A DNA stretch of 48,395 bases from Deltaproteobacteria bacterium (GCA_027028245.1 JALVJO010000196.1:1-48395), one strand, 5' to 3'; positions 1 through 48,395 are shown, numbered from the stretch's first letter. Notes: generated from the sequence alone by a model not told the origin. Translations and numbers: made by a program.

Positions 1-75
1 TCTCTTGAGAACCTGACACCAGAAGAAGTATATGTCCAGAAAAGAAGTATATCTAAACGTCATGAGGGATCCTGA
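1..75 (+). pseudogene. C-terminal tail of a probable IS transposase (partial)
   Basis: The reading frame is open from the window edge for 24 codons and stops at 73-75. The peptide contains LENLTPEEVY, which resembles the short C-terminal tail of integrase-core (DDE) transposases of the IS3/IS481 type, where a 'LxxLTPxEVY' string commonly closes the protein. The 5' part lies outside the window, so it cannot be said whether the gene is intact. If correct, an insertion sequence borders the restriction island on its left. The call rests on ten residues only. Confidence 0.35.
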
Positions 76-383
76 TATGCACCAAATACCAGGCACTTTT
101 TTGTCTTGACAATGGGGGTAAGTTCATAAAGAACATATATACGATGGAGGGAATGTTAAAGGATGGAAAATTTTTCCGTAAAAAATAAAACGGACAACCC
201 CGTTTCCAAGGTCGTCCGCCGACCGGGCATTCCCAGTCCCTTTGTCACATTTGGTAAGGCCGCTGATTCGCTACGCTGGTTCAGCAGGCCGAAACCTCTA
301 TTGGTTCAAAACCGTTTGGCAGTGAATTTATATTTAAATGTTAAACTGTCAGGCCTTCATGTCAAGAGGAAGATCGGCATTAA
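76..383. other. Non-coding stretch left of the cassette
   Basis: No gene is supported here. An open frame from 163 runs into the AGTGAA repeat, but its product has no recognisable domain, is very basic, and ends in repeat-encoded KVKSEKLKVKSE; it is treated as fortuitous. The N-terminal AlbA_2 half expected for the truncated ATP-binding regulator downstream is not present in any frame. Confidence 0.4.
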
Positions 384-816
384 AAAAGTGAAAAGTGAAA
401 AACTAAAAGTGAAAAGTGAAGGAAGGAGACAAATTGGGAAAATCGGTTCTGAGAGATAAGAGTTATGATTTTGCGATACGGATTGTGAGGTTGTCGCGGT
501 TCCTGATGGATGAGAAAAGGGAATTTGTTTTGAGTAAACAGGTTTTACGAAGCGGAACTGCGATTGGCGCATTGATCCGTGAAGCTGAATTTGCTCAGAG
601 CAAAGCCGATTTTGTCAGCAAAATGAGCATTGCATTAAAGGAGACGAACGAAACCGATTATTGGATTTCCATCTTAAAAGACACCGGTTTTATCAGCAAT
701 GAGCAGTTTGTAAGTTTGCATTCCGACTGCCGTGAATTACTTGCCATGCTGATATCAACGGTTAAAACAGGAAAAAACAAATGACCGACACTTTTCACTG
801 TTCACTTTTCACTTTT
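384..816 (+). mobile_element. Four-helix-bundle cassette, copy 1 (intact)
   Basis: This is a roughly 433-bp unit bounded by imperfect inverted repeats. The left edge begins AAAAGTGAAAAGTGAAAAA at 384 and the right edge is TTCACTTTTCACTTTT at 801-816. It encloses one gene for a four-helix-bundle protein. A second, internally deleted copy in the same orientation lies at 1468-1708 and is nearly identical outside the deletion. The right end carries an ATG (781) overlapping the stop of the internal gene, and this frame continues into the neighbouring gene. The edges are set by comparing the two copies; no target-site duplication was identified. Mobility is inferred from duplication and terminal symmetry, and no transposase is encoded. 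Confidence 0.55.
434..784 (+). CDS. Four-helix-bundle protein (S23/IVS type)
   Basis: This is a small, all-helical protein of the family first described from intervening sequences in 23S rRNA (TIGR02436) and related in fold to Avd of diversity-generating retroelements. Typical family features are visible: the opening RDKSYDFAIRIVRL segment, the helix with LSKQVLRSGTAIGALIREAE, the SKADFVSKMSIALKE helix, and the closing TDYWISILKDTGFI and LLAMLISTVK helices. The TTG at 434 is chosen because AAGGAG lies 5-6 bases upstream; an in-frame GTG at 416 would add six residues but has no ribosome-binding site. The stop overlaps the start of the next frame (ATGA, 781-784), implying translational coupling. 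The molecular role of such proteins is unknown. They are often found beside type I restriction genes, as here. Confidence 0.8.
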   Translation: MGKSVLRDKSYDFAIRIVRLSRFLMDEKREFVLSKQVLRSGTAIGALIREAEFAQSKADFVSKMSIALKETNETDYWISILKDTGFISNEQFVSLHSDCRELLAMLISTVKTGKNK

Positions 817-1503
817 AAGCACCCTGACCGTGCGGAAGCCGACCGTTTTTTCAACTATCCGTTTCCCGCCATTGAAGAAGCCCTCTGTAACGCAGTGTAT
901 CACCGCTCCTATGAAATCAGGGAGCCGGTGGAGGTCCGTATCCTGCCGGACCGGATAACCATTTCCAGCTTCCCTGGGCCGGATCGCTCCATTCGCAAAA
1001 AGGACATGCTCGAATTCCGTTTCCTGTCCCGCCGATACCGCAACCGTCGGGTCGGGGAGTTTCTCAAGGAGCTTGAAATGACAGAGGGCCGGGGAACCGG
1101 CATCCCGAAAATGTTAAGGGCTATTCAAGCAAACGGCTCGCCCATGCCGGTATTCCATACAGATGACGACAGGACGTATTTCCTGGTGGAATTATCAATC
1201 CACCCTGTTTTTGCGAAAGTTTTGAAGCAGAAAGCACTCAAACAAGTTACCCCACAAGTTACCCCACAAGTTATCGATTTACTGAATGCGCTACAGGGTG
1301 AAATGGCGCGCTCGCAGCTCCAGGAACGTCTTGGCCTCAGGGACCGCTTTCACTTTCGAGATGCCTACCTGTTGCCTGCCCTTGAGCATGGGCTCATTGA
1401 GATGACCATTCCTGATAAGCCAAGGAGCAGCAAGCAAAAATATCGGCTGACGGCAAAGGGGAAAAAGAAAGTGAAAAGTGAAAAACTAAGAATGAAAAGT
1501 TAA
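781..1503 (+). pseudogene. C-terminal half of a Schlafen/AlbA-type ATP-binding regulator, refused to cassette start
   Basis: The 240-residue product matches only the second half of COG2865-type proteins (AlbA_2 DNA-binding domain plus GHKL-like ATPase, often called RecG-like helicase C-terminal or Schlafen-related regulators). Visible family strings are FNYPFPAIEEALCNAVYHRS, FPGPDRSI, SRRYRNRR and EMTEGRGTGIPKML. These are followed by the TPQVTPQV spacer typical of the family and a winged-helix-like C-terminus. The N-terminal AlbA_2 domain, usually about 200 residues, is missing. Residues 1-13 (MTDTFHCSLFTFK) are encoded by the right end of cassette copy 1, and the last residues (KVKSEKLRMKS) plus the stop come from the left end of copy 2. 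Both termini are therefore cassette-derived. It may still be translated, but it is probably not a functional full-length regulator. Confidence 0.75.
1241..1276 (+). repeat. Short in-frame tandem repeat (QVTP units)
   Basis: Three near-identical units of about 12 bases (CAAGTTACCCCA and variants) encode QVTPQVTPQV inside the truncated regulator. This PQVTPQV linker is a recurring feature of the family and is probably a flexible joint between the ATPase and the winged-helix part, not an independent element. Confidence 0.6.
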
Positions 1504-1708
1504 GGAAGAAACCAAATTAGCGAAATCGGTTCTGAGAGATAAGAGTTATGACTTTGCGATACGAATTGTGAAATTATCGCGGTTTCTGAAATGACCAGCG
1601 TGCAAGTTTGCATTCCGACTGCCGTGAATTGCTCGCCATGCTGATATCAACGGTAAAGACAGGGAAAAATAAATGACCGACACTGTTCACTCTTCACTTT
1701 TCACTTTT
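1468..1708 (+). mobile_element. Four-helix-bundle cassette, copy 2 (internal deletion)
   Basis: The left half (1468-1593) aligns closely with 384 onward of copy 1, including the conserved stretch encoding VLRDKSYDFAIRIVKLSRF. The right half (about 1600-1708) aligns with the end of copy 1, including the stretch for SLHSDCRELLAMLISTVKTGKNK. The roughly 200 bases between are missing and a TGA interrupts the frame near 1590, so the internal gene is dead. The terminal repeats (AAAGTGAAAAGTGAAAAA left, TTCACTTTTCACTTTT right) and the terminal ATG (1673) remain. An element that kept its ends but lost its core resembles non-autonomous derivatives of mobile elements. Confidence 0.6.
1503..1676 (+). 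pseudogene. Deleted four-helix-bundle gene remnant
   Basis: This is the inactivated relative of the gene at 434-784. The start region is degraded (the equivalent of the TTG start is now TAG after AAGGAAGAAACCAAAT). The central helices are deleted, and only the first helix and last helix coding segments remain. The final codons, TGKNK-stop with the overlapping ATGA, are conserved. That preserved junction still feeds translation into HsdR. Confidence 0.65.
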
Positions 1709-4700
1709 CACTCTTCATCAAAGCCCCGCTTTGATGAAGACTCCATCTCCCAGCTTCCCGCCTTGCACCTGCTTCAGAATCTGGGATGGCAATACCTGAC
1801 GCCGGAGGAGGCGTTGAAGCTGCGGGGCGGCAAACCGGGGGGCGTGCTCTTGGAGGGTGTTCTCGCTGACTGGCTTCGGAAACACAACCGGGTCAGATTC
1901 AAGGGCAGGGAGCTGCCGTTTACCGAGGGCAATATCTTGAGCGCTCTGCAGGCGCTTAAGGAAATCCCCTTTGACGGGCTGGTGCGTACAAACGAGAAAA
2001 TTTATGATCTTCTGTGCCTGGGGAAAAGCCTGCAACAGTCAGTGGACGGCGATATCAAGAGTTTTACCCTGCACTATATCGACTGGGAACATCCAGAGAA
2101 CAACGTCTTTCATGTCACAGAAGAGTTTGCCGTTGAGCGGACCGGCAGTCACCAGACCCGCAGGCCGGATATCGTACTCTTTGTAAATGGTATCCCCTTT
2201 GGCGTGATCGAATGTAAGTCGCCGCACATCAAGGACCCAATACGTGAGGCCATATCCCAGCAGATACGCAACCAGAAGGATGACGAAATCCCCCACCTGT
2301 TTTTATATTCGCAGCTGCTTCTGGCGTTGTCCAAAAATGAGGCCAAGTACGCAACCACGGGAACTCCTGCCAAATTCTGGGCTGTCTGGCGGGAAGAATC
2401 TCCCGATTTTGAAGAGAAGCTGCAAGAACTTGTCAATATTCCTCTGTCGGAAGAACAGGTGGACAAGCTGTTTATTGAAAATGAGTGGCTGGTACGGGAG
2501 AAACCGGCTGAATACGGGACGCTCAAACGACAGGTAACCGAACAGGACCGTGCCCTTTTTGCGCTGTGCCGCCCTGAAAGACTCCTTGAACTTTCCTACC
2601 GCTTCATTCTGTTTGATGCCGGTGTCAAAAAGATTGCACGATATCAGCAGTATTTTTGCGTAAAAAAGATCATGGACCGTATAAAAACCCGCGAGCGTGA
2701 CGGCAGGCGGCGCGGCGGCGTGGTCTGGCACACCCAGGGCAGCGGCAAGTCGCTGACCATGGTGCTGCTTGCCAAGTCCATTGCCCTGTGTCCTGAGATA
2801 CCCGATTACAAGATCGTTCTGGTTACCGACCGGGTTGACCTTGACGACCAGATCTACAGGACCTTCCATCATTGCGGCAAAGAGGTCGAGCAGGCCAGAA
2901 CCGGCAAGCACCTGTCGGATATGCTGAAAGACAACAAAAAACGCATTGTTACCACGATTATTGACAAGTTTGACGCAGCTGTCGGTCGTCACGCCGTACA
3001 CAATGATGATCCCAACATCTTTGTCCTGGTGGATGAGGGGCATCGCGGGCAGTACGGCTCGCGTCATGCCAAAATGCGCCGGGTCCTGCCAAATGCCTGT
3101 TACATCGGATTCACAGGCACACCTGTCATGAAAAAGGATAAAAACACGGTGGAGAAGTTCGGCGGCCTGATTGATACCTATACCATTGACCGGGCGGTGG
3201 CAGACAAGGCGGTTGTGCCTCTTTTATACGAGGGAAGGCATGCCAGCCAGTATGTTGATTCAAAGGGGATAGATGCCTGGTTTGATAAGATTACAGCAAA
3301 TCTAAGTCAAGAGCAGGCCGCAGACCTGAAAAGGAAATTTTCCACCACTGATCAGTTGAACAAGGCCGAACAGAAGGTTATGGCCATTGCCTGGGATATC
3401 AGTGAACATTTTCGCGACAACTGGCAGGGAACGGGTTTTAAAGGGCAATTGGTGGCACAGGACAAGGCCACAGCACTCGCCTATAAAAAGTACCTGGATG
3501 AATTCGGCATGGTTTCAAGCGAAGTGCTGATCTCTGGTCCTGATGAACGGGAAGGTGAAGAGGATCTGTATGAAGAGAACAAGCTGGCCGTGCAGCGGTT
3601 TTGGAAAGCGACTATGCAAAAATACGGCAGCGAACGGGAATACAACAAGCAGGTCATCAATGCGTTCAAACATGCGGAACATCCTGAAATTATCATTGTA
3701 GTGGATAAGCTGCTGGTCGGATTTGACGCACCGCGCAACACCATTTTGTATCTTACCCGCAAACTTAAAGATCATACCTTGCTGCAGGCCATAGCCAGGG
3801 TCAACCGGCTGTGCGATGGCAAAGAATTTGGGTATGTTCTGGATTATCGTGGGGTTTTAGAGAATCTCGACCACGCGCTCGACCTCTACAGCTCTCTACC
3901 TGAGTTTGATGCCGGAGACATTAAGGACATTCTTACTGATGTAAGCGTTGAGACGCAGGCGCTGCCTCAGAGGCACTCGCTTCTATGGGATACATTTAAA
4001 GAGGTTAAGAATAAGCAGGATGAGGAAGAGTACGAACTGCTGCTCGCAGATGAAGAGTTGCGTGCGAAATTTTATGAACGTTTGTCCGCCTTTTCCAACA
4101 CTCTTGGCATTGCGCTTTCCAGCGTCAAGTTTCTGGAGGAAACCGAGCCTTCAAAGATCAGCCGTTACCGGGCAGATCTGAAATTTTTCTCCAAACTTCG
4201 CACTTCGGTGAGGCGGCGGTATGCCGAGGTGGTTGATTTTGGGGAATATGAGCCCAAGATACAAAAACTTCTCGACACTCATGTGGGAACCGGAGAGGTA
4301 GAGAAAATCACCCCGCTGGTTAATATCTTTGACAAAGATGCCTTTGCCAAGGAAGTGGCAAAACTTCCGAAGACGTCAGCCAAAGCTGATACCATAGCCC
4401 ATCGTACAGCCAGAACAATCCATGACCGCATGCAGGAAGATCCGGCTTTTTATAAACGGTTTTCTGAATTGCTAAAGGAGACCATAGCAGCCTTCAGGGA
4501 AGAGCGGATCAAGGCAAACGAGTATCTCAAGCAGGTTACGGAGATTATGAACGCTGTGCTCAACCGCACCGGTGACCACATTCCAGATAAGCTTGCAGGT
4601 CATGATGTTGCCAAGGCGTATTTTGGTTCTATCAAGGAAACTCTGGCGCGGTTTGATAAAGGTGATGACGAGTTCGATGCCGCCATCGCAGACACTGCGC

Positions 4701-4897
4701 TGGCCATAGATGAAGTCATTGAACGAAATCGCATTGTTAATTGGACCAGTGACATAGACACACAAAATCGTATGAGAAATGAGATCGAAGACCTTCTTTT
4801 CAACTTCAAGGACAAAGAAGGCATTGAAATCACGTTCGAGGACATTGATGCGATTATGGAACAGTGTCTGGATATTGCCAGGGTGAGGAGGAAGTGA
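1673..4897 (+). CDS. hsdR: Type I restriction enzyme R subunit (HsdR)
   Basis: This is the ATP-dependent translocase/endonuclease subunit of a type I restriction-modification complex, cutting DNA distant from sites recognised by HsdS/HsdM. The N-terminal PD-(D/E)XK nuclease core is visible (RRPDIVLFVNG then IECKSP near residues 165-182). The SF2 motor follows: Walker A TQGSGKS near 355-361, motif II as DEGH near 453 (DEAH-like with Gly), motif III FTGTP near 481, and motif VI QAIARVNR near 703-710. The C-terminal helical domain runs to residue 1074, which is full family length. The native start appears to have been replaced: residues 1-16 (MTDTVHSSLFTFHSSS) come from cassette copy 2, and the normal sequence resumes at KPRFDEDSISQLPALHLLQ. 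No HsdM or HsdS gene lies in the window; they may be further left. The stop is followed 10 bases later by the metallopeptidase gene. Confidence 0.93.
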   Translation: MTDTVHSSLFTFHSSSKPRFDEDSISQLPALHLLQNLGWQYLTPEEALKLRGGKPGGVLLEGVLADWLRKHNRVRFKGRELPFTEGNILSALQALKEIPFDGLVRTNEKIYDLLCLGKSLQQSVDGDIKSFTLHYIDWEHPENNVFHVTEEFAVERTGSHQTRRPDIVLFVNGIPFGVIECKSPHIKDPIREAISQQIRNQKDDEIPHLFLYSQLLLALSKNEAKYATTGTPAKFWAVWREESPDFEEKLQELVNIPLSEEQVDKLFIENEWLVREKPAEYGTLKRQVTEQDRALFALCRPERLLELSYRFILFDAGVKKIARYQQYFCVKKIMDRIKTRERDGRRRGGVVWHTQGSGKSLTMVLLAKSIALCPEIPDYKIVLVTDRVDLDDQIYRTFHHCGKEVEQARTGKHLSDMLKDNKKRIVTTIIDKFDAAVGRHAVHNDDPNIFVLVDEGHRGQYGSRHAKMRRVLPNACYIGFTGTPVMKKDKNTVEKFGGLIDTYTIDRAVADKAVVPLLYEGRHASQYVDSKGIDAWFDKITANLSQEQAADLKRKFSTTDQLNKAEQKVMAIAWDISEHFRDNWQGTGFKGQLVAQDKATALAYKKYLDEFGMVSSEVLISGPDEREGEEDLYEENKLAVQRFWKATMQKYGSEREYNKQVINAFKHAEHPEIIIVVDKLLVGFDAPRNTILYLTRKLKDHTLLQAIARVNRLCDGKEFGYVLDYRGVLENLDHALDLYSSLPEFDAGDIKDILTDVSVETQALPQRHSLLWDTFKEVKNKQDEEEYELLLADEELRAKFYERLSAFSNTLGIALSSVKFLEETEPSKISRYRADLKFFSKLRTSVRRRYAEVVDFGEYEPKIQKLLDTHVGTGEVEKITPLVNIFDKDAFAKEVAKLPKTSAKADTIAHRTARTIHDRMQEDPAFYKRFSELLKETIAAFREERIKANEYLKQVTEIMNAVLNRTGDHIPDKLAGHDVAKAYFGSIKETLARFDKGDDEFDAAIADTALAIDEVIERNRIVNWTSDIDTQNRMRNEIEDLLFNFKDKEGIEITFEDIDAIMEQCLDIARVRRK

Positions 4898-4922
4898 ACA
4901 GTTAAAAGTGAATAGTGAACAG
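4893..4922 (+). repeat. AGTGAA-type repeat at hsdR/metallopeptidase junction
   Basis: The sequence from 4893 contains AGTGAACAG, AAAAGTGAA and TAGTGAACAG in quick succession. It resembles the left-end repeat of the two cassettes, but no four-helix gene is present. It spans the HsdR stop and the GTG start of the next gene. It may be a collapsed third insertion or a seed site; the resemblance is short and could be coincidental. Confidence 0.35.
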
Positions 4923-5621
4923 GTAGAGATTAGGTTTGGGGACAAGCGATTCCAAATTAAGATTGTTTGGAACCATCGCAAACGTCTTTCCGTTACGGTG
5001 CATCCAGACCTTCGTATCACAGCAAAAGCACCTGCCGGATATGAACTGGAAGTTATTCGGCAGCGATTAGAAAAGCGGGCGTCGTGGATAGCCCGGCAGC
5101 TTGATTTTTTTGAGCGATTTCAACCCCTGCCTTTGGCGCGCAAATTTGTCTCCGGTGAAACTCACTATTATTTAGGCAGACAATATCGTTTGAGAATACG
5201 GCCTGGCGAAAAAGCTCGAGTAAGGCTGATCGGCCGTTTTTTTGAAATGGAACTGCCTGATACAGGCAATAGGGAAAAGGCAAGGGCGCTTATGCTCGAT
5301 TGGTACTCGGCACACGCCAAGGATTTGCTTTCGAGAAGGCTTGCTCAGTACCTGCCTGCTTTTGAGAAGATGGGGGCCATGGTGCCGGAAGTACGTTGCC
5401 GCCGTATGAAGAAACGGTGGGGTAGCTGTTCGGGGAAAGGCGTCATCATGTTGAATACAGAGCTCGTCAAGGCTCCGATCCACTGCATCGATTATGTGAT
5501 TATACATGAACTCTGTCATCTGCTCTATCCACACCATGATAAAAATTTTTACCACCTTCTCGGGCGAATTCTGCCGGACTGGGAAAAGCGCAAGGAACGT
5601 CTGGAAAAGGTGGTAATCTGA
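4908..5621 (+). CDS. YgjP-like zinc metallopeptidase (DUF45/M48-type)
   Basis: This is a predicted soluble zinc-dependent metallopeptidase of the YgjP/SprT-like (WLM/DUF45) group. The zinc motif HELCH is at residues 200-204 with a downstream His pair (YPHH, 209-210). The preceding RRMKKRWGSC block near 165-174 is the family's other signature. At 237 residues the length is normal. The GTG start lies inside AGTGAA repeats, with AGGAGGAAG about 14 bases upstream overlapping the end of hsdR. Genes of this family commonly follow hsdR in type I restriction operons; whether the protein acts on restriction subunits is unknown. The gene is co-directional with hsdR and very probably co-transcribed. Confidence 0.85.
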   Translation: MNSEQVEIRFGDKRFQIKIVWNHRKRLSVTVHPDLRITAKAPAGYELEVIRQRLEKRASWIARQLDFFERFQPLPLARKFVSGETHYYLGRQYRLRIRPGEKARVRLIGRFFEMELPDTGNREKARALMLDWYSAHAKDLLSRRLAQYLPAFEKMGAMVPEVRCRRMKKRWGSCSGKGVIMLNTELVKAPIHCIDYVIIHELCHLLYPHHDKNFYHLLGRILPDWEKRKERLEKVVI

Positions 5622-5633
5622 GGAGTAACTAAA

Positions 5634-5843
5634 ATGTGCTTCCGCGACAAGTTATCCGCGCATGCGGGTCCGCATCTCCGCGGCGTGCTATTGAGCCTGC
5701 TCGATATCTACCAGCGTCAGGAGCGGCAGGACGCGATTGCCTGCCCAATGGACCGAGTGCTTGCAGAACTGCCGCCCTGTAGCCGGGCAGGCGCATATGC
5801 GCCATCCACGCCCGGAGTGTTTCTGGCCCGTGTATACCCTTGA
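5634..5843 (+). CDS. Small hypothetical ORF after the metallopeptidase
   Basis: This 69-codon frame starts at an ATG preceded by GAGGAG about 9 bases upstream, immediately after the metallopeptidase stop. The product (MCFRDKLSAHAGPHLRGVLL...) matches nothing I recognise. Base composition is more GC-rich than the flanking genes, and an open frame also exists on the opposite strand. The stretch 5622-5881 could equally be a degraded import. Only the ribosome-binding site argues for a real gene. Confidence 0.2.
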   Translation: MCFRDKLSAHAGPHLRGVLLSLLDIYQRQERQDAIACPMDRVLAELPPCSRAGAYAPSTPGVFLARVYP

Positions 5844-5881
5844 GTTGGCTGAAAGGCTTGTAATGGAAACGAGGGGCAAGA

Positions 5882-6838
5882 ATGGCTGAAATGAACAGCA
5901 GACAGTTGGCGCGAACATGGCCATTTAAGCGTTTCAAGGCATTTGAACGTGAACTGCGGGATGCTGCTGCAGCATGGTTTTCCAGTAAGGCATTGGCCAT
6001 ACATGCGAGAATGCGGTATTGCCTCAAATCCCATGATAGCTGGCCGCAAAATATCATTTGCACTGACGTGGCCGAATATATCAGACAAGAACACGAACGG
6101 AATTTAGGTAAGGATTCTTTTCCACTTCACAAGTACCTTCACCACGGCCTGAGCAGTCAGGCAATGGTTTTCAATCTTGTGGGGCCATTGATTATCAGAA
6201 AAGACCTCGAACCGCTGCGCGTAGCTATTGAGAAAGTGGGAATGTCCTGGCCGACCGGGGAAGTCACCGCTGGATTTGAGTATGATGACCGGGCGGTTTT
6301 TAACGAAGATTCCGGGCAGCCTACATCTATTGATCTGGCCATATCTGGGGATACTTCGAGAATCTTTATAGAGGCAAAACTCGTGGAAAGGGAGTTTGGC
6401 GGCTGTTCTGTTTTTTCGGGCGGTGATTGTGATGGGAGGAACCCTATCTCGTATGGGGTCAACGGCTGCTACCTTCACCACATTGGACGGAAATATTGGG
6501 ACCGAATGGACGAGTTCGGCTTCGGGGAGACTACTTTTGCATCCGGGTCCATCTGCCCATTTATCAGTTACTACCAGTTTTTCAGGGAGGTGTTGTTTTC
6601 GCTCAAAAAAAATGGCTGTTTCGTGCTCCTTCACGACGAGAGAAACCCAGCATTTCTGAAGGTTTCCAAGGACGGAAAGGAGTCCGGCTTGTGGCCGTTT
6701 CTCATGGAATCTGTGCCAGCGGAACATACCACCAGTATCGGGAGGGTAACCATCCAGCAGATTGTCAGCGCGATTGATAAATCCGGTCGTCATCACGATT
6801 GGATTGACGAGTTTAAGCAGAAATACGGAATCGGATAA
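5882..6838 (+). CDS. PGN_0703-like putative restriction nuclease
   Basis: This is a 318-residue protein resembling the PGN_0703 family of putative restriction endonucleases. The probable PD-(D/E)XK core is SIDLAISGDTSRIFIEAKLV near residues 149-168 (Asp, then E-A-K), followed by an aromatic/Cys-rich segment (EREFGGCSVFSGGDC). The C-terminal half has the helix-rich FISYYQFFREVLFSL region. There is no signal peptide or membrane segment. The start may be the first ATG (5882) or the ATG three codons later; the ribosome-binding site is weak (GAGGGGCAAGA). It sits directly downstream of a type I R gene and may be part of the same defence island. The family call is from motif resemblance only. Confidence 0.55.
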   Translation: MAEMNSRQLARTWPFKRFKAFERELRDAAAAWFSSKALAIHARMRYCLKSHDSWPQNIICTDVAEYIRQEHERNLGKDSFPLHKYLHHGLSSQAMVFNLVGPLIIRKDLEPLRVAIEKVGMSWPTGEVTAGFEYDDRAVFNEDSGQPTSIDLAISGDTSRIFIEAKLVEREFGGCSVFSGGDCDGRNPISYGVNGCYLHHIGRKYWDRMDEFGFGETTFASGSICPFISYYQFFREVLFSLKKNGCFVLLHDERNPAFLKVSKDGKESGLWPFLMESVPAEHTTSIGRVTIQQIVSAIDKSGRHHDWIDEFKQKYGIG

Positions 6839-7094
6839 AAAGGTCAAATTGTTCAGACTCGGGTTTGCCATCACCGCGCTTGACATGGCAGAGGGAATCC
6901 GCCTTCGGCGCGACAAGTCGAACCCACATCCCTTTGTAGTGGTTTATTGGATTACATCACGTTTCATGACGTATATAACAGACATTCGACCATTGATTAC
7001 ATGAGCCCTATGGATTTTGAATGTAAACACGTGAAACAAGCTGCTTGAAAAAGGAGTCCCTTTTTACTTGACCATTACACCACTCTCGACCCAC
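6839..7094. other. Non-coding stretch with first copy of a 71-bp repeat
   Basis: No gene is supported between the nuclease and the portal remnant. The stretch holds the first copy of the 71-bp direct repeat (7008-7078). A frame from 6762 continues past the nuclease stop in another register, but its product has no recognisable features. Confidence 0.5.
7008..7078 (+). repeat. 71-bp direct repeat, copy A
   Basis: The repeat begins CTATGGATTTTGA and ends TTTTTACTTGACCATTAC. Copy B is at 7485-7555, 477 bases downstream, with the same length and only scattered differences. Inside is a small hairpin (AAAAAGG AGTC CCTTTTT) that could act as a terminator. The two copies bracket the phage portal remnant. 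Confidence 0.75.
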
Positions 7095-7160
7095 CAGGAA
7101 AAATAGTTACGGCACAAGAAATACAGTTACAAAACTGCTTTGTGCAGGAAATTTAGTTGC
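7095..7160 (-). repeat. Three phased 16-bp repeats, probable IS end
   Basis: Three imperfect direct repeats lie at 7095-7110, 7115-7130 and 7145-7160. On the plus strand their consensus is CARGAAAWWYAGTTRC. Start-to-start distances are 20 and 30 bases, i.e. whole helical turns. Read on the minus strand they give GCAACTAAATTTCCTG, GTAACTGTATTTCTTG and GTAACTATTTTTCCTG. Iterated sites of this kind are found at the ends of some IS481/IS3-type elements as transposase-binding repeats. No transposase gene adjoins, so this is at most an orphan end. Confidence 0.45.
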
Positions 7161-7497
7161 GACAGGCTCGCTGTCACCGCCTTTATCAAGGACATGGTTC
7201 TCCAACTCTTGGTCAAAGGCGATGCCGTCGGTTTCAAATGCTACACCAAGGACGGCAAGAACCTGGAGGAAGTGGTCTGCGTCAATCCGGTTTCCGTCAA
7301 GGTCAAATCGTCCAGGGAGAACTGGTGGAGGCGCGCCAATATCCGAATAACAACCCAGTGCGGACGATGGTTTGGACCTGCCGGTCGCCCAGGTGCTCCA
7401 CCTCAAGTGGGACGCGCCTTCATTTTCCCCACGTGGCAACTCGCTGGTCCTGCCCGCGTTCCAGTCCATCGAACTGCTCCGGGACTATGGATTTTGA
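7161..7497 (+). pseudogene. Frameshifted phage portal protein fragment
   Basis: Three consecutive segments in three different frames together read like the middle of a phage portal protein. The first frame has VTAFIKDMVLQLLVKGDAV and CVNPVSVKVKSS. The next has GELVEARQYPNNN. The third has LPVAQVLHLKWDAPSF and GNSLVLPAFQSIELLRDY, followed by TGA inside repeat copy B. Portal proteins form the dodecameric DNA entry ring of tailed-phage heads. Two frameshifts plus the missing ends show that the gene is dead. No other head or tail genes are nearby, so this is an isolated prophage scrap. Confidence 0.55.
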
Positions 7498-7555
7498 TAA
7501 TCACAGATGAAACAAGCTACTTGAAAAAAGGAGTCCATTTTTACTTGACCATTAC
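7485..7555 (+). repeat. 71-bp direct repeat, copy B
   Basis: This is the second copy of the repeat at 7008-7078, with the same ends (CTATGGATTTTGA ... ACTTGACCATTAC). Its left edge coincides with the end of the portal homology and its right edge with the start of DUF1016 homology. The repeat therefore marks recombination joints on both sides. Confidence 0.75.
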
Positions 7556-7720
7556 AACCTGACACTTTTACATAAACTGGACAATGCGGAAGATCGTATC
7601 TGGTATGCGGAGCAAACCATAAAAAACGGGTGGTCAAAAGAGATTCTTGCCATGCAGATTGAATCCAGACTACATCAACGTCAGGGCCGGGCGCCCAATT
7701 GTTTTGCAACAGCCGCATGA
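7550..7720 (+). pseudogene. DUF1016 (YhcG-type) N-terminal fragment
   Basis: The frame from 7550 reads HYNLTLLHKLDNAEDRIWYA, then EQTIKNGWSKEILAMQIESR and LHQRQGRAPNCFA, with a stop at 7718-7720. This is the recognisable N-terminal signature of YhcG/DUF1016 proteins (normally PWGHNLxLLxKLxDxxxRxWYAxxTIxxGWSRxVL). The usual protein is about 350 residues with a C-terminal PD-(D/E)XK nuclease-like domain, but only about 55 residues remain. No start codon is visible and the usual PWGH lead-in is replaced by repeat sequence. It is a dead fragment. Confidence 0.65.
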
Positions 7721-7734
7721 AAAGGCCTTGGCAG

Positions 7735-7846
7735 ACCATGATACTGACAACATGGAACCAGGTTTTCGCAGTCACCTCGATGGAAAGCATGGTGCACGCC
7801 AATCAACAGGCCTATTACGACGCCATTACACAAAGTACAAACTGGG
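7735..7846 (+). pseudogene. Possible Fic-family C-terminal fragment
   Basis: A short frame reads MILTTWNQVFAVTSMESMVH followed by ANQQAYYDAITQSTN. The pattern 'VFAxxxxESMVHxNQxxYYxAIxxS' resembles the C-terminal end of Fic/DOC-type AMP-transferases. No Fic catalytic motif (HPFxxGNGR) is present. The fragment runs into unrelated sequence before the DUF6880 gene. The call depends on about 25 residues. Confidence 0.35.
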
Positions 7847-7921
7847 GCTGCTGCGATGTCCGGCGGGATGGCCGCAGTTCGCTGTGCGGCCCGGTATGTG
7901 CAAAGATGGGAGTGCAGACAA

Positions 7922-9274
7922 ATGATTGACTCTCGAAAACAAAAACTGATGGACCTTGGTGCGGATACTCTGGCAGATGCCTTGTTGAAACTTGCTGTTC
8001 ACTCCGACGAAGCGGATGACCTGATCGAACGGCTGATTGCCACACCTAAAGAAAATATCCAGCGGTTCAAAAGGAAACTGGCGGGTCTGAAGCGGCGGAG
8101 ACGGTTCATTGGCTGGCGCGAATCCGCAGGCTTTGCCCGGGAGCTTGAAATGCTGCTCCAGGATCTGAAGGCGGGTGTGAATGATCCTGTCACTGGTATG
8201 GAATTGGTTGCGGCGTTTTACCAGGCAGACGATACCATCTTTGAGATGTGCGATGACTCCAGCGGACATATCGGCGATGTGTTCCGTTATAATGCCAGGG
8301 AGCTGTTTGTCGATTATGCCTCCCGTTGTCCTGATAAAGAAAAAGTTGCAGACATTATCCTGAAAGTGAATCAAAAGGATGACTACGGCATCCGGGATAC
8401 ACTGATTGAGTGCGCCAGTGAGTGCCTACCTGAAGAGGTTATTCGTACAATGATAGCCAAGCTTCAGAAACGGGCGGATAAAGAAAAAAATAAATACGGC
8501 AAGCGTCATCACTTGATGTTGATGGAATCGCTGGCCCGACAGATCAAGGATGCCAAGCTTTTTGAAAAGGCCCGCATTGCTTCATGGGGAAAGCTGTCCA
8601 CAGCGGCACTTATTGACATTGCCCGTGTCTATCTGGAAAGCGGTGATGTTGAAACCGCCCATTCCTGGCTGAAGAAAATCCCCGAAGGTGAAACCTATCA
8701 GGAATATAAACGGGATAAACTGCTGGAGGAAATCTATCGTAGGCAGGGTAACTCTGAAGAACTGACAAAACTCCTGTATCAGAGATTCAGATCATTTCAC
8801 ACCACGGACACCTTGCAGGCGCTTCTGGATCTGATTGGCAATGACAAACGCGATGAAGTTATTGCTGATGAGGTGACGCACATTTTGAAGAGCGACAGAC
8901 TCCGGGAGTCGGATGCAGAATTTCTGATTGCCATCGGGAAGATGGATGAAGCAGAAGCCTACCTTCTGGGACGTGCAGACCAGCTCAATGGCAACCATTA
9001 CCACAGTCTGCTTTCACTTGCCGAAGCAATGGAATCAGATAACCGGCATCTTGTCACCACCCTGATATACCGCAGCTTATTGATATCCATCCTGGAACGC
9101 GGCTACACCAAGGCGTATCCCCATGGCATCCGGTATCTGAAGAAGCTGGACAAACTGTCTGGATTAGTAGCTGACTGGAAAGATTTTGACAATCACGAAG
9201 CATTCAAAGAACAGATCATTCAGGCTCATGGTCGCAAACGAAGCTTCTGGTCAAGATATGAGGTGAAAAAATGA
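7922..9274 (+). CDS. DUF6880 family protein
   Basis: This is a 450-residue cytoplasmic protein resembling the DUF6880 family (opening RKQKLMDLGADTLADALLKL, then ADDLIERLIATPKENI and the FIGWRESAGFARELE segment). The remainder is alpha-helical with repeat-like helix pairs reminiscent of TPR/ARM solenoids (for example AALIDIARVYLESGDVETAH). No catalytic motif is visible. The ATG at 7922 is chosen over an upstream in-frame ATG at 7856, because family homology begins at MIDSRKQK and the 22 upstream codons look like debris. The stop overlaps the next start (ATGA, 9271-9274), so the two proteins are probably made together. Function unknown. Confidence 0.7.
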   Translation: MIDSRKQKLMDLGADTLADALLKLAVHSDEADDLIERLIATPKENIQRFKRKLAGLKRRRRFIGWRESAGFARELEMLLQDLKAGVNDPVTGMELVAAFYQADDTIFEMCDDSSGHIGDVFRYNARELFVDYASRCPDKEKVADIILKVNQKDDYGIRDTLIECASECLPEEVIRTMIAKLQKRADKEKNKYGKRHHLMLMESLARQIKDAKLFEKARIASWGKLSTAALIDIARVYLESGDVETAHSWLKKIPEGETYQEYKRDKLLEEIYRRQGNSEELTKLLYQRFRSFHTTDTLQALLDLIGNDKRDEVIADEVTHILKSDRLRESDAEFLIAIGKMDEAEAYLLGRADQLNGNHYHSLLSLAEAMESDNRHLVTTLIYRSLLISILERGYTKAYPHGIRYLKKLDKLSGLVADWKDFDNHEAFKEQIIQAHGRKRSFWSRYEVKK

Positions 9275-9861
9275 ATGAACGATTTTATCTGCTTAAAATA
9301 CAACTGCTTGAGATCGAACCGGCTATCTGGCGGCGATTTGTGGTGCCTGGCAGCATTACACTGGACCGGCTGCACGATGTCATCCAGATTGTCATGGGTT
9401 GGACCGACAGCCATCTCCATGAGTTCACCATTGGAAAAAAGCGGTACACTGAATATCCGGAATTCCAGGAGGATGGTCTTGCGTGCGGGAGATATCGGCT
9501 CGTTAACCTGATCAAACGAAAGGGACGGACTTTTGGATATATCTATGATTTCGGGGACTTTTGGAAACATGAACTACTTATCGAAGAAAGCCGCTATTTC
9601 GACCCCCGACTGAGAACCCCAATAGTCTGTCTTGACGGTGCAAGGGCCTGCCCGCCTGAGGATGTGGGTGGAGTGTCCGGTTATTTTGAATTCTGCAAAG
9701 CGCTGAAAGACCCGAAGCATGAAGAGCATGAGAGCTACATGGAATGGTCCGGTGGAGATTTTGACAGTGAGCGATTTGATGTTGACTCGGTCAATTGGGA
9801 GTTGATGAAATATCTGCGCTGGTCCAGAGACAGGTATCTAAACTGGGGATGGAATGATTGA
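9271..9861 (+). CDS. Plasmid pRiA4b ORF-3 family protein
   Basis: This 196-residue protein has the hallmarks of the pRiA4b ORF-3-like family: LLEIEPAIWRRFVVPGSITL, LHDVIQIVMGWTDSHLHEF, the YIYDFGDFWKHELLIE segment, and the C-terminal CPPEDVGGVSGYFEF and FDxxxVN strings. The family occurs on plasmids and mobile islands, with a compact alpha/beta fold and no established activity. It is translationally coupled to the DUF6880 gene. Both are full length, in contrast to the debris on their left. Confidence 0.88.
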   Translation: MNERFYLLKIQLLEIEPAIWRRFVVPGSITLDRLHDVIQIVMGWTDSHLHEFTIGKKRYTEYPEFQEDGLACGRYRLVNLIKRKGRTFGYIYDFGDFWKHELLIEESRYFDPRLRTPIVCLDGARACPPEDVGGVSGYFEFCKALKDPKHEEHESYMEWSGGDFDSERFDVDSVNWELMKYLRWSRDRYLNWGWND

Positions 9862-10007
9862 GCCGAATCAAAAAACAGTTGCCGGCACTAAAGCACCTTC
9901 TTCGCAACAGGAGGGCTGAATTTCTGATCTTTACCGACAGGCTGGCGAGCAGAGCATCAAGGCACGATGTGATGATGAAACAAACTGACGGCAAAACTCT
10001 TTGCTAA
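9858..10007 (+). CDS. Small basic hypothetical ORF
   Basis: A 49-codon frame opens with TTG overlapping the pRiA4b-type stop (TTGA) and encodes a basic peptide (SRIKKQLPALKHLLRNRRAE, then FLIFTDRLASRASRHDVMMK). It has no recognised domain. The overlap geometry would suit translational coupling, but the TTG start and short length make it weak. Confidence 0.2.
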   Translation: MSRIKKQLPALKHLLRNRRAEFLIFTDRLASRASRHDVMMKQTDGKTLC

Positions 10008-10111
10008 GGCTTAAAGCGTAAAAGGCACTGACAGGATCCGGCAGGAAATTCACCTGCTCAATCACAGGCAAATTCATTTTTTTCCAAAAGGTAAGGCTAT
10101 TTTAGCATAAA
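10008..10111. other. Non-coding stretch before the toxin-antitoxin promoter
   Basis: Nothing is recognised here beyond the start of the AT-rich promoter region at 10,100. Confidence 0.4.
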
Positions 10112-10167
10112 TTGACTTTTTTGGCATACCAACTAGTATAGTTGATATAGTCAATATACTTAGGAGG
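10112..10167 (+). promoter_or_regulatory. Promoter and palindromic operator of the toxin-antitoxin operon
   Basis: A -35 box TTGACT (10112-10117) and a -10 box TAGTAT (10134-10139) are spaced 16 bases apart. Overlapping the -10 and start region is an imperfect palindrome: left arm AGTATAGTTGA (10135-10145) and right arm TCAATATACT (10151-10160). AGGAGG (10162-10167) lies four bases before the ATG. Phd/YefM antitoxins repress their own operons by binding such palindromes, so this is the likely autoregulatory site. Confidence 0.6.
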
Positions 10168-10171
10168 CGAT

Positions 10172-10468
10172 ATGGAAAAGGTAGTGGATGCCACCATGGC
10201 CCGGAGACAGTTGGGAACCTTATTGGACCAAGTCTATTATAAAGGCGAATCCATAATCATAGCCAGAAAAGGCAAGGCCTTGGCAAAAATTGTGCCCTTA
10301 GAAGATATGAAGAAAACAGGTAAAAGGTCGTTAACACCCGGACAAAAACAGTTACTGGATGAGCTCAACAGCCTGCCTGCTTTTGAAATTGGTGAAGAAC
10401 CAACAGACATTTTAAGGAAGGTGAGGAAAAAGAAGGCAGAAAAGGCCAAGGCAAGATATGGACAGTAA
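10172..10468 (+). CDS. Phd/YefM-type antitoxin
   Basis: This is a 98-residue antitoxin of a type II system. The N-terminal DNA-binding fold shows the family pattern VVDATMARRQLGTLLDQV followed by IIIARKGKALAKIVPLED. The charged, probably disordered C-terminus (ILRKVRKKKAEKAKARYGQ) would wrap the toxin. The last 11 bases overlap the toxin start, the usual arrangement for tight stoichiometry. The operator just upstream fits autoregulation. Confidence 0.88.
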   Translation: MEKVVDATMARRQLGTLLDQVYYKGESIIIARKGKALAKIVPLEDMKKTGKRSLTPGQKQLLDELNSLPAFEIGEEPTDILRKVRKKKAEKAKARYGQ

Positions 10469-10922
10469 AAGAAGATACGTTTTGGATCCCAATGTCTTTC
10501 TTGAGTATATGTTTGGAAGGAAATTTCAGGATGTTGCCAAGGGGCTCATTGCCAAGGCTATATCAGGTGAAAATGAACTTATGATACCTAGCCTGGCGTT
10601 GGATGAAATATCTGAGGTTTTATGTGGAAACATGGATGACCTTTACAAGGTGACAATCCATCTCCGTTTTTTGGAAAAGTTGGTATTAGAGGGCTGGCTG
10701 AAGGTCATCATCCCTACCTCAAGGGTGCGAATTCATGCCATAAAAATGGCAAGACAGGGACACAGAAAAAGTGGATATCCAGAATTTACTGACTGCCTTT
10801 ACCATTCATTGGCATTACTGAACAATGCAGTTTTTATAACCAATGACAAAAGACACTTTGCCAAGGTACGAGATGCTGGAAATATCAGTTTATTGTCAGA
10901 ATTAGCCATTAATAATGATTAA
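10458..10922 (+). CDS. PIN-domain toxin (VapC-like)
   Basis: This 154-residue PIN-domain protein is a predicted Mg2+-dependent ribonuclease toxin. The acidic quartet is recognisable: D10 in VLDPNVFLEY, E50 in LALDEISEVL, D112 in FTDCLYHSLAL, and D130 in FITNDKRHF. The length is slightly above the usual 130-140 residues, and the spacing is otherwise normal. It is encoded directly after its antitoxin with an 11-base overlap. The RNA target cannot be predicted from sequence. Confidence 0.87.
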   Translation: MDSKRRYVLDPNVFLEYMFGRKFQDVAKGLIAKAISGENELMIPSLALDEISEVLCGNMDDLYKVTIHLRFLEKLVLEGWLKVIIPTSRVRIHAIKMARQGHRKSGYPEFTDCLYHSLALLNNAVFITNDKRHFAKVRDAGNISLLSELAINND

Positions 10923-11215
10923 GAAACAGAATAATTCGAAATATATTACAGCGAACTAACGGCCTGTCCTGTCTAGAGGAAATTCACACAGCTAGGAAAG
11001 GACAAAAGGGATCAAGGGGCAAGGGCGAACATCCTTGATTTTCACAGGGAGATAATTGAGGCTTGCAGGGACCTTGTCCAATCCTTCCTACAAGAGCAGT
11101 CGAAGAAATCAGCACAAAATTTCCTCAAGTAAATATTTCCGTGATCTTAGAGCTATTTATCTCGAATTCTGAGATGATAGGTACAGGGGATTTAAGAATT
11201 ATTCCTATCCAGGCC
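10923..11215. other. Intergenic stretch, possible coding debris
   Basis: No intact gene is supported. One frame on the plus strand (about 11028-11130) reads NILDFHREIIEACRDLVQSF and continues LQEQSKKSAQNFLK before a stop. This is helix-forming and could be a remnant, but no family is recognised and a stop lies upstream. This stretch separates the accessory island from the leftward two-component region. Confidence 0.35.
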
Positions 11216-12328
11216 TCACATTCCAGTCTGAATAAGAAGATACCAGCATGAGACCAGCGTGATTATGAAATAAGGCAGCGAGTAGATATGAAAAGAAAGA
11301 CACTTGTATTTCTTGTGGCAAAAACGCATGGCGATCAGGTTGGCAAATGAACTGATCAGCAGGCCGTTTCCACCAATGTTGACTCCGTAGGCGATGATCT
11401 CGAAGTTGCTGGAATGTTTTGCAAGGAGAATGCTTGACGGCACGTTGCTGATGGCCTGTGAGAAAAAAGCACCTGAGAGGAATAATACACGGGGGTCTTT
11501 GAAGTCCAGCATGGCCAGCAGGTGATTGACGGGCTTAAGGTGACAGATGAGGTCTATATCAATGAAAATGGCAATGAAAAGAAGGATCAGCCCCCAGTCG
11601 CATTTCAAAAATATGTCTTTTCGTGTCACCAGCATGACTAGAAAAACCATGGGCAGAAAATACGTTTCGTATCCCGTTTCAATGGAATAAATAAACGAGA
11701 TCAGCAAAATTGCAGATACGGTGAAGAGCCCCCGGTCCACCGCATTGCTGTGGTTGTTGGCTGCCCTTATTTGCCTTGAGGGAAAACAGATAATGACCAT
11801 GGCCAGCAGCCAGCCAGCCATTATGGCCACCAGTGGAAGCATTTCCCTGACAAAACCAAAGAAGGGGATGCCCCACTGGTGCCAGAGGAATATGTTCTGC
11901 GGGTTTCCAATGGGCGTCAGGGATGAGCCTGCGTTTACGGCAATGGCTTCAAAGATAATGATCTTACTATAGTCGCCCTTGACAATCTGCTGGAGGGTCA
12001 GGGTCAGGGGAACAACTATGAACAGGGCGATATCATTTGTCAAAAACATGGACAGAACAGCGGCCAGGAAGACGAGAAACAGGGCCAGCAGGCGTTCATT
12101 GTCGATTTTTTGTGAAATACGGTAGGCTGCAAGGTAAAAAAGGCCGCTCTCCTTGATACCAGTGGTAATCAATATGAGTCCGCTCAAGGTGCTGATGGTC
12201 TTCCAATCCACCATGGATGGAAACTGGCTGAGGGGCTGGTGAAGGAACCGGGCAAGCCCCAGTGCAGCAGCCAGCAGCAAAACTGTTAAGAGGTTTCCCT
12301 TTAGGACAGACCGGATGTTATTGACCAT
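11216..12328 (-). CDS. SLC13/ArsB-type anion permease (YbiR-like)
   Basis: This is an inner-membrane transporter of 370 residues with about ten hydrophobic segments. The ion-transporter superfamily signatures are visible: FLTNDIALFIVVPLTL and the GSSLTPIGNPQNIFLW loop in the first half, and SQAISNVPSSILLAKHS with NIGGNGLLISSFANLIA in the second half. These form the two inverted-repeat hairpins that bind substrate in SLC13/CitMHS/ArsB proteins. Length and motif order match the E. coli YbiR group. The substrate is unknown. The start overlaps the upstream secreted-protein gene by 11 bases, so the gene is the last member of a three-gene leftward operon beneath a two-component system. Confidence 0.82.
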   Translation of the reverse strand: MVNNIRSVLKGNLLTVLLLAAALGLARFLHQPLSQFPSMVDWKTISTLSGLILITTGIKESGLFYLAAYRISQKIDNERLLALFLVFLAAVLSMFLTNDIALFIVVPLTLTLQQIVKGDYSKIIIFEAIAVNAGSSLTPIGNPQNIFLWHQWGIPFFGFVREMLPLVAIMAGWLLAMVIICFPSRQIRAANNHSNAVDRGLFTVSAILLISFIYSIETGYETYFLPMVFLVMLVTRKDIFLKCDWGLILLFIAIFIDIDLICHLKPVNHLLAMLDFKDPRVLFLSGAFFSQAISNVPSSILLAKHSSNFEIIAYGVNIGGNGLLISSFANLIAMRFCHKKYKCLSFHIYSLPYFIITLVSCWYLLIQTGM

Positions 12329-12986
12329 AGTATGTCATTTCCTGGTTTGCCGGATAATCTGGGACAATGTGAAGGCCATCGTAATAGACTTTCAGGTGGG
12401 CAACGATGGTGTTGCCAAGTGCAACTGGAAAGCACCAGCTTGCTTCTGGCTCCCTGAATTCGGCCACAGGTAAGATCCTCAATTCATGTATGACAGTGGT
12501 TAATCGGGCCTTGACTGCTTGGATTTGACGGGTGTCTTGGTAGATACGAGCGTGTATGCCAAGGGGAAGCACGCTTCCGTCCTGTGGGTTGAAATGCAGA
12601 ACCGCCACAACACTCCCCTGATACATAACCCCTGCCTTTACTTCAATCTCTCCGGCTGGTCCCAGCCTTGTCCACACCTTTCCAGGCGTAAGCTGGCTAC
12701 CGATCTTCTGGACAGTGGTAATAGCAGCGGGTAGGTTGTTCAGCAATGTTTGTGCAGGAATAGTTTGACCAATACCTGGACCGGGAGGAGGCGGGGCAAC
12801 CGGCGGTCCTGGTGGAGTCCCTGGTGCTGGCGGACCTGCCGGCGAAACTCCTGGAAGTGGGGGCTGGGCTGCAGGCTGCTGTGCCAGCAGTGGCGGGCCA
12901 ATGTCTTGCTCTGCCATGGAATAAGACACCATACACAAAGGCATTGAAAGGGTTATAAGGGCAAAAACTACAAGAACCTTTTTCAT
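12318..12986 (-). CDS. Secreted proline-rich protein of unknown function
   Basis: The 222-residue product begins with a clear signal peptide (MKKVLVVFALITLSMPLCMVS, probable cleavage after SMA). It continues through a Pro/Gly-rich tract (about residues 35-75, PPGPPVAPPPPGPG) and ends in a globular C-terminal domain of about 140 residues with no recognised family. The tract suggests a flexible spacer in the periplasm. AAGGAGG precedes the ATG by six bases. It lies 14 bases after a small Pro-rich lipoprotein gene and overlaps the permease gene. Shared Pro-rich style suggests the two small envelope proteins work together. Confidence 0.65.
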   Translation of the reverse strand: MKKVLVVFALITLSMPLCMVSYSMAEQDIGPPLLAQQPAAQPPLPGVSPAGPPAPGTPPGPPVAPPPPGPGIGQTIPAQTLLNNLPAAITTVQKIGSQLTPGKVWTRLGPAGEIEVKAGVMYQGSVVAVLHFNPQDGSVLPLGIHARIYQDTRQIQAVKARLTTVIHELRILPVAEFREPEASWCFPVALGNTIVAHLKVYYDGLHIVPDYPANQEMTYYGQ

Positions 12987-13000
12987 GACATCCTCCTTGA

Positions 13001-13300
13001 TTATTGTTCCTTGTTTCTTTCCAGTTCATCCATCTTTTTCTCCAGCCTGACGATGCGTTTGTTCATGGAATTAATCGCATTGGTCAGGTGGTCTGTCTTG
13101 TCAGTCTTGGCAGAACTTAAATGTTTCCACAACAAAACGGCGCACCACACCAGCAGGGCTATCACTATCCAGCCGATAACCATACCTGGAAGGCCCGGCG
13201 GGATGGGCGGAGGAGGCGGACCTGGAGCACATCCAGAAACTGCCTGAAGGGCTGCCAATTCCAGAAATCCTGCTGCCACTTTTTTAACCCGCATCCACAT
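13001..13300 (-). CDS. Small Pro-rich membrane lipoprotein with coiled-coil tail
   Basis: This is an envelope protein of about 99 residues. It has a signal-like N-terminus with a possible lipobox (LQAVSGC), a PPPPPIPPG stretch, one hydrophobic transmembrane segment (MVIGWIVIALLVWCAVLLW), and a C-terminal heptad-like coiled coil (INSMNKRIVRLEKKMDELER). The start is uncertain: GTG at 13312 overlaps the ribosome-binding site GGAGGAG, ATG at 13300 is three bases from it, and ATG at 13294 is nine bases from it and optimally placed. Having both a lipobox and a later transmembrane helix is unusual. No family recognised. It is the first gene after the CTTAAT box. Confidence 0.55.
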   Translation of the reverse strand: MWMRVKKVAAGFLELAALQAVSGCAPGPPPPPIPPGLPGMVIGWIVIALLVWCAVLLWKHLSSAKTDKTDHLTNAINSMNKRIVRLEKKMDELERNKEQ

Positions 13301-13323
13301 GAACTCCTCCACCGGTCTTTTCT

Positions 13324-13386
13324 GTATAAACAGATAATCAGGACAGATTAAGAAGTCCCAAAGGATAGATTAAGAAAAGATTAAGA
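13324..13386 (-). promoter_or_regulatory. PmrA/QseB-like response-regulator box and promoter
   Basis: On the minus strand three copies of TCTTAATC occur (plus-strand GATTAAGA at 13346-13353, 13368-13375 and 13379-13386). The two distal copies give CTTAAT-N5-CTTAAT, the 11-bp-period arrangement of PmrA/QseB-type boxes. The third is exactly two periods (22 bp) further on. This third half-site occupies the -35 position, 17 bases upstream of a TTATAC -10 box (13324-13329). The site drives the leftward envelope operon and is probably bound by the OmpR-type regulator encoded just upstream. Confidence 0.6.
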
Positions 13387-13420
13387 TTTCCTGAACAGGC
13401 TTTTTTTTAGTATGGGTAGG

Positions 13421-14863
13421 TCATGCCAGGGGAAGAGTAACAGAAACCCTTGTGCCCCTGCCTGGTTGACTTTGAATACTGACAGAACCTCCCTGTGCCT
13501 CAACCATGGATTTTACAAGGGAAAGCCCCAGTCCAATGCCCCTGTCTCCTGAAGCTCTGTGGGAGGATTTTCCCTGGTAAAAGGGTTCAAAAACGTGGGA
13601 CAGGGTCTTTTTATCCATGCCCTTTCCCTGGTCTGAAACCCAGATTTCCACCCCTTGCGGCAGGAGCTTCCAGCCCATGACTACTGGTGAATCCCCCGGG
13701 GAATAGCGAAAGGCATTGGACAGAAGGTTGAGCAGGATCTGTTTAAGCAGGTCGGGGTCTGCCTCTATCCTGACATAGGGCCCTTGTTGGATCGAAACTG
13801 GATGTTTGCCGGCAAGGACCTTTGCCTGCTGGATGAAATCATCCAGAAATCTCGACAATACGACAGGCTCCTTATGGACGTTTTCCGCGTTCTGCAGGCG
13901 GGACAGTGCCAGGAGGCGTTCGCAGAGCCTGATAAGCCTGTTTACTTCCCTGAACATACCCTTGGTCAGTCTCGCCGCTGCCGCAGGGTCGTCCTGGGCG
14001 CCGCGCATCAGGACCTCCAGGGAGCCCCGCAGCCCTGTAAGAGGCGTCATGAGTTCATGGGCGGCATTGGCCACGAAGCGCTGCTGGGAAGCAAAGCCGG
14101 CCTCCAGCTTGTCCACCATCTGGTTGAAGGAGACAGCCAGCTGACCGATCTCGTCTCTGGGGTTCTTCACAGGTACCCGCTGGGAAAACTCTCCCCTGCT
14201 GATCCGGTTGCAGCCTGTCACCAGGTCTTTAAGGTCTTGAAGGCTCAAGCCCACGAGCCAGAAACCAGCACCAGTCCCCAGGATAAGGATTACAGCCACC
14301 AGGGACACCAGCATGGCCCCGTGCCTGAAAAGAATCTCGTTTATATCAGAAAGGGAGGTGCTCATCTGGATTACGCCGAAGATATGAGAACTCCCGGGCC
14401 TGGGCCTGAGGGGTATAAGCATGACCAGAACAGGTCTGCCATTGACAAGGCTTCTATAGGTAACCTCGTTTTCCCCGGAAAGGGCCCTTTGTACATAGCG
14501 CCCCTGGGGAAGAGGGGCCTCCGGCTCTTCAGGAAGCCTCCTTCCATTGGCAATTACCCTGCCTTTTCCATCCAAGATTACTGCTGCGGCATCACGGGAT
14601 GTAAGATCTTGGGCAAGGGCAAGGGCGTTTCGAGCATTGAGCTTAAGCCCGGGAACATCCAATTTATCAAAGCCATTGTCAATAAGCCAGTGTTCAATAA
14701 CTGGCTTTGCCCTGGCTCTTAGATGGCTGCTCTTTGTGCTTATGAAGAGCTGCCATATATTCCAGTAGGAATAGCCCCCCACCAACACAACGGAAAAAAT
14801 CAGCAGAAAAGCATACAGCAGGCTGAGGCGGGCCCTTAATGAAAGCCTTTCCCAGGCCTTCAT
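13421..14863 (-). CDS. Sensor histidine kinase (HAMP, HisKA, HATPase)
   Basis: This is a 480-residue membrane kinase. TM1 covers about 13-34, the periplasmic sensor region about 35-180, and TM2 about 182-205. A HAMP segment (SRGEFSQRVPVKNPRDEIGQ) follows, then the H-box AAHELMTPLTGLRGS with phospho-accepting H269 (Met in place of the usual Arg after HEL). The ATPase has the N-box NLLSNAFRYSP, G1 DQGKGM and G2 RGIGLGLSLV. The sensor region has no recognised Cache or PAS fold. Its start overlaps the regulator's stop (ATGA, 14860-14863). It presumably phosphorylates the neighbouring OmpR-type regulator and controls the downstream envelope operon. Confidence 0.93.
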   Translation of the reverse strand: MKAWERLSLRARLSLLYAFLLIFSVVLVGGYSYWNIWQLFISTKSSHLRARAKPVIEHWLIDNGFDKLDVPGLKLNARNALALAQDLTSRDAAAVILDGKGRVIANGRRLPEEPEAPLPQGRYVQRALSGENEVTYRSLVNGRPVLVMLIPLRPRPGSSHIFGVIQMSTSLSDINEILFRHGAMLVSLVAVILILGTGAGFWLVGLSLQDLKDLVTGCNRISRGEFSQRVPVKNPRDEIGQLAVSFNQMVDKLEAGFASQQRFVANAAHELMTPLTGLRGSLEVLMRGAQDDPAAAARLTKGMFREVNRLIRLCERLLALSRLQNAENVHKEPVVLSRFLDDFIQQAKVLAGKHPVSIQQGPYVRIEADPDLLKQILLNLLSNAFRYSPGDSPVVMGWKLLPQGVEIWVSDQGKGMDKKTLSHVFEPFYQGKSSHRASGDRGIGLGLSLVKSMVEAQGGSVSIQSQPGRGTRVSVTLPLA

Positions 14864-15570
14864 ACACCTTTGCCCTCGGGATAAAACGCATAGCCCGTAC
14901 CGTAGATGGTCCGAATCAGGTGCGGAGGCCTGTCGCCGAGCTTGTTGCGCAGGTGGCTGATGTGAACATCTATGATGTTGGTGCCCCCGTCATGATCGTA
15001 GCCCAGCACCCGGTTTAAGATTGTTTCCCGCGTAAAAACCATCCGTGGATGGCGCATGAAAAGTTCCAGCAGGGAAAATTCCGTGGGCGTCAGATTTATC
15101 ATTTTGCCGTTTCTGGTCACCTGCCTGGTTTCCAGATCAAGCACCAAGCCCCCGGCCTGAAGCCTTTTGTCCTTGCGCATCTTTCCGCTGCGGCGAAGCA
15201 AGGCGCGTATGCGTGCCAGAAGTTCATCGAAACTGAAGGGCTTGGTCAGGTAATCGTCCGCCCCGCTGTCCAGGCCTTTTACACGGTCTGAAATTTCCCT
15301 TTTTACCGTTAGCATCAGGACAGGGATATCCGGGCCCCGGCTGCGGATCTTCCTGCAGACCTCAAAACCATCAATGTCAGGAAGCATGACATCTAGTATT
15401 ACCAGGTCAAAGACGCCATCCTGCAAGGCCTCAAGCCCTGCCCTGCCGGCATTTCTGGAAGTCACCTTATAGCCTTCATATTTGAGGCCGGTGCTCAGGA
15501 ATTCGGTAATTACCGGATCATCTTCAATAACTAATATTTTTATTTCATCACCGTTTTTATCCATGTCCAT
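14860..15570 (-). CDS. OmpR/PmrA-type response regulator
   Basis: The 236-residue protein has a receiver domain (acidic pair E16-D17-D18, phospho-acceptor D60 in LVILDVMLPDIDG, Lys in YLTKPF) and a C-terminal winged-helix (FSLLELFMRHP, NIIDVHISHLRNKL, IRTIYGTGYAF). This is the standard OmpR/PhoB layout. Two ATG codons (15570 and 15564) can serve as start; neither has a strong ribosome-binding site. It is coupled to the kinase gene. The CTTAAT-N5-CTTAAT box downstream of the kinase gene is the natural candidate target. Confidence 0.94.
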   Translation of the reverse strand: MDMDKNGDEIKILVIEDDPVITEFLSTGLKYEGYKVTSRNAGRAGLEALQDGVFDLVILDVMLPDIDGFEVCRKIRSRGPDIPVLMLTVKREISDRVKGLDSGADDYLTKPFSFDELLARIRALLRRSGKMRKDKRLQAGGLVLDLETRQVTRNGKMINLTPTEFSLLELFMRHPRMVFTRETILNRVLGYDHDGGTNIIDVHISHLRNKLGDRPPHLIRTIYGTGYAFYPEGKGV

Positions 15571-15807
15571 ATATCAATGATGGCACTTTTATGGTGCAGG
15601 ATCAAGTTTCTGAAAACCCCTGAAGCATGTGTCAGGCAGGGCTGGAGACCTTGAACGAAAAATAGTGTTTATGGCATTATCAATCCTTGATATAATTATT
15701 TTACTCAACTTTCGGAGTAAATCTTGCGTAGGTTTTTAAGGTCAATATATTGAAATAATTATATATTCTGCCGGAATTGTATAATTAATTTCAAAACATT
15801 AGATTAG
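15571..15807. other. AT-rich upstream region of the two-component operon
   Basis: This intergenic region is AT-rich, especially 15658-15800, and should contain the leftward promoter for the regulator/kinase pair. I find no pair of boxes good enough to name and no CTTAAT-type repeats, so there is no sign of autoregulation by that site. Confidence 0.4.
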
Positions 15808-15960
15808 CCATGGACACACATGGACTTACATGGACAAATACCTTTAGTCATGCCCGACTTGGCATGACTAAAACTCCAAGAAGGCAACTATCGCCTGGGG
15901 TATTTGGCGGCCCTTGTCAGGGCCGCCAAATTGTCTATGTGGGTCCTTGTGGGTCCTTGG
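15808..15960. repeat. Nested palindromic (multi-stem) element
   Basis: The outer arms 15808-15839 and about 15929-15960 are inverted repeats of each other with roughly 80% identity. Each is built from tandem GGACNNACA-like units. Inside are a 12-bp hairpin TTTAGTCATGCC/GGCATGACTAAA (15843-15854, 15861-15872), a small AGGC/GCCT hairpin (15882-15896), and a perfect 13-bp stem ATTTGGCGGCCCT/AGGGCCGCCAAAT (15902-15914, 15919-15931) with a four-base loop. The whole would fold as a closed multi-branch structure. It could be a palindromic mobile repeat or a structured RNA; no protein is encoded. Confidence 0.6.
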
Positions 15961-16139
15961 CTGAAAAAGTCTTTGATGTTGGATGCATTATTTGTCTTTA
16001 CTTTCACCAGGTTATTTTAAGTCAGAAACTTGAGTTATTTACTATATAAATTAGGGTATTATCCAGACTGGAGGTACTCTCTGCAACTTTCCGGATTTGC
16101 CGGCAGTATCTCTTTTTAGGAATACGGAGAACTATTCAT

Positions 16140-16268
16140 ATGTTCAAAAAGATACTCGTTTTCATCCTTTTAGCTTTGATGATTTCACTTTCTGCCTGCA
16201 ACACCATAAGGGGAGTGGGCAAAGACATTCAAAAAGGCGGGGAAATCATCGAAAAAGCAGCCCAGTAA
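16140..16268 (+). CDS. Entericidin-like mini-lipoprotein
   Basis: This is a 42-residue lipoprotein: MFKKILVFILLALMISLSAC followed by NTIRGVGKDIQKGGEIIEKA and AQ. Lys-rich N-terminus, hydrophobic core and lipobox (LSAC, Cys20) are followed by the CNTxxGxGKDIQxxGxxIExxA signature of the entericidin A/B (EcnA/EcnB) family. In enterobacteria these small outer-membrane lipoproteins form an antidote/toxin pair linked to stationary-phase lysis; here only one copy is visible. CGGAGA lies about 10 bases upstream of the ATG. It is easily missed because of its size. No partner gene adjoins. Confidence 0.85.
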   Translation: MFKKILVFILLALMISLSACNTIRGVGKDIQKGGEIIEKAAQ

Positions 16269-16392
16269 TAACTGCCTTTTGTCAGTGGCGCAGACCTGAC
16301 AGCCCAGGGGCCTGCCTTGATAAAAAAGAATCGTTGTGGTTACCGCTAGAGTGACCGCACAGCGGGTATCCCCGGGGTATCCCTCAAGGAGA

Positions 16393-16421
16393 AAGGGGTT
16401 AGGAAAATGACCTAACCCCTT
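16393..16421 (-). terminator. Probable terminator of tRNA-Arg
   Basis: An 11-bp perfect stem (AAGGGGTTAGG / CCTAACCCCTT) with a seven-base loop lies just past the 3' end of the tRNA in its direction of transcription. The following minus-strand sequence (TTTCTCCTT) is only moderately T-rich. Confidence 0.6.
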
Positions 16422-16429
16422 GAAATTAC

Positions 16430-16506
<77 letters not shown>

Positions 16507-16591
16507 GTGCGTGAAGATTCTTTATAATTTAGCCTCCATGATATTTCAAGCTCAACCTGGAATTTCACCGGCTTCAAGAACTGGTTGATAA

Positions 16592-17479
16592 TTGGAAAAC
16601 ACCCAAGATAAACATCCCATCCCGTGCGACAGCAGGGAAACGGTCTTATTGTGGTCGCTGGTACTTTCCGCAGTGGGAATAGCCCATGTTGTCCGGCAGT
16701 CAGGAGAAGACTGGATCCTTCTCGTTCCTGAAAACCTCCATGACGAGGCCGTCAGGCAGATAGAGCTGTTCCAACTGGAGAACAAAAACAGGGAAGATAA
16801 AATACAAGCTCCCAAGTCCAGACCCCTAAGGTATACCAGGACGGCAATCTGGACTGTTCTTCTTGTCTCTGCCGTAATGTCCACAACATTCAGATATGAA
16901 ATAAGACAGGAAGTCCTTGAAATCGGCACTGCCTATTCCGATGCAATTTTGAGGGGTCAGTGGTGGAGAGTGATCACCGCCCTCTTTATTCATGAAGATC
17001 CTTCCCACTTTCTAAGCAACATGATGATAGGGGGTTTCATCATCTTTTGGCTCATTGAGGAAACGAGCCCTGGAACAGGCTGGTTCCTTACCCTTCTGAC
17101 AGGAGCTGCCGGCAATTATCTGAACGCCTTGGCTCATGGCTATGACGGTCACCTTTCAATAGGGGCATCAACCGCGGTCTTCGGTGCATTGGGAACTCTT
17201 TTTGCCATAAGGGCAGTAAAGACGGGCAAAAAAGGCCTGTTAAAGGAAACGTTATGTGCTCTGGCCTCAGGTCTTGCTCTTCTTGCCATGCTGGGAGCAG
17301 GCGGCAAAAACGTGGATTTGGGGGCGCATCTGTTCGGTTACCTGTCAGGGCTTTTTTGTGGAGCAGTCAGCGAATTGATCTTCAGACAAAGGATGCAGTA
17401 TGCTGGAAGATTCCTGGGAGCAGCTGCCCTTTTGATTGTGGGGATTGCATGGATTTCAGCCATAAAACATATGCATTGA
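16592..17479 (+). CDS. Rhomboid-family intramembrane serine protease
   Basis: The 295-residue membrane protein has a soluble N-terminal part of about 80 residues and then six to seven hydrophobic segments. The catalytic dyad is visible: S193 in the GAST motif (SIGASTAVFGAL) and H246 in VDLGAHLFGYLSG. The conserved HxxxxHFLxN segment (FIHEDPSHFLSNMM, N143) forms part of the oxyanion environment. Such enzymes cleave transmembrane helices of other membrane proteins. The start is a TTG at 16592, because in-frame stops lie just upstream and no ATG or GTG fits before the conserved region. The ribosome-binding site is poor. It is a single gene, convergent with the chemotaxis operon. Confidence 0.9.
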   Translation: MENTQDKHPIPCDSRETVLLWSLVLSAVGIAHVVRQSGEDWILLVPENLHDEAVRQIELFQLENKNREDKIQAPKSRPLRYTRTAIWTVLLVSAVMSTTFRYEIRQEVLEIGTAYSDAILRGQWWRVITALFIHEDPSHFLSNMMIGGFIIFWLIEETSPGTGWFLTLLTGAAGNYLNALAHGYDGHLSIGASTAVFGALGTLFAIRAVKTGKKGLLKETLCALASGLALLAMLGAGGKNVDLGAHLFGYLSGLFCGAVSELIFRQRMQYAGRFLGAAALLIVGIAWISAIKHMH

Positions 17480-17537
17480 GGTTGATAGAATAAGCTTGCC
17501 GCCGCCTATTTTGGGATAATGAAACTCAATGAAAATG

Positions 17538-17573
17538 AAAAAGGGAGAGAAGGCTCTCTCCCTTTTTCCCATA
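17538..17573. terminator. Bidirectional intrinsic terminator
   Basis: Perfect 12-bp arms AAAAAGGGAGAG (17538-17549) and CTCTCCCTTTTT (17556-17567) have a six-base loop. A run of A on the left and T on the right allow termination from both sides. It lies between the convergent rhomboid and PhnD-like genes, ending both units. Confidence 0.88.
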
Positions 17574-17606
17574 GTTAACCGGCTTAGAAAGCAATAAAAG
17601 TAACTG

Positions 17607-18494
17607 CTACTTTTCTTTTTCCTTTACTATTCTTATGCATTCAGAAACAGGTGCATAATCCAGGGGTTCAGTCCAGCCTGCAATCTTGGCTGCCTTTGCA
17701 GCCGGCATATCCATGGACATTCCCGTAAGGGCACCCTTCACCTTGGCATTAAGGGCGGCATCTGCTGTAGATGCGGCAACAAAAGGCCATTCGGGATAAA
17801 GCCTGGTGGAATGGACAAAAGGAAAATCATCATCTACTTTGTCAATGATACGAAAATCGGACAGCTTGAGTTTCCCTTCTGCCTGCATGCGTTCCAGCGT
17901 GTCAGATCTGACTGTTCCTGCATCTGCCACTCCTCTGATGACTGCAAAGGCCACATTATCATGTTTTTTGCCTTCCAAGAGAGCGGAAACGTCTTTAAAG
18001 GGGTTGATGCCCTTTTCAATCATATGCCTGAATGCCATTTGGCCTCCGCCAAAGGAGGTCTTTTTTACACACATGAATTTCTTCCCCTTTATGTCAGAAA
18101 GGGTCTTTATAGGGCTGTCTGCCTTAACGAGGATCACCCCGCCAAACTGGTTCAGGGCCTTCCCCTGCCTCAGGTTCAAAAGACTCGCAAGTGCTGAGAG
18201 GCTGTATTTGTCCTTGAGCGTTACAAAAAAACCAGGATTTGTTATTAAATAGTCTATCTTTTTGTTCTTGAGTGCTGGCTCTATGGCATCAAATGAAAGG
18301 GGCACAAGTTTGAACTCTGTCCCGGTTGCCTTGGTGAGATACTGGGCCAGCGGCCCCCATTTCTTGATTGCAACGGCATTACCCCTCTTGGCAAGCACGC
18401 CGAGGTTTGCAGCGCCTGCAGTTGATATCCAGAAAAAAACAGACAGACACAAAAAGATGGTTAGATAAACTCCCTTCATTCTTGAAAAATTCAT
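17607..18494 (-). CDS. PhnD/SsuA-type periplasmic binding protein in the chemotaxis operon
   Basis: This is a secreted substrate-binding protein of 295 residues with a signal peptide (about residues 6-28, ending STAGAAN). It has the PhnD/phosphonate-binding family pattern: [20 protein letters not shown] at the mature N-terminus, [34 protein letters not shown] and [20 protein letters not shown]. No ABC permease or ATPase gene is adjacent. Its start overlaps the MCP stop by four bases (ATGA), with AAGGAGG five bases before the ATG. Position at the end of the che operon suggests it delivers a ligand signal to the MCP. The ligand (phosphonate, phosphite or another oxyanion) cannot be read from sequence. 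Confidence 0.85.
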
Positions 18495-20791
18495 TCTTTC
18501 CTCCTTAATCTTTTTACAAGTGCTGACATCTCAAAAAACACTGGTGAGATCTCGTTATATAAAATCTCGAATCGTTTCTTGTCGTCATTGCCAGATTTCA
18601 TCATATTATTGACCTTTTCAGCAAGACGATGAAGCTCATGGTGCTTGGCAGCCAATTCCGATATGATACTGCTGTCATATTGATCTGATTCCCTGTGATT
18701 TTCGATCCAGCGGCCAAGATAACAGCGACGAGGATCAATTTCTATATCAGCATAGCTGTTTTGACACACTGCAGTCTGGAGCTTCTCGAGCCATGAAAAA
18801 TGTGAAAACAAGGCCCCTGTCAGCTGTACGTTGGAATTTGCCACGTCAAATACCCTTTCAAGGACATTGTCATCAACAACAAAATTGGATGTGGCCTCAC
18901 TTATAATAGTGGATATCAAACCAACTGTCTTGTCCACGTTTTCAACCCTTGTGGCGAGATTAGCTATTTCACTTGCCTGATCTGCAAGCCCATGGGCCCT
19001 TCCTTCAAGTTCCTTTACCTTTGATGCGCCTGCCGCCACGGCCTCGTTGATTTCAGCTACTGTTGCTGTCTGTTCTTCTGCAGCACTTGCTATGGTGGAT
19101 GCAAGATCATTTACATGAGAAACCGTAGCGGTAATGTCTTCAACAGAAGTTACTGCCTTGGCCGTACCGGTCTGTATGACATGGATCATCTTTGCAATTT
19201 CATCCGTGGCATTTGATGTCTGCTTGGCAAGCTCCTTTACCTCGTTTGCAACCACTGCAAAACCCTTCCCGGCATCACCGGCCCTGGCTGCTTCGATGGT
19301 GGCATTCAAGGCAAGGAGATTTGTCTGCTCTGCAATGGAATTTATCACTTCGATAATACCGCCTATCTTCTGCGAATTTTCTCCAAGTTCTTTAATGACT
19401 AAATTGGTATCCTGGCTCTTTTCCTGTGCCTCATTGGTAGCAGCAGCAGTTTCTGCAACATTGCCTGCTATCTCGTTGGCAGCCTCTCTGAGTTCCTCTG
19501 TGGACCTTGCCACACTTTCAAGAGCAGATGCAGCCTCTGAAGAGGCAGCGGCCACCCTTTCTGCCGCCTCATCTATTTCACTGGCCCCGGAATCGACCGT
19601 GACGGATGTTTCCGACAGTTCGGAAGAAGCAACCTTGAGAGATTCCCCCTGACTCTGAAACATGGTTATAAGCGAACCGTTTCTGAAGATAAAGTTGTTG
19701 GCTATGGCACAAAGCTGCTGCATCTGCCTGGCCCCCGAAGGTTTTATATCATGGGTAAGATCCCCGCTGGTGACCTGATCTATTAGTGCCATTACCTTTT
19801 GTATTGGTCTGTTTAGATTGACCCTCACCACTAGACAAATGAAAAATATTGCCAGCGCAGCAGTCAAGAGGGCAGTTCCAATTGATGCCAGCTGCGCCTT
19901 CTTGAGGTTTGTCTTTAATGCTGAGATATCGTTGAACCTGACATATACGCCAGTAGGCTTCCCCGCATAATCAGGCAATACTGCCGCGGAAATGAGAAAC
20001 ATGCCACCAGTTTTAACAGCAAAGCCTTTTTCAACGGCCTGATTCAAAAATGATTCATCCACTGCTGACGAAGGTACACCTGCAGGGGTCTGCGTCAGCA
20101 CCTTGAACCTTCCGAAATTTTTTCCTTCTGATGTCGCTGCAGTTGCCTTGACATTTGAAATGGCAAAGACCTGGTTCAACTCCCCTGTATTTTTTTCCAA
20201 TTGCATGGCGACCTTGGAAAGATCAGTTATTACTTCAACACTTCCCACCGGTCTGCTGCCCTCCCAAAAGACCGGAGCAACACCCCTGATGCCAAGACCA
20301 ACCCTGCCGGCCTCTATACCGTAAACAGGCTGTGCCTCGTGCAGGACCTTGACTACGGTCTTTCTGAAGCCGGAAATATCGTCTCCGTACTTCTCCGGCT
20401 TCCATACCCTGAGAAACGATTTCCCTGGAGGAAGATGAAAATGAACCTTTATTTGATCCTGCCTGGTTTTATTAAGGGTGTCAACCATGGGTTTTATAAG
20501 GCTGTAAAGCCGCTCCCTATCCTGCAGCCCCACACATTCCTTAACGCTTTCCATATTGGCTATCATAATGGCCAGTGACAAATTGGCCCTGGCCACTGAT
20601 GATGCCTGCTTGATGAGTGCATCCTTTTGTTCCAGATCCTTCTCAAGCACCTTTTTTTCCTGGATGTCTGCGGAATTTTTCGAGATAACAAGCTGTACAC
20701 CAGTCATAAACATGATTATAAATCCCACGGCTACGAGTATCCGAAATCCCAGTGTGGTGTTTGAAATAGCCTTTTTTAATTTTTTTAACAT
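18491..20791 (-). CDS. Methyl-accepting chemotaxis protein (dCache_3, HAMP, MA, CZB)
   Basis: This 766-residue transmembrane chemoreceptor has TM1 near residues 15-38. The periplasmic double-Cache domain carries the dCache_3 strings [20 protein letters not shown] and [21 protein letters not shown]2 is near 310-330, followed by HAMP. The cytoplasmic coiled coil has the conserved hairpin tip [20 protein letters not shown]-terminal CZB zinc-binding domain follows ([23 protein letters not shown] supply the His/Cys ligands). The second ATG (20791) is chosen because AAGGAG abuts the first one (20800) but lies nine bases from the second. CZB domains in other receptors sense zinc or hypochlorite-type oxidants. 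It is coupled to the PhnD-like gene. Confidence 0.92.
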
Positions 20792-20836
20792 GAGAAACAT
20801 CTCCTTAAGAGATTTAGAAAGATTTTACCTTCTTTT

Positions 20837-21883
20837 TTATCTATCGGAAAAAATGCCTTTTTCTTGACTGGTTCCCCAGCCCGCCAAGGCCTTTATGTCA
20901 GGATCTTTTGCAGGCCATATCTTTTTCAGGGCCTCGAGGTGTTCCAGGGCCTTGCGCGGGCAAGGTCCCTTGGGATAGGAGACCTCTATGAGGAAGATGT
21001 GATCTCCCCGGAGTCCCCTTTCGTCTATCCAGCCGCAGCCGTTTAACACGAGCCTGCCGCCACGTACCGCTTCAGGATGAATGAAAACCTCTTTCCTGCC
21101 GTCAATGGTTCGGCATTCCACATAGCCTCCCCCGAGATATGTCCAGCAGTCTATCTCAAGAGGCGATACTATATCCCTACCCCTTATTTCCATATTTTCA
21201 GGAAGGGCCGCCTCGACTTCCACGTAAAGACTGGTTCGGCATTTTTGGCCAGGGTCCCAGGGCCCCTGGCCCTTGAGTTCCAAAACGGTCCCGCTCCGCG
21301 TTCCCCTGGGAATCCTGAATTTAACCTTTCGGCACCTGACAACCTTTCCGCTGCCCCTGCACATGCTGCAGTCTCGGGTTTCCATGGCCCCGGTGCCGCT
21401 GCACCTGGAGCAGACAACCTTGAGGTCTTCCCCGGACCACTCGATCAGCTTGAACCCTGCACCAGAACAATGGGGACAGGGTCTTGCGAAGCTGGATACG
21501 GTTGCGCCAAGGCCCCTGCATCGGGGGCAGAATTCCTCGCGATCTGAAATTTCCACCTGGGTTTCAGCCCCATGGAGGCATTTAAGGGCATCGACCCTTT
21601 TAAACAAGAATGCACCATCCCTGAAATGCCCTTCTGACAGCGAACCAGATGCCTTTAAAATCTCCCTGGATTCCACCTTGCAGGCAGTGCCGAAAGGATC
21701 CGGTATGTTACTTGTGAGCAGGGCATAGGCATCCTTTATTTCAAGAAACCTCTTTATGTTTTCCATGTTCCTGCCGCAGACATCCGGGTGATACCGCCTT
21801 ACCAGTCTGCGGTAGGCCCTCTTTATCTCTGAAAGATCTGCCTGCCTGGAAATTCCCAGCAGGCGGTACGGATCTTTTTCCAC
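20837..21883 (-). CDS. DnaJ-like protein lacking the G/F linker
   Basis: The 348-residue protein has an N-terminal J domain with HPD at 32-34 (RRYHPDV) and a cysteine-rich zinc region of four CxxCxGxG repeats (CPRCRGLG, CPHCSGAG, CSRCSGTG, CSMCRGSG). A DnaJ-type C-terminal beta domain follows (VKFRIPRGTRSGTVLELKGQ). The Gly/Phe-rich linker that normally follows the J domain is absent, replaced by about 60 unrelated residues, so it is not the housekeeping DnaJ. It should stimulate DnaK ATPase through HPD. It is embedded between cheW and the MCP gene with a 20-base gap upstream and about 45 bases downstream. A role in assembling chemosensory components is inference from position only. Confidence 0.82.
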   Translation of the reverse strand: MEKDPYRLLGISRQADLSEIKRAYRRLVRRYHPDVCGRNMENIKRFLEIKDAYALLTSNIPDPFGTACKVESREILKASGSLSEGHFRDGAFLFKRVDALKCLHGAETQVEISDREEFCPRCRGLGATVSSFARPCPHCSGAGFKLIEWSGEDLKVVCSRCSGTGAMETRDCSMCRGSGKVVRCRKVKFRIPRGTRSGTVLELKGQGPWDPGQKCRTSLYVEVEAALPENMEIRGRDIVSPLEIDCWTYLGGGYVECRTIDGRKEVFIHPEAVRGGRLVLNGCGWIDERGLRGDHIFLIEVSYPKGPCPRKALEHLEALKKIWPAKDPDIKALAGWGTSQEKGIFSDR

Positions 21884-21903
21884 AGCAGAATAAAAACTAC
21901 CGG

Positions 21904-22425
21904 TTAAGAGCTCGGCCTTTTCCTGTCATCCAGTTCCTCAAGGGCGTTGCTGTCAAGGATGATCAACAGCTGGTCATCCAGCTTGCACACCTGGCTGACA
22001 TACTTGGTTTCAATTCCATGGATCATGTCCGGGACAGACTCTATCTTTTCCAGGGGGATCGACATGACATCTCCTATCCTTTCAACCAGCAGGCTGACAG
22101 GCTCTTCCCTGTTGCCCATTATCACGTTGTTGAGGCTGTCGGTCCCATGGTCGTCTCCACTGGAGTTGAGTCCTATCCTTGTAGCCAGATCAATGGCAGT
22201 CAGTATCTGGCCCCTGAGATTGATGACCCCTGAGACATATCCAGGGGCCAGGGGTACAGGTGTTATGTCCAGGGCCTTGTTTATTTCAATTACCTCGTCT
22301 ATGGGAAGGCCGAAAAAATGTTTTCCGAAATAAAAGGTAACGAACTGACTTGTTTCAACAGCCCTTATGTCGGCAACGTTGTTTCCCTTTTCCAAGGCTG
22401 GAAGATTCTGGCCTGTTTCACTCAT
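21904..22425 (-). CDS. cheW: Chemotaxis coupling protein CheW
   Basis: This is a 173-residue adaptor linking CheA to receptors. The two-subdomain beta-barrel pattern is visible: QFVTFYFGKHFFGLPIDEVI, PGYVSGVINLRGQILTAIDL and VSLLVERIGDVMSIP. A 30-residue N-terminal extension precedes the domain. It starts 25 bases after cheA. Together with the CheW-like modules at the CheA C-terminus it forms the baseplate of the array. Confidence 0.92.
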   Translation of the reverse strand: MSETGQNLPALEKGNNVADIRAVETSQFVTFYFGKHFFGLPIDEVIEINKALDITPVPLAPGYVSGVINLRGQILTAIDLATRIGLNSSGDDHGTDSLNNVIMGNREEPVSLLVERIGDVMSIPLEKIESVPDMIHGIETKYVSQVCKLDDQLLIILDSNALEELDDRKRPSS

Positions 22426-22450
22426 TTTTCTGCTTCTCCTGTCTTAAAAT

Positions 22451-25174
22451 TCAGGCTGCATTTTCCATGCTGCGCTTATGCAGCAGCGAGCTGACTGCAT
22501 AAAGCACCTGATCCCTGTCCAGTTTTGCCTGATAGTCATTGACTCCTGCTTCAATCCCCTTCTGCCTGTTTTCTTCTCCCGAAAGGGAGGTTACAGCTAT
22601 TATGGGGATGTCTGCATTCTGACTCCTGATCTTGCGAGTCAGTTCAAATCCATCCATGCGCGGCATCTCTATGTCTGTCACCACCAGGTCCACTGTCTCG
22701 TTCTGGAATATGTTCCATGCCCTTTCACCATCTTCTGCCTCTACAACCTCGTATCCGGCAGCGCCCAGATAGGAGGTCAGCATGTTCCTGTAAAAGGTGG
22801 AATCCTCAGCCAGGAGGATGCGTGCAGGTTCATCAGCAGCCAGGTGCTCCATGACGAAAAAGTCCGGATCATGCATGGTGATGATCTGGTACACGTCGAG
22901 GAATAATGTGGTCCTGTCCTTGACTATTGCAGAACCCAGAATGCCTTCCTGCTTGAAGATCCCTTCCTCCACGTCTATTGTCAGATCCAGGCTGTCCTCG
23001 ATCTGTGAGACCATAAAGGCCACATCCTTGTCATTCATGTGAAATACGATAAGATGATATTCATCCTGCTCCGGAAGAGGAGATACCGGCAGGTAGTTTT
23101 CAAGCCGTATGACCGGCATGGAGTGCCCCCTGTATTGAATCACCTCTTTACCGCCGACGAATTCAAGATCAGAGGCCTTGATCTTGTCAAGCCGGTTGAC
23201 AAGGGCAAGAGGCAGTGCAAAAAACTCCTCCGGCCCTACGGAACAAAGCAGGAGGAACTGATGTTCCTCTTCCCTGCCTGCCCCCATTGAACCTGAAGCC
23301 TGTTTCATGGAATCATCTCCCGAGCTCGAAATGGACGATGTTATCCCCACTATGTCCAGGATAAGGGCCACCCTTCCGTCACCCATAAGGGTGGTTCCTG
23401 CAAAGATCGGGATATTTTTCAGGTGACTGCCCAGGGGTTTTACGACTATTTCTTCGGAATCACTGATGGAGTCCACTACAAGGCCGAACAATCTGCCCCC
23501 TGCATTGAGTACAACTATGTTCATGCCCTCGGAGCCTTGTGGTTCCTCCTCGGCCTCTTCAATGGCCAAGGCCTTTCTCAGCCGAATAAGGGGAAGGATC
23601 TCACCCCTGAGGCGGTAGAACTCCGAATTTCCGATTATCTGCACGTCCTTTTTGGCAGACTTGGGATTAAGGTGGACGAGTTCCACCAGGTTGACCTGCG
23701 GTATGGCATATCTTTGGCCTGCACTGTTCACGATTAAGGCAGGTATGATTGCTAGGGTAAGGGGTATCTTGATCTTTACCGTTGTACCAACACCAATGCT
23801 GCTTTCCAGTTCCACTGTGCCGCCGAGCTTTTCGATGTTGGTCTTGACAACGTCCATGCCCACGCCCCGGCCTGAGATATTTGTAACCTTTTCAGCAGTG
23901 GAAAAACCGGGCTGGAAGATCAGCATGAGCGCTTCCCTGTTGCTCAGGGCCCTGGCCTGCTCCTCGGAGATGATTCCCTTTTCCACCGCCTTGGCCCGGA
24001 GCTTGTCGGGATCTATGCCTGCCCCGTCATCTGTAATTTCAATAATGACCTGGCCGCCCTCGTGGTAAGCCTTCATGGTAAGGTTTCCCACAGGAGGCTT
24101 TTCGCTCTGGAGCCTGATGTCGGGCGCTTCTATGCCGTGATCAATGGAGTTTCTGACCATGTGGGTCAAGGGGTCCTTGATGCTTTCAATGATGGAACGA
24201 TCCAGTTCAGTCTCTGCGCCGACTATCTTGAGCTGTACCTTCTTGGATGCGGTTTTTGCAAGGTCCCTGACTATCCTGGGAAACTTGTTGAAGACATTTC
24301 CGATGGGCTGCATCCTGGTCTTCATTATCTGTTCCTGGAGTTCCGTGACAACAAGGCTCATCCTCTGGTTTGCCGTGGCAAAATCAGGATCGTTCAGCTT
24401 GCTAGCCAACTGGGTCATCCGGTTGCGCGAAAGCACAAGTTCACCTGCCAGGGTCATAAGCTGATCCAGCAAATGCACGTCTATCCTCACATGGGTCTCT
24501 GTAAGATGTGCCGAGTGAACCTTTGCTCCCTTTTTCTTCACCCTGGGAGTGGCAGCCTTAGGCTCAGGCCTTGAGACCTGTCCGGAAGCTTCCTTTACAT
24601 CCTTGTCTGCTGCCTTGGAGTCTTGGGCCTTTTCTGCCTTTTCTTGCTCCTGAGCGGCCTGGGCTTCTGCTGCGGCCTTTTCGGATGTTTCTTCCCCTGC
24701 ACTTTTAGCTGATCCGGCCTCTTCGGTATCTTCAGCAGTCTCAGGCTGCTTATCATGAGTATTTACTGCAGATACATTCTTTGTGATCTTTTCTGAAAAA
24801 TTCCTGAGATCTACTATGAAATCCAGGTATTCCGTATCAACCGGCTCCTGGCCGGTGTTTTCCAGTTCAGCGAGTATGGCCTTTATATAATCCACTGACT
24901 GAAGAAGTACTGTTGTGATTTCCTCGTTGACCTGCACAAGACCGTCCCGCAGCTTTGAAAGAATGTCTTCTGCAAAGTGGGCTATCCCCTCCAGTGTAGT
25001 GAAACCGAAAAAACCAGATGTGCCCTTTATGGTATGAATGGTCCTGAAGATGCTCTTTATAAGGTCTTCGTTTTCTGGTTCCTGTTCCAGTTCAACAAAC
25101 TGCTGATCAAGAAGCTCGAGATTCTCCTTGGACTCAGCAAGAAAATCTTTAAGGATGTCGTCTTCCATACCCAT
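22451..25174 (-). CDS. cheA: Hybrid chemotaxis histidine kinase CheA with extra CheW-like and receiver domains
   Basis: The 907-residue central kinase has, in order: Hpt with H47 (FRTIHTIKGTSGFF); a Glu/Ala-rich linker (about 140-215) with no recognisable P2; a dimerisation helix pair; the HATPase (MVRNSIDHGIE, DDGAGIDPDKL, GRGVGMDVV); and a CheW-like P5 domain (TLAIIPALIVNSAGQRYAIP). A second, divergent CheW-like segment follows (FLLLCSVGPEEFFALPLALV ... MPVIRLENYLPV), then a C-terminal receiver domain (ARILLAEDSTFYRNML, D in LVVTDIEMPRMDGF). In the receiver the usual K-P after the last strand is replaced (NDYQAKLDRDQ), although a Lys is nearby. AGGAG lies eight bases before the ATG. The receiver may be a phosphate sink. 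Confidence 0.94.
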   Translation of the reverse strand: MGMEDDILKDFLAESKENLELLDQQFVELEQEPENEDLIKSIFRTIHTIKGTSGFFGFTTLEGIAHFAEDILSKLRDGLVQVNEEITTVLLQSVDYIKAILAELENTGQEPVDTEYLDFIVDLRNFSEKITKNVSAVNTHDKQPETAEDTEEAGSAKSAGEETSEKAAAEAQAAQEQEKAEKAQDSKAADKDVKEASGQVSRPEPKAATPRVKKKGAKVHSAHLTETHVRIDVHLLDQLMTLAGELVLSRNRMTQLASKLNDPDFATANQRMSLVVTELQEQIMKTRMQPIGNVFNKFPRIVRDLAKTASKKVQLKIVGAETELDRSIIESIKDPLTHMVRNSIDHGIEAPDIRLQSEKPPVGNLTMKAYHEGGQVIIEITDDGAGIDPDKLRAKAVEKGIISEEQARALSNREALMLIFQPGFSTAEKVTNISGRGVGMDVVKTNIEKLGGTVELESSIGVGTTVKIKIPLTLAIIPALIVNSAGQRYAIPQVNLVELVHLNPKSAKKDVQIIGNSEFYRLRGEILPLIRLRKALAIEEAEEEPQGSEGMNIVVLNAGGRLFGLVVDSISDSEEIVVKPLGSHLKNIPIFAGTTLMGDGRVALILDIVGITSSISSSGDDSMKQASGSMGAGREEEHQFLLLCSVGPEEFFALPLALVNRLDKIKASDLEFVGGKEVIQYRGHSMPVIRLENYLPVSPLPEQDEYHLIVFHMNDKDVAFMVSQIEDSLDLTIDVEEGIFKQEGILGSAIVKDRTTLFLDVYQIITMHDPDFFVMEHLAADEPARILLAEDSTFYRNMLTSYLGAAGYEVVEAEDGERAWNIFQNETVDLVVTDIEMPRMDGFELTRKIRSQNADIPIIAVTSLSGEENRQKGIEAGVNDYQAKLDRDQVLYAVSSLLHKRSMENAA

Positions 25175-25187
25175 ATCTTTTTCTCCT

Positions 25188-26009
25188 TTAACGGGTTGTT
25201 TTCTGCCAGCAAGTTGACCTGCCGAACACCTTTCTCTTCATGGTCGGCGGAAGGCCAACGGGCGTTTCCGTAGCTCCCAGAAACAGATATCCGCCGGGAT
25301 TCAACGCCTTTACCAGTTTTACCAGAATGTCTTTTTTGGTTTTCTGGTCAAAATAGATAAGCACATACCTGCACATGATCACATCCATGCCAGACACACC
25401 TATAAAGGGACCCATAAGATTTACCTTCCTGAACTTGATGAGCCCCTTCAGCGTATCGTTTACCATCCAGAAGGCACCGTTTTGCTTGAAGTACTTGATA
25501 AGAAGCTGGATCGGCAGACCCCTGTTCACCTCCACCTGGGTAAACCTGCCGTTTCTCCCCTTGTCTATTGCCTGCTGGGATATATCAGATGCAATTATCT
25601 CCACCTTCCAGCTGCTCAGTGCCTGGAAGTGTTCTTTTAGGATCATGGCTATGCTGTATGGTTCCTGGCCTGTTGAGCAGGCTGCACTCCAGAACTTCAT
25701 TCTTCTTTCCTTTTTCCTTAGCTCCATGAGTTCTGGAATCACGTGGTTTTTCAAGGAATCAAAGGGGTGCTGATCCCTGAAAAAGTAGGTCTCATTGGTG
25801 GTCATGGCCTCGACTATCTGTTCCTTGAGCTTCGGAGTAGGTTGAAACTTGGTCTTCCTGTAAAGCTCGTCAATGCTCCTTAGGCCGAGTACCCTGGCCA
25901 GCTCATTGAGACGGCTTTCAAGCAGGTATTCCTTGCCCTTCTGCAGGGATATACCGCTGGTCTGCCTGACCATATCCGAAAAGAACCGGAACTGTTCCGG
26001 ATTAATCAT
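25188..26009 (-). CDS. cheR: Chemoreceptor methyltransferase CheR
   Basis: This is a 273-residue SAM-dependent glutamate methyltransferase acting on the MCP. The N-terminal helical domain (FRFFSDMVRQTSGISLQKGK) is followed by the catalytic domain with TTNETYFFRD, the SAM-binding FWSAACSTGQEPYSIAMIL, IIASDISQQAIDKG and DVIMCRYVLIYFD. All match CheR. No C-terminal TPR is present. It lies 13 bases upstream of cheA and 28 after cheB. Confidence 0.95.
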   Translation of the reverse strand: MINPEQFRFFSDMVRQTSGISLQKGKEYLLESRLNELARVLGLRSIDELYRKTKFQPTPKLKEQIVEAMTTNETYFFRDQHPFDSLKNHVIPELMELRKKERRMKFWSAACSTGQEPYSIAMILKEHFQALSSWKVEIIASDISQQAIDKGRNGRFTQVEVNRGLPIQLLIKYFKQNGAFWMVNDTLKGLIKFRKVNLMGPFIGVSGMDVIMCRYVLIYFDQKTKKDILVKLVKALNPGGYLFLGATETPVGLPPTMKRKVFGRSTCWQKTTR

Positions 26010-26037
26010 CGTCTCTTTTACCTCGCTGAAGATCTAA

Positions 26038-27159
26038 TCAAAATCTCTGACCTGAAAGTTCCATAATGGTTGCAGTTATATTGCCAAGCGGTACCACCCT
26101 GTCGGCAATACCTGCCTCTACAACAAATTTGGGCATGCCCCAGACAACACTTGTGTCCTTGTCCTGGGCAATGATCCTGGCCCTTTTCTGCTTTAAAATT
26201 TTGGCTCCTTCAAAACCATCCCGGCCCATGCCGGTGAGTATTGCGGCCACAACCTTGTCTCCGTAAATCCTGGAAACCGAGCGGAACAGCACGTCAACTG
26301 CAGGCCTGCAGCTGTTTACCAGGGGGCCCTGATTCAGGCGAATAATCTTTGTATTGTTTTCCTTGGCCACTTCCATGTGGTAATCACCAGGTGCCAGATA
26401 AACCGTGCCTGGCTTTACAATCATCCCGTCCTTGGCCTCCACCACTTCCAGCTTTGATTTGTGATTCAGTCTTGAGGCAAGCTGGGTCGTGAATACCGGG
26501 GGCATATGCTGCACCAGGAAAACCGGCAGACGGAAAGAAGAGGGAAACCTGGGGATAACTTCATTAAGGGCATTGGGCCCGCCAGTGGAAACCCCTATTG
26601 CCACGGCCTCAGCCCTGAAATGTCTGGTGGCTGCCAGCCTGGGAGACGGTCTTTCAACTGTCCTTTCCTTTTTCAATACTGCCATGGAGCCCCTGACCGG
26701 GCCAGAGGCCTTCTTCATGCTGAAGGTCCTGCCAACCCTTTTTTTTCTCCCGTTTCTCTTGTGGCCAAATGCCTCTATCTTTGGAATAAGTTCCTGCCGG
26801 ATACAGCTGACGCTCTGGGCAAATGCCCCTGTTCCCGTAGGCTTTGGCACAAAATCAAAGGCCCCCCTAGACAAGGCTTCGATGGTAGTCTCTGCACCGG
26901 AAGACGTAAGGGTCGAAAACATGATGACCCCGGTCTCAAGACGCTGCTTCTTAAGTTCATCAAGGGTGGCAAGCCCGTCCATTTCTGGCATCTCCACATC
27001 CAGGATCATGAGATCCGGATGGAGCAGGCGCACCTTGCTGATTGCTTCCCTGCCGTTGCAGGCAGTTCCTGCCACGGTTATTCCCGGATGCTTCCCCAGT
27101 GCTTCAGACAGTATCTTTCTGAACACCACGGAATCATCGACAATAAGGACCCTTGTCAT
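26038..27159 (-). CDS. cheB: Chemoreceptor methylesterase/deamidase CheB
   Basis: The 373-residue protein has an N-terminal receiver (D54 in LMILDVEMPEMDG) and a C-terminal methylesterase. The catalytic triad is recognisable: S191 in AIGVSTGGPNAL, H218 in LVQHMPPVFT, D314 in TGMGRDGFEGA. A long basic linker (about 130-180) connects the domains. It removes methyl groups from receptor glutamates when phosphorylated by CheA, opposing CheR. Its ATG overlaps the cheY stop (27156-27159). Confidence 0.95.
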   Translation of the reverse strand: MTRVLIVDDSVVFRKILSEALGKHPGITVAGTACNGREAISKVRLLHPDLMILDVEMPEMDGLATLDELKKQRLETGVIMFSTLTSSGAETTIEALSRGAFDFVPKPTGTGAFAQSVSCIRQELIPKIEAFGHKRNGRKKRVGRTFSMKKASGPVRGSMAVLKKERTVERPSPRLAATRHFRAEAVAIGVSTGGPNALNEVIPRFPSSFRLPVFLVQHMPPVFTTQLASRLNHKSKLEVVEAKDGMIVKPGTVYLAPGDYHMEVAKENNTKIIRLNQGPLVNSCRPAVDVLFRSVSRIYGDKVVAAILTGMGRDGFEGAKILKQKRARIIAQDKDTSVVWGMPKFVVEAGIADRVVPLGNITATIMELSGQRF

Positions 27160-27527
27160 AGCTCCAGTACCATCCTGACCTTTTCCTCAAGCATCTCTGG
27201 CGTAAAGGGCTTCATGAGATACTCGTTGGCACCTGCCATTACTGCCTTGATCACGTTTTCCTGCTGGTTTTCCGTGGTTACCATCATCACCTTGGTATCA
27301 TTCCACTCGGCCTTCTTGCGGATTTCCAAGAGGCAGTCAAAGCCCTCCATGTTCGGCATGTACCAGTCCAGAAGTACGATATCGAATGGGCCGTTTTCAT
27401 TCAGCTTTTTCAGGGCATCCACACCATCTACTGCCTCGGTGATCTGCTCGAAATGCTCCATCTGCTTAAGGCCGGCTCTGACGATGTTGCGCATGGATTT
27501 GGAATCATCCACCACTAATGCCTTCAT
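27156..27527 (-). CDS. cheY: Chemotaxis response regulator CheY
   Basis: This 123-residue single-domain receiver has the acidic pair D7-D8, phospho-acceptor D54 (VLLDWYMPNMEG), MVTTE and the conserved Lys in LMKPFTPE. There is no output domain, so it should signal by binding the flagellar motor switch. It is the first gene of the che operon; GAGGA lies eight bases before the ATG. A sigma-28-like promoter lies about 50 bases upstream. Confidence 0.95.
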   Translation of the reverse strand: MKALVVDDSKSMRNIVRAGLKQMEHFEQITEAVDGVDALKKLNENGPFDIVLLDWYMPNMEGFDCLLEIRKKAEWNDTKVMMVTTENQQENVIKAVMAGANEYLMKPFTPEMLEEKVRMVLEL

Positions 27528-27573
27528 AAAGATGTCCTCAGCATAAAATTTGAAAAATCTCCGTTCATTGAAC

Positions 27574-27600
27574 TTATCGACCCCAAGAACTGATATATTA
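27574..27600 (-). promoter_or_regulatory. Sigma-28 (FliA)-like promoter of the che operon
   Basis: On the minus strand TAAT (plus 27597-27600), a 15-base spacer and GTCGATAA (plus 27574-27581) match the flagellar consensus TAAA-N15-GCCGATAA at ten of twelve positions. It is correctly oriented and about 50 bases upstream of cheY. FliA-dependent control of chemotaxis genes is common; here it is inferred from this match. Confidence 0.55.
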
Positions 27601-27672
27601 AGGCCTTTTTGCCAGTAAATTTTGCAAAAAGCTCCTTGAGTGATCAGCGAAAATGAGCTAAGAGAAGGCGGG
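27601..27672. other. Remaining che/ileS divergent spacer
   Basis: This is the stretch between the che promoter and the -10 box of the ileS leader. I see no convincing -35 element for the rightward transcript. Confidence 0.35.
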
Positions 27673-27816
27673 TATAAAATTTAGGTGAACTTGCCTGGCA
27701 TAGAGTATACTCTGCTGTAATATGCGCTGTTTACCTAAGATGAAGCCCAGGCACGCCGACAGCGCCTGCAAAATGGAACTTATGTCGCATACAAACAGGC
27801 TGTGCCTGTTTTTTTT
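27673..27816 (+). ncRNA. Structured leader or small RNA ending in an intrinsic terminator, upstream of ileS
   Basis: A -10-like TATAAA (27673-27678) is followed by a 10-bp stem TTAGGTGAAC/GTTTACCTAA (27681-27690 with 27729-27738). Nested inside are GCATA/TATGC and the palindrome AGAGTATACTCT (27702-27713). A competing 7-bp pairing GCGCTGT/ACAGCGC (27724-27730 with 27759-27765) is incompatible with the first stem, and TGCCTGG can also pair with CCAGGCA (27747-27753). The segment ends in a strong terminator. It may be an attenuation leader for ileS or a separate small RNA of about 135 bases. No T-box sequence is seen. Confidence 0.4.
27793..27816 (+). terminator. Intrinsic terminator in front of ileS
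   Basis: AAACAGGC (27793-27800), loop TGT, GCCTGTTT (27804-27811) and a run of T to 27816 make a textbook rho-independent terminator. Its position 52 bases before the ileS start, pointing into the gene, is what makes attenuation or a discrete upstream RNA likely. Confidence 0.85.
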
Positions 27817-27867
27817 ACCCTGAGACAAAAAATTCAGCTTCACCTGCATAATAGAGAAGAGGCATAA

Positions 27868-30759
27868 ATGGACTATAAAAAGACCCTTAATCTTCCAAAG
27901 ACCAAATTTCCAATGAAGGCCAATCTAAATCAGCGGGAGCCCCAGATGCTCAAACGCTGGGACAAAATGGATCTCTATGGAATGCTCACAAGGGAAAAGA
28001 CAGGCCGCCCTACCTTTATCCTTCACGACGGTCCGCCTTACGCCAACGGTCATCTCCATCTCGGCCACACTGTAAACAAGGTTCTAAAGGATATAATTAT
28101 CAAGTCCAGGCTAATGACGGGCCGTTACGCCCCGTTTGTCCCGGGATGGGACTGCCACGGCCTGCCTATTGAACACAACGTGGAAAAACAGCTTGGGCCG
28201 AAAAAAAGGGAGATGTCCAAACTTTCCATCAGAAAGGCCTGCAGAAAGTATGCAGAAAAGTTCGTAAAGATACAAAAACAGGAATTCCAGAGGCTGGGAG
28301 TCCTGGGGGATTGGGACAACCCGTACCTGACCATGAACTATGGCTACGAGGCAACCATTGCCAGGGAATTCTGCAGGATATTCCTGGACGGACATGTAAT
28401 AAAAAGCACCAAACCCGTTTACTGGTGCCCTACCTGTGTTACCGCCCTTGCAGAGGCCGAGGTGGAATACGCGCCTCACAGGTCAGAATCCATAACGGTT
28501 AAGTTCCCCTGTGCCCCTGACTGCCGCCAGTGGCTCCAGGAAAAAACAGGCATAGAACCGGGCCGCAGCGCATTTATCCTCATCTGGACCACCACACCAT
28601 GGACCCTTCCTGCCAACAGGGCAGTTGCAGTTCATCCCGAATTTGAATATTCCGCAGTGAAGATCTCCTCTAAGGCCATGGAGAAGGCTGGCATAGGATG
28701 CGAGCCTGGAGAAGATTTCGAGATCTGGATAATGGCATCCAAAAGGGTGATGCCTGTGATTGCCTCCCTTGGCCTGGAGCAGGCTGACATAGAAATCCTG
28801 GCAGAATTCATGGGTACAGAGATTGAAAACAAGAAGGTAAGCCATCCCTTCATAGAAAGGGAGGGACCTGTGATCAATGCAGACTACGTCACCCTTGATT
28901 CCGGCACGGGCTGTGTGCACATTGCACCTGGACACGGTGCAGAAGATTTTGAAAGCAGCAGGAGGTACGGCCTGGAGGTCTATTCCCCTGTTGACGACCA
29001 GGGCCGTTTCACCAGGGAGGTGGAAAGATTTGCCGAAATGGACATATTCGAGGCAAACCCCAGGATAGTGGAACTCCTTAAAGATAAGGGCCGCCTGGTA
29101 CACCAGGAAGACATGGAACACAGTTATCCTCACTGCTGGCGGTGCAAAAGGCCTGTGATATTCAGGGCAACTGCCCAGTGGTTCATTTCCATGGAAAAGA
29201 AGGGGCTTAGAAAGGAAGCCCTGGAAAATATCATGGATGTCAAGTGGATACCCTCATGGGGAAGGGAAAGAATTTACGGCATGGTGGAAACAAGGCCCGA
29301 CTGGTGTATTTCCAGGCAGAGGGCCTGGGGTGTTCCCATAACGGTCTTTGTCTGCAAGGACTGCCATGCCCCCTTCATGGACAGGGAAACCGCGGACCGG
29401 ATCGTAAAAACCTTTGAAGAAGAAGGGGCCGATTCCTGGTTTTCTCATCCTCCCGAGCACTTTCTCCCTGCCGGAGCAATATGTTCTGAATGCGGGGGAA
29501 AGGCATTTCAGAAGGAAGAAGATATCCTGGATGTCTGGTTTGACTCGGGCGTAAGCCATGCGGCAGTGCTTGAGGAAAGAGAAGACCTCTCCTGGCCTGC
29601 AGACATGTATCTCGAGGGCAGCGACCAGCACAGGGGCTGGTTTCAGAGTTCACTTCTCACATCTGTAGCTACAAGGCATAAGGCCCCCTACCGCCAGGTC
29701 CTTACCCATGGCTTTGTGGTTGATGCCCAGGGCAAGAAGATGTCCAAGTCTGTGGGAAATGTTATACCGCCGGACAAGGTAATCAAGCGTTTCGGCGCAG
29801 AAATCCTGAGACTCTGGGTATCTGCAGAGGATTACCAGGATGATATAAAGATATCGGATGAGATCCTTCAAAGGCTCACCGAGGCCTATCGAAAAATCAG
29901 AAACACCATAAGATATCTACTTGGGAACCTCTATGACTTCGATCCTGAAAAGGACCGTATCTCTGTTTCGGAAATGGAGCCCATAGACAGGTGGGCCCTT
30001 GCCAGGACCAGAAGTGTCATGAAAAGGGTCAGGCAGGCCTACGGTGATTACAGGTTTCACGTGGTCTTTCACAGCCTTTACCAGTTCTGCACGGTTGATC
30101 TCAGCTCCCTTTACCTGGACATCCTCAAGGACAGACTTTACTGTGAACTTCCTGCCGGCCGGCTCAGGCGCTCTGCACAGACTGCCATGTATGAAATCTG
30201 CAGAAATCTTATAATGAACATGGCCCCTGTCTTGTCATTTACATCAGAGGAGGCGTGGATACATCTTAGCGGCAGTGATGATTCCTCTATCTTTTTGCAG
30301 GAATTTGCAGATATTGCGGACAATGCGCTAAGCTCCCAGGAGGCCGACTACTGGGACAAGATATGGAAACTAAGAAATGAAATTACCAAGGCCCTTGAAC
30401 TTGCAAGACGGGAGAAACGAATAGGCCTTGCACTGGATGCCAAGGTACTCCTGAAACTTCCTGAAACAGCAGGCATAACTCCAAATACCCATCTGGAAGA
30501 CACCCTCAAACTTGTCACCATTGTTTCCCAGCTGGAAATAGTACAAGGCTTTGATCAGGAACAGACAAGAGAAGGCAACATTTGGGAAAGCGAGGAAATT
30601 CCCGGGCTTTCCTGTCTTGTGATTCCCGCTTCAGGAGCTAAATGTGCGAGATGCTGGACCTGGAGCGAGGAGATAGGAAAGGATGAAGAATTCACCGATG
30701 TATGTCCAAGATGCGCCGGCGTCTTGAGGCAGCTGGACCTTAGAGATATTGAAAAATAG
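27868..30759 (+). CDS. ileS: Isoleucyl-tRNA synthetase
   Basis: This 963-residue class I synthetase charges tRNA-Ile and edits valine. The HIGH-type motif is PPYANGHLHLGH (56-67). The editing insertion has WTTTPWTLPANRAVAVHPEF and GTGCVHIAPGHGAEDF. The KMSKS loop is GKKMSKSVGN near residue 622. The C-terminal zinc finger (CARCWTWSEEIG ... CPRCAG) is intact, as in most bacterial IleS type 1 enzymes. The ATG at 27868 is preceded by AGAAGAGGC. Its transcript probably reads through a structured leader with a terminator. Confidence 0.98.
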   Translation: MDYKKTLNLPKTKFPMKANLNQREPQMLKRWDKMDLYGMLTREKTGRPTFILHDGPPYANGHLHLGHTVNKVLKDIIIKSRLMTGRYAPFVPGWDCHGLPIEHNVEKQLGPKKREMSKLSIRKACRKYAEKFVKIQKQEFQRLGVLGDWDNPYLTMNYGYEATIAREFCRIFLDGHVIKSTKPVYWCPTCVTALAEAEVEYAPHRSESITVKFPCAPDCRQWLQEKTGIEPGRSAFILIWTTTPWTLPANRAVAVHPEFEYSAVKISSKAMEKAGIGCEPGEDFEIWIMASKRVMPVIASLGLEQADIEILAEFMGTEIENKKVSHPFIEREGPVINADYVTLDSGTGCVHIAPGHGAEDFESSRRYGLEVYSPVDDQGRFTREVERFAEMDIFEANPRIVELLKDKGRLVHQEDMEHSYPHCWRCKRPVIFRATAQWFISMEKKGLRKEALENIMDVKWIPSWGRERIYGMVETRPDWCISRQRAWGVPITVFVCKDCHAPFMDRETADRIVKTFEEEGADSWFSHPPEHFLPAGAICSECGGKAFQKEEDILDVWFDSGVSHAAVLEEREDLSWPADMYLEGSDQHRGWFQSSLLTSVATRHKAPYRQVLTHGFVVDAQGKKMSKSVGNVIPPDKVIKRFGAEILRLWVSAEDYQDDIKISDEILQRLTEAYRKIRNTIRYLLGNLYDFDPEKDRISVSEMEPIDRWALARTRSVMKRVRQAYGDYRFHVVFHSLYQFCTVDLSSLYLDILKDRLYCELPAGRLRRSAQTAMYEICRNLIMNMAPVLSFTSEEAWIHLSGSDDSSIFLQEFADIADNALSSQEADYWDKIWKLRNEITKALELARREKRIGLALDAKVLLKLPETAGITPNTHLEDTLKLVTIVSQLEIVQGFDQEQTREGNIWESEEIPGLSCLVIPASGAKCARCWTWSEEIGKDEEFTDVCPRCAGVLRQLDLRDIEK

Positions 30760-30876
30760 CGAAGCTGAAAACCTGAACGTCTTTAACTCGATGACATGGA
30801 ACAGCCAACATGGATTTTTACCCGGCAGGTCCTTTTCCCTGTTGCACGATTTCAACAATGACGAGGAAATAGTATC

Positions 30877-31476
30877 TTGAGCGAGGGTGCCCTGAGCGAC
30901 AAAATGAGACAGTTGTCTCAACCAATACTTCTTCCTTCTGCACGTTTTCTGGGCAGGTTGGGATTGACGCCCAACATGCTCACCATCTTGGGAATGCTGG
31001 CATATGCGGCAGCAGCCGTGGTCCTTGCTTCGGGCCATCCCGGGTGGTGTGCAGTCATACTCATCGTATTCAGTCCACTGGACGTGCTGGACGGCACCCT
31101 GGCCAGGGACAGCGGCCTTGAAACCAGATTCGGTGCCTTTCTGGATGCAAGCGTTGACAGGTATGAAGAATTCCTGGTCTATACCGGCCTCCTCTATTAC
31201 CTCCTGGCACATCTCAATGAAGGTGCCCTGGCAGCAGTTCTGGTGATAACTGCCCTTTCAGGTTCTTTTTTTGTAAGCTATACAAGGGCCAAGGCAGAAG
31301 CCCTGGGTTTTGAATGCAGCGTTGGAATCCTTACCCGTTTCGAAAGGATAGTACTGTTCATTTTTGCCATTATTACCGGATGGATAAAGCCTGTCCTGAT
31401 CATCATCTCCATCTTCACCTTTGTAACCACCTTTCAGAGGATGACCGTAGTGGCAAAACAATCCGGAAGAAAATGA
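30877..31476 (+). CDS. CDP-alcohol phosphatidyltransferase family membrane enzyme
   Basis: The 199-residue membrane protein has about five hydrophobic segments. The family's metal- and CDP-binding signature is complete: D69-x2-D72-G73-x2-A76-R77-x8-G86-x3-D90-x3-D94 (DVLDGTLARD ... FGAFLDASVD). These enzymes transfer a phospho-alcohol from CDP-lipid, making phospholipid head groups; which one is made here is unclear. The N-terminal segment GLTPNMLTILG is also typical. The start is a TTG at 30877 with GAGG about ten bases before; an ATG at 30904 is the alternative. Its stop overlaps the rsmI start (ATGA, 31473-31476). Confidence 0.86.
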   Translation: MSEGALSDKMRQLSQPILLPSARFLGRLGLTPNMLTILGMLAYAAAAVVLASGHPGWCAVILIVFSPLDVLDGTLARDSGLETRFGAFLDASVDRYEEFLVYTGLLYYLLAHLNEGALAAVLVITALSGSFFVSYTRAKAEALGFECSVGILTRFERIVLFIFAIITGWIKPVLIIISIFTFVTTFQRMTVVAKQSGRK

Positions 31477-32321
31477 ATACTGCTCCTGGCAGACTTTTCG
31501 TTGTGGGCACTCCCATAGGCAACCTGCGAGATATCACTTTCAGGGCTGTGGAGTGTATGAAAGAAAGCGGGCTCATTGCAGCAGAAGATACCAGGCGGAC
31601 AAGAAAACTGCTTAGTCATCTGGGCATAAAGAAGAAGGTGATAAGCTGCAACGAATATAACGAGGCAGAAAAGGCAGGCCTGATCCTTGATTTTCTTAAG
31701 CATGGAAATTCTGCTGCCCTTGTCTCAGATGCAGGAACCCCCGGCCTTTCAGACCCTGGAGCACGGCTTGTTGCCCTTTTGAGAAAAAGCGGTGTGGAGA
31801 TAGTGCCGGTTCCGGGACCATCTGCTGCAACTGCAGCACTCAGTGTCTCGGGTTTTCCGGGAAGATCCTTTCACTTTGCAGGTTTTCTGCCTTCAAGGGC
31901 TGCTGAAAGGCGCCAAAGGCTGCAAGACCTCCTGGCCATTGAGACTGTTATCGTCTTTTTCGAGGCACCGCACAGGCTCCTCAAATCACTCAGGGACATC
32001 CTTGAAATACTGGGAGACAGAAAGATATTTCTCGCCAGGGAAATGACCAAAAGCCATGAAACCTGCATTTTTGCCACTGTTGGAGGGCTGATAAAGATCC
32101 TGGAAAAAGAAAAGATCAGGGGGGAAATTACACTGGTTCTTGAAGGCGCCGGCAGGAGGGAAAAAAGGGCCGTTGATACCGAGCTCCTTGAATCCGCCCT
32201 CAGAAGCCTCCTTGAGGGAGAAAAAATTTCTGTCAAAGAGGCGTCAAGGCTCCTTTCAAAACTTTGCGGAACAAGAAGAAGCCTCATTTACAACATGGCG
32301 CTAGACCTGCAAGATGAATAA
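31473..32321 (+). CDS. rsmI: 16S rRNA (cytidine-1402-2'-O)-methyltransferase
   Basis: This 282-residue SAM-dependent enzyme methylates C1402 in the ribosomal P site. The opening GRLFVVGTPIGNLRDITFRA, then AAEDTRRTRKLLSHLGI, ALVSDAGTPGLSDPG, VPVPGPSAATAALSVSGFPG and FFEAPHRLLKSLRDI are the RsmI signatures. The ATG at 31473 is used although the frame is open further upstream, because homology starts there and it overlaps the preceding stop. kdsB begins eight bases before its end, so the three genes form an operon. Confidence 0.96.
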   Translation: MNTAPGRLFVVGTPIGNLRDITFRAVECMKESGLIAAEDTRRTRKLLSHLGIKKKVISCNEYNEAEKAGLILDFLKHGNSAALVSDAGTPGLSDPGARLVALLRKSGVEIVPVPGPSAATAALSVSGFPGRSFHFAGFLPSRAAERRQRLQDLLAIETVIVFFEAPHRLLKSLRDILEILGDRKIFLAREMTKSHETCIFATVGGLIKILEKEKIRGEITLVLEGAGRREKRAVDTELLESALRSLLEGEKISVKEASRLLSKLCGTRRSLIYNMALDLQDE

Positions 32322-33075
32322 AAACAGGGTGACTGCCATAATACCTGCCCGTATCGGCTCTTCCAGACTTCCTGGAAAACCCCTTGCTGATATTTGCGGA
32401 AAGCCCATGATTCTCAGGGTTGTGGAAAGGGTGGCAAAAATGAAGTGTATAGACAGGACAGCTGTAGCCACTGACAGCAGTAAGATCCTGGACTGCGTAG
32501 AGGCACGAGGGTTCAAGGCAGTCATGACAAGCCCGGATCATCCATCTGGAACCGACAGGCTGGCAGAAGCAGCAAGGATTCTGGGAGTCGGTCCAGGTGA
32601 CATAGTGATCAATGTCCAAGGTGACCAGCCCCTGGTAGATGAGGACACGGTAGAGGCCGTCATAGATGCACTCATAACGGCTGATTCAGCAGTCATTTCA
32701 ACAGCTGCATGCCCTGTGGGCATAGCAGAGGCTGCAGACCCCAACAGGGTGAAGGTAGTCCTCGATGTTTCAGGCCGGGCACTTTATTTTTCCAGGTCCC
32801 TGATCCCATTTGACAGGGATCAAGCACTTGAAAAGGAAGACAGGCCGTACCTGCGCCACCTGGGCCTTTATGCCTACCGCATGGATTTCCTCCAGAAATT
32901 CGTCTCTCTCCCTGAGGGACGTCTTGAGTCAGTTGAAAAACTTGAACAGCTGAGGGCCCTTGAAAACGGCTTTGACATTCTGGTGAAGATCGTTGAAAAG
33001 GCACCGGTGGATGTGGATACCGAGGAAGATCTGGAAAGGGTGAGAATAATCTTTTCAGCTCTGAATCAAACATAG
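32314..33075 (+). CDS. kdsB: 3-deoxy-manno-octulosonate cytidylyltransferase
   Basis: This 253-residue enzyme makes CMP-KDO for lipopolysaccharide inner core. Signature strings are IIPARIGSSRLPGKPLADI (nucleotide-binding loop), AVATDSSKILDCVEARGF, IVINVQGDQPLVDEDTVEAV and HLGLYAYRMDFLQKFV. Its presence shows a Gram-negative outer membrane with KDO-containing LPS. It overlaps rsmI by eight bases and is convergent with murI, with an 88-base gap holding only a short ACCGG/CCGGT hairpin and no clear terminator. Confidence 0.96.
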   Translation: MNKNRVTAIIPARIGSSRLPGKPLADICGKPMILRVVERVAKMKCIDRTAVATDSSKILDCVEARGFKAVMTSPDHPSGTDRLAEAARILGVGPGDIVINVQGDQPLVDEDTVEAVIDALITADSAVISTAACPVGIAEAADPNRVKVVLDVSGRALYFSRSLIPFDRDQALEKEDRPYLRHLGLYAYRMDFLQKFVSLPEGRLESVEKLEQLRALENGFDILVKIVEKAPVDVDTEEDLERVRIIFSALNQT

Positions 33076-33163
33076 ATGACCGGCCTTCCCGGTTGATCCA
33101 CGGCCTGTTCTGCCCTGAAACTCGTCACGTAATGCCTGAGCCCTTTCTTATCCGGGCAGGCGG

Positions 33164-33952
33164 TCATATCCTTTCAAGCCTTACCCTCATACCGAGAAAT
33201 GAAGCCACTATGTCTTCGGTATGGGGGGTGAGATCTGAGACAAAGAACCTGTGAGGTATTTCCTGAACCAGCTGGTCACTGCCCTGCAAGGCCTTTTTGC
33301 GGTTTATTTCCTCGGCCACCTGCCTTGCCACCTCCAGGGAAGGATCCACTATTTTTATCCTTTTTCCCGCCTTTTCCCTTATCACATCTTTCAATAGGGG
33401 ATAATGGGTACATCCCAGGATAAGGGTGTCTATCTGCTGGTTCTTTAGGGGCCTGAGATATTTCTTTACTATCATCCTGGTCTCCCTCCCCTTCAGCCAT
33501 CCTTCTTCCACAAGGGGGACCAGCAGCGGGCAGGGCTGCTGGAAGAGCCTTGCCCCTGGCAGCTTTTTGGGGATCTTTTCTGCATAGATTCCGCTTGAAA
33601 CCGTTGCCCTGGTTCCCATGAGGCCTATGCGCTTGTTTTTGGTAAGATTGCAGGCCTGTTCTATGGAGGGGGAAACAACATCAAATATCGGGATGTCAAG
33701 GCACCTTTTGAGCTCGTCAGTGGCAGTACTTGCTGCACTGTGACATGCAATGACAATCATGCCGGCCCCGTGCTCCATAAGAAAGCGGGCATCTTCCATG
33801 GCAAATTCAACCAGGGTCCTGCGGCTCTTTGTGCCATAGGGCGCCCTGGCCGTATCCCCGAAATAGACTATTGGTACCTGCGGTATGAGCCTCAAGAGTT
33901 CCCGAACCACTGTAAAGCCGCCGACACCCGAGTCAAATACACCTATCTTCAT
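33164..33952 (-). CDS. murI: Glutamate racemase
   Basis: This 262-residue cofactor-independent racemase supplies D-glutamate for peptidoglycan. It opens MKIGVFDSGVGGFTVVREL (D7, S8). The first catalytic Cys is C70 in VIACHSAAST and the second is C181 in LILGCTHYPLL. FGDTARAPYG is also canonical. The first catalytic motif is CHSAAS instead of the more common CNTAS. The gene stands alone on the minus strand. Confidence 0.95.
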   Translation of the reverse strand: MKIGVFDSGVGGFTVVRELLRLIPQVPIVYFGDTARAPYGTKSRRTLVEFAMEDARFLMEHGAGMIVIACHSAASTATDELKRCLDIPIFDVVSPSIEQACNLTKNKRIGLMGTRATVSSGIYAEKIPKKLPGARLFQQPCPLLVPLVEEGWLKGRETRMIVKKYLRPLKNQQIDTLILGCTHYPLLKDVIREKAGKRIKIVDPSLEVARQVAEEINRKKALQGSDQLVQEIPHRFFVSDLTPHTEDIVASFLGMRVRLERI

Positions 33953-34092
33953 ACTCTTATTGGTTTTTCATTCCAAACTGTGATATTTTAACTGTTGCTG
34001 GTTGAACGAAAAGGTGACAATAATTTTATTATATCACCTGCGCATCCCATGAACACTTCATTTCCAAATAAAATAAAACAGGAGGCATCAAG

Positions 34093-35445
34093 GTGTCGGA
34101 AACCTGCAGCATCAAAGGGCTCGTAGACGAGATAGAAAATCCAGAGGAAATAATCACTGCCATCAAGAACCTTGGTGAGACAAACATAATTTCTCCGTTC
34201 TCAAAGAAGGACTATTCATGTTTTGTATCAGACAGCGACAGGGTGCTGCTTCTTGCCTCTGCACGTTCTGCAAAATCCCTGAACCAGGCAGGCAGGGAGC
34301 TTCCGAGTTTTGAGCTTGCCGGTCCAAGGAAGGAGATATATTTCGATCCGGCAAAGACCAAGTGTGCTGTAGTGACCTGCGGCGGTCTCTGCCCGGGAAT
34401 AAACGATGTTATCCGTTCCATTGTGATGACCCTTTATTACGGCTACGGAGTGCAAACCGTCTTTGGTATAAGATATGGACTGCGGGGATTTATTGCCGAT
34501 TACGGGCTTCCCGTAATGGAACTGACCCCCCAGGCAGTAGACCGAATTCATGAATACGGAGGCACAATACTCGGCTCCTCAAGGGGGCCTCAGCCCACTG
34601 AAGAAATAGTCGACGCCCTGGAAAAGATGAACGTTTCCATACTATTTACCATTGGAGGCGACGGCACGTTCAAAGCAAGTGCCAAGATTGCCGAGGAGAT
34701 AGAAAAAAGAGGCCGCAAAATAGCTGTCATTGCCATTCCAAAGACCATAGACAACGATATATTCCTTGTGTCCAAGACCTTCGGCTTTGACACTGCCGTG
34801 CAGATGGCATGTGAATCAATAAGATGCGCCCATACAGAGGCCCTTGGCGCCCCCAACTGCATCGGGCTTGTCAAGCTCATGGGGCGCTATGCTGGCTTCA
34901 TAGCTGCAGCAGCAACCATTGCCCTGAGAGAAGTCAATTACTGCCTCATACCTGAAAGTGATTTTGACCTGGAAGGTGAAAAAGGGCTCTTAAAACACCT
35001 GGAGCAGAGACTGGACAACAGGGGACATGCAGTAATAGTAGTGGCAGAAGGGGCAGGACAGAAATATTTCAAGGACCAGCCCAAGGAGAAAGACCTTTCG
35101 GGCAACGTAAAACTCGGAGATATCGGCAAGTTCCTGAAGCAGAAGATCCAGGAACACTTCCATTCCGTGGGACGGGAGCTCTATATCAGATACATTGATC
35201 CAAGCTACATAATAAGAAGTGTCCCCTCGAACGTGGATGACAGCCTCTACTGCGGAAACCTGGGCCAGAATGCTGTCCATGCTGCCATGGCCGGAAAGAC
35301 TGACATGATGGTAAGTCTGTGGAATGACCGCTATGTCCACATCCCCCTGAAAAGCGCCATCATGCGTAAAAAACGGGTAAACCTGAACAGCCGTTTCTGG
35401 ATGAGCGTCCTTGAATCCACGGGGCAGCCTTCCTTGAAAAACTAA
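34093..35445 (+). CDS. 6-phosphofructokinase, ATP-type with K124
   Basis: This 450-residue enzyme of the PfkA superfamily belongs to the long clade also found in plants, spirochaetes and actinobacteria. The phosphoryl-donor loop reads GGDGT, where Gly favours ATP over pyrophosphate. The catalytic loop reads PKTIDND, where Lys is otherwise typical of pyrophosphate enzymes. This G+K combination is known from ATP-dependent members. Other signatures are CGGLCPGINDVIRSIV and LVKLMGRYAGFIAAAA. The start is GTG, with AGGAGG (34080-34085) seven bases upstream. A weak TTGAAC/TTTATT promoter may lie near 34,000. The donor should be tested, not assumed. Confidence 0.9.
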   Translation: MSETCSIKGLVDEIENPEEIITAIKNLGETNIISPFSKKDYSCFVSDSDRVLLLASARSAKSLNQAGRELPSFELAGPRKEIYFDPAKTKCAVVTCGGLCPGINDVIRSIVMTLYYGYGVQTVFGIRYGLRGFIADYGLPVMELTPQAVDRIHEYGGTILGSSRGPQPTEEIVDALEKMNVSILFTIGGDGTFKASAKIAEEIEKRGRKIAVIAIPKTIDNDIFLVSKTFGFDTAVQMACESIRCAHTEALGAPNCIGLVKLMGRYAGFIAAAATIALREVNYCLIPESDFDLEGEKGLLKHLEQRLDNRGHAVIVVAEGAGQKYFKDQPKEKDLSGNVKLGDIGKFLKQKIQEHFHSVGRELYIRYIDPSYIIRSVPSNVDDSLYCGNLGQNAVHAAMAGKTDMMVSLWNDRYVHIPLKSAIMRKKRVNLNSRFWMSVLESTGQPSLKN

Positions 35446-35462
35446 CAGGAATGGAGAAAAAG

Positions 35463-37760
35463 ATGCAAAAAAAGGACAAGATTTTGCGTGTTTTATTGGT
35501 GCTGCTCATTGTTGCAGCTGTCACAGCCCTTTTTGCAGGCTGCAGTTCCCCGGAAGAAAGAAAGGCCGACCATTTCAAAAGGGGCATGGAATATGTAAAA
35601 AAGGACAAGCTTAAATCAGCAGCTATCGAGTTCAAAAATGTCATACAGATTGATCCGAAATACGGCCCCGGCCATTATCAGCTGGCCCTTTGCGATATAA
35701 GGCTTGGCAGGTTCAGGGAGGCCCTTTCAGAACTGAGAAAGACCGTTGACGTGGACCCTGAAAACAGGGACGCCAGAATAAAGCTCATACAGTTCCTGTT
35801 GCTTGCCAAGCAAAACGAAGAGGCGGCCAAACATATCGACTATCTCCTGAAAAAGAATCCTTCCGACGTGGAGGCCCTGGTACTTAAATCCAATCTCGAT
35901 CTCAAAAAGGGAAAAACAGATGAGGCAATAAAGACCTTAAAAACTGCCCTGGAAAAGGATCCAAACAACAGGAGCGTATACCTGACCCTGGCAAATGCCT
36001 ACTTGTCCAAGAACAACCTGGCTGAAGCTGAAAAGTTGGTGAAAAAGGCACAGGCTGTCAGCAAGACCGACAGGGAAAAGATCCAGGCAGGCTTGATGCT
36101 TGCCGGTTTGTACGAAAGGGACAAGGACAAGCAAGAACTGGCTGAAAGGCTGCTCCTTGAGCTCAAAAAGAGCTATCCCAAGGAACTCGACCCGGCCCTG
36201 GCCTTGATAAAATACTACCTGAGACACCAAAATAAAGAAGCTGCCAGGGCAGAAATCGACCAGGCAATCAAGTCCTTTCCCAAAAACATAGTGCCCCTGA
36301 TAATCAAGGCAGACCTTGAACTCCAGAACAATAAGTCTGCCGAGGCTGAAAAGCTGCTGGAAAAGGCCCATGAACTTGCTCCAGACAATCAGAATGTTAC
36401 TGCCAAGCTAGCCCTTTTGAAACTGAACCTGAACAAGACCGATCAAGCAGCCAAGCTTGCAGAAGTAAGCTTGAAGAAGGACCCTGCCCAGCCCGCAGCC
36501 CTCCTGGTCAAGGGAAGGCTTGCACTGATGAAAAAGGATTTCGACAATGCACTGAAATATTTGGACCAGGTGCTCCAAAAGGCATCCAAGGACCCCCAGA
36601 CTCTTTACTTCAGGGCTCTGGCATATCTTGGCAAGGGCAAGATAAAAGATGCCGAGGATGACCTTGTTACCTGTACTGTCCAGGCACCCGGGTTTCTAAA
36701 GGCCAGGCTTCTTCTGGCTGATATTTACCTCCGGGAAAGAAAGCCTGACGACTCCCTCTTCCAGACAGATTACATACTAAAACGTGCCAAGGACGAACCC
36801 ATGGCCCTTACCCTGCATGCCTCGGCACTCATGTTGAAAAAGGATTTCAAGGCAGCCGTGTCTGACCTGGAAAAGGTACTGGAAAAGCAGCCGGAAAACA
36901 CCAGGGCCAAATATCTTCTGGCAAGGGCCAGGCTTGGAAAGGGTGAGACGGAAGGCGGCGTAAAACTCCTCGGGGAAATAGTGGAAAAAGAGCCCAGGTA
37001 CCTGCCTGCCCTTACCACACTTGTGGCAGTTTACATGAAGGAAAAGAGGCCGGAAGACGCCCTCGCTCTAATCCGCCAGGTTGAAGCCAAGGATCCCAAA
37101 AATGCTGCAGCAGCCATGCTTGAAGGTCGAATCCTTATGGCCACGGGCAAATATGATGCTGCAGCAACTGCCTTTAAGAAGGCCTTATCCATAAACGAGA
37201 ACCTCGTGGCCCCGTATGTTGCCCTTGCAAAAATTTACGTGGCCACCGGCAAGGCAGACAAGGCCATTGAAGAATACAGGAAACTCCTTAAAAAGAACCC
37301 GAATCTTGTAATGGCCTACATGGCAATAGGCTCCATAGAACAGAAACTCGGCCGCATGGACAAGGCTGAAGCGGCCTACAGGGATGCGCTCAAGGCCAAA
37401 CCTGATTTTGCCCCGGCAGCAAATAACCTGGCATGGCTCCTGGCAGACAAGAACCAGCTGGAGGAGGCCTTCATTTATATCCAGAAGGCCAAGCAGGCCG
37501 CACCCGAACAGCCGTCCATTCTGGATACCTCGGGCTGGATCCTTGCAAAAAAGGGGAGCTTCGAGCTGGCAGTTGCAGATCTTTCCCAGGCCCTTAAAAA
37601 ATGGCCAAACCAGCCCACTATAAACTATCACATGGCAGTGGCCCTCAAGGGGCTTGGAAAAGGACAGGAAGCCGTTGAACACCTTAAAACAGCCCTTGAA
37701 TCAAAGACCCCCTTTCCAGAGCGAAAGGATGCCGAGGCACTTCTCAAGGAACTTTCATGA
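35463..37760 (+). CDS. TPR-repeat lipoprotein (PrsT-like)
   Basis: This lipoprotein of about 765 residues has a signal sequence with lipobox LFAGC (residues 23-27 of this start). It is followed by an almost unbroken series of about 20 tetratricopeptide units (for example AIEFKNVIQIDPKYGPGHYQ, ALKKWPNQPTINYHMAVALK). The architecture and length resemble the PEP-CTERM/XrtA-system protein PrsT, although no exosortase gene is in the window. It probably acts as a periplasmic scaffold attached to a membrane. The ATG at 35463 has GGAG six bases upstream, whereas the ATG at 35451 has none at usable distance. It overlaps rlmN by four bases. Confidence 0.82.
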   Translation: MQKKDKILRVLLVLLIVAAVTALFAGCSSPEERKADHFKRGMEYVKKDKLKSAAIEFKNVIQIDPKYGPGHYQLALCDIRLGRFREALSELRKTVDVDPENRDARIKLIQFLLLAKQNEEAAKHIDYLLKKNPSDVEALVLKSNLDLKKGKTDEAIKTLKTALEKDPNNRSVYLTLANAYLSKNNLAEAEKLVKKAQAVSKTDREKIQAGLMLAGLYERDKDKQELAERLLLELKKSYPKELDPALALIKYYLRHQNKEAARAEIDQAIKSFPKNIVPLIIKADLELQNNKSAEAEKLLEKAHELAPDNQNVTAKLALLKLNLNKTDQAAKLAEVSLKKDPAQPAALLVKGRLALMKKDFDNALKYLDQVLQKASKDPQTLYFRALAYLGKGKIKDAEDDLVTCTVQAPGFLKARLLLADIYLRERKPDDSLFQTDYILKRAKDEPMALTLHASALMLKKDFKAAVSDLEKVLEKQPENTRAKYLLARARLGKGETEGGVKLLGEIVEKEPRYLPALTTLVAVYMKEKRPEDALALIRQVEAKDPKNAAAAMLEGRILMATGKYDAAATAFKKALSINENLVAPYVALAKIYVATGKADKAIEEYRKLLKKNPNLVMAYMAIGSIEQKLGRMDKAEAAYRDALKAKPDFAPAANNLAWLLADKNQLEEAFIYIQKAKQAAPEQPSILDTSGWILAKKGSFELAVADLSQALKKWPNQPTINYHMAVALKGLGKGQEAVEHLKTALESKTPFPERKDAEALLKELS

Positions 37761-38809
37761 CAGACCTCAAATCCCTTTCCTGCAAAGAACTGGAACACCT
37801 GGTGCGGGAAAGGGGTCTTCCTGCCTTCAGAGGACGACAGCTTTTCAAGTGGCTTTGGCAAAAGGGGATCCATTCCTTTGACGAAATAACAGAGTTTTCT
37901 GTGGCCCTAAGGGCCGAACTTTCCAAAGACTACAGGATTTACCACCTGGAACAGGCCAAGAGGCTTGATTCCTCGGACGGCACCATAAAGTGGGCGTATA
38001 AATTGAAAGACGGTCTCATAATAGAGGCCGTGCTCATCCCGGAAAAGGATCACACTACACTCTGCGTTTCAACACAGGCAGGATGTGCCATGGGATGCGC
38101 CTTTTGCCTTACGGGGAAAATGGGATTTTACCGCAACCTCGCCCCCTCGGAAATAGCAGGCCAAGTCCTTGCGGCAGTTCAGGATCTGCCCCCTGAACAG
38201 CAGCCCAGAAACCTTGTTTTCATGGGCATGGGGGAACCCCTTGCCAATTTCAATAATCTCATAACTGCCATAGAAATACTTACCTGTGACCTGGGCCTCA
38301 ATTTTTCCCAGAGGAGAATCACTGTTTCTACCAGCGGAATTGCCCCAAAAATTGTAGAACTCGGAGAAAGAACATCCGTGGGGCTTGCCGTCTCCCTGCA
38401 TGCAACCAACAATACCCAGAGGGACAGACTCATGCCCATAAATCGGTCCTATCCCATTGAGACCCTGCTTGAGGCATGCAGGAGTTTCAGGCTGCCGCCA
38501 AGAAGGCGGATTACCTTTGAATATCTGCTGCTAAAGGGGATAAATGATACCAGGGAAGACGCACAAAGGCTGGCACGGCTTCTCAAAGCCATTCCATCAA
38601 AGATAAATCTCATACCCTTCAACCAGAGTGCCGGGCTGCCGTTCAGGGAACCGGACCGAAATAGCGTTTTGGATTTTCAGAAAATATTAAAGGACAGGAA
38701 TTACACTGTAATCATTAGAAAGAGCAAGGGAAGGGATATTAAGGCTGCCTGCGGCCAGCTATTTTACCAACAGCAAAATAGCGAGGACACTGCTCTCACG
38801 GGTTATTGA
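37757..38809 (+). CDS. rlmN: 23S rRNA (adenine-2503-C2)-methyltransferase, radical SAM
   Basis: This 350-residue radical SAM enzyme methylates A2503 of 23S rRNA and A37 of some tRNAs. The iron-sulfur motif is C110-AMG-C114-AF-C117. Further signatures are NLVFMGMGEPLANFNNLI, RRITVSTSGIAPKI, VSLHATNNTQRDRLMPINR and the C-terminal catalytic Cys in DIKAACGQL. It starts on the ATGA overlapping the TPR gene stop. Its 3' end overlaps the convergent ihfA stop by 14 bases. Confidence 0.97.
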   Translation: MTDLKSLSCKELEHLVRERGLPAFRGRQLFKWLWQKGIHSFDEITEFSVALRAELSKDYRIYHLEQAKRLDSSDGTIKWAYKLKDGLIIEAVLIPEKDHTTLCVSTQAGCAMGCAFCLTGKMGFYRNLAPSEIAGQVLAAVQDLPPEQQPRNLVFMGMGEPLANFNNLITAIEILTCDLGLNFSQRRITVSTSGIAPKIVELGERTSVGLAVSLHATNNTQRDRLMPINRSYPIETLLEACRSFRLPPRRRITFEYLLLKGINDTREDAQRLARLLKAIPSKINLIPFNQSAGLPFREPDRNSVLDFQKILKDRNYTVIIRKSKGRDIKAACGQLFYQQQNSEDTALTGY

Positions 38810-39080
38810 TCTTGTTTCTGAGAACACCCGAAGGTTTGAAGGTAACAACCCGTCTTGGAGCAAGGATCAAGTCTTCCCCTGTATGGGGGTTTCTACCACG
38901 CCTTGCCCTCTTGTCTTTTACAGTGAACTTGCCAAAGCCGCTGATGAGCACATTTTCACCGTCTTCCAGGGTCTGTTTTAAAATCTCGATTACGGTTTCT
39001 ACTGCTTCTACTGCCTCGGCCTTTGTCAGCACCTCGGATTCATACAGCTTGTTTACAAGATCCGCCTTGGTTAAAGTCAT
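38796..39080 (-). CDS. ihfA: Integration host factor alpha subunit (HU/IHF family)
   Basis: This 94-residue histone-like DNA-bending protein opens with MTLTKADLVNKLYES, followed by the beta-arm region GFGKFTVKDKRARRGRNPHTGED and RRVVTFKPSGVLRNKI. Match to IhfA is better than to HU, based on the TLTKAD start and the GEDLILAPRRVVTFKPS segment. The R-N-P tip that intercalates DNA is intact. It is relevant here because IHF assists sigma-54 promoters such as the one in front of motA. A MITE-like element sits 25 bases upstream of the start. Confidence 0.88.
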   Translation of the reverse strand: MTLTKADLVNKLYESEVLTKAEAVEAVETVIEILKQTLEDGENVLISGFGKFTVKDKRARRGRNPHTGEDLILAPRRVVTFKPSGVLRNKINNP

Positions 39081-39105
39081 TTCCTCTCCCCGATGTTCCT
39101 TGTGC

Positions 39106-39333
39106 CGGGAGCATTCCCAGTTTGTCCCCCATTTGTGCCATTGGCAAGGAAGGTGTGTTTCTTGAAAGGTTTCACCACAAGGAAGCCAACTTCAGCCGCA
39201 GTCCAGCCGCTTGAGATTAGTGATGTTCTGTATTCGATAAGAATTTGAAACTTGCACAGCGGCTTGGTGAACCTTGAAAGAAATGCACCTTCCTTACTCT
39301 TCTTCGTCCAGGGACAAACTGGGAATGCTCCCG
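39106..39333. mobile_element. MITE-like foldback element (228 bp)
   Basis: The ends are perfect 23-bp inverted repeats (39106-39128 and 39311-39333), starting CGGGAGCATTCCCAG on the left with the complement on the right. Imperfect inversion continues inward: AAGGAAGGTG with TTTCTT, AAGG and CACCA on the left (about 39145-39180) against the mirror on the right (about 39260-39297). TTGTGC flanks both sides (39100-39105 and 39334-39339), a likely 6-bp target duplication. There is no open reading frame. Each tip also contains GGGAgcatTCCC, a small hairpin. Confidence 0.75.
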
Positions 39334-39339
39334 TTGTGC

Positions 39340-39547
39340 CTATTAAAAATTTCTCAATCTTAAATAACTCTTTTTAATTAAAGGAAAAATGATACGGAGT
39401 CAAGTGATGAAATAATTATTTCATGCTTTTTATTCTTCCACCGTGTCTATGGAAAGTGCCCGATTCCATAATTTGTGTTTTATTTCATATTCAAATGGCT
39501 GAATATTGATTTACAGCTCGGCCTAAAGCAAAAAAGGAGTGTAATGC
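39340..39547. other. Upstream region of the TIGR01777 gene with an 18-bp palindrome
   Basis: This AT-rich spacer contains the perfect palindrome ATGAAATAATTATTTCAT (39407-39424), which could be an operator. An AAGGAG ribosome-binding site before 39548 is the only other recognisable signal. Confidence 0.5.
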
Positions 39548-40372
39548 ATGAAAGTCGCAATTACCGGGAGCACCGGCTTCATTGGTTCTTATCTTCTTTC
39601 GTATTTCAAGGATGTTATCCCCGTCACCAGAGAGGATTTTCAAACAGGAGGCCTTGCCCTTAAGATTTCAAAGGCAGACGCTGTAATCAACCTGGCAGGA
39701 CGGCCCATAATAAGGAGATGGACCAAAAGCTACCGCGATGAACTCGTCTCAAGCAGGATAGAGACAACCAGGCAGGTGGTCAAGGCTGTAAACGAGGCCG
39801 GGACCAGACACCTGATTTCTGCCTCTGCCATCGGCATCTATCCCGACAACATGCCATGTGATGAAACCTGTCCGGAAAAGGACAATGGTTTCCTGGCAGA
39901 TCTTACTGCCAAATGGGAAGACGAGGCAGCAAAATGCAAGTATAAGCTGACTATTGTAAGGTTTGGCGTGGTGCTGGGCCAGGGAGGAGGCGCGCTGGCC
40001 AAGATGCTCACACCCTTCAGGCTCGGCATTGGAGGCCCCATAGGAAGGGGAGACATGATCATGAGCTGGATTGCCCTTGGTGATGTGGCAAGGCTCCTGA
40101 AATTTATCATTAATTCCGGACTCACCGGCCCAGTCAATGCAGTCAGCCCGAACCCTGTAACCAACAGGGAATTTACCCGGGCACTGGCCGAGACCCTGCA
40201 TCGGCCTGCCTTGATACCTGTACCTGTTTTTGCCCTGAAACTGTTGTTCGGACAGGCTGCAGCAGTGCTTACAGCCAGTAAGGAGGTTTATCCAAAAAGG
40301 GCATTGGAGGCGGGTTTCAGGTTTGAATTTCCTGAAATCCGCCCGGCCCTGGAATATATTTTGGGAAATTAG
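39548..40372 (+). CDS. TIGR01777 family NAD(P)-dependent epimerase (YfcH-like)
   Basis: This 274-residue short-chain-dehydrogenase-like protein has the Rossmann start MKVAITGSTGFIGSYLLSYF, the family strings DAVINLAGRPIIRRWTKSYR, SRIETTRQVV, SASAIGIYPDN, WEDEAAK and RFGVVLGQGGGALAKMLTPF, and the C-terminal VNAVSPNPVTNREF and YPKRALEAGF. All match TIGR01777. The substrate is unknown; E. coli YfcH and the plant homologue are likewise poorly defined. AAGGAG precedes the ATG by about nine bases. It is a single gene. Confidence 0.93.
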   Translation: MKVAITGSTGFIGSYLLSYFKDVIPVTREDFQTGGLALKISKADAVINLAGRPIIRRWTKSYRDELVSSRIETTRQVVKAVNEAGTRHLISASAIGIYPDNMPCDETCPEKDNGFLADLTAKWEDEAAKCKYKLTIVRFGVVLGQGGGALAKMLTPFRLGIGGPIGRGDMIMSWIALGDVARLLKFIINSGLTGPVNAVSPNPVTNREFTRALAETLHRPALIPVPVFALKLLFGQAAAVLTASKEVYPKRALEAGFRFEFPEIRPALEYILGN

Positions 40373-40399
40373 GCCTGATCCGAGCTGCTGCCAGGTATA

Positions 40400-41083
40400 T
40401 CAGGCCCTCTTTTTGGGTATATTTGACAGGTCTTCCTTGATAACGAAAAGTACCTTGAAGTCTTTTTTCAGGCTGTCCACAAGCTTGTCAAGTTCTTCAT
40501 CCGGCATATCCTTCAGCCGGATATAGACCTCTCTCCTGCCCACGGGCATGTGTTCGTGCGAGGTCAGCACACTCACTATTCGGCCGCCCTGTTCGCGTAT
40601 TGCGTTAAGGAGCTTGTTGAGCGAGCCGGGGCGATCTTCCATATCAAAGGCCAACTGGATGGGACTCCTGTATGCCCCTGTTATGCTGACCATGACCTTG
40701 AAGACGTCCGTCTCTGTAATGATACCTATGACATGATTGTCGTCATCCACTATGGGCATGCCGGAGATGCGGTTTTCCAGCATAATGACCGCGGCCTTCT
40801 CCACGGAATCATTTTCCCGCAGGGTTATGGGATCAGGTGTCATGATGTCCTTTATCTTTATCTCCGAAAGGAGATAATAGAGCTCATGTACATCCAGGGA
40901 AGTTGCCTTGGAAGGTGCAGCCTCTTTTATATCCCGATCACTGATGATACCGATAAGGCGTCCGTCCCTGACCACGGGAATACGCCTGATGTTATTCTCT
41001 TTCATTATCTGGGTGGCCTTCATGATCGAGGTATTCTCATCTACCACTATTGGCTCATTAGCCATCCACTCCTTGACAAGCAT
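40400..41083 (-). CDS. CBS-domain plus ACT-domain protein (AcuB-like)
   Basis: This 227-residue cytoplasmic regulator has two CBS domains (residues about 1-60: MLVKEWMANEPIVVDENTSI and RRIPVVRDGRLIGIISDRDI; about 75-135: IMTPDPITLRENDSVEKAAV and MPIVDDDNHVIGIITETDVF). They are followed by an ACT-like domain (LAFDMEDRPGSLNKLLNAIR ... GRIVSVLTSHE). The CBS pair normally binds adenine nucleotides and the ACT domain an amino acid. The arrangement matches AcuB-type proteins. The target is unknown. It converges with the TIGR01777 gene. Confidence 0.88.
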   Translation of the reverse strand: MLVKEWMANEPIVVDENTSIMKATQIMKENNIRRIPVVRDGRLIGIISDRDIKEAAPSKATSLDVHELYYLLSEIKIKDIMTPDPITLRENDSVEKAAVIMLENRISGMPIVDDDNHVIGIITETDVFKVMVSITGAYRSPIQLAFDMEDRPGSLNKLLNAIREQGGRIVSVLTSHEHMPVGRREVYIRLKDMPDEELDKLVDSLKKDFKVLFVIKEDLSNIPKKRA

Positions 41084-41354
41084 TGAATGCCTCCTATTCT
41101 AAACTTCAGGGTCTGGGTAGGATTTGCCGTTAAATCTCCTGCCTTTTACCCTTATTTCTTGCTGCATATAAAGGAAAGGTATTAAGATTTGCATTGTGTA
41201 ATAAGATGAGAACCTACTGTCAAGTTAAAGAGCAACTTATTATCCCGGCCTTGTTAAATGCGGCTGAAATTTTTAAAAAATGAAAGGTAATTCACATGCA
41301 TTTAAAACCGCAATCAGGAGTTATCTATATCAAATTTAAGATAAACTCAAGCCT
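41084..41354. other. Divergent spacer between CBS-ACT and panE genes
   Basis: This AT-rich intergenic stretch must hold both divergent promoters. I cannot pick out a pair of boxes with confidence. The ribosome-binding site of the rightward gene is poor. Confidence 0.35.
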
Positions 41355-42308
41355 ATGCCAAGCTTTGCTTTGATAGGGCCTGGTGCCCTGGGCATCCTTT
41401 TTGCCGTAAAGCTTTTCAGGGCGGGTCACAATATTTTTCTCCTGGACTACAAGGATGAAAGGGCAGCACATCTAAACTCCTCCGGGCTAAGGGTCCTGGA
41501 GAAGGATGGACAGTTGTCCGCAAGACCCAGGGTTACTGTTCTTCCTGAAACAATTCAGCCTCCTCCTGAATTCGTGCTGGTCCTGGTAAAGGCATATCAG
41601 ACCGAATCTATACTCCCGGCTCTCGGAAAGCTGATTTCGGATAAAACCCTTGTTGCCAGCCTTCAAAACGGCATTGGTGCAGGAGAAATCCTGGAAAAGG
41701 TGGTGCCGGCCCAAAACCTGTGCCTTGGAACCACAACACATGGTGCCAATCTTGTTTCAGAAAACACGGTCAGGCATGCCGGCAGCGGCCCCACTGTGAT
41801 AGGGCCTTATAGTGCAGGAGACATCCCGGACAAGATCCATGAGCTTTCAAGGGCTTTCAATGAAGCCTCCCTGGAAACCACGGTCACCAGGGACATCTAT
41901 CCTGAACTGTGGAAAAAACTCCTGGTAAATATCGGTATAAATCCCCTGACGGCCCTGACCGGGCTTAGAAATGGTCAGATCCTGGATCATCCCGAAATCC
42001 TGCAGATTCAGGAAATGGCTGTACGAGAGGCCTTTGAGATCCTAAGGCTTGCCGGAATCGATCTTCACATGGACCTTGATACCTGCCTCGAAACCGTAAG
42101 AACAGTATGCAAAAAGACGTCAAAAAATCGTTCATCCATGCTTCAAGACCGGATGAACAGGAGGCAGACCGAGATAGAATTTATAACCGGGGCCATCCTG
42201 AAAATTGCAGGAAGGCTGGGCATGCAGGCACCGGTTAATGAAGTCCTGACAAATCTTGTCATGTTTAATTCTGCAGAAAGGTGGGACCAGTTCCTGCCCC
42301 TGGTCTAA
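41355..42308 (+). CDS. panE: 2-dehydropantoate 2-reductase (ketopantoate reductase)
   Basis: This 317-residue NADPH-dependent enzyme of the pantothenate pathway has the N-terminal dinucleotide fold (FALIGPGALGILFAVKLFRA), then VLVKAYQTES, LQNGIGAGEIL and GTTTHGAN. The C-terminal helical domain carries the catalytic Lys in ELWKKLLVNIGINPLTAL and the motif SSMLQDRMNRRQTEIEFITG. Paralogues of PanE with other substrates exist, so the specific substrate is moderately certain. It stands alone upstream of rho, whose own promoter follows. Confidence 0.9.
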   Translation: MPSFALIGPGALGILFAVKLFRAGHNIFLLDYKDERAAHLNSSGLRVLEKDGQLSARPRVTVLPETIQPPPEFVLVLVKAYQTESILPALGKLISDKTLVASLQNGIGAGEILEKVVPAQNLCLGTTTHGANLVSENTVRHAGSGPTVIGPYSAGDIPDKIHELSRAFNEASLETTVTRDIYPELWKKLLVNIGINPLTALTGLRNGQILDHPEILQIQEMAVREAFEILRLAGIDLHMDLDTCLETVRTVCKKTSKNRSSMLQDRMNRRQTEIEFITGAILKIAGRLGMQAPVNEVLTNLVMFNSAERWDQFLPLV

Positions 42309-42354
42309 ATATCCTGAGGGTCCTGCTGGCTGGCGTTTATCCAAGAAAAAGGTG

Positions 42355-42383
42355 TTGACGTCACCATATTAAATGGCTATATA
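42355..42383 (+). promoter_or_regulatory. Sigma-70-type promoter of rho
   Basis: TTGACG (42355-42360) and TATATA (42378-42383) are separated by exactly 17 bases. The predicted start near 42,390 would give a 5' leader of about 220 bases before the rho ATG. Confidence 0.65.
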
Positions 42384-42609
42384 GGTTTCTGTCAGTCACA
42401 AAAAGTCTGAAACGGCTTACCAATCCAGACGGCAAATAACTTCCACATAAAAATCAAAACGTGGACAAGATTTTTCATCAGGCCCTGCCTTTTCCATGCG
42501 AAAAATAGCAAGGCCTCGCATAATTTCATTATTTAGGACGAAAAGAGACGTTTTCTGTTTTTAGATCCCCGTAAAATTAAAAAATTATCAGGGCGTTGAG
42601 GTGTCTTGA
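42384..42609 (+). other. Long rho leader
   Basis: This untranslated leader is C- and A-rich in its first half and holds a small hairpin ATGCGA/TCGCAT (42496-42501 with 42516-42521). Rho is autoregulated by early termination in its leader in other bacteria; the length here would suit that. No specific site can be named from sequence. Confidence 0.4.
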
Positions 42610-43980
42610 ATGGCCAGGCGTATTAAAACCAGTAAAAAGGAAACATCTGAGGATAAATCCTCTCCAAAACTTTCAGGAAATTCAAATTCCCGCAAAAAAA
42701 ACCAGCAGGGCAACGGCAGCCCTCCGCAGACGCTGTTTCTCGACGACCTCAAGAAAAAGAGCGTGAGCGACCTCTTCAAGGTTGCCCATGAACTGGGCAT
42801 TGATGTTACCCACATTCGGAAGAAACAGGATGTAATCTTCAGCATACTTAAGGCCCAGGCCGAACAGAAAGGCACTGTTTACGGAAACGGCGTACTGGAA
42901 ATACTCCAGGACGGCTTTGGCTTTCTCAGAAGTCCTGACTACAATTACCTGCCTGGCCCGGACGATATATACGTGTCGCCCTCACAGATAAGAAGATTCA
43001 ACCTTACCACAGGGGATACCATTTCAGGACAGATCCGCCCACCCAAGGAAGGGGAACGCTATTTTGCACTCCTTAAGGTGGAAACCCTGAACTTTGACCC
43101 CCCGGACAAGGCATTTGAAAGGGTCCACTTTGACAACCTGACCCCGCTTTATCCTGAAGAACAGCTCAAGCTCGAGACCACGGCAGACAATCTCGGCGGC
43201 AGGATAATGGACCTTATGACTCCCATAGGAAAGGGACAGAGAGGCCTGATAGTGGCACCACCCAGGACAGGCAAGACCATGCTGCTCCAATCCATAGCCA
43301 ACTCCATCTCCTACAACCATCCAGAGGTATTTCTTATTGTACTTCTCATAGACGAAAGGCCTGAAGAAGTCACGGACATGCAGCGCTCTGTTGAGGCCGA
43401 GGTCATAAGCTCCACCTTTGACGAGCCGGCCCAGAGGCATGTTCAGGTTTCCGAAATGGTAATAGAAAAGGCAAAACGCCTCGTGGAGCATAAAAAAGAC
43501 GTGGTCATCCTCCTGGACAGCATCACCAGGCTTGCCAGGGCCTATAATACAGTGGTGCCGCCCAGTGGAAAGATACTTTCAGGAGGTGTGGACTCAAATG
43601 CCCTGCACAGGCCCAAAAGATTTTTCGGCGCAGCAAGAAACATAGAAGAAGGCGGAAGCCTTACAATTATAGCTACTGCCCTCATTGACACCGGCAGCAG
43701 GATGGATGAGGTCATATTCGAAGAATTCAAGGGTACAGGCAACATGGAGATCCATCTCGACAGAAAGCTTACGGAAAAACGGATATTCCCATCGGTTGAC
43801 ATAAACCGCTCTGGGACACGTAAGGAAGAGCTGCTGCTGCCTCCCGAAGTCCTCAACAGGGTATGGATACTCAGAAAACTTCTTTCCCCCTTAAATCCCA
43901 TAGACAGCATGGAATTCCTCCTGGACAAGATGAAGGATACAGAGAACAACCAGGAATTCCTGGCATCCATGAACCGCTGA
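42610..43980 (+). CDS. rho: Transcription termination factor Rho
   Basis: This 456-residue hexameric RNA-dependent ATPase has a charged N-terminal extension of about 40 residues (Ser/Lys/Asn-rich, not in E. coli Rho). The Rho_N and cold-shock-like RNA-binding domains follow ([31 protein letters not shown]). The motor has Walker A APPRTGKT (216-223), [30 protein letters not shown] and the R-loop region. All are intact. It is probably transcribed alone from the promoter at 42,355. Confidence 0.97.
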
Positions 43981-44003
43981 CAGATGCCACCTGTATTAGC
44001 CGC

Positions 44004-44032
44004 TTGACTTTATGTCCGTAACCTTTTTATAA
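44004..44032 (+). promoter_or_regulatory. Sigma-70-type promoter of rpmE
   Basis: TTGACT (44004-44009), a spacer of exactly 17 bases, and TTATAA (44027-44032) lie about 115 bases upstream of rpmE, soon after the rho stop. The leader between holds a GC-rich imperfect hairpin near 44,070. Confidence 0.65.
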
Positions 44033-44146
44033 ATAGACGCCCATGTCAGATGCATGGGAAGATATCTTGAAGGCAAGGCCTTCCCCTGAGCCGGGAAGAT
44101 GCTTAAGAATAACTTTGCAAAATTTTGAAATGGAGACTTCGCAATT

Positions 44147-44362
44147 ATGAAACAGGGAATACATCCGGAATACCACTTGGCAAAGGTAAAATGTGCATGC
44201 GGAAATGAATTTCAGGTGGGTTCCACCCTTGAAAACATCAAGGTTGAAATCTGCTCACAATGTCATCCGTTTTTTACAGGTAAGCAGAAGCTTGTGGACA
44301 CAGCGGGCAGGGTTGAAAAATTCATGAGAAAATACGGCAATACCCTGGAAAAGGACAAGTAA
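44147..44362 (+). CDS. rpmE: 50S ribosomal protein L31 (zinc-binding type)
   Basis: This 71-residue protein has the L31 pattern [20 protein letters not shown] ... [20 protein letters not shown] and [11 protein letters not shown]. Four cysteines (CxC and CxxC) show the zinc-containing form, as opposed to the Cys-less YkgM form. The ATG at 44147 has GGAGA upstream. It lies between rho and prfA, a common order. Confidence 0.97.
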
Positions 44363-44585
44363 ACTCAAGTCACTTCCCATTGGGAAGGTTGTAACCCTGC
44401 TTTTTCTGAAATAATTCCACACGCACAAAAATAGGGGCCTGTCAAACTGAATGTTTTTCCAGTTGCAGGCCTTGGGATTTCCGCTGCAGTTAAGACCTGC
44501 AGAAGGTTTTCCCTGCAATAAAGAAATAATCTTAGAACTGTCAGTTTTTTTGACCTCACCCTAACTGGATTCAGGTGATACCCAG

Positions 44586-45656
44586 ATGTTTCAAAGGCTT
44601 GAAGGCATACAAAGACGCTTTTACGAGCTGGAAAAAGAACTCAGCACTCCGGATATAATCAAAGACCAGAAGCGCTTCAGAAAGGCAGCCAAGGAGCATG
44701 CCGATCTCGGCGAGATTGTAAAGGTCTACGAAAGGTACCTGCAAGTTGAAAAACAGCTGGAAGAAAACAAGCAGATGCTAAGCGACCCTGACCCTGAAAT
44801 AAGGGACCTTGCCAAGGCGGAAAACGAAGAACTTGCCAAGGAGGCAGAAGAACTCAAGGAAAAACTCAAGATTTTACTCCTTCCCAAGGACCCCAATGAT
44901 GAAAAGAACATACTCCTTGAGATAAGGGCAGGGACAGGGGGTGAAGAAGCAGCGCTGTTTGTTGCAGACCTCTTTCGCATGTACAGCAGGTACGCGGAGA
45001 AAAAGGGCTGGAAGGTTGAGGTCTTGTCCTCTCATGAAACCGGCATGGGCGGCTTCAAGGAAATCATAGCCCTTATCACTGGAGATAAGGTCTACAGCAG
45101 ACTTAAATTTGAAAGCGGCACCCACAGAGTTCAAAGGGTGCCTGAAACCGAGACCCAGGGCAGGATACATACCTCAGCTGTCACTGTGGCGGTACTGCCC
45201 GAGGCTGACGAGGTAGACGTGGACATAAACCCGTCAGATCTTAGAATCGATGTGTACAGGGCATCCGGGGCAGGCGGCCAGCACGTGAATAAGACCGAAT
45301 CAGCTGTCAGGATCACGCATATCCCCACTGGGCTGGTCGTGCAGTGCCAGGATGAAAGAAGCCAGCACAAAAACAAGGCCAAGGCAATGAAGGTCCTAGC
45401 AGCAAGGCTCCTTGAACTAAAGGAAAGGGAGCAGCAGGCACAGCAGTCTGAAGAACGCCGCACCATGGTGGGTACCGGAGACAGGAGCGAGAGAATACGT
45501 ACTTACAATTTTCCCCAGGGCAGGATAACCGACCACAGGATAGGACTTACCATTTACCGGCTGGAGGATGTGCTGCAGGGCGAACTTGACGAAATCATCG
45601 AGCCCCTTGGAACCCATTTCCAGGCAAAGGCCCTGGCATCGGAAAAGACCACCTGA
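44586..45656 (+). CDS. prfA: Peptide chain release factor 1
   Basis: This 356-residue class 1 release factor recognises UAA and UAG. The GGQ loop is at 230-232 ([15 protein letters not shown]), and [20 protein letters not shown] and [20 protein letters not shown] are diagnostic of the family. RF1 is chosen over RF2 because of its adjacency to prmC, its length and the absence of a programmed frameshift. The 223-base gap after rpmE holds only an imperfect hairpin near 44,433-44,475. Confidence 0.96.
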
Positions 45657-45672
45657 AAAGGCAAGGATATCT

Positions 45673-46530
45673 GTGAATATCGCTCAGGCCCTGAAACTGG
45701 CCGAGGATAGCCTCAGAAAAAATTCCATAGAATCCCCTTGCCTTGACGTCCAGGTACTCCTGGCCCACTGCCTTGAAAGGCCCAAACACCATCTTTTTTC
45801 CCACCCGGAATACATGCTTTCAGACGAGGAAAGGCGCCGGTTTTTCCAGCTTATCGAGCGCAGAGGAAGGAAGGAACCTGTTGCCTACATTACCGGCCAA
45901 AAGGAATTTTGGTCCAGGACATTTACATGTTCGAAACACACCCTGATCCCGAGACCGGAAACAGAGCTGGTAGTTGAAACAGCCATGGAGTTTTTTGACG
46001 CAAAACCAAGCCCCCCGGAATACATCCTGGATCTTGGAACGGGCACAGGCTGCATCGGCATAACACTTGCCGCCCATTGGATGGGAGCAGCTGTTTTACT
46101 TACCGATATAGATTTCAATGCCCTCATGGTTGCCCGGCAAAACCTGGAAAGGCTCTTGCCTGATGCCGCCCGTATACACATCGTCTGTTCAGATTGGTTC
46201 GACGGATTATCCGAGGCATGTAAATTTGATATTGTAACGGCGAACCCTCCCTATATAAGCCGCCAAGAGGCATCCCTTCTTTCAGAAGATGTGATCGGTT
46301 TTGAACCGGAGCGGGCACTTTTCAGTGATGGTGAGGGCATGTCAGAGATAAAAAAGATCTTTTCCCAGGCCTCCAGGTATCTTCGGCCAGGAGGACTTGT
46401 AATTTCAGAGATAGGCTGGATGCAGGGAGAAGATGTATCAAGATTCATTAAGAACCTTGATATCTACAAAGAGGTCTTTATTGCCAGGGACCTTTCCGGA
46501 AACGACAGGGTGGTTGCAGCGTCCATATAA
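45673..46530 (+). CDS. prmC: Release-factor glutamine methyltransferase
   Basis: This 285-residue SAM-dependent enzyme methylates the Gln of the GGQ motif in RF1 and RF2. The SAM loop is ILDLGTGTGCIGITLAAHW and the catalytic NPPY is at 191-194 (VTANPPYIS). RKEPVAYITGQKEFWSRTF and LIPRPETELVVE are the family's N-terminal domain/linker signature. The GTG at 45673 is used (AAGGAT about seven bases upstream), giving a 16-base gap to prfA. A longer frame opening inside prfA is rejected. Confidence 0.95.
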   Translation: MNIAQALKLAEDSLRKNSIESPCLDVQVLLAHCLERPKHHLFSHPEYMLSDEERRRFFQLIERRGRKEPVAYITGQKEFWSRTFTCSKHTLIPRPETELVVETAMEFFDAKPSPPEYILDLGTGTGCIGITLAAHWMGAAVLLTDIDFNALMVARQNLERLLPDAARIHIVCSDWFDGLSEACKFDIVTANPPYISRQEASLLSEDVIGFEPERALFSDGEGMSEIKKIFSQASRYLRPGGLVISEIGWMQGEDVSRFIKNLDIYKEVFIARDLSGNDRVVAASI

Positions 46531-46550
46531 GAATAATTTTCCCTGAAATC

Positions 46551-46574
46551 CCTTGAAATCCAAGGACATTTTTT
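46551..46574 (+). terminator. Weak intrinsic terminator after prmC
   Basis: A short stem CCTTG/CAAGG (46551-46555 with 46561-46565) with a five-base loop is followed three bases later by six T. The stem is only five pairs, so efficiency is doubtful. Confidence 0.35.
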
Positions 46575-46692
46575 AAACCTGATCCAGTCTGGCATGGCAA
46601 GAAATTCCCACGGGCCTGTCTGCGCCGAGACGGCTGGTAGGAATCTTAATTATTATTCCAATAAAATCAATATATTAAAAACTGAACCATTG

Positions 46693-46707
46693 TGGCACCA
46701 GCCTTGC
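46693..46707 (+). promoter_or_regulatory. Sigma-54 promoter of the motAB operon
   Basis: TGGCAC (46693-46698), five bases, and TTGC (46704-46707) followed by TT give a near-consensus TGGCAC-N5-TTGCW element, with GG and GC at the invariant -24 and -12 positions. Transcription would start near 46,719, about 40 bases before motA. Sigma-54 control of flagellar motor genes is frequent in this lineage. No enhancer site can be named. Confidence 0.75.
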
Positions 46708-46757
46708 TTTAACTATGTTCATCAAAAAATTCTACCCTGTAAAGGCAGGTCCTCATC

Positions 46758-47582
46758 ATGAACATAAAATCCCTTTCAGCAGCCCTTGGCCTGATAATCT
46801 TTCTTGGATACGGATTCTTAAACGGCCTTGAACTGGGACAGCTGCTAAACCTCCAGTCACTCATAATAGTCTTTGGCGGAATAGGTCTTGTGCTGTGGCT
46901 CGGCTTTCCCCAGGAAGAAATTTCCTGCACGCTGAAGTCTGTTTCAAGGGCGTTTAGAAGGAAGCAGCATGAGGCGGGCAACTGCACCCTTATGAGGGAC
47001 GTATTGAGACTTGCCAGGGCCTATCGAATGCACGGCCCCATGGCACTTGAAAAGGCGGTTAAGAATGTCAGCAACGATTTCCTGCGCTTTGGAGCAATGC
47101 TGGTTGCTGAGGGCTACGGACGAATGGATCTCTATGCCGCCCTGGAACGCGAGCACAGAATAAAAAGTTCAAAAGACATGGCCCAGATAAGGATACTCAG
47201 AACCCTGGCCAGGCTGTCCCCTGCCCTGGGAATGGCAGGCACAGTGATAAGCCTCATGAAGGTGATGCAGGAACTGGGTGACATGGATTCCATAGGCGGA
47301 TCACTGGGACTTGCCCTGAGTTCTACTCTTTACGGTATAATGCTTGCCAACCTGCTGTTTCTGCCAGTCATGCTCAAGCTGGAACGCATGGCAGAAGAAA
47401 AATCTGCCAGCAGAATCATGCTGACCGAGGCTATCATGGCCCTGCAGCAGGGCGAACACCCGCTCAGGATCGCAGAAAGACTGAATTCCTTTGATATCTA
47501 CTGCCGGATAAGGGCCGGAGAAAAGACCATGAAATCACAGTCTGAAAAAGGCCCATCCGTCCCCCAGGTCCAGACAGGTTGA
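46758..47582 (+). CDS. motA: Flagellar stator protein MotA (MotA/TolQ/ExbB family)
   Basis: This 274-residue ion-channel subunit has four transmembrane segments (about 5-23, 31-50, 150-172, 182-208). The large cytoplasmic loop between TM2 and TM3 and the LARLSPALGMAGTVISLMKV / LGLALSSTLYGIMLANLLFL pair are typical of MotA. It should form the pentameric ring around the MotB dimer and drive flagellar rotation. The ion (H+ or Na+) cannot be decided. It is followed by a MotB gene after 15 bases. Confidence 0.85.
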   Translation: MNIKSLSAALGLIIFLGYGFLNGLELGQLLNLQSLIIVFGGIGLVLWLGFPQEEISCTLKSVSRAFRRKQHEAGNCTLMRDVLRLARAYRMHGPMALEKAVKNVSNDFLRFGAMLVAEGYGRMDLYAALEREHRIKSSKDMAQIRILRTLARLSPALGMAGTVISLMKVMQELGDMDSIGGSLGLALSSTLYGIMLANLLFLPVMLKLERMAEEKSASRIMLTEAIMALQQGEHPLRIAERLNSFDIYCRIRAGEKTMKSQSEKGPSVPQVQTG

Positions 47583-47597
47583 CAGAGGAATCACGCC

Positions 47598-48251
47598 GTG
47601 AAATCCCCTGATGAAATGCTGTCATTAAGGCTGGAAAATTCCTTTCAAAAGGATAAATACCTGCAAAATGACGACGATTCATGGGTGCTGAGCCTCAGCG
47701 ATCTTATGTCTCTGCTTCTCATCTTTTTTCTGGTTTGGACTACCCTTAAGATCTCAGAGCTGAAAAAACAAGAGGCCGTCCCTGCCGGAGGGCCCCTTAG
47801 TCAGATGTCCTTTTCACCAAACCCGGAGGCTCTGGAAGGCCTCAAGGACACGCTTTTGGAATTTTCCCCTTCAAATACGGCAGACGGCAGCATAGTCATA
47901 GTGCTTGAAGAAGATATCAGCTTTGATCCCGGATCGGCCAGACTTTCAGAAGAAGGCAAACTGGTATTGGAGAGAATAGCCAAGAAGCTCAAAACAGGTA
48001 CCCATTACCGCATCAGGGTCCTGGGCCACACAGACAGTCAGCCTGTATCTTCTGCCGGCACGTGGACAAGTAACTTTGACCTTTCCATACACAGGGCCGC
48101 ATCTGCGGCAAGCAGGCTTATTGCCTGCGGCATACCTCCTGGCCGCATAATGTGCCAAGGCTTTGGAGATCTGTATCCTGCCCGGGACAAAGACAAAATA
48201 AAGGACAAAAGATTCAACAGGAGGGTTGAGCTGGTCATAGAGCCTTCCTGA
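47598..48251 (+). CDS. motB: Flagellar stator protein MotB (OmpA-like C-terminus)
   Basis: The 217-residue protein has one N-terminal transmembrane helix with the ion-carrying aspartate D35 in SLSDLMSLLLIFFLVW. A linker and a C-terminal OmpA/MotB peptidoglycan-binding domain follow (LGHTDSQPV, NFDLSIHRAASAASRLI, GFGDLYPARD, NRRVELVIEPS). It is shorter than E. coli MotB (308), mainly in the linker. The start is GTG with AGAGGAA about eight bases upstream. The last 17 bases overlap the convergent aminotransferase gene. Confidence 0.87.
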   Translation: MKSPDEMLSLRLENSFQKDKYLQNDDDSWVLSLSDLMSLLLIFFLVWTTLKISELKKQEAVPAGGPLSQMSFSPNPEALEGLKDTLLEFSPSNTADGSIVIVLEEDISFDPGSARLSEEGKLVLERIAKKLKTGTHYRIRVLGHTDSQPVSSAGTWTSNFDLSIHRAASAASRLIACGIPPGRIMCQGFGDLYPARDKDKIKDKRFNRRVELVIEPS

Positions 48252-48395
48252 TGGCTGAACCCAGGGCCTTAATGAGCCTGGCATTGTCATCATGCAGCCT
48301 GGGGCTGATTCTTATGTGCTGTCCTTGAAGACCGGAAAAATTCGCGCAGTCTCTTACCAGCATGCCCTTTCTTTTAAGACAGGAAACAATGGTTT
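48235..48395 (-). CDS. C-terminus of a PLP-dependent aminotransferase (CobD/HisC-like), partial
   Basis: The minus-strand frame is open from the window edge to a TGA at 48235-48237, giving 52 residues. LKRKGMLVRDCANFSGLQGQ followed by HIRISPRLHDDNARLIKALG fits the C-terminal end of class I/II aminotransferases of the threonine-phosphate decarboxylase (CobD) and histidinol-phosphate aminotransferase group, where RDCSNFxGL and a terminal 'N-x-R/L-L-x-x-AL' helix are typical. The 5' portion, including the PLP lysine, is outside the window. CobD versus HisC cannot be settled. It overlaps motB tail to tail. Confidence 0.7.
   Translation of the reverse strand, partial: TIVSCLKRKGMLVRDCANFSGLQGQHIRISPRLHDDNARLIKALGSAIRKAL

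Follow-up and report, generated by a model that had tools for sequence, protein, structure and literature searches.

Overlapping ATGA junctions between adjacent genes are ordinary, and the STRRs of cyanobacteria are sets of heptamer repeats located beside start codons. Arrays of the TAACTGA heptamer adjoining start codons have been described in Beggiatoaceae; these tandem 7-nt repeats are intergenic, often end a few nucleotides before the start and apparently take the place of Shine-Dalgarno sites (PMC4679880). Intervening sequences (IVS) of 23S rRNA carrying an S23p ORF are found, for example, in Coxiella burnetii, and their excision by RNase III is known (PMC4990558). Among openly licensed papers, no literature was found on operon-borne four-helix-bundle (FHB) genes with heptamer arrays on either side, and our search of these papers returned no case of such a cassette donating a start or a signal peptide.

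Here, a stretch of 48,395 nt from a Deltaproteobacteria bacterium (GCA_027028245.1 JALVJO010000196.1:1-48395), referred to as the window, was analysed. No rRNA is present in the window; its FHB cassettes sit in a restriction-modification operon (Table 1).

Table 1. Features of the cassettes and neighboring genes, in window coordinates
Feature	Position	Strand	Remarks
Left heptamer array, cassette 1 (AAAAGTGAAAAGTGAA..., GTGAAAA-type)	384..420	+	TGA in its frames; RNA-fold partner of 789-816
Intact four-helix-bundle (FHB; S23p/IVP) gene	434..784	+	TTG start after AAGGAGA; TGA stop within ATGA
Exit ATG, cassette 1	781..783	+	Overlaps FHB stop; AGGA about 8 nt upstream
Regulator C-terminal half (HATPase_c_4 + Fic-like_C)	781..1503	+	Without the N-terminal 284 codons present in L105; stop in left array of cassette 2
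Right heptamer array, cassette 1 (CACTTTTCACTGTTCACTTTTCACTTTT, TTTTCAC-type)	789..816	+	Open in exit frame
Left heptamer array, cassette 2	1468..1503	+	Codes for last regulator residues VKSEKLRMKS and stop
FHB remnant	1517..1676	+	TTG start changed to TTA, ~190-bp deletion, internal TGA; ATGA end retained
Exit ATG, cassette 2	1673..1675	+	Sole plausible hsdR start; AGGGA about 8 nt upstream
hsdR, 1074 aa	1673..4897	+	N-terminus MTDTVHSSLFTFHSS cassette-encoded
Right heptamer array, cassette 2	1681..1717	+	Stands in place of native first codons of hsdR
Third heptamer array, without FHB, at hsdR/ygjP	4893..4925	+	Contains hsdR TGA (4895-4897) and ygjP GTG (4908-4910)
YgjP-like metallopeptidase gene (ygjP)	4908..5621	+	Begins within third array

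Cassette ends and gene starts in the window

The FHB gene of cassette 1 runs from TTG 434 to the TGA at 782-784, which ATG 781 overlaps. Profile searches matched it to PF05635 (E 9e-27) and TIGR02436 (E 8e-30), and it is a member of the 23S-rRNA-intervening-sequence protein family. It is the sole gene of the cassette, in which no transposase gene was found. The arrays have a period of 7 nt, with TTTTCAC/GTGAAAA as the unit in the window, and the two arrays of cassette 1 are inverse complements. In the predicted RNA fold, left and right arrays pair as a long stem (z -5.1 and -3.7); the former value belongs to cassette 1, whose exit ATG lies just inside the stem. FHB genes with other 7-nt units were also observed, namely GAGTTTT, CAATCCG, CATCTGA, CAGTCCT and CTTCTCC (L027, L034, L025, L035 and L008, respectively), and the two arrays of L034 share one orientation instead of being inverted.

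A sequence-only reading of this DNA had noticed that both copies end in the same sequence, and that both ATGs overlap the FHB stop in frames continuing into the C-terminal half of the regulator and into HsdR. Both observations were confirmed. The sequence ATGACCGACACT occurs exactly twice in the window, at 781-792 and 1673-1684 (0 expected), and the ORFs 781-1503 and 1673-4897 begin with MTDTFHCSLFTFKHPDRAE... and MTDTVHSSLFTFHSSSKPRFDED..., respectively. Between ATG 781 and the TAA preceding it there is no in-frame start codon. The second copy spans 1465-1717. The second FHB gene is a remnant. The shared right ends do not represent separate events: having one ancestry, the two copies amount to a single exit sequence that was used twice. 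The repeat (TTTTCAC)n reads FSLFTFH in every frame and is stop-free on the exit strand; on the left side, (GTGAAAA)n carries TGA in every frame. Openness through the array is therefore automatic by composition, and the open frame through the repeat was rejected as evidence. Frame continuity is the only informative part, with a chance of ~1/3 per copy and ~1/9 (~0.11) for both.

The lack of another usable start is stronger evidence than the open frame. ATG 1673 is the only plausible start of the window hsdR, in agreement with the earlier claim that a cassette ATG starts HsdR, since an in-frame TAA stands immediately 5' of it and the next in-frame ATG, GTG or TTG is TTG 1763, within the conserved LPALHLL. 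The compared N-termini read MRAPVLNEDAISQLP in the cassette-free L185, MMITPSINEDAISKLP in L105 and ...SSKPRFDEDSISQLP in the window; the normal HsdR sequence resumes at about residue 2-3 relative to these two relatives, close to the second residue proposed earlier. With G328 as the outgroup, 31 synonymous and 10 non-synonymous substitutions fell on the window branch in hsdR, and 14 and 2 in the regulator C-half. As the changes in hsdR are mainly synonymous, it looks constrained on this branch; so does the regulator C-half, although the branch is partly older than the insertion. Poor translation of hsdR, or its rescue via a non-canonical start, could still occur. Because the FHB frame of copy 2 is broken, classic coupling there would need either direct initiation or an internal ORF of short length.

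The cassettes had also been described as disrupting genes, which is wrong: they lie at gene junctions. L105 is a Nitrospirae MAG with hsdR DNA 94% identical to that of the window. It carries a 3'-truncated FHB cassette 5' of an intact 508-codon regulator and none before hsdR; the small gene before this cassette (L105 3714-3786) matches window 256-328 at 94.5%. Insertion of cassette 1 inside the regulator, splitting it, was rejected as an explanation, since in L105 the cassette precedes a complete regulator, and the regulator of the window is simply without its 284 N-terminal codons. In the cassette-free G328, the regulator stop overlaps the hsdR start as a plain ATGA (CGATGAGG) and hsdR and ygjP likewise overlap, stop to start, as CCGTGAC; the corresponding hsdR/ygjP overlap in G424 (the genome to which L105 belongs) is CCATGAG, as deduced from the two reading frames. 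In cassette-free relatives, stop and start overlap or adjoin at the native junctions (ATGA, GTGA and TAAATG). In the window, arrays occupy both the regulator/hsdR and the hsdR/ygjP junctions, the latter being a plain ATGA or GTGA overlap in relatives. By this comparison, what cassette 2 replaced is the regulator/hsdR junction that is an ATGA overlap in G328. Comparison of the window with L105 and G328 showed replaced junctions with no clear target-site duplication. Relative to L105, dS was 0.74 for the regulator C-half (window 817-1462) and 0.19 for hsdR, and this higher divergence of the regulator C-half suggests that the operon is a mosaic.

FHB genes and their neighbors in other genomes

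FHB loci were collected from related genomes, 84,980 species genomes, the phylum and chosen genomes, giving a survey set of 139 FHB genes with intact 3' ends in 64 clusters by downstream gene. The downstream gene was co-directional with the FHB gene in 127 of 138 cases (64 clusters versus 11 loci, p ~3e-10 for 1:1), and both neighbors were on the FHB strand in 116 of the 132 loci with both scored. The upstream stop fell within the left array in 25.7 of the 40 clusters having one, and in 25 of 45 clusters a downstream ATG stood no more than 30 nt from the right array. An ATGA overlap was present in 26 of 139 FHB genes (19%). Since A precedes the stop in 26 of 47 FHB genes ending in TGA and in 46 of 81 ending in TAA, ATGA is no commoner than the C-terminal codon predicts, with no sign of selection for it. 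The sequence-only reading had asked whether right ends are in frame with the neighbor more often than one in three. Over the 64 clusters, the three frames were found at 26.7 (the ATGA frame), 20.6 and 16.7 (chi-square ~2.4, p ~0.3), indistinguishable from one third each. Outside the largest cluster (cusC), ATGs at -1 to +10 of the FHB stop were in frame in 14.2 of 27 (versus 13.0 for the other two frames together), slightly above one in three in a count that includes genes without an intervening array; a weak general in-frame tendency may thus exist.

The majority of the other downstream genes retain their own ATG shortly past the array; from reading their N-termini, we take them to include a mevalonate-kinase-like gene, hemL and hisG. 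The nearest full-length relative of the window cassette (L018/L056, FHB 89% identical) ends in AAATAACC, with a TAA and no ATG. Gammaproteobacterial FHB cassettes were seen directly 5' of hisG in L106, L107, L109, L120 and L087, and in L120 the FHB stop overlaps the own ATG of hisG (ATGATAACAATCGC). FHB genes also precede one shared kinase-like gene (MKGPLFYSKILLFGEYG), presumably mevalonate-kinase-like from its N-terminus, in many Flavobacteriaceae (L111, L115, L121, L124, L125 and L128-L134); given its recurrence before the same gene, the insertion could date back a long way.

At 27 loci of Flavobacteriaceae, the FHB gene separates an AcrB/CusA-type gene from a TolC-like gene. The exit frame is open in all 27, with 15 loci in one frame and 12 in another, and an ATG is found within -1 to +9 nt of the FHB stop in 26. 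At most of these loci, the residues before the ..AQ end of the signal peptide are array-encoded (IFSFSLFTFHF and similar). Much of the signal peptide of the TolC-like protein is array-coded in L063, L065, L073, L075, L077, L085, L089, L090, L092 and others. Where FHB is absent, in relatives some 93% identical in the TolC-like protein, the spacer is short, the start is an ordinary one, e.g., MKHIKTVFFLFSILFCLKGNAQ, and signal peptides are present. L065/L214 read ..IKRIVIFSFSLFTIHFVNGQ where a relative has MKRIVLIIIGLLSVTFSNAQ, indicating that the native Met was lost. On the tree of the TolC-like proteins, 9 changes between presence and absence of FHB are required (bootstrap 8-11), no fewer than 3 of them forced by well-supported branches. 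These changes, each of which could run in either direction, are more probably repeated gains of the FHB gene, as a native start is unlikely to be rebuilt once lost. As far as DNA comparison can tell, start capture is real in the window and independently so in the cusA/cusC operons.

In plasmids, the cassette had no DNA match, with protein relatives only up to ~56% identity. In viral contigs, 13 TTTTCAC arrays were detected, none with an FHB gene, and the protein search gave one weak fragment; the long TTTTCAC arrays there stand alone (L043-L055). Among genomes of the same class, similar arrays occur only in G007 and G042, indicating that the lineage of the window genome is not full of arrays.

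Explanations for the captured starts

The FHB cassette, of the S23p/23S-rRNA-IVS-protein type and with inverted heptamer ends, lies co-directionally at stop-start junctions of operons, and most probably its ends have been secondarily adopted as stop and start, captured case by case and not as a conserved property of the element. The route would begin with insertion or array growth at RTGA stop-start junctions inside operons. In the window, the stop-bearing left array terminates the upstream gene, and the right array, open in all frames, has taken the place of the own first codons of hsdR. After loss of the native start, selection would have retained the one located at the FHB stop (ATGA, preceded by AGGA or AGGGA) since its frame happened to fit, and HsdR would be made by initiation or re-initiation at ATG 1673 with an array-encoded N-terminal extension. 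Given the random frames elsewhere and no excess of ATGA, start donation would be a by-product of the landing sites of the cassette, not one of its fixed features.

The sequence-only reading had instead proposed a translational-coupling exit built into the element, in which ATGA and the stop-free array evolved to keep downstream genes expressed at any landing site. Both window ends fit this proposal, as do the 27 open exits of the cusC set, the stop-free exit strand and the slight preference of ATGs near the FHB stop for the downstream frame. However, it is very improbable, as frames are close to random over the clusters, the 19% of ATGA ends come without A being enriched ahead of TGA, the nearest relative L056 ends in TAA, most other genes keep an own ATG after the array, and array length changes in 7-nt units, so that the frame could not be preserved on insertion. 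Pure coincidence would combine all-frame-open arrays, frequent A-TGA ends of FHB genes and a lucky frame with a decaying hsdR and regulator fragment whose start is irrelevant. The two-frame chance of ~0.11, the lost N-terminal half of the regulator and the dead FHB gene of copy 2 agree with it. The retained 1074-aa ORF of hsdR with mostly synonymous changes (31:10), the ygjP start likewise within an array and the 27 of 27 open cusC frames, which are hard to ascribe to luck, make it a poor candidate and quite improbable. It is also conceivable, although unlikely, that the arrays act as RNA: they would pair like those of a 23S IVS, RNase III would cut the polycistronic mRNA and separate the FHB part from its neighbors, and the start codons would be incidental. 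The predicted fold, in which a stable stem closes the ends and just encloses the exit ATG, the strongly co-directional orientation and the known RNase III excision of 23S IVS, to whose protein family FHB belongs (PMC4990558), point this way. However, constant excision of the stem would remove the start of HsdR and, in the cusC set, the signal peptide, and lone arrays without FHB exist.

Case-by-case capture can be set in a wider frame, which we put forward as possible rather than probable. FHB cassettes may be a widespread IVS-like class that targets RTGA stop-start overlaps in operon DNA or mRNA, with heptamer ends that repeatedly take over the upstream stop and the downstream start, even a signal peptide, the end of the element thereby becoming a fixed part of a host protein. 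Start capture would offer a concrete route by which a bacterial element that is small, widespread and as yet unexplained rewrites the ends of neighboring genes, among them the signal peptides of efflux proteins in the outer membrane. Related species that differ in whether they carry the cassette form a natural panel for examining captured starts, co-directional insertion and the processing of RNA.

Comparison with described systems

The cassette resembles the IVS of 23S rRNA in its protein family (PF05635/TIGR02436) and in having an ORF between inverted ends predicted here to pair as RNA. It differs in lying within protein-coding operons and not in rRNA, and in having heptamer arrays as its ends; excision is known for the 23S IVS, whereas the cassette is known from sequence. 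Like the TAACTGA-type arrays and the STRRs, the window arrays are tandem 7-nt units next to starts. Unlike the TAACTGA-type arrays, their unit is TTTTCAC/GTGAAAA, they are arranged as inverted pairs on the two sides of an FHB gene, and they supply coding residues together with start and stop codons. No transposase gene accompanies the cassette, in contrast to an insertion sequence or transposon. As in termination-reinitiation coupling at ATGA, the upstream TGA overlaps the next ATG (781 and 1673), the upstream ORF contains an AGGA-like site, and hsdR has no competing downstream start, the next being TTG 1763 in a conserved domain. In ordinary ATGA coupling the upstream ORF is a functional partner, whereas here it is an inserted cassette gene, and in copy 2 a remnant of one.
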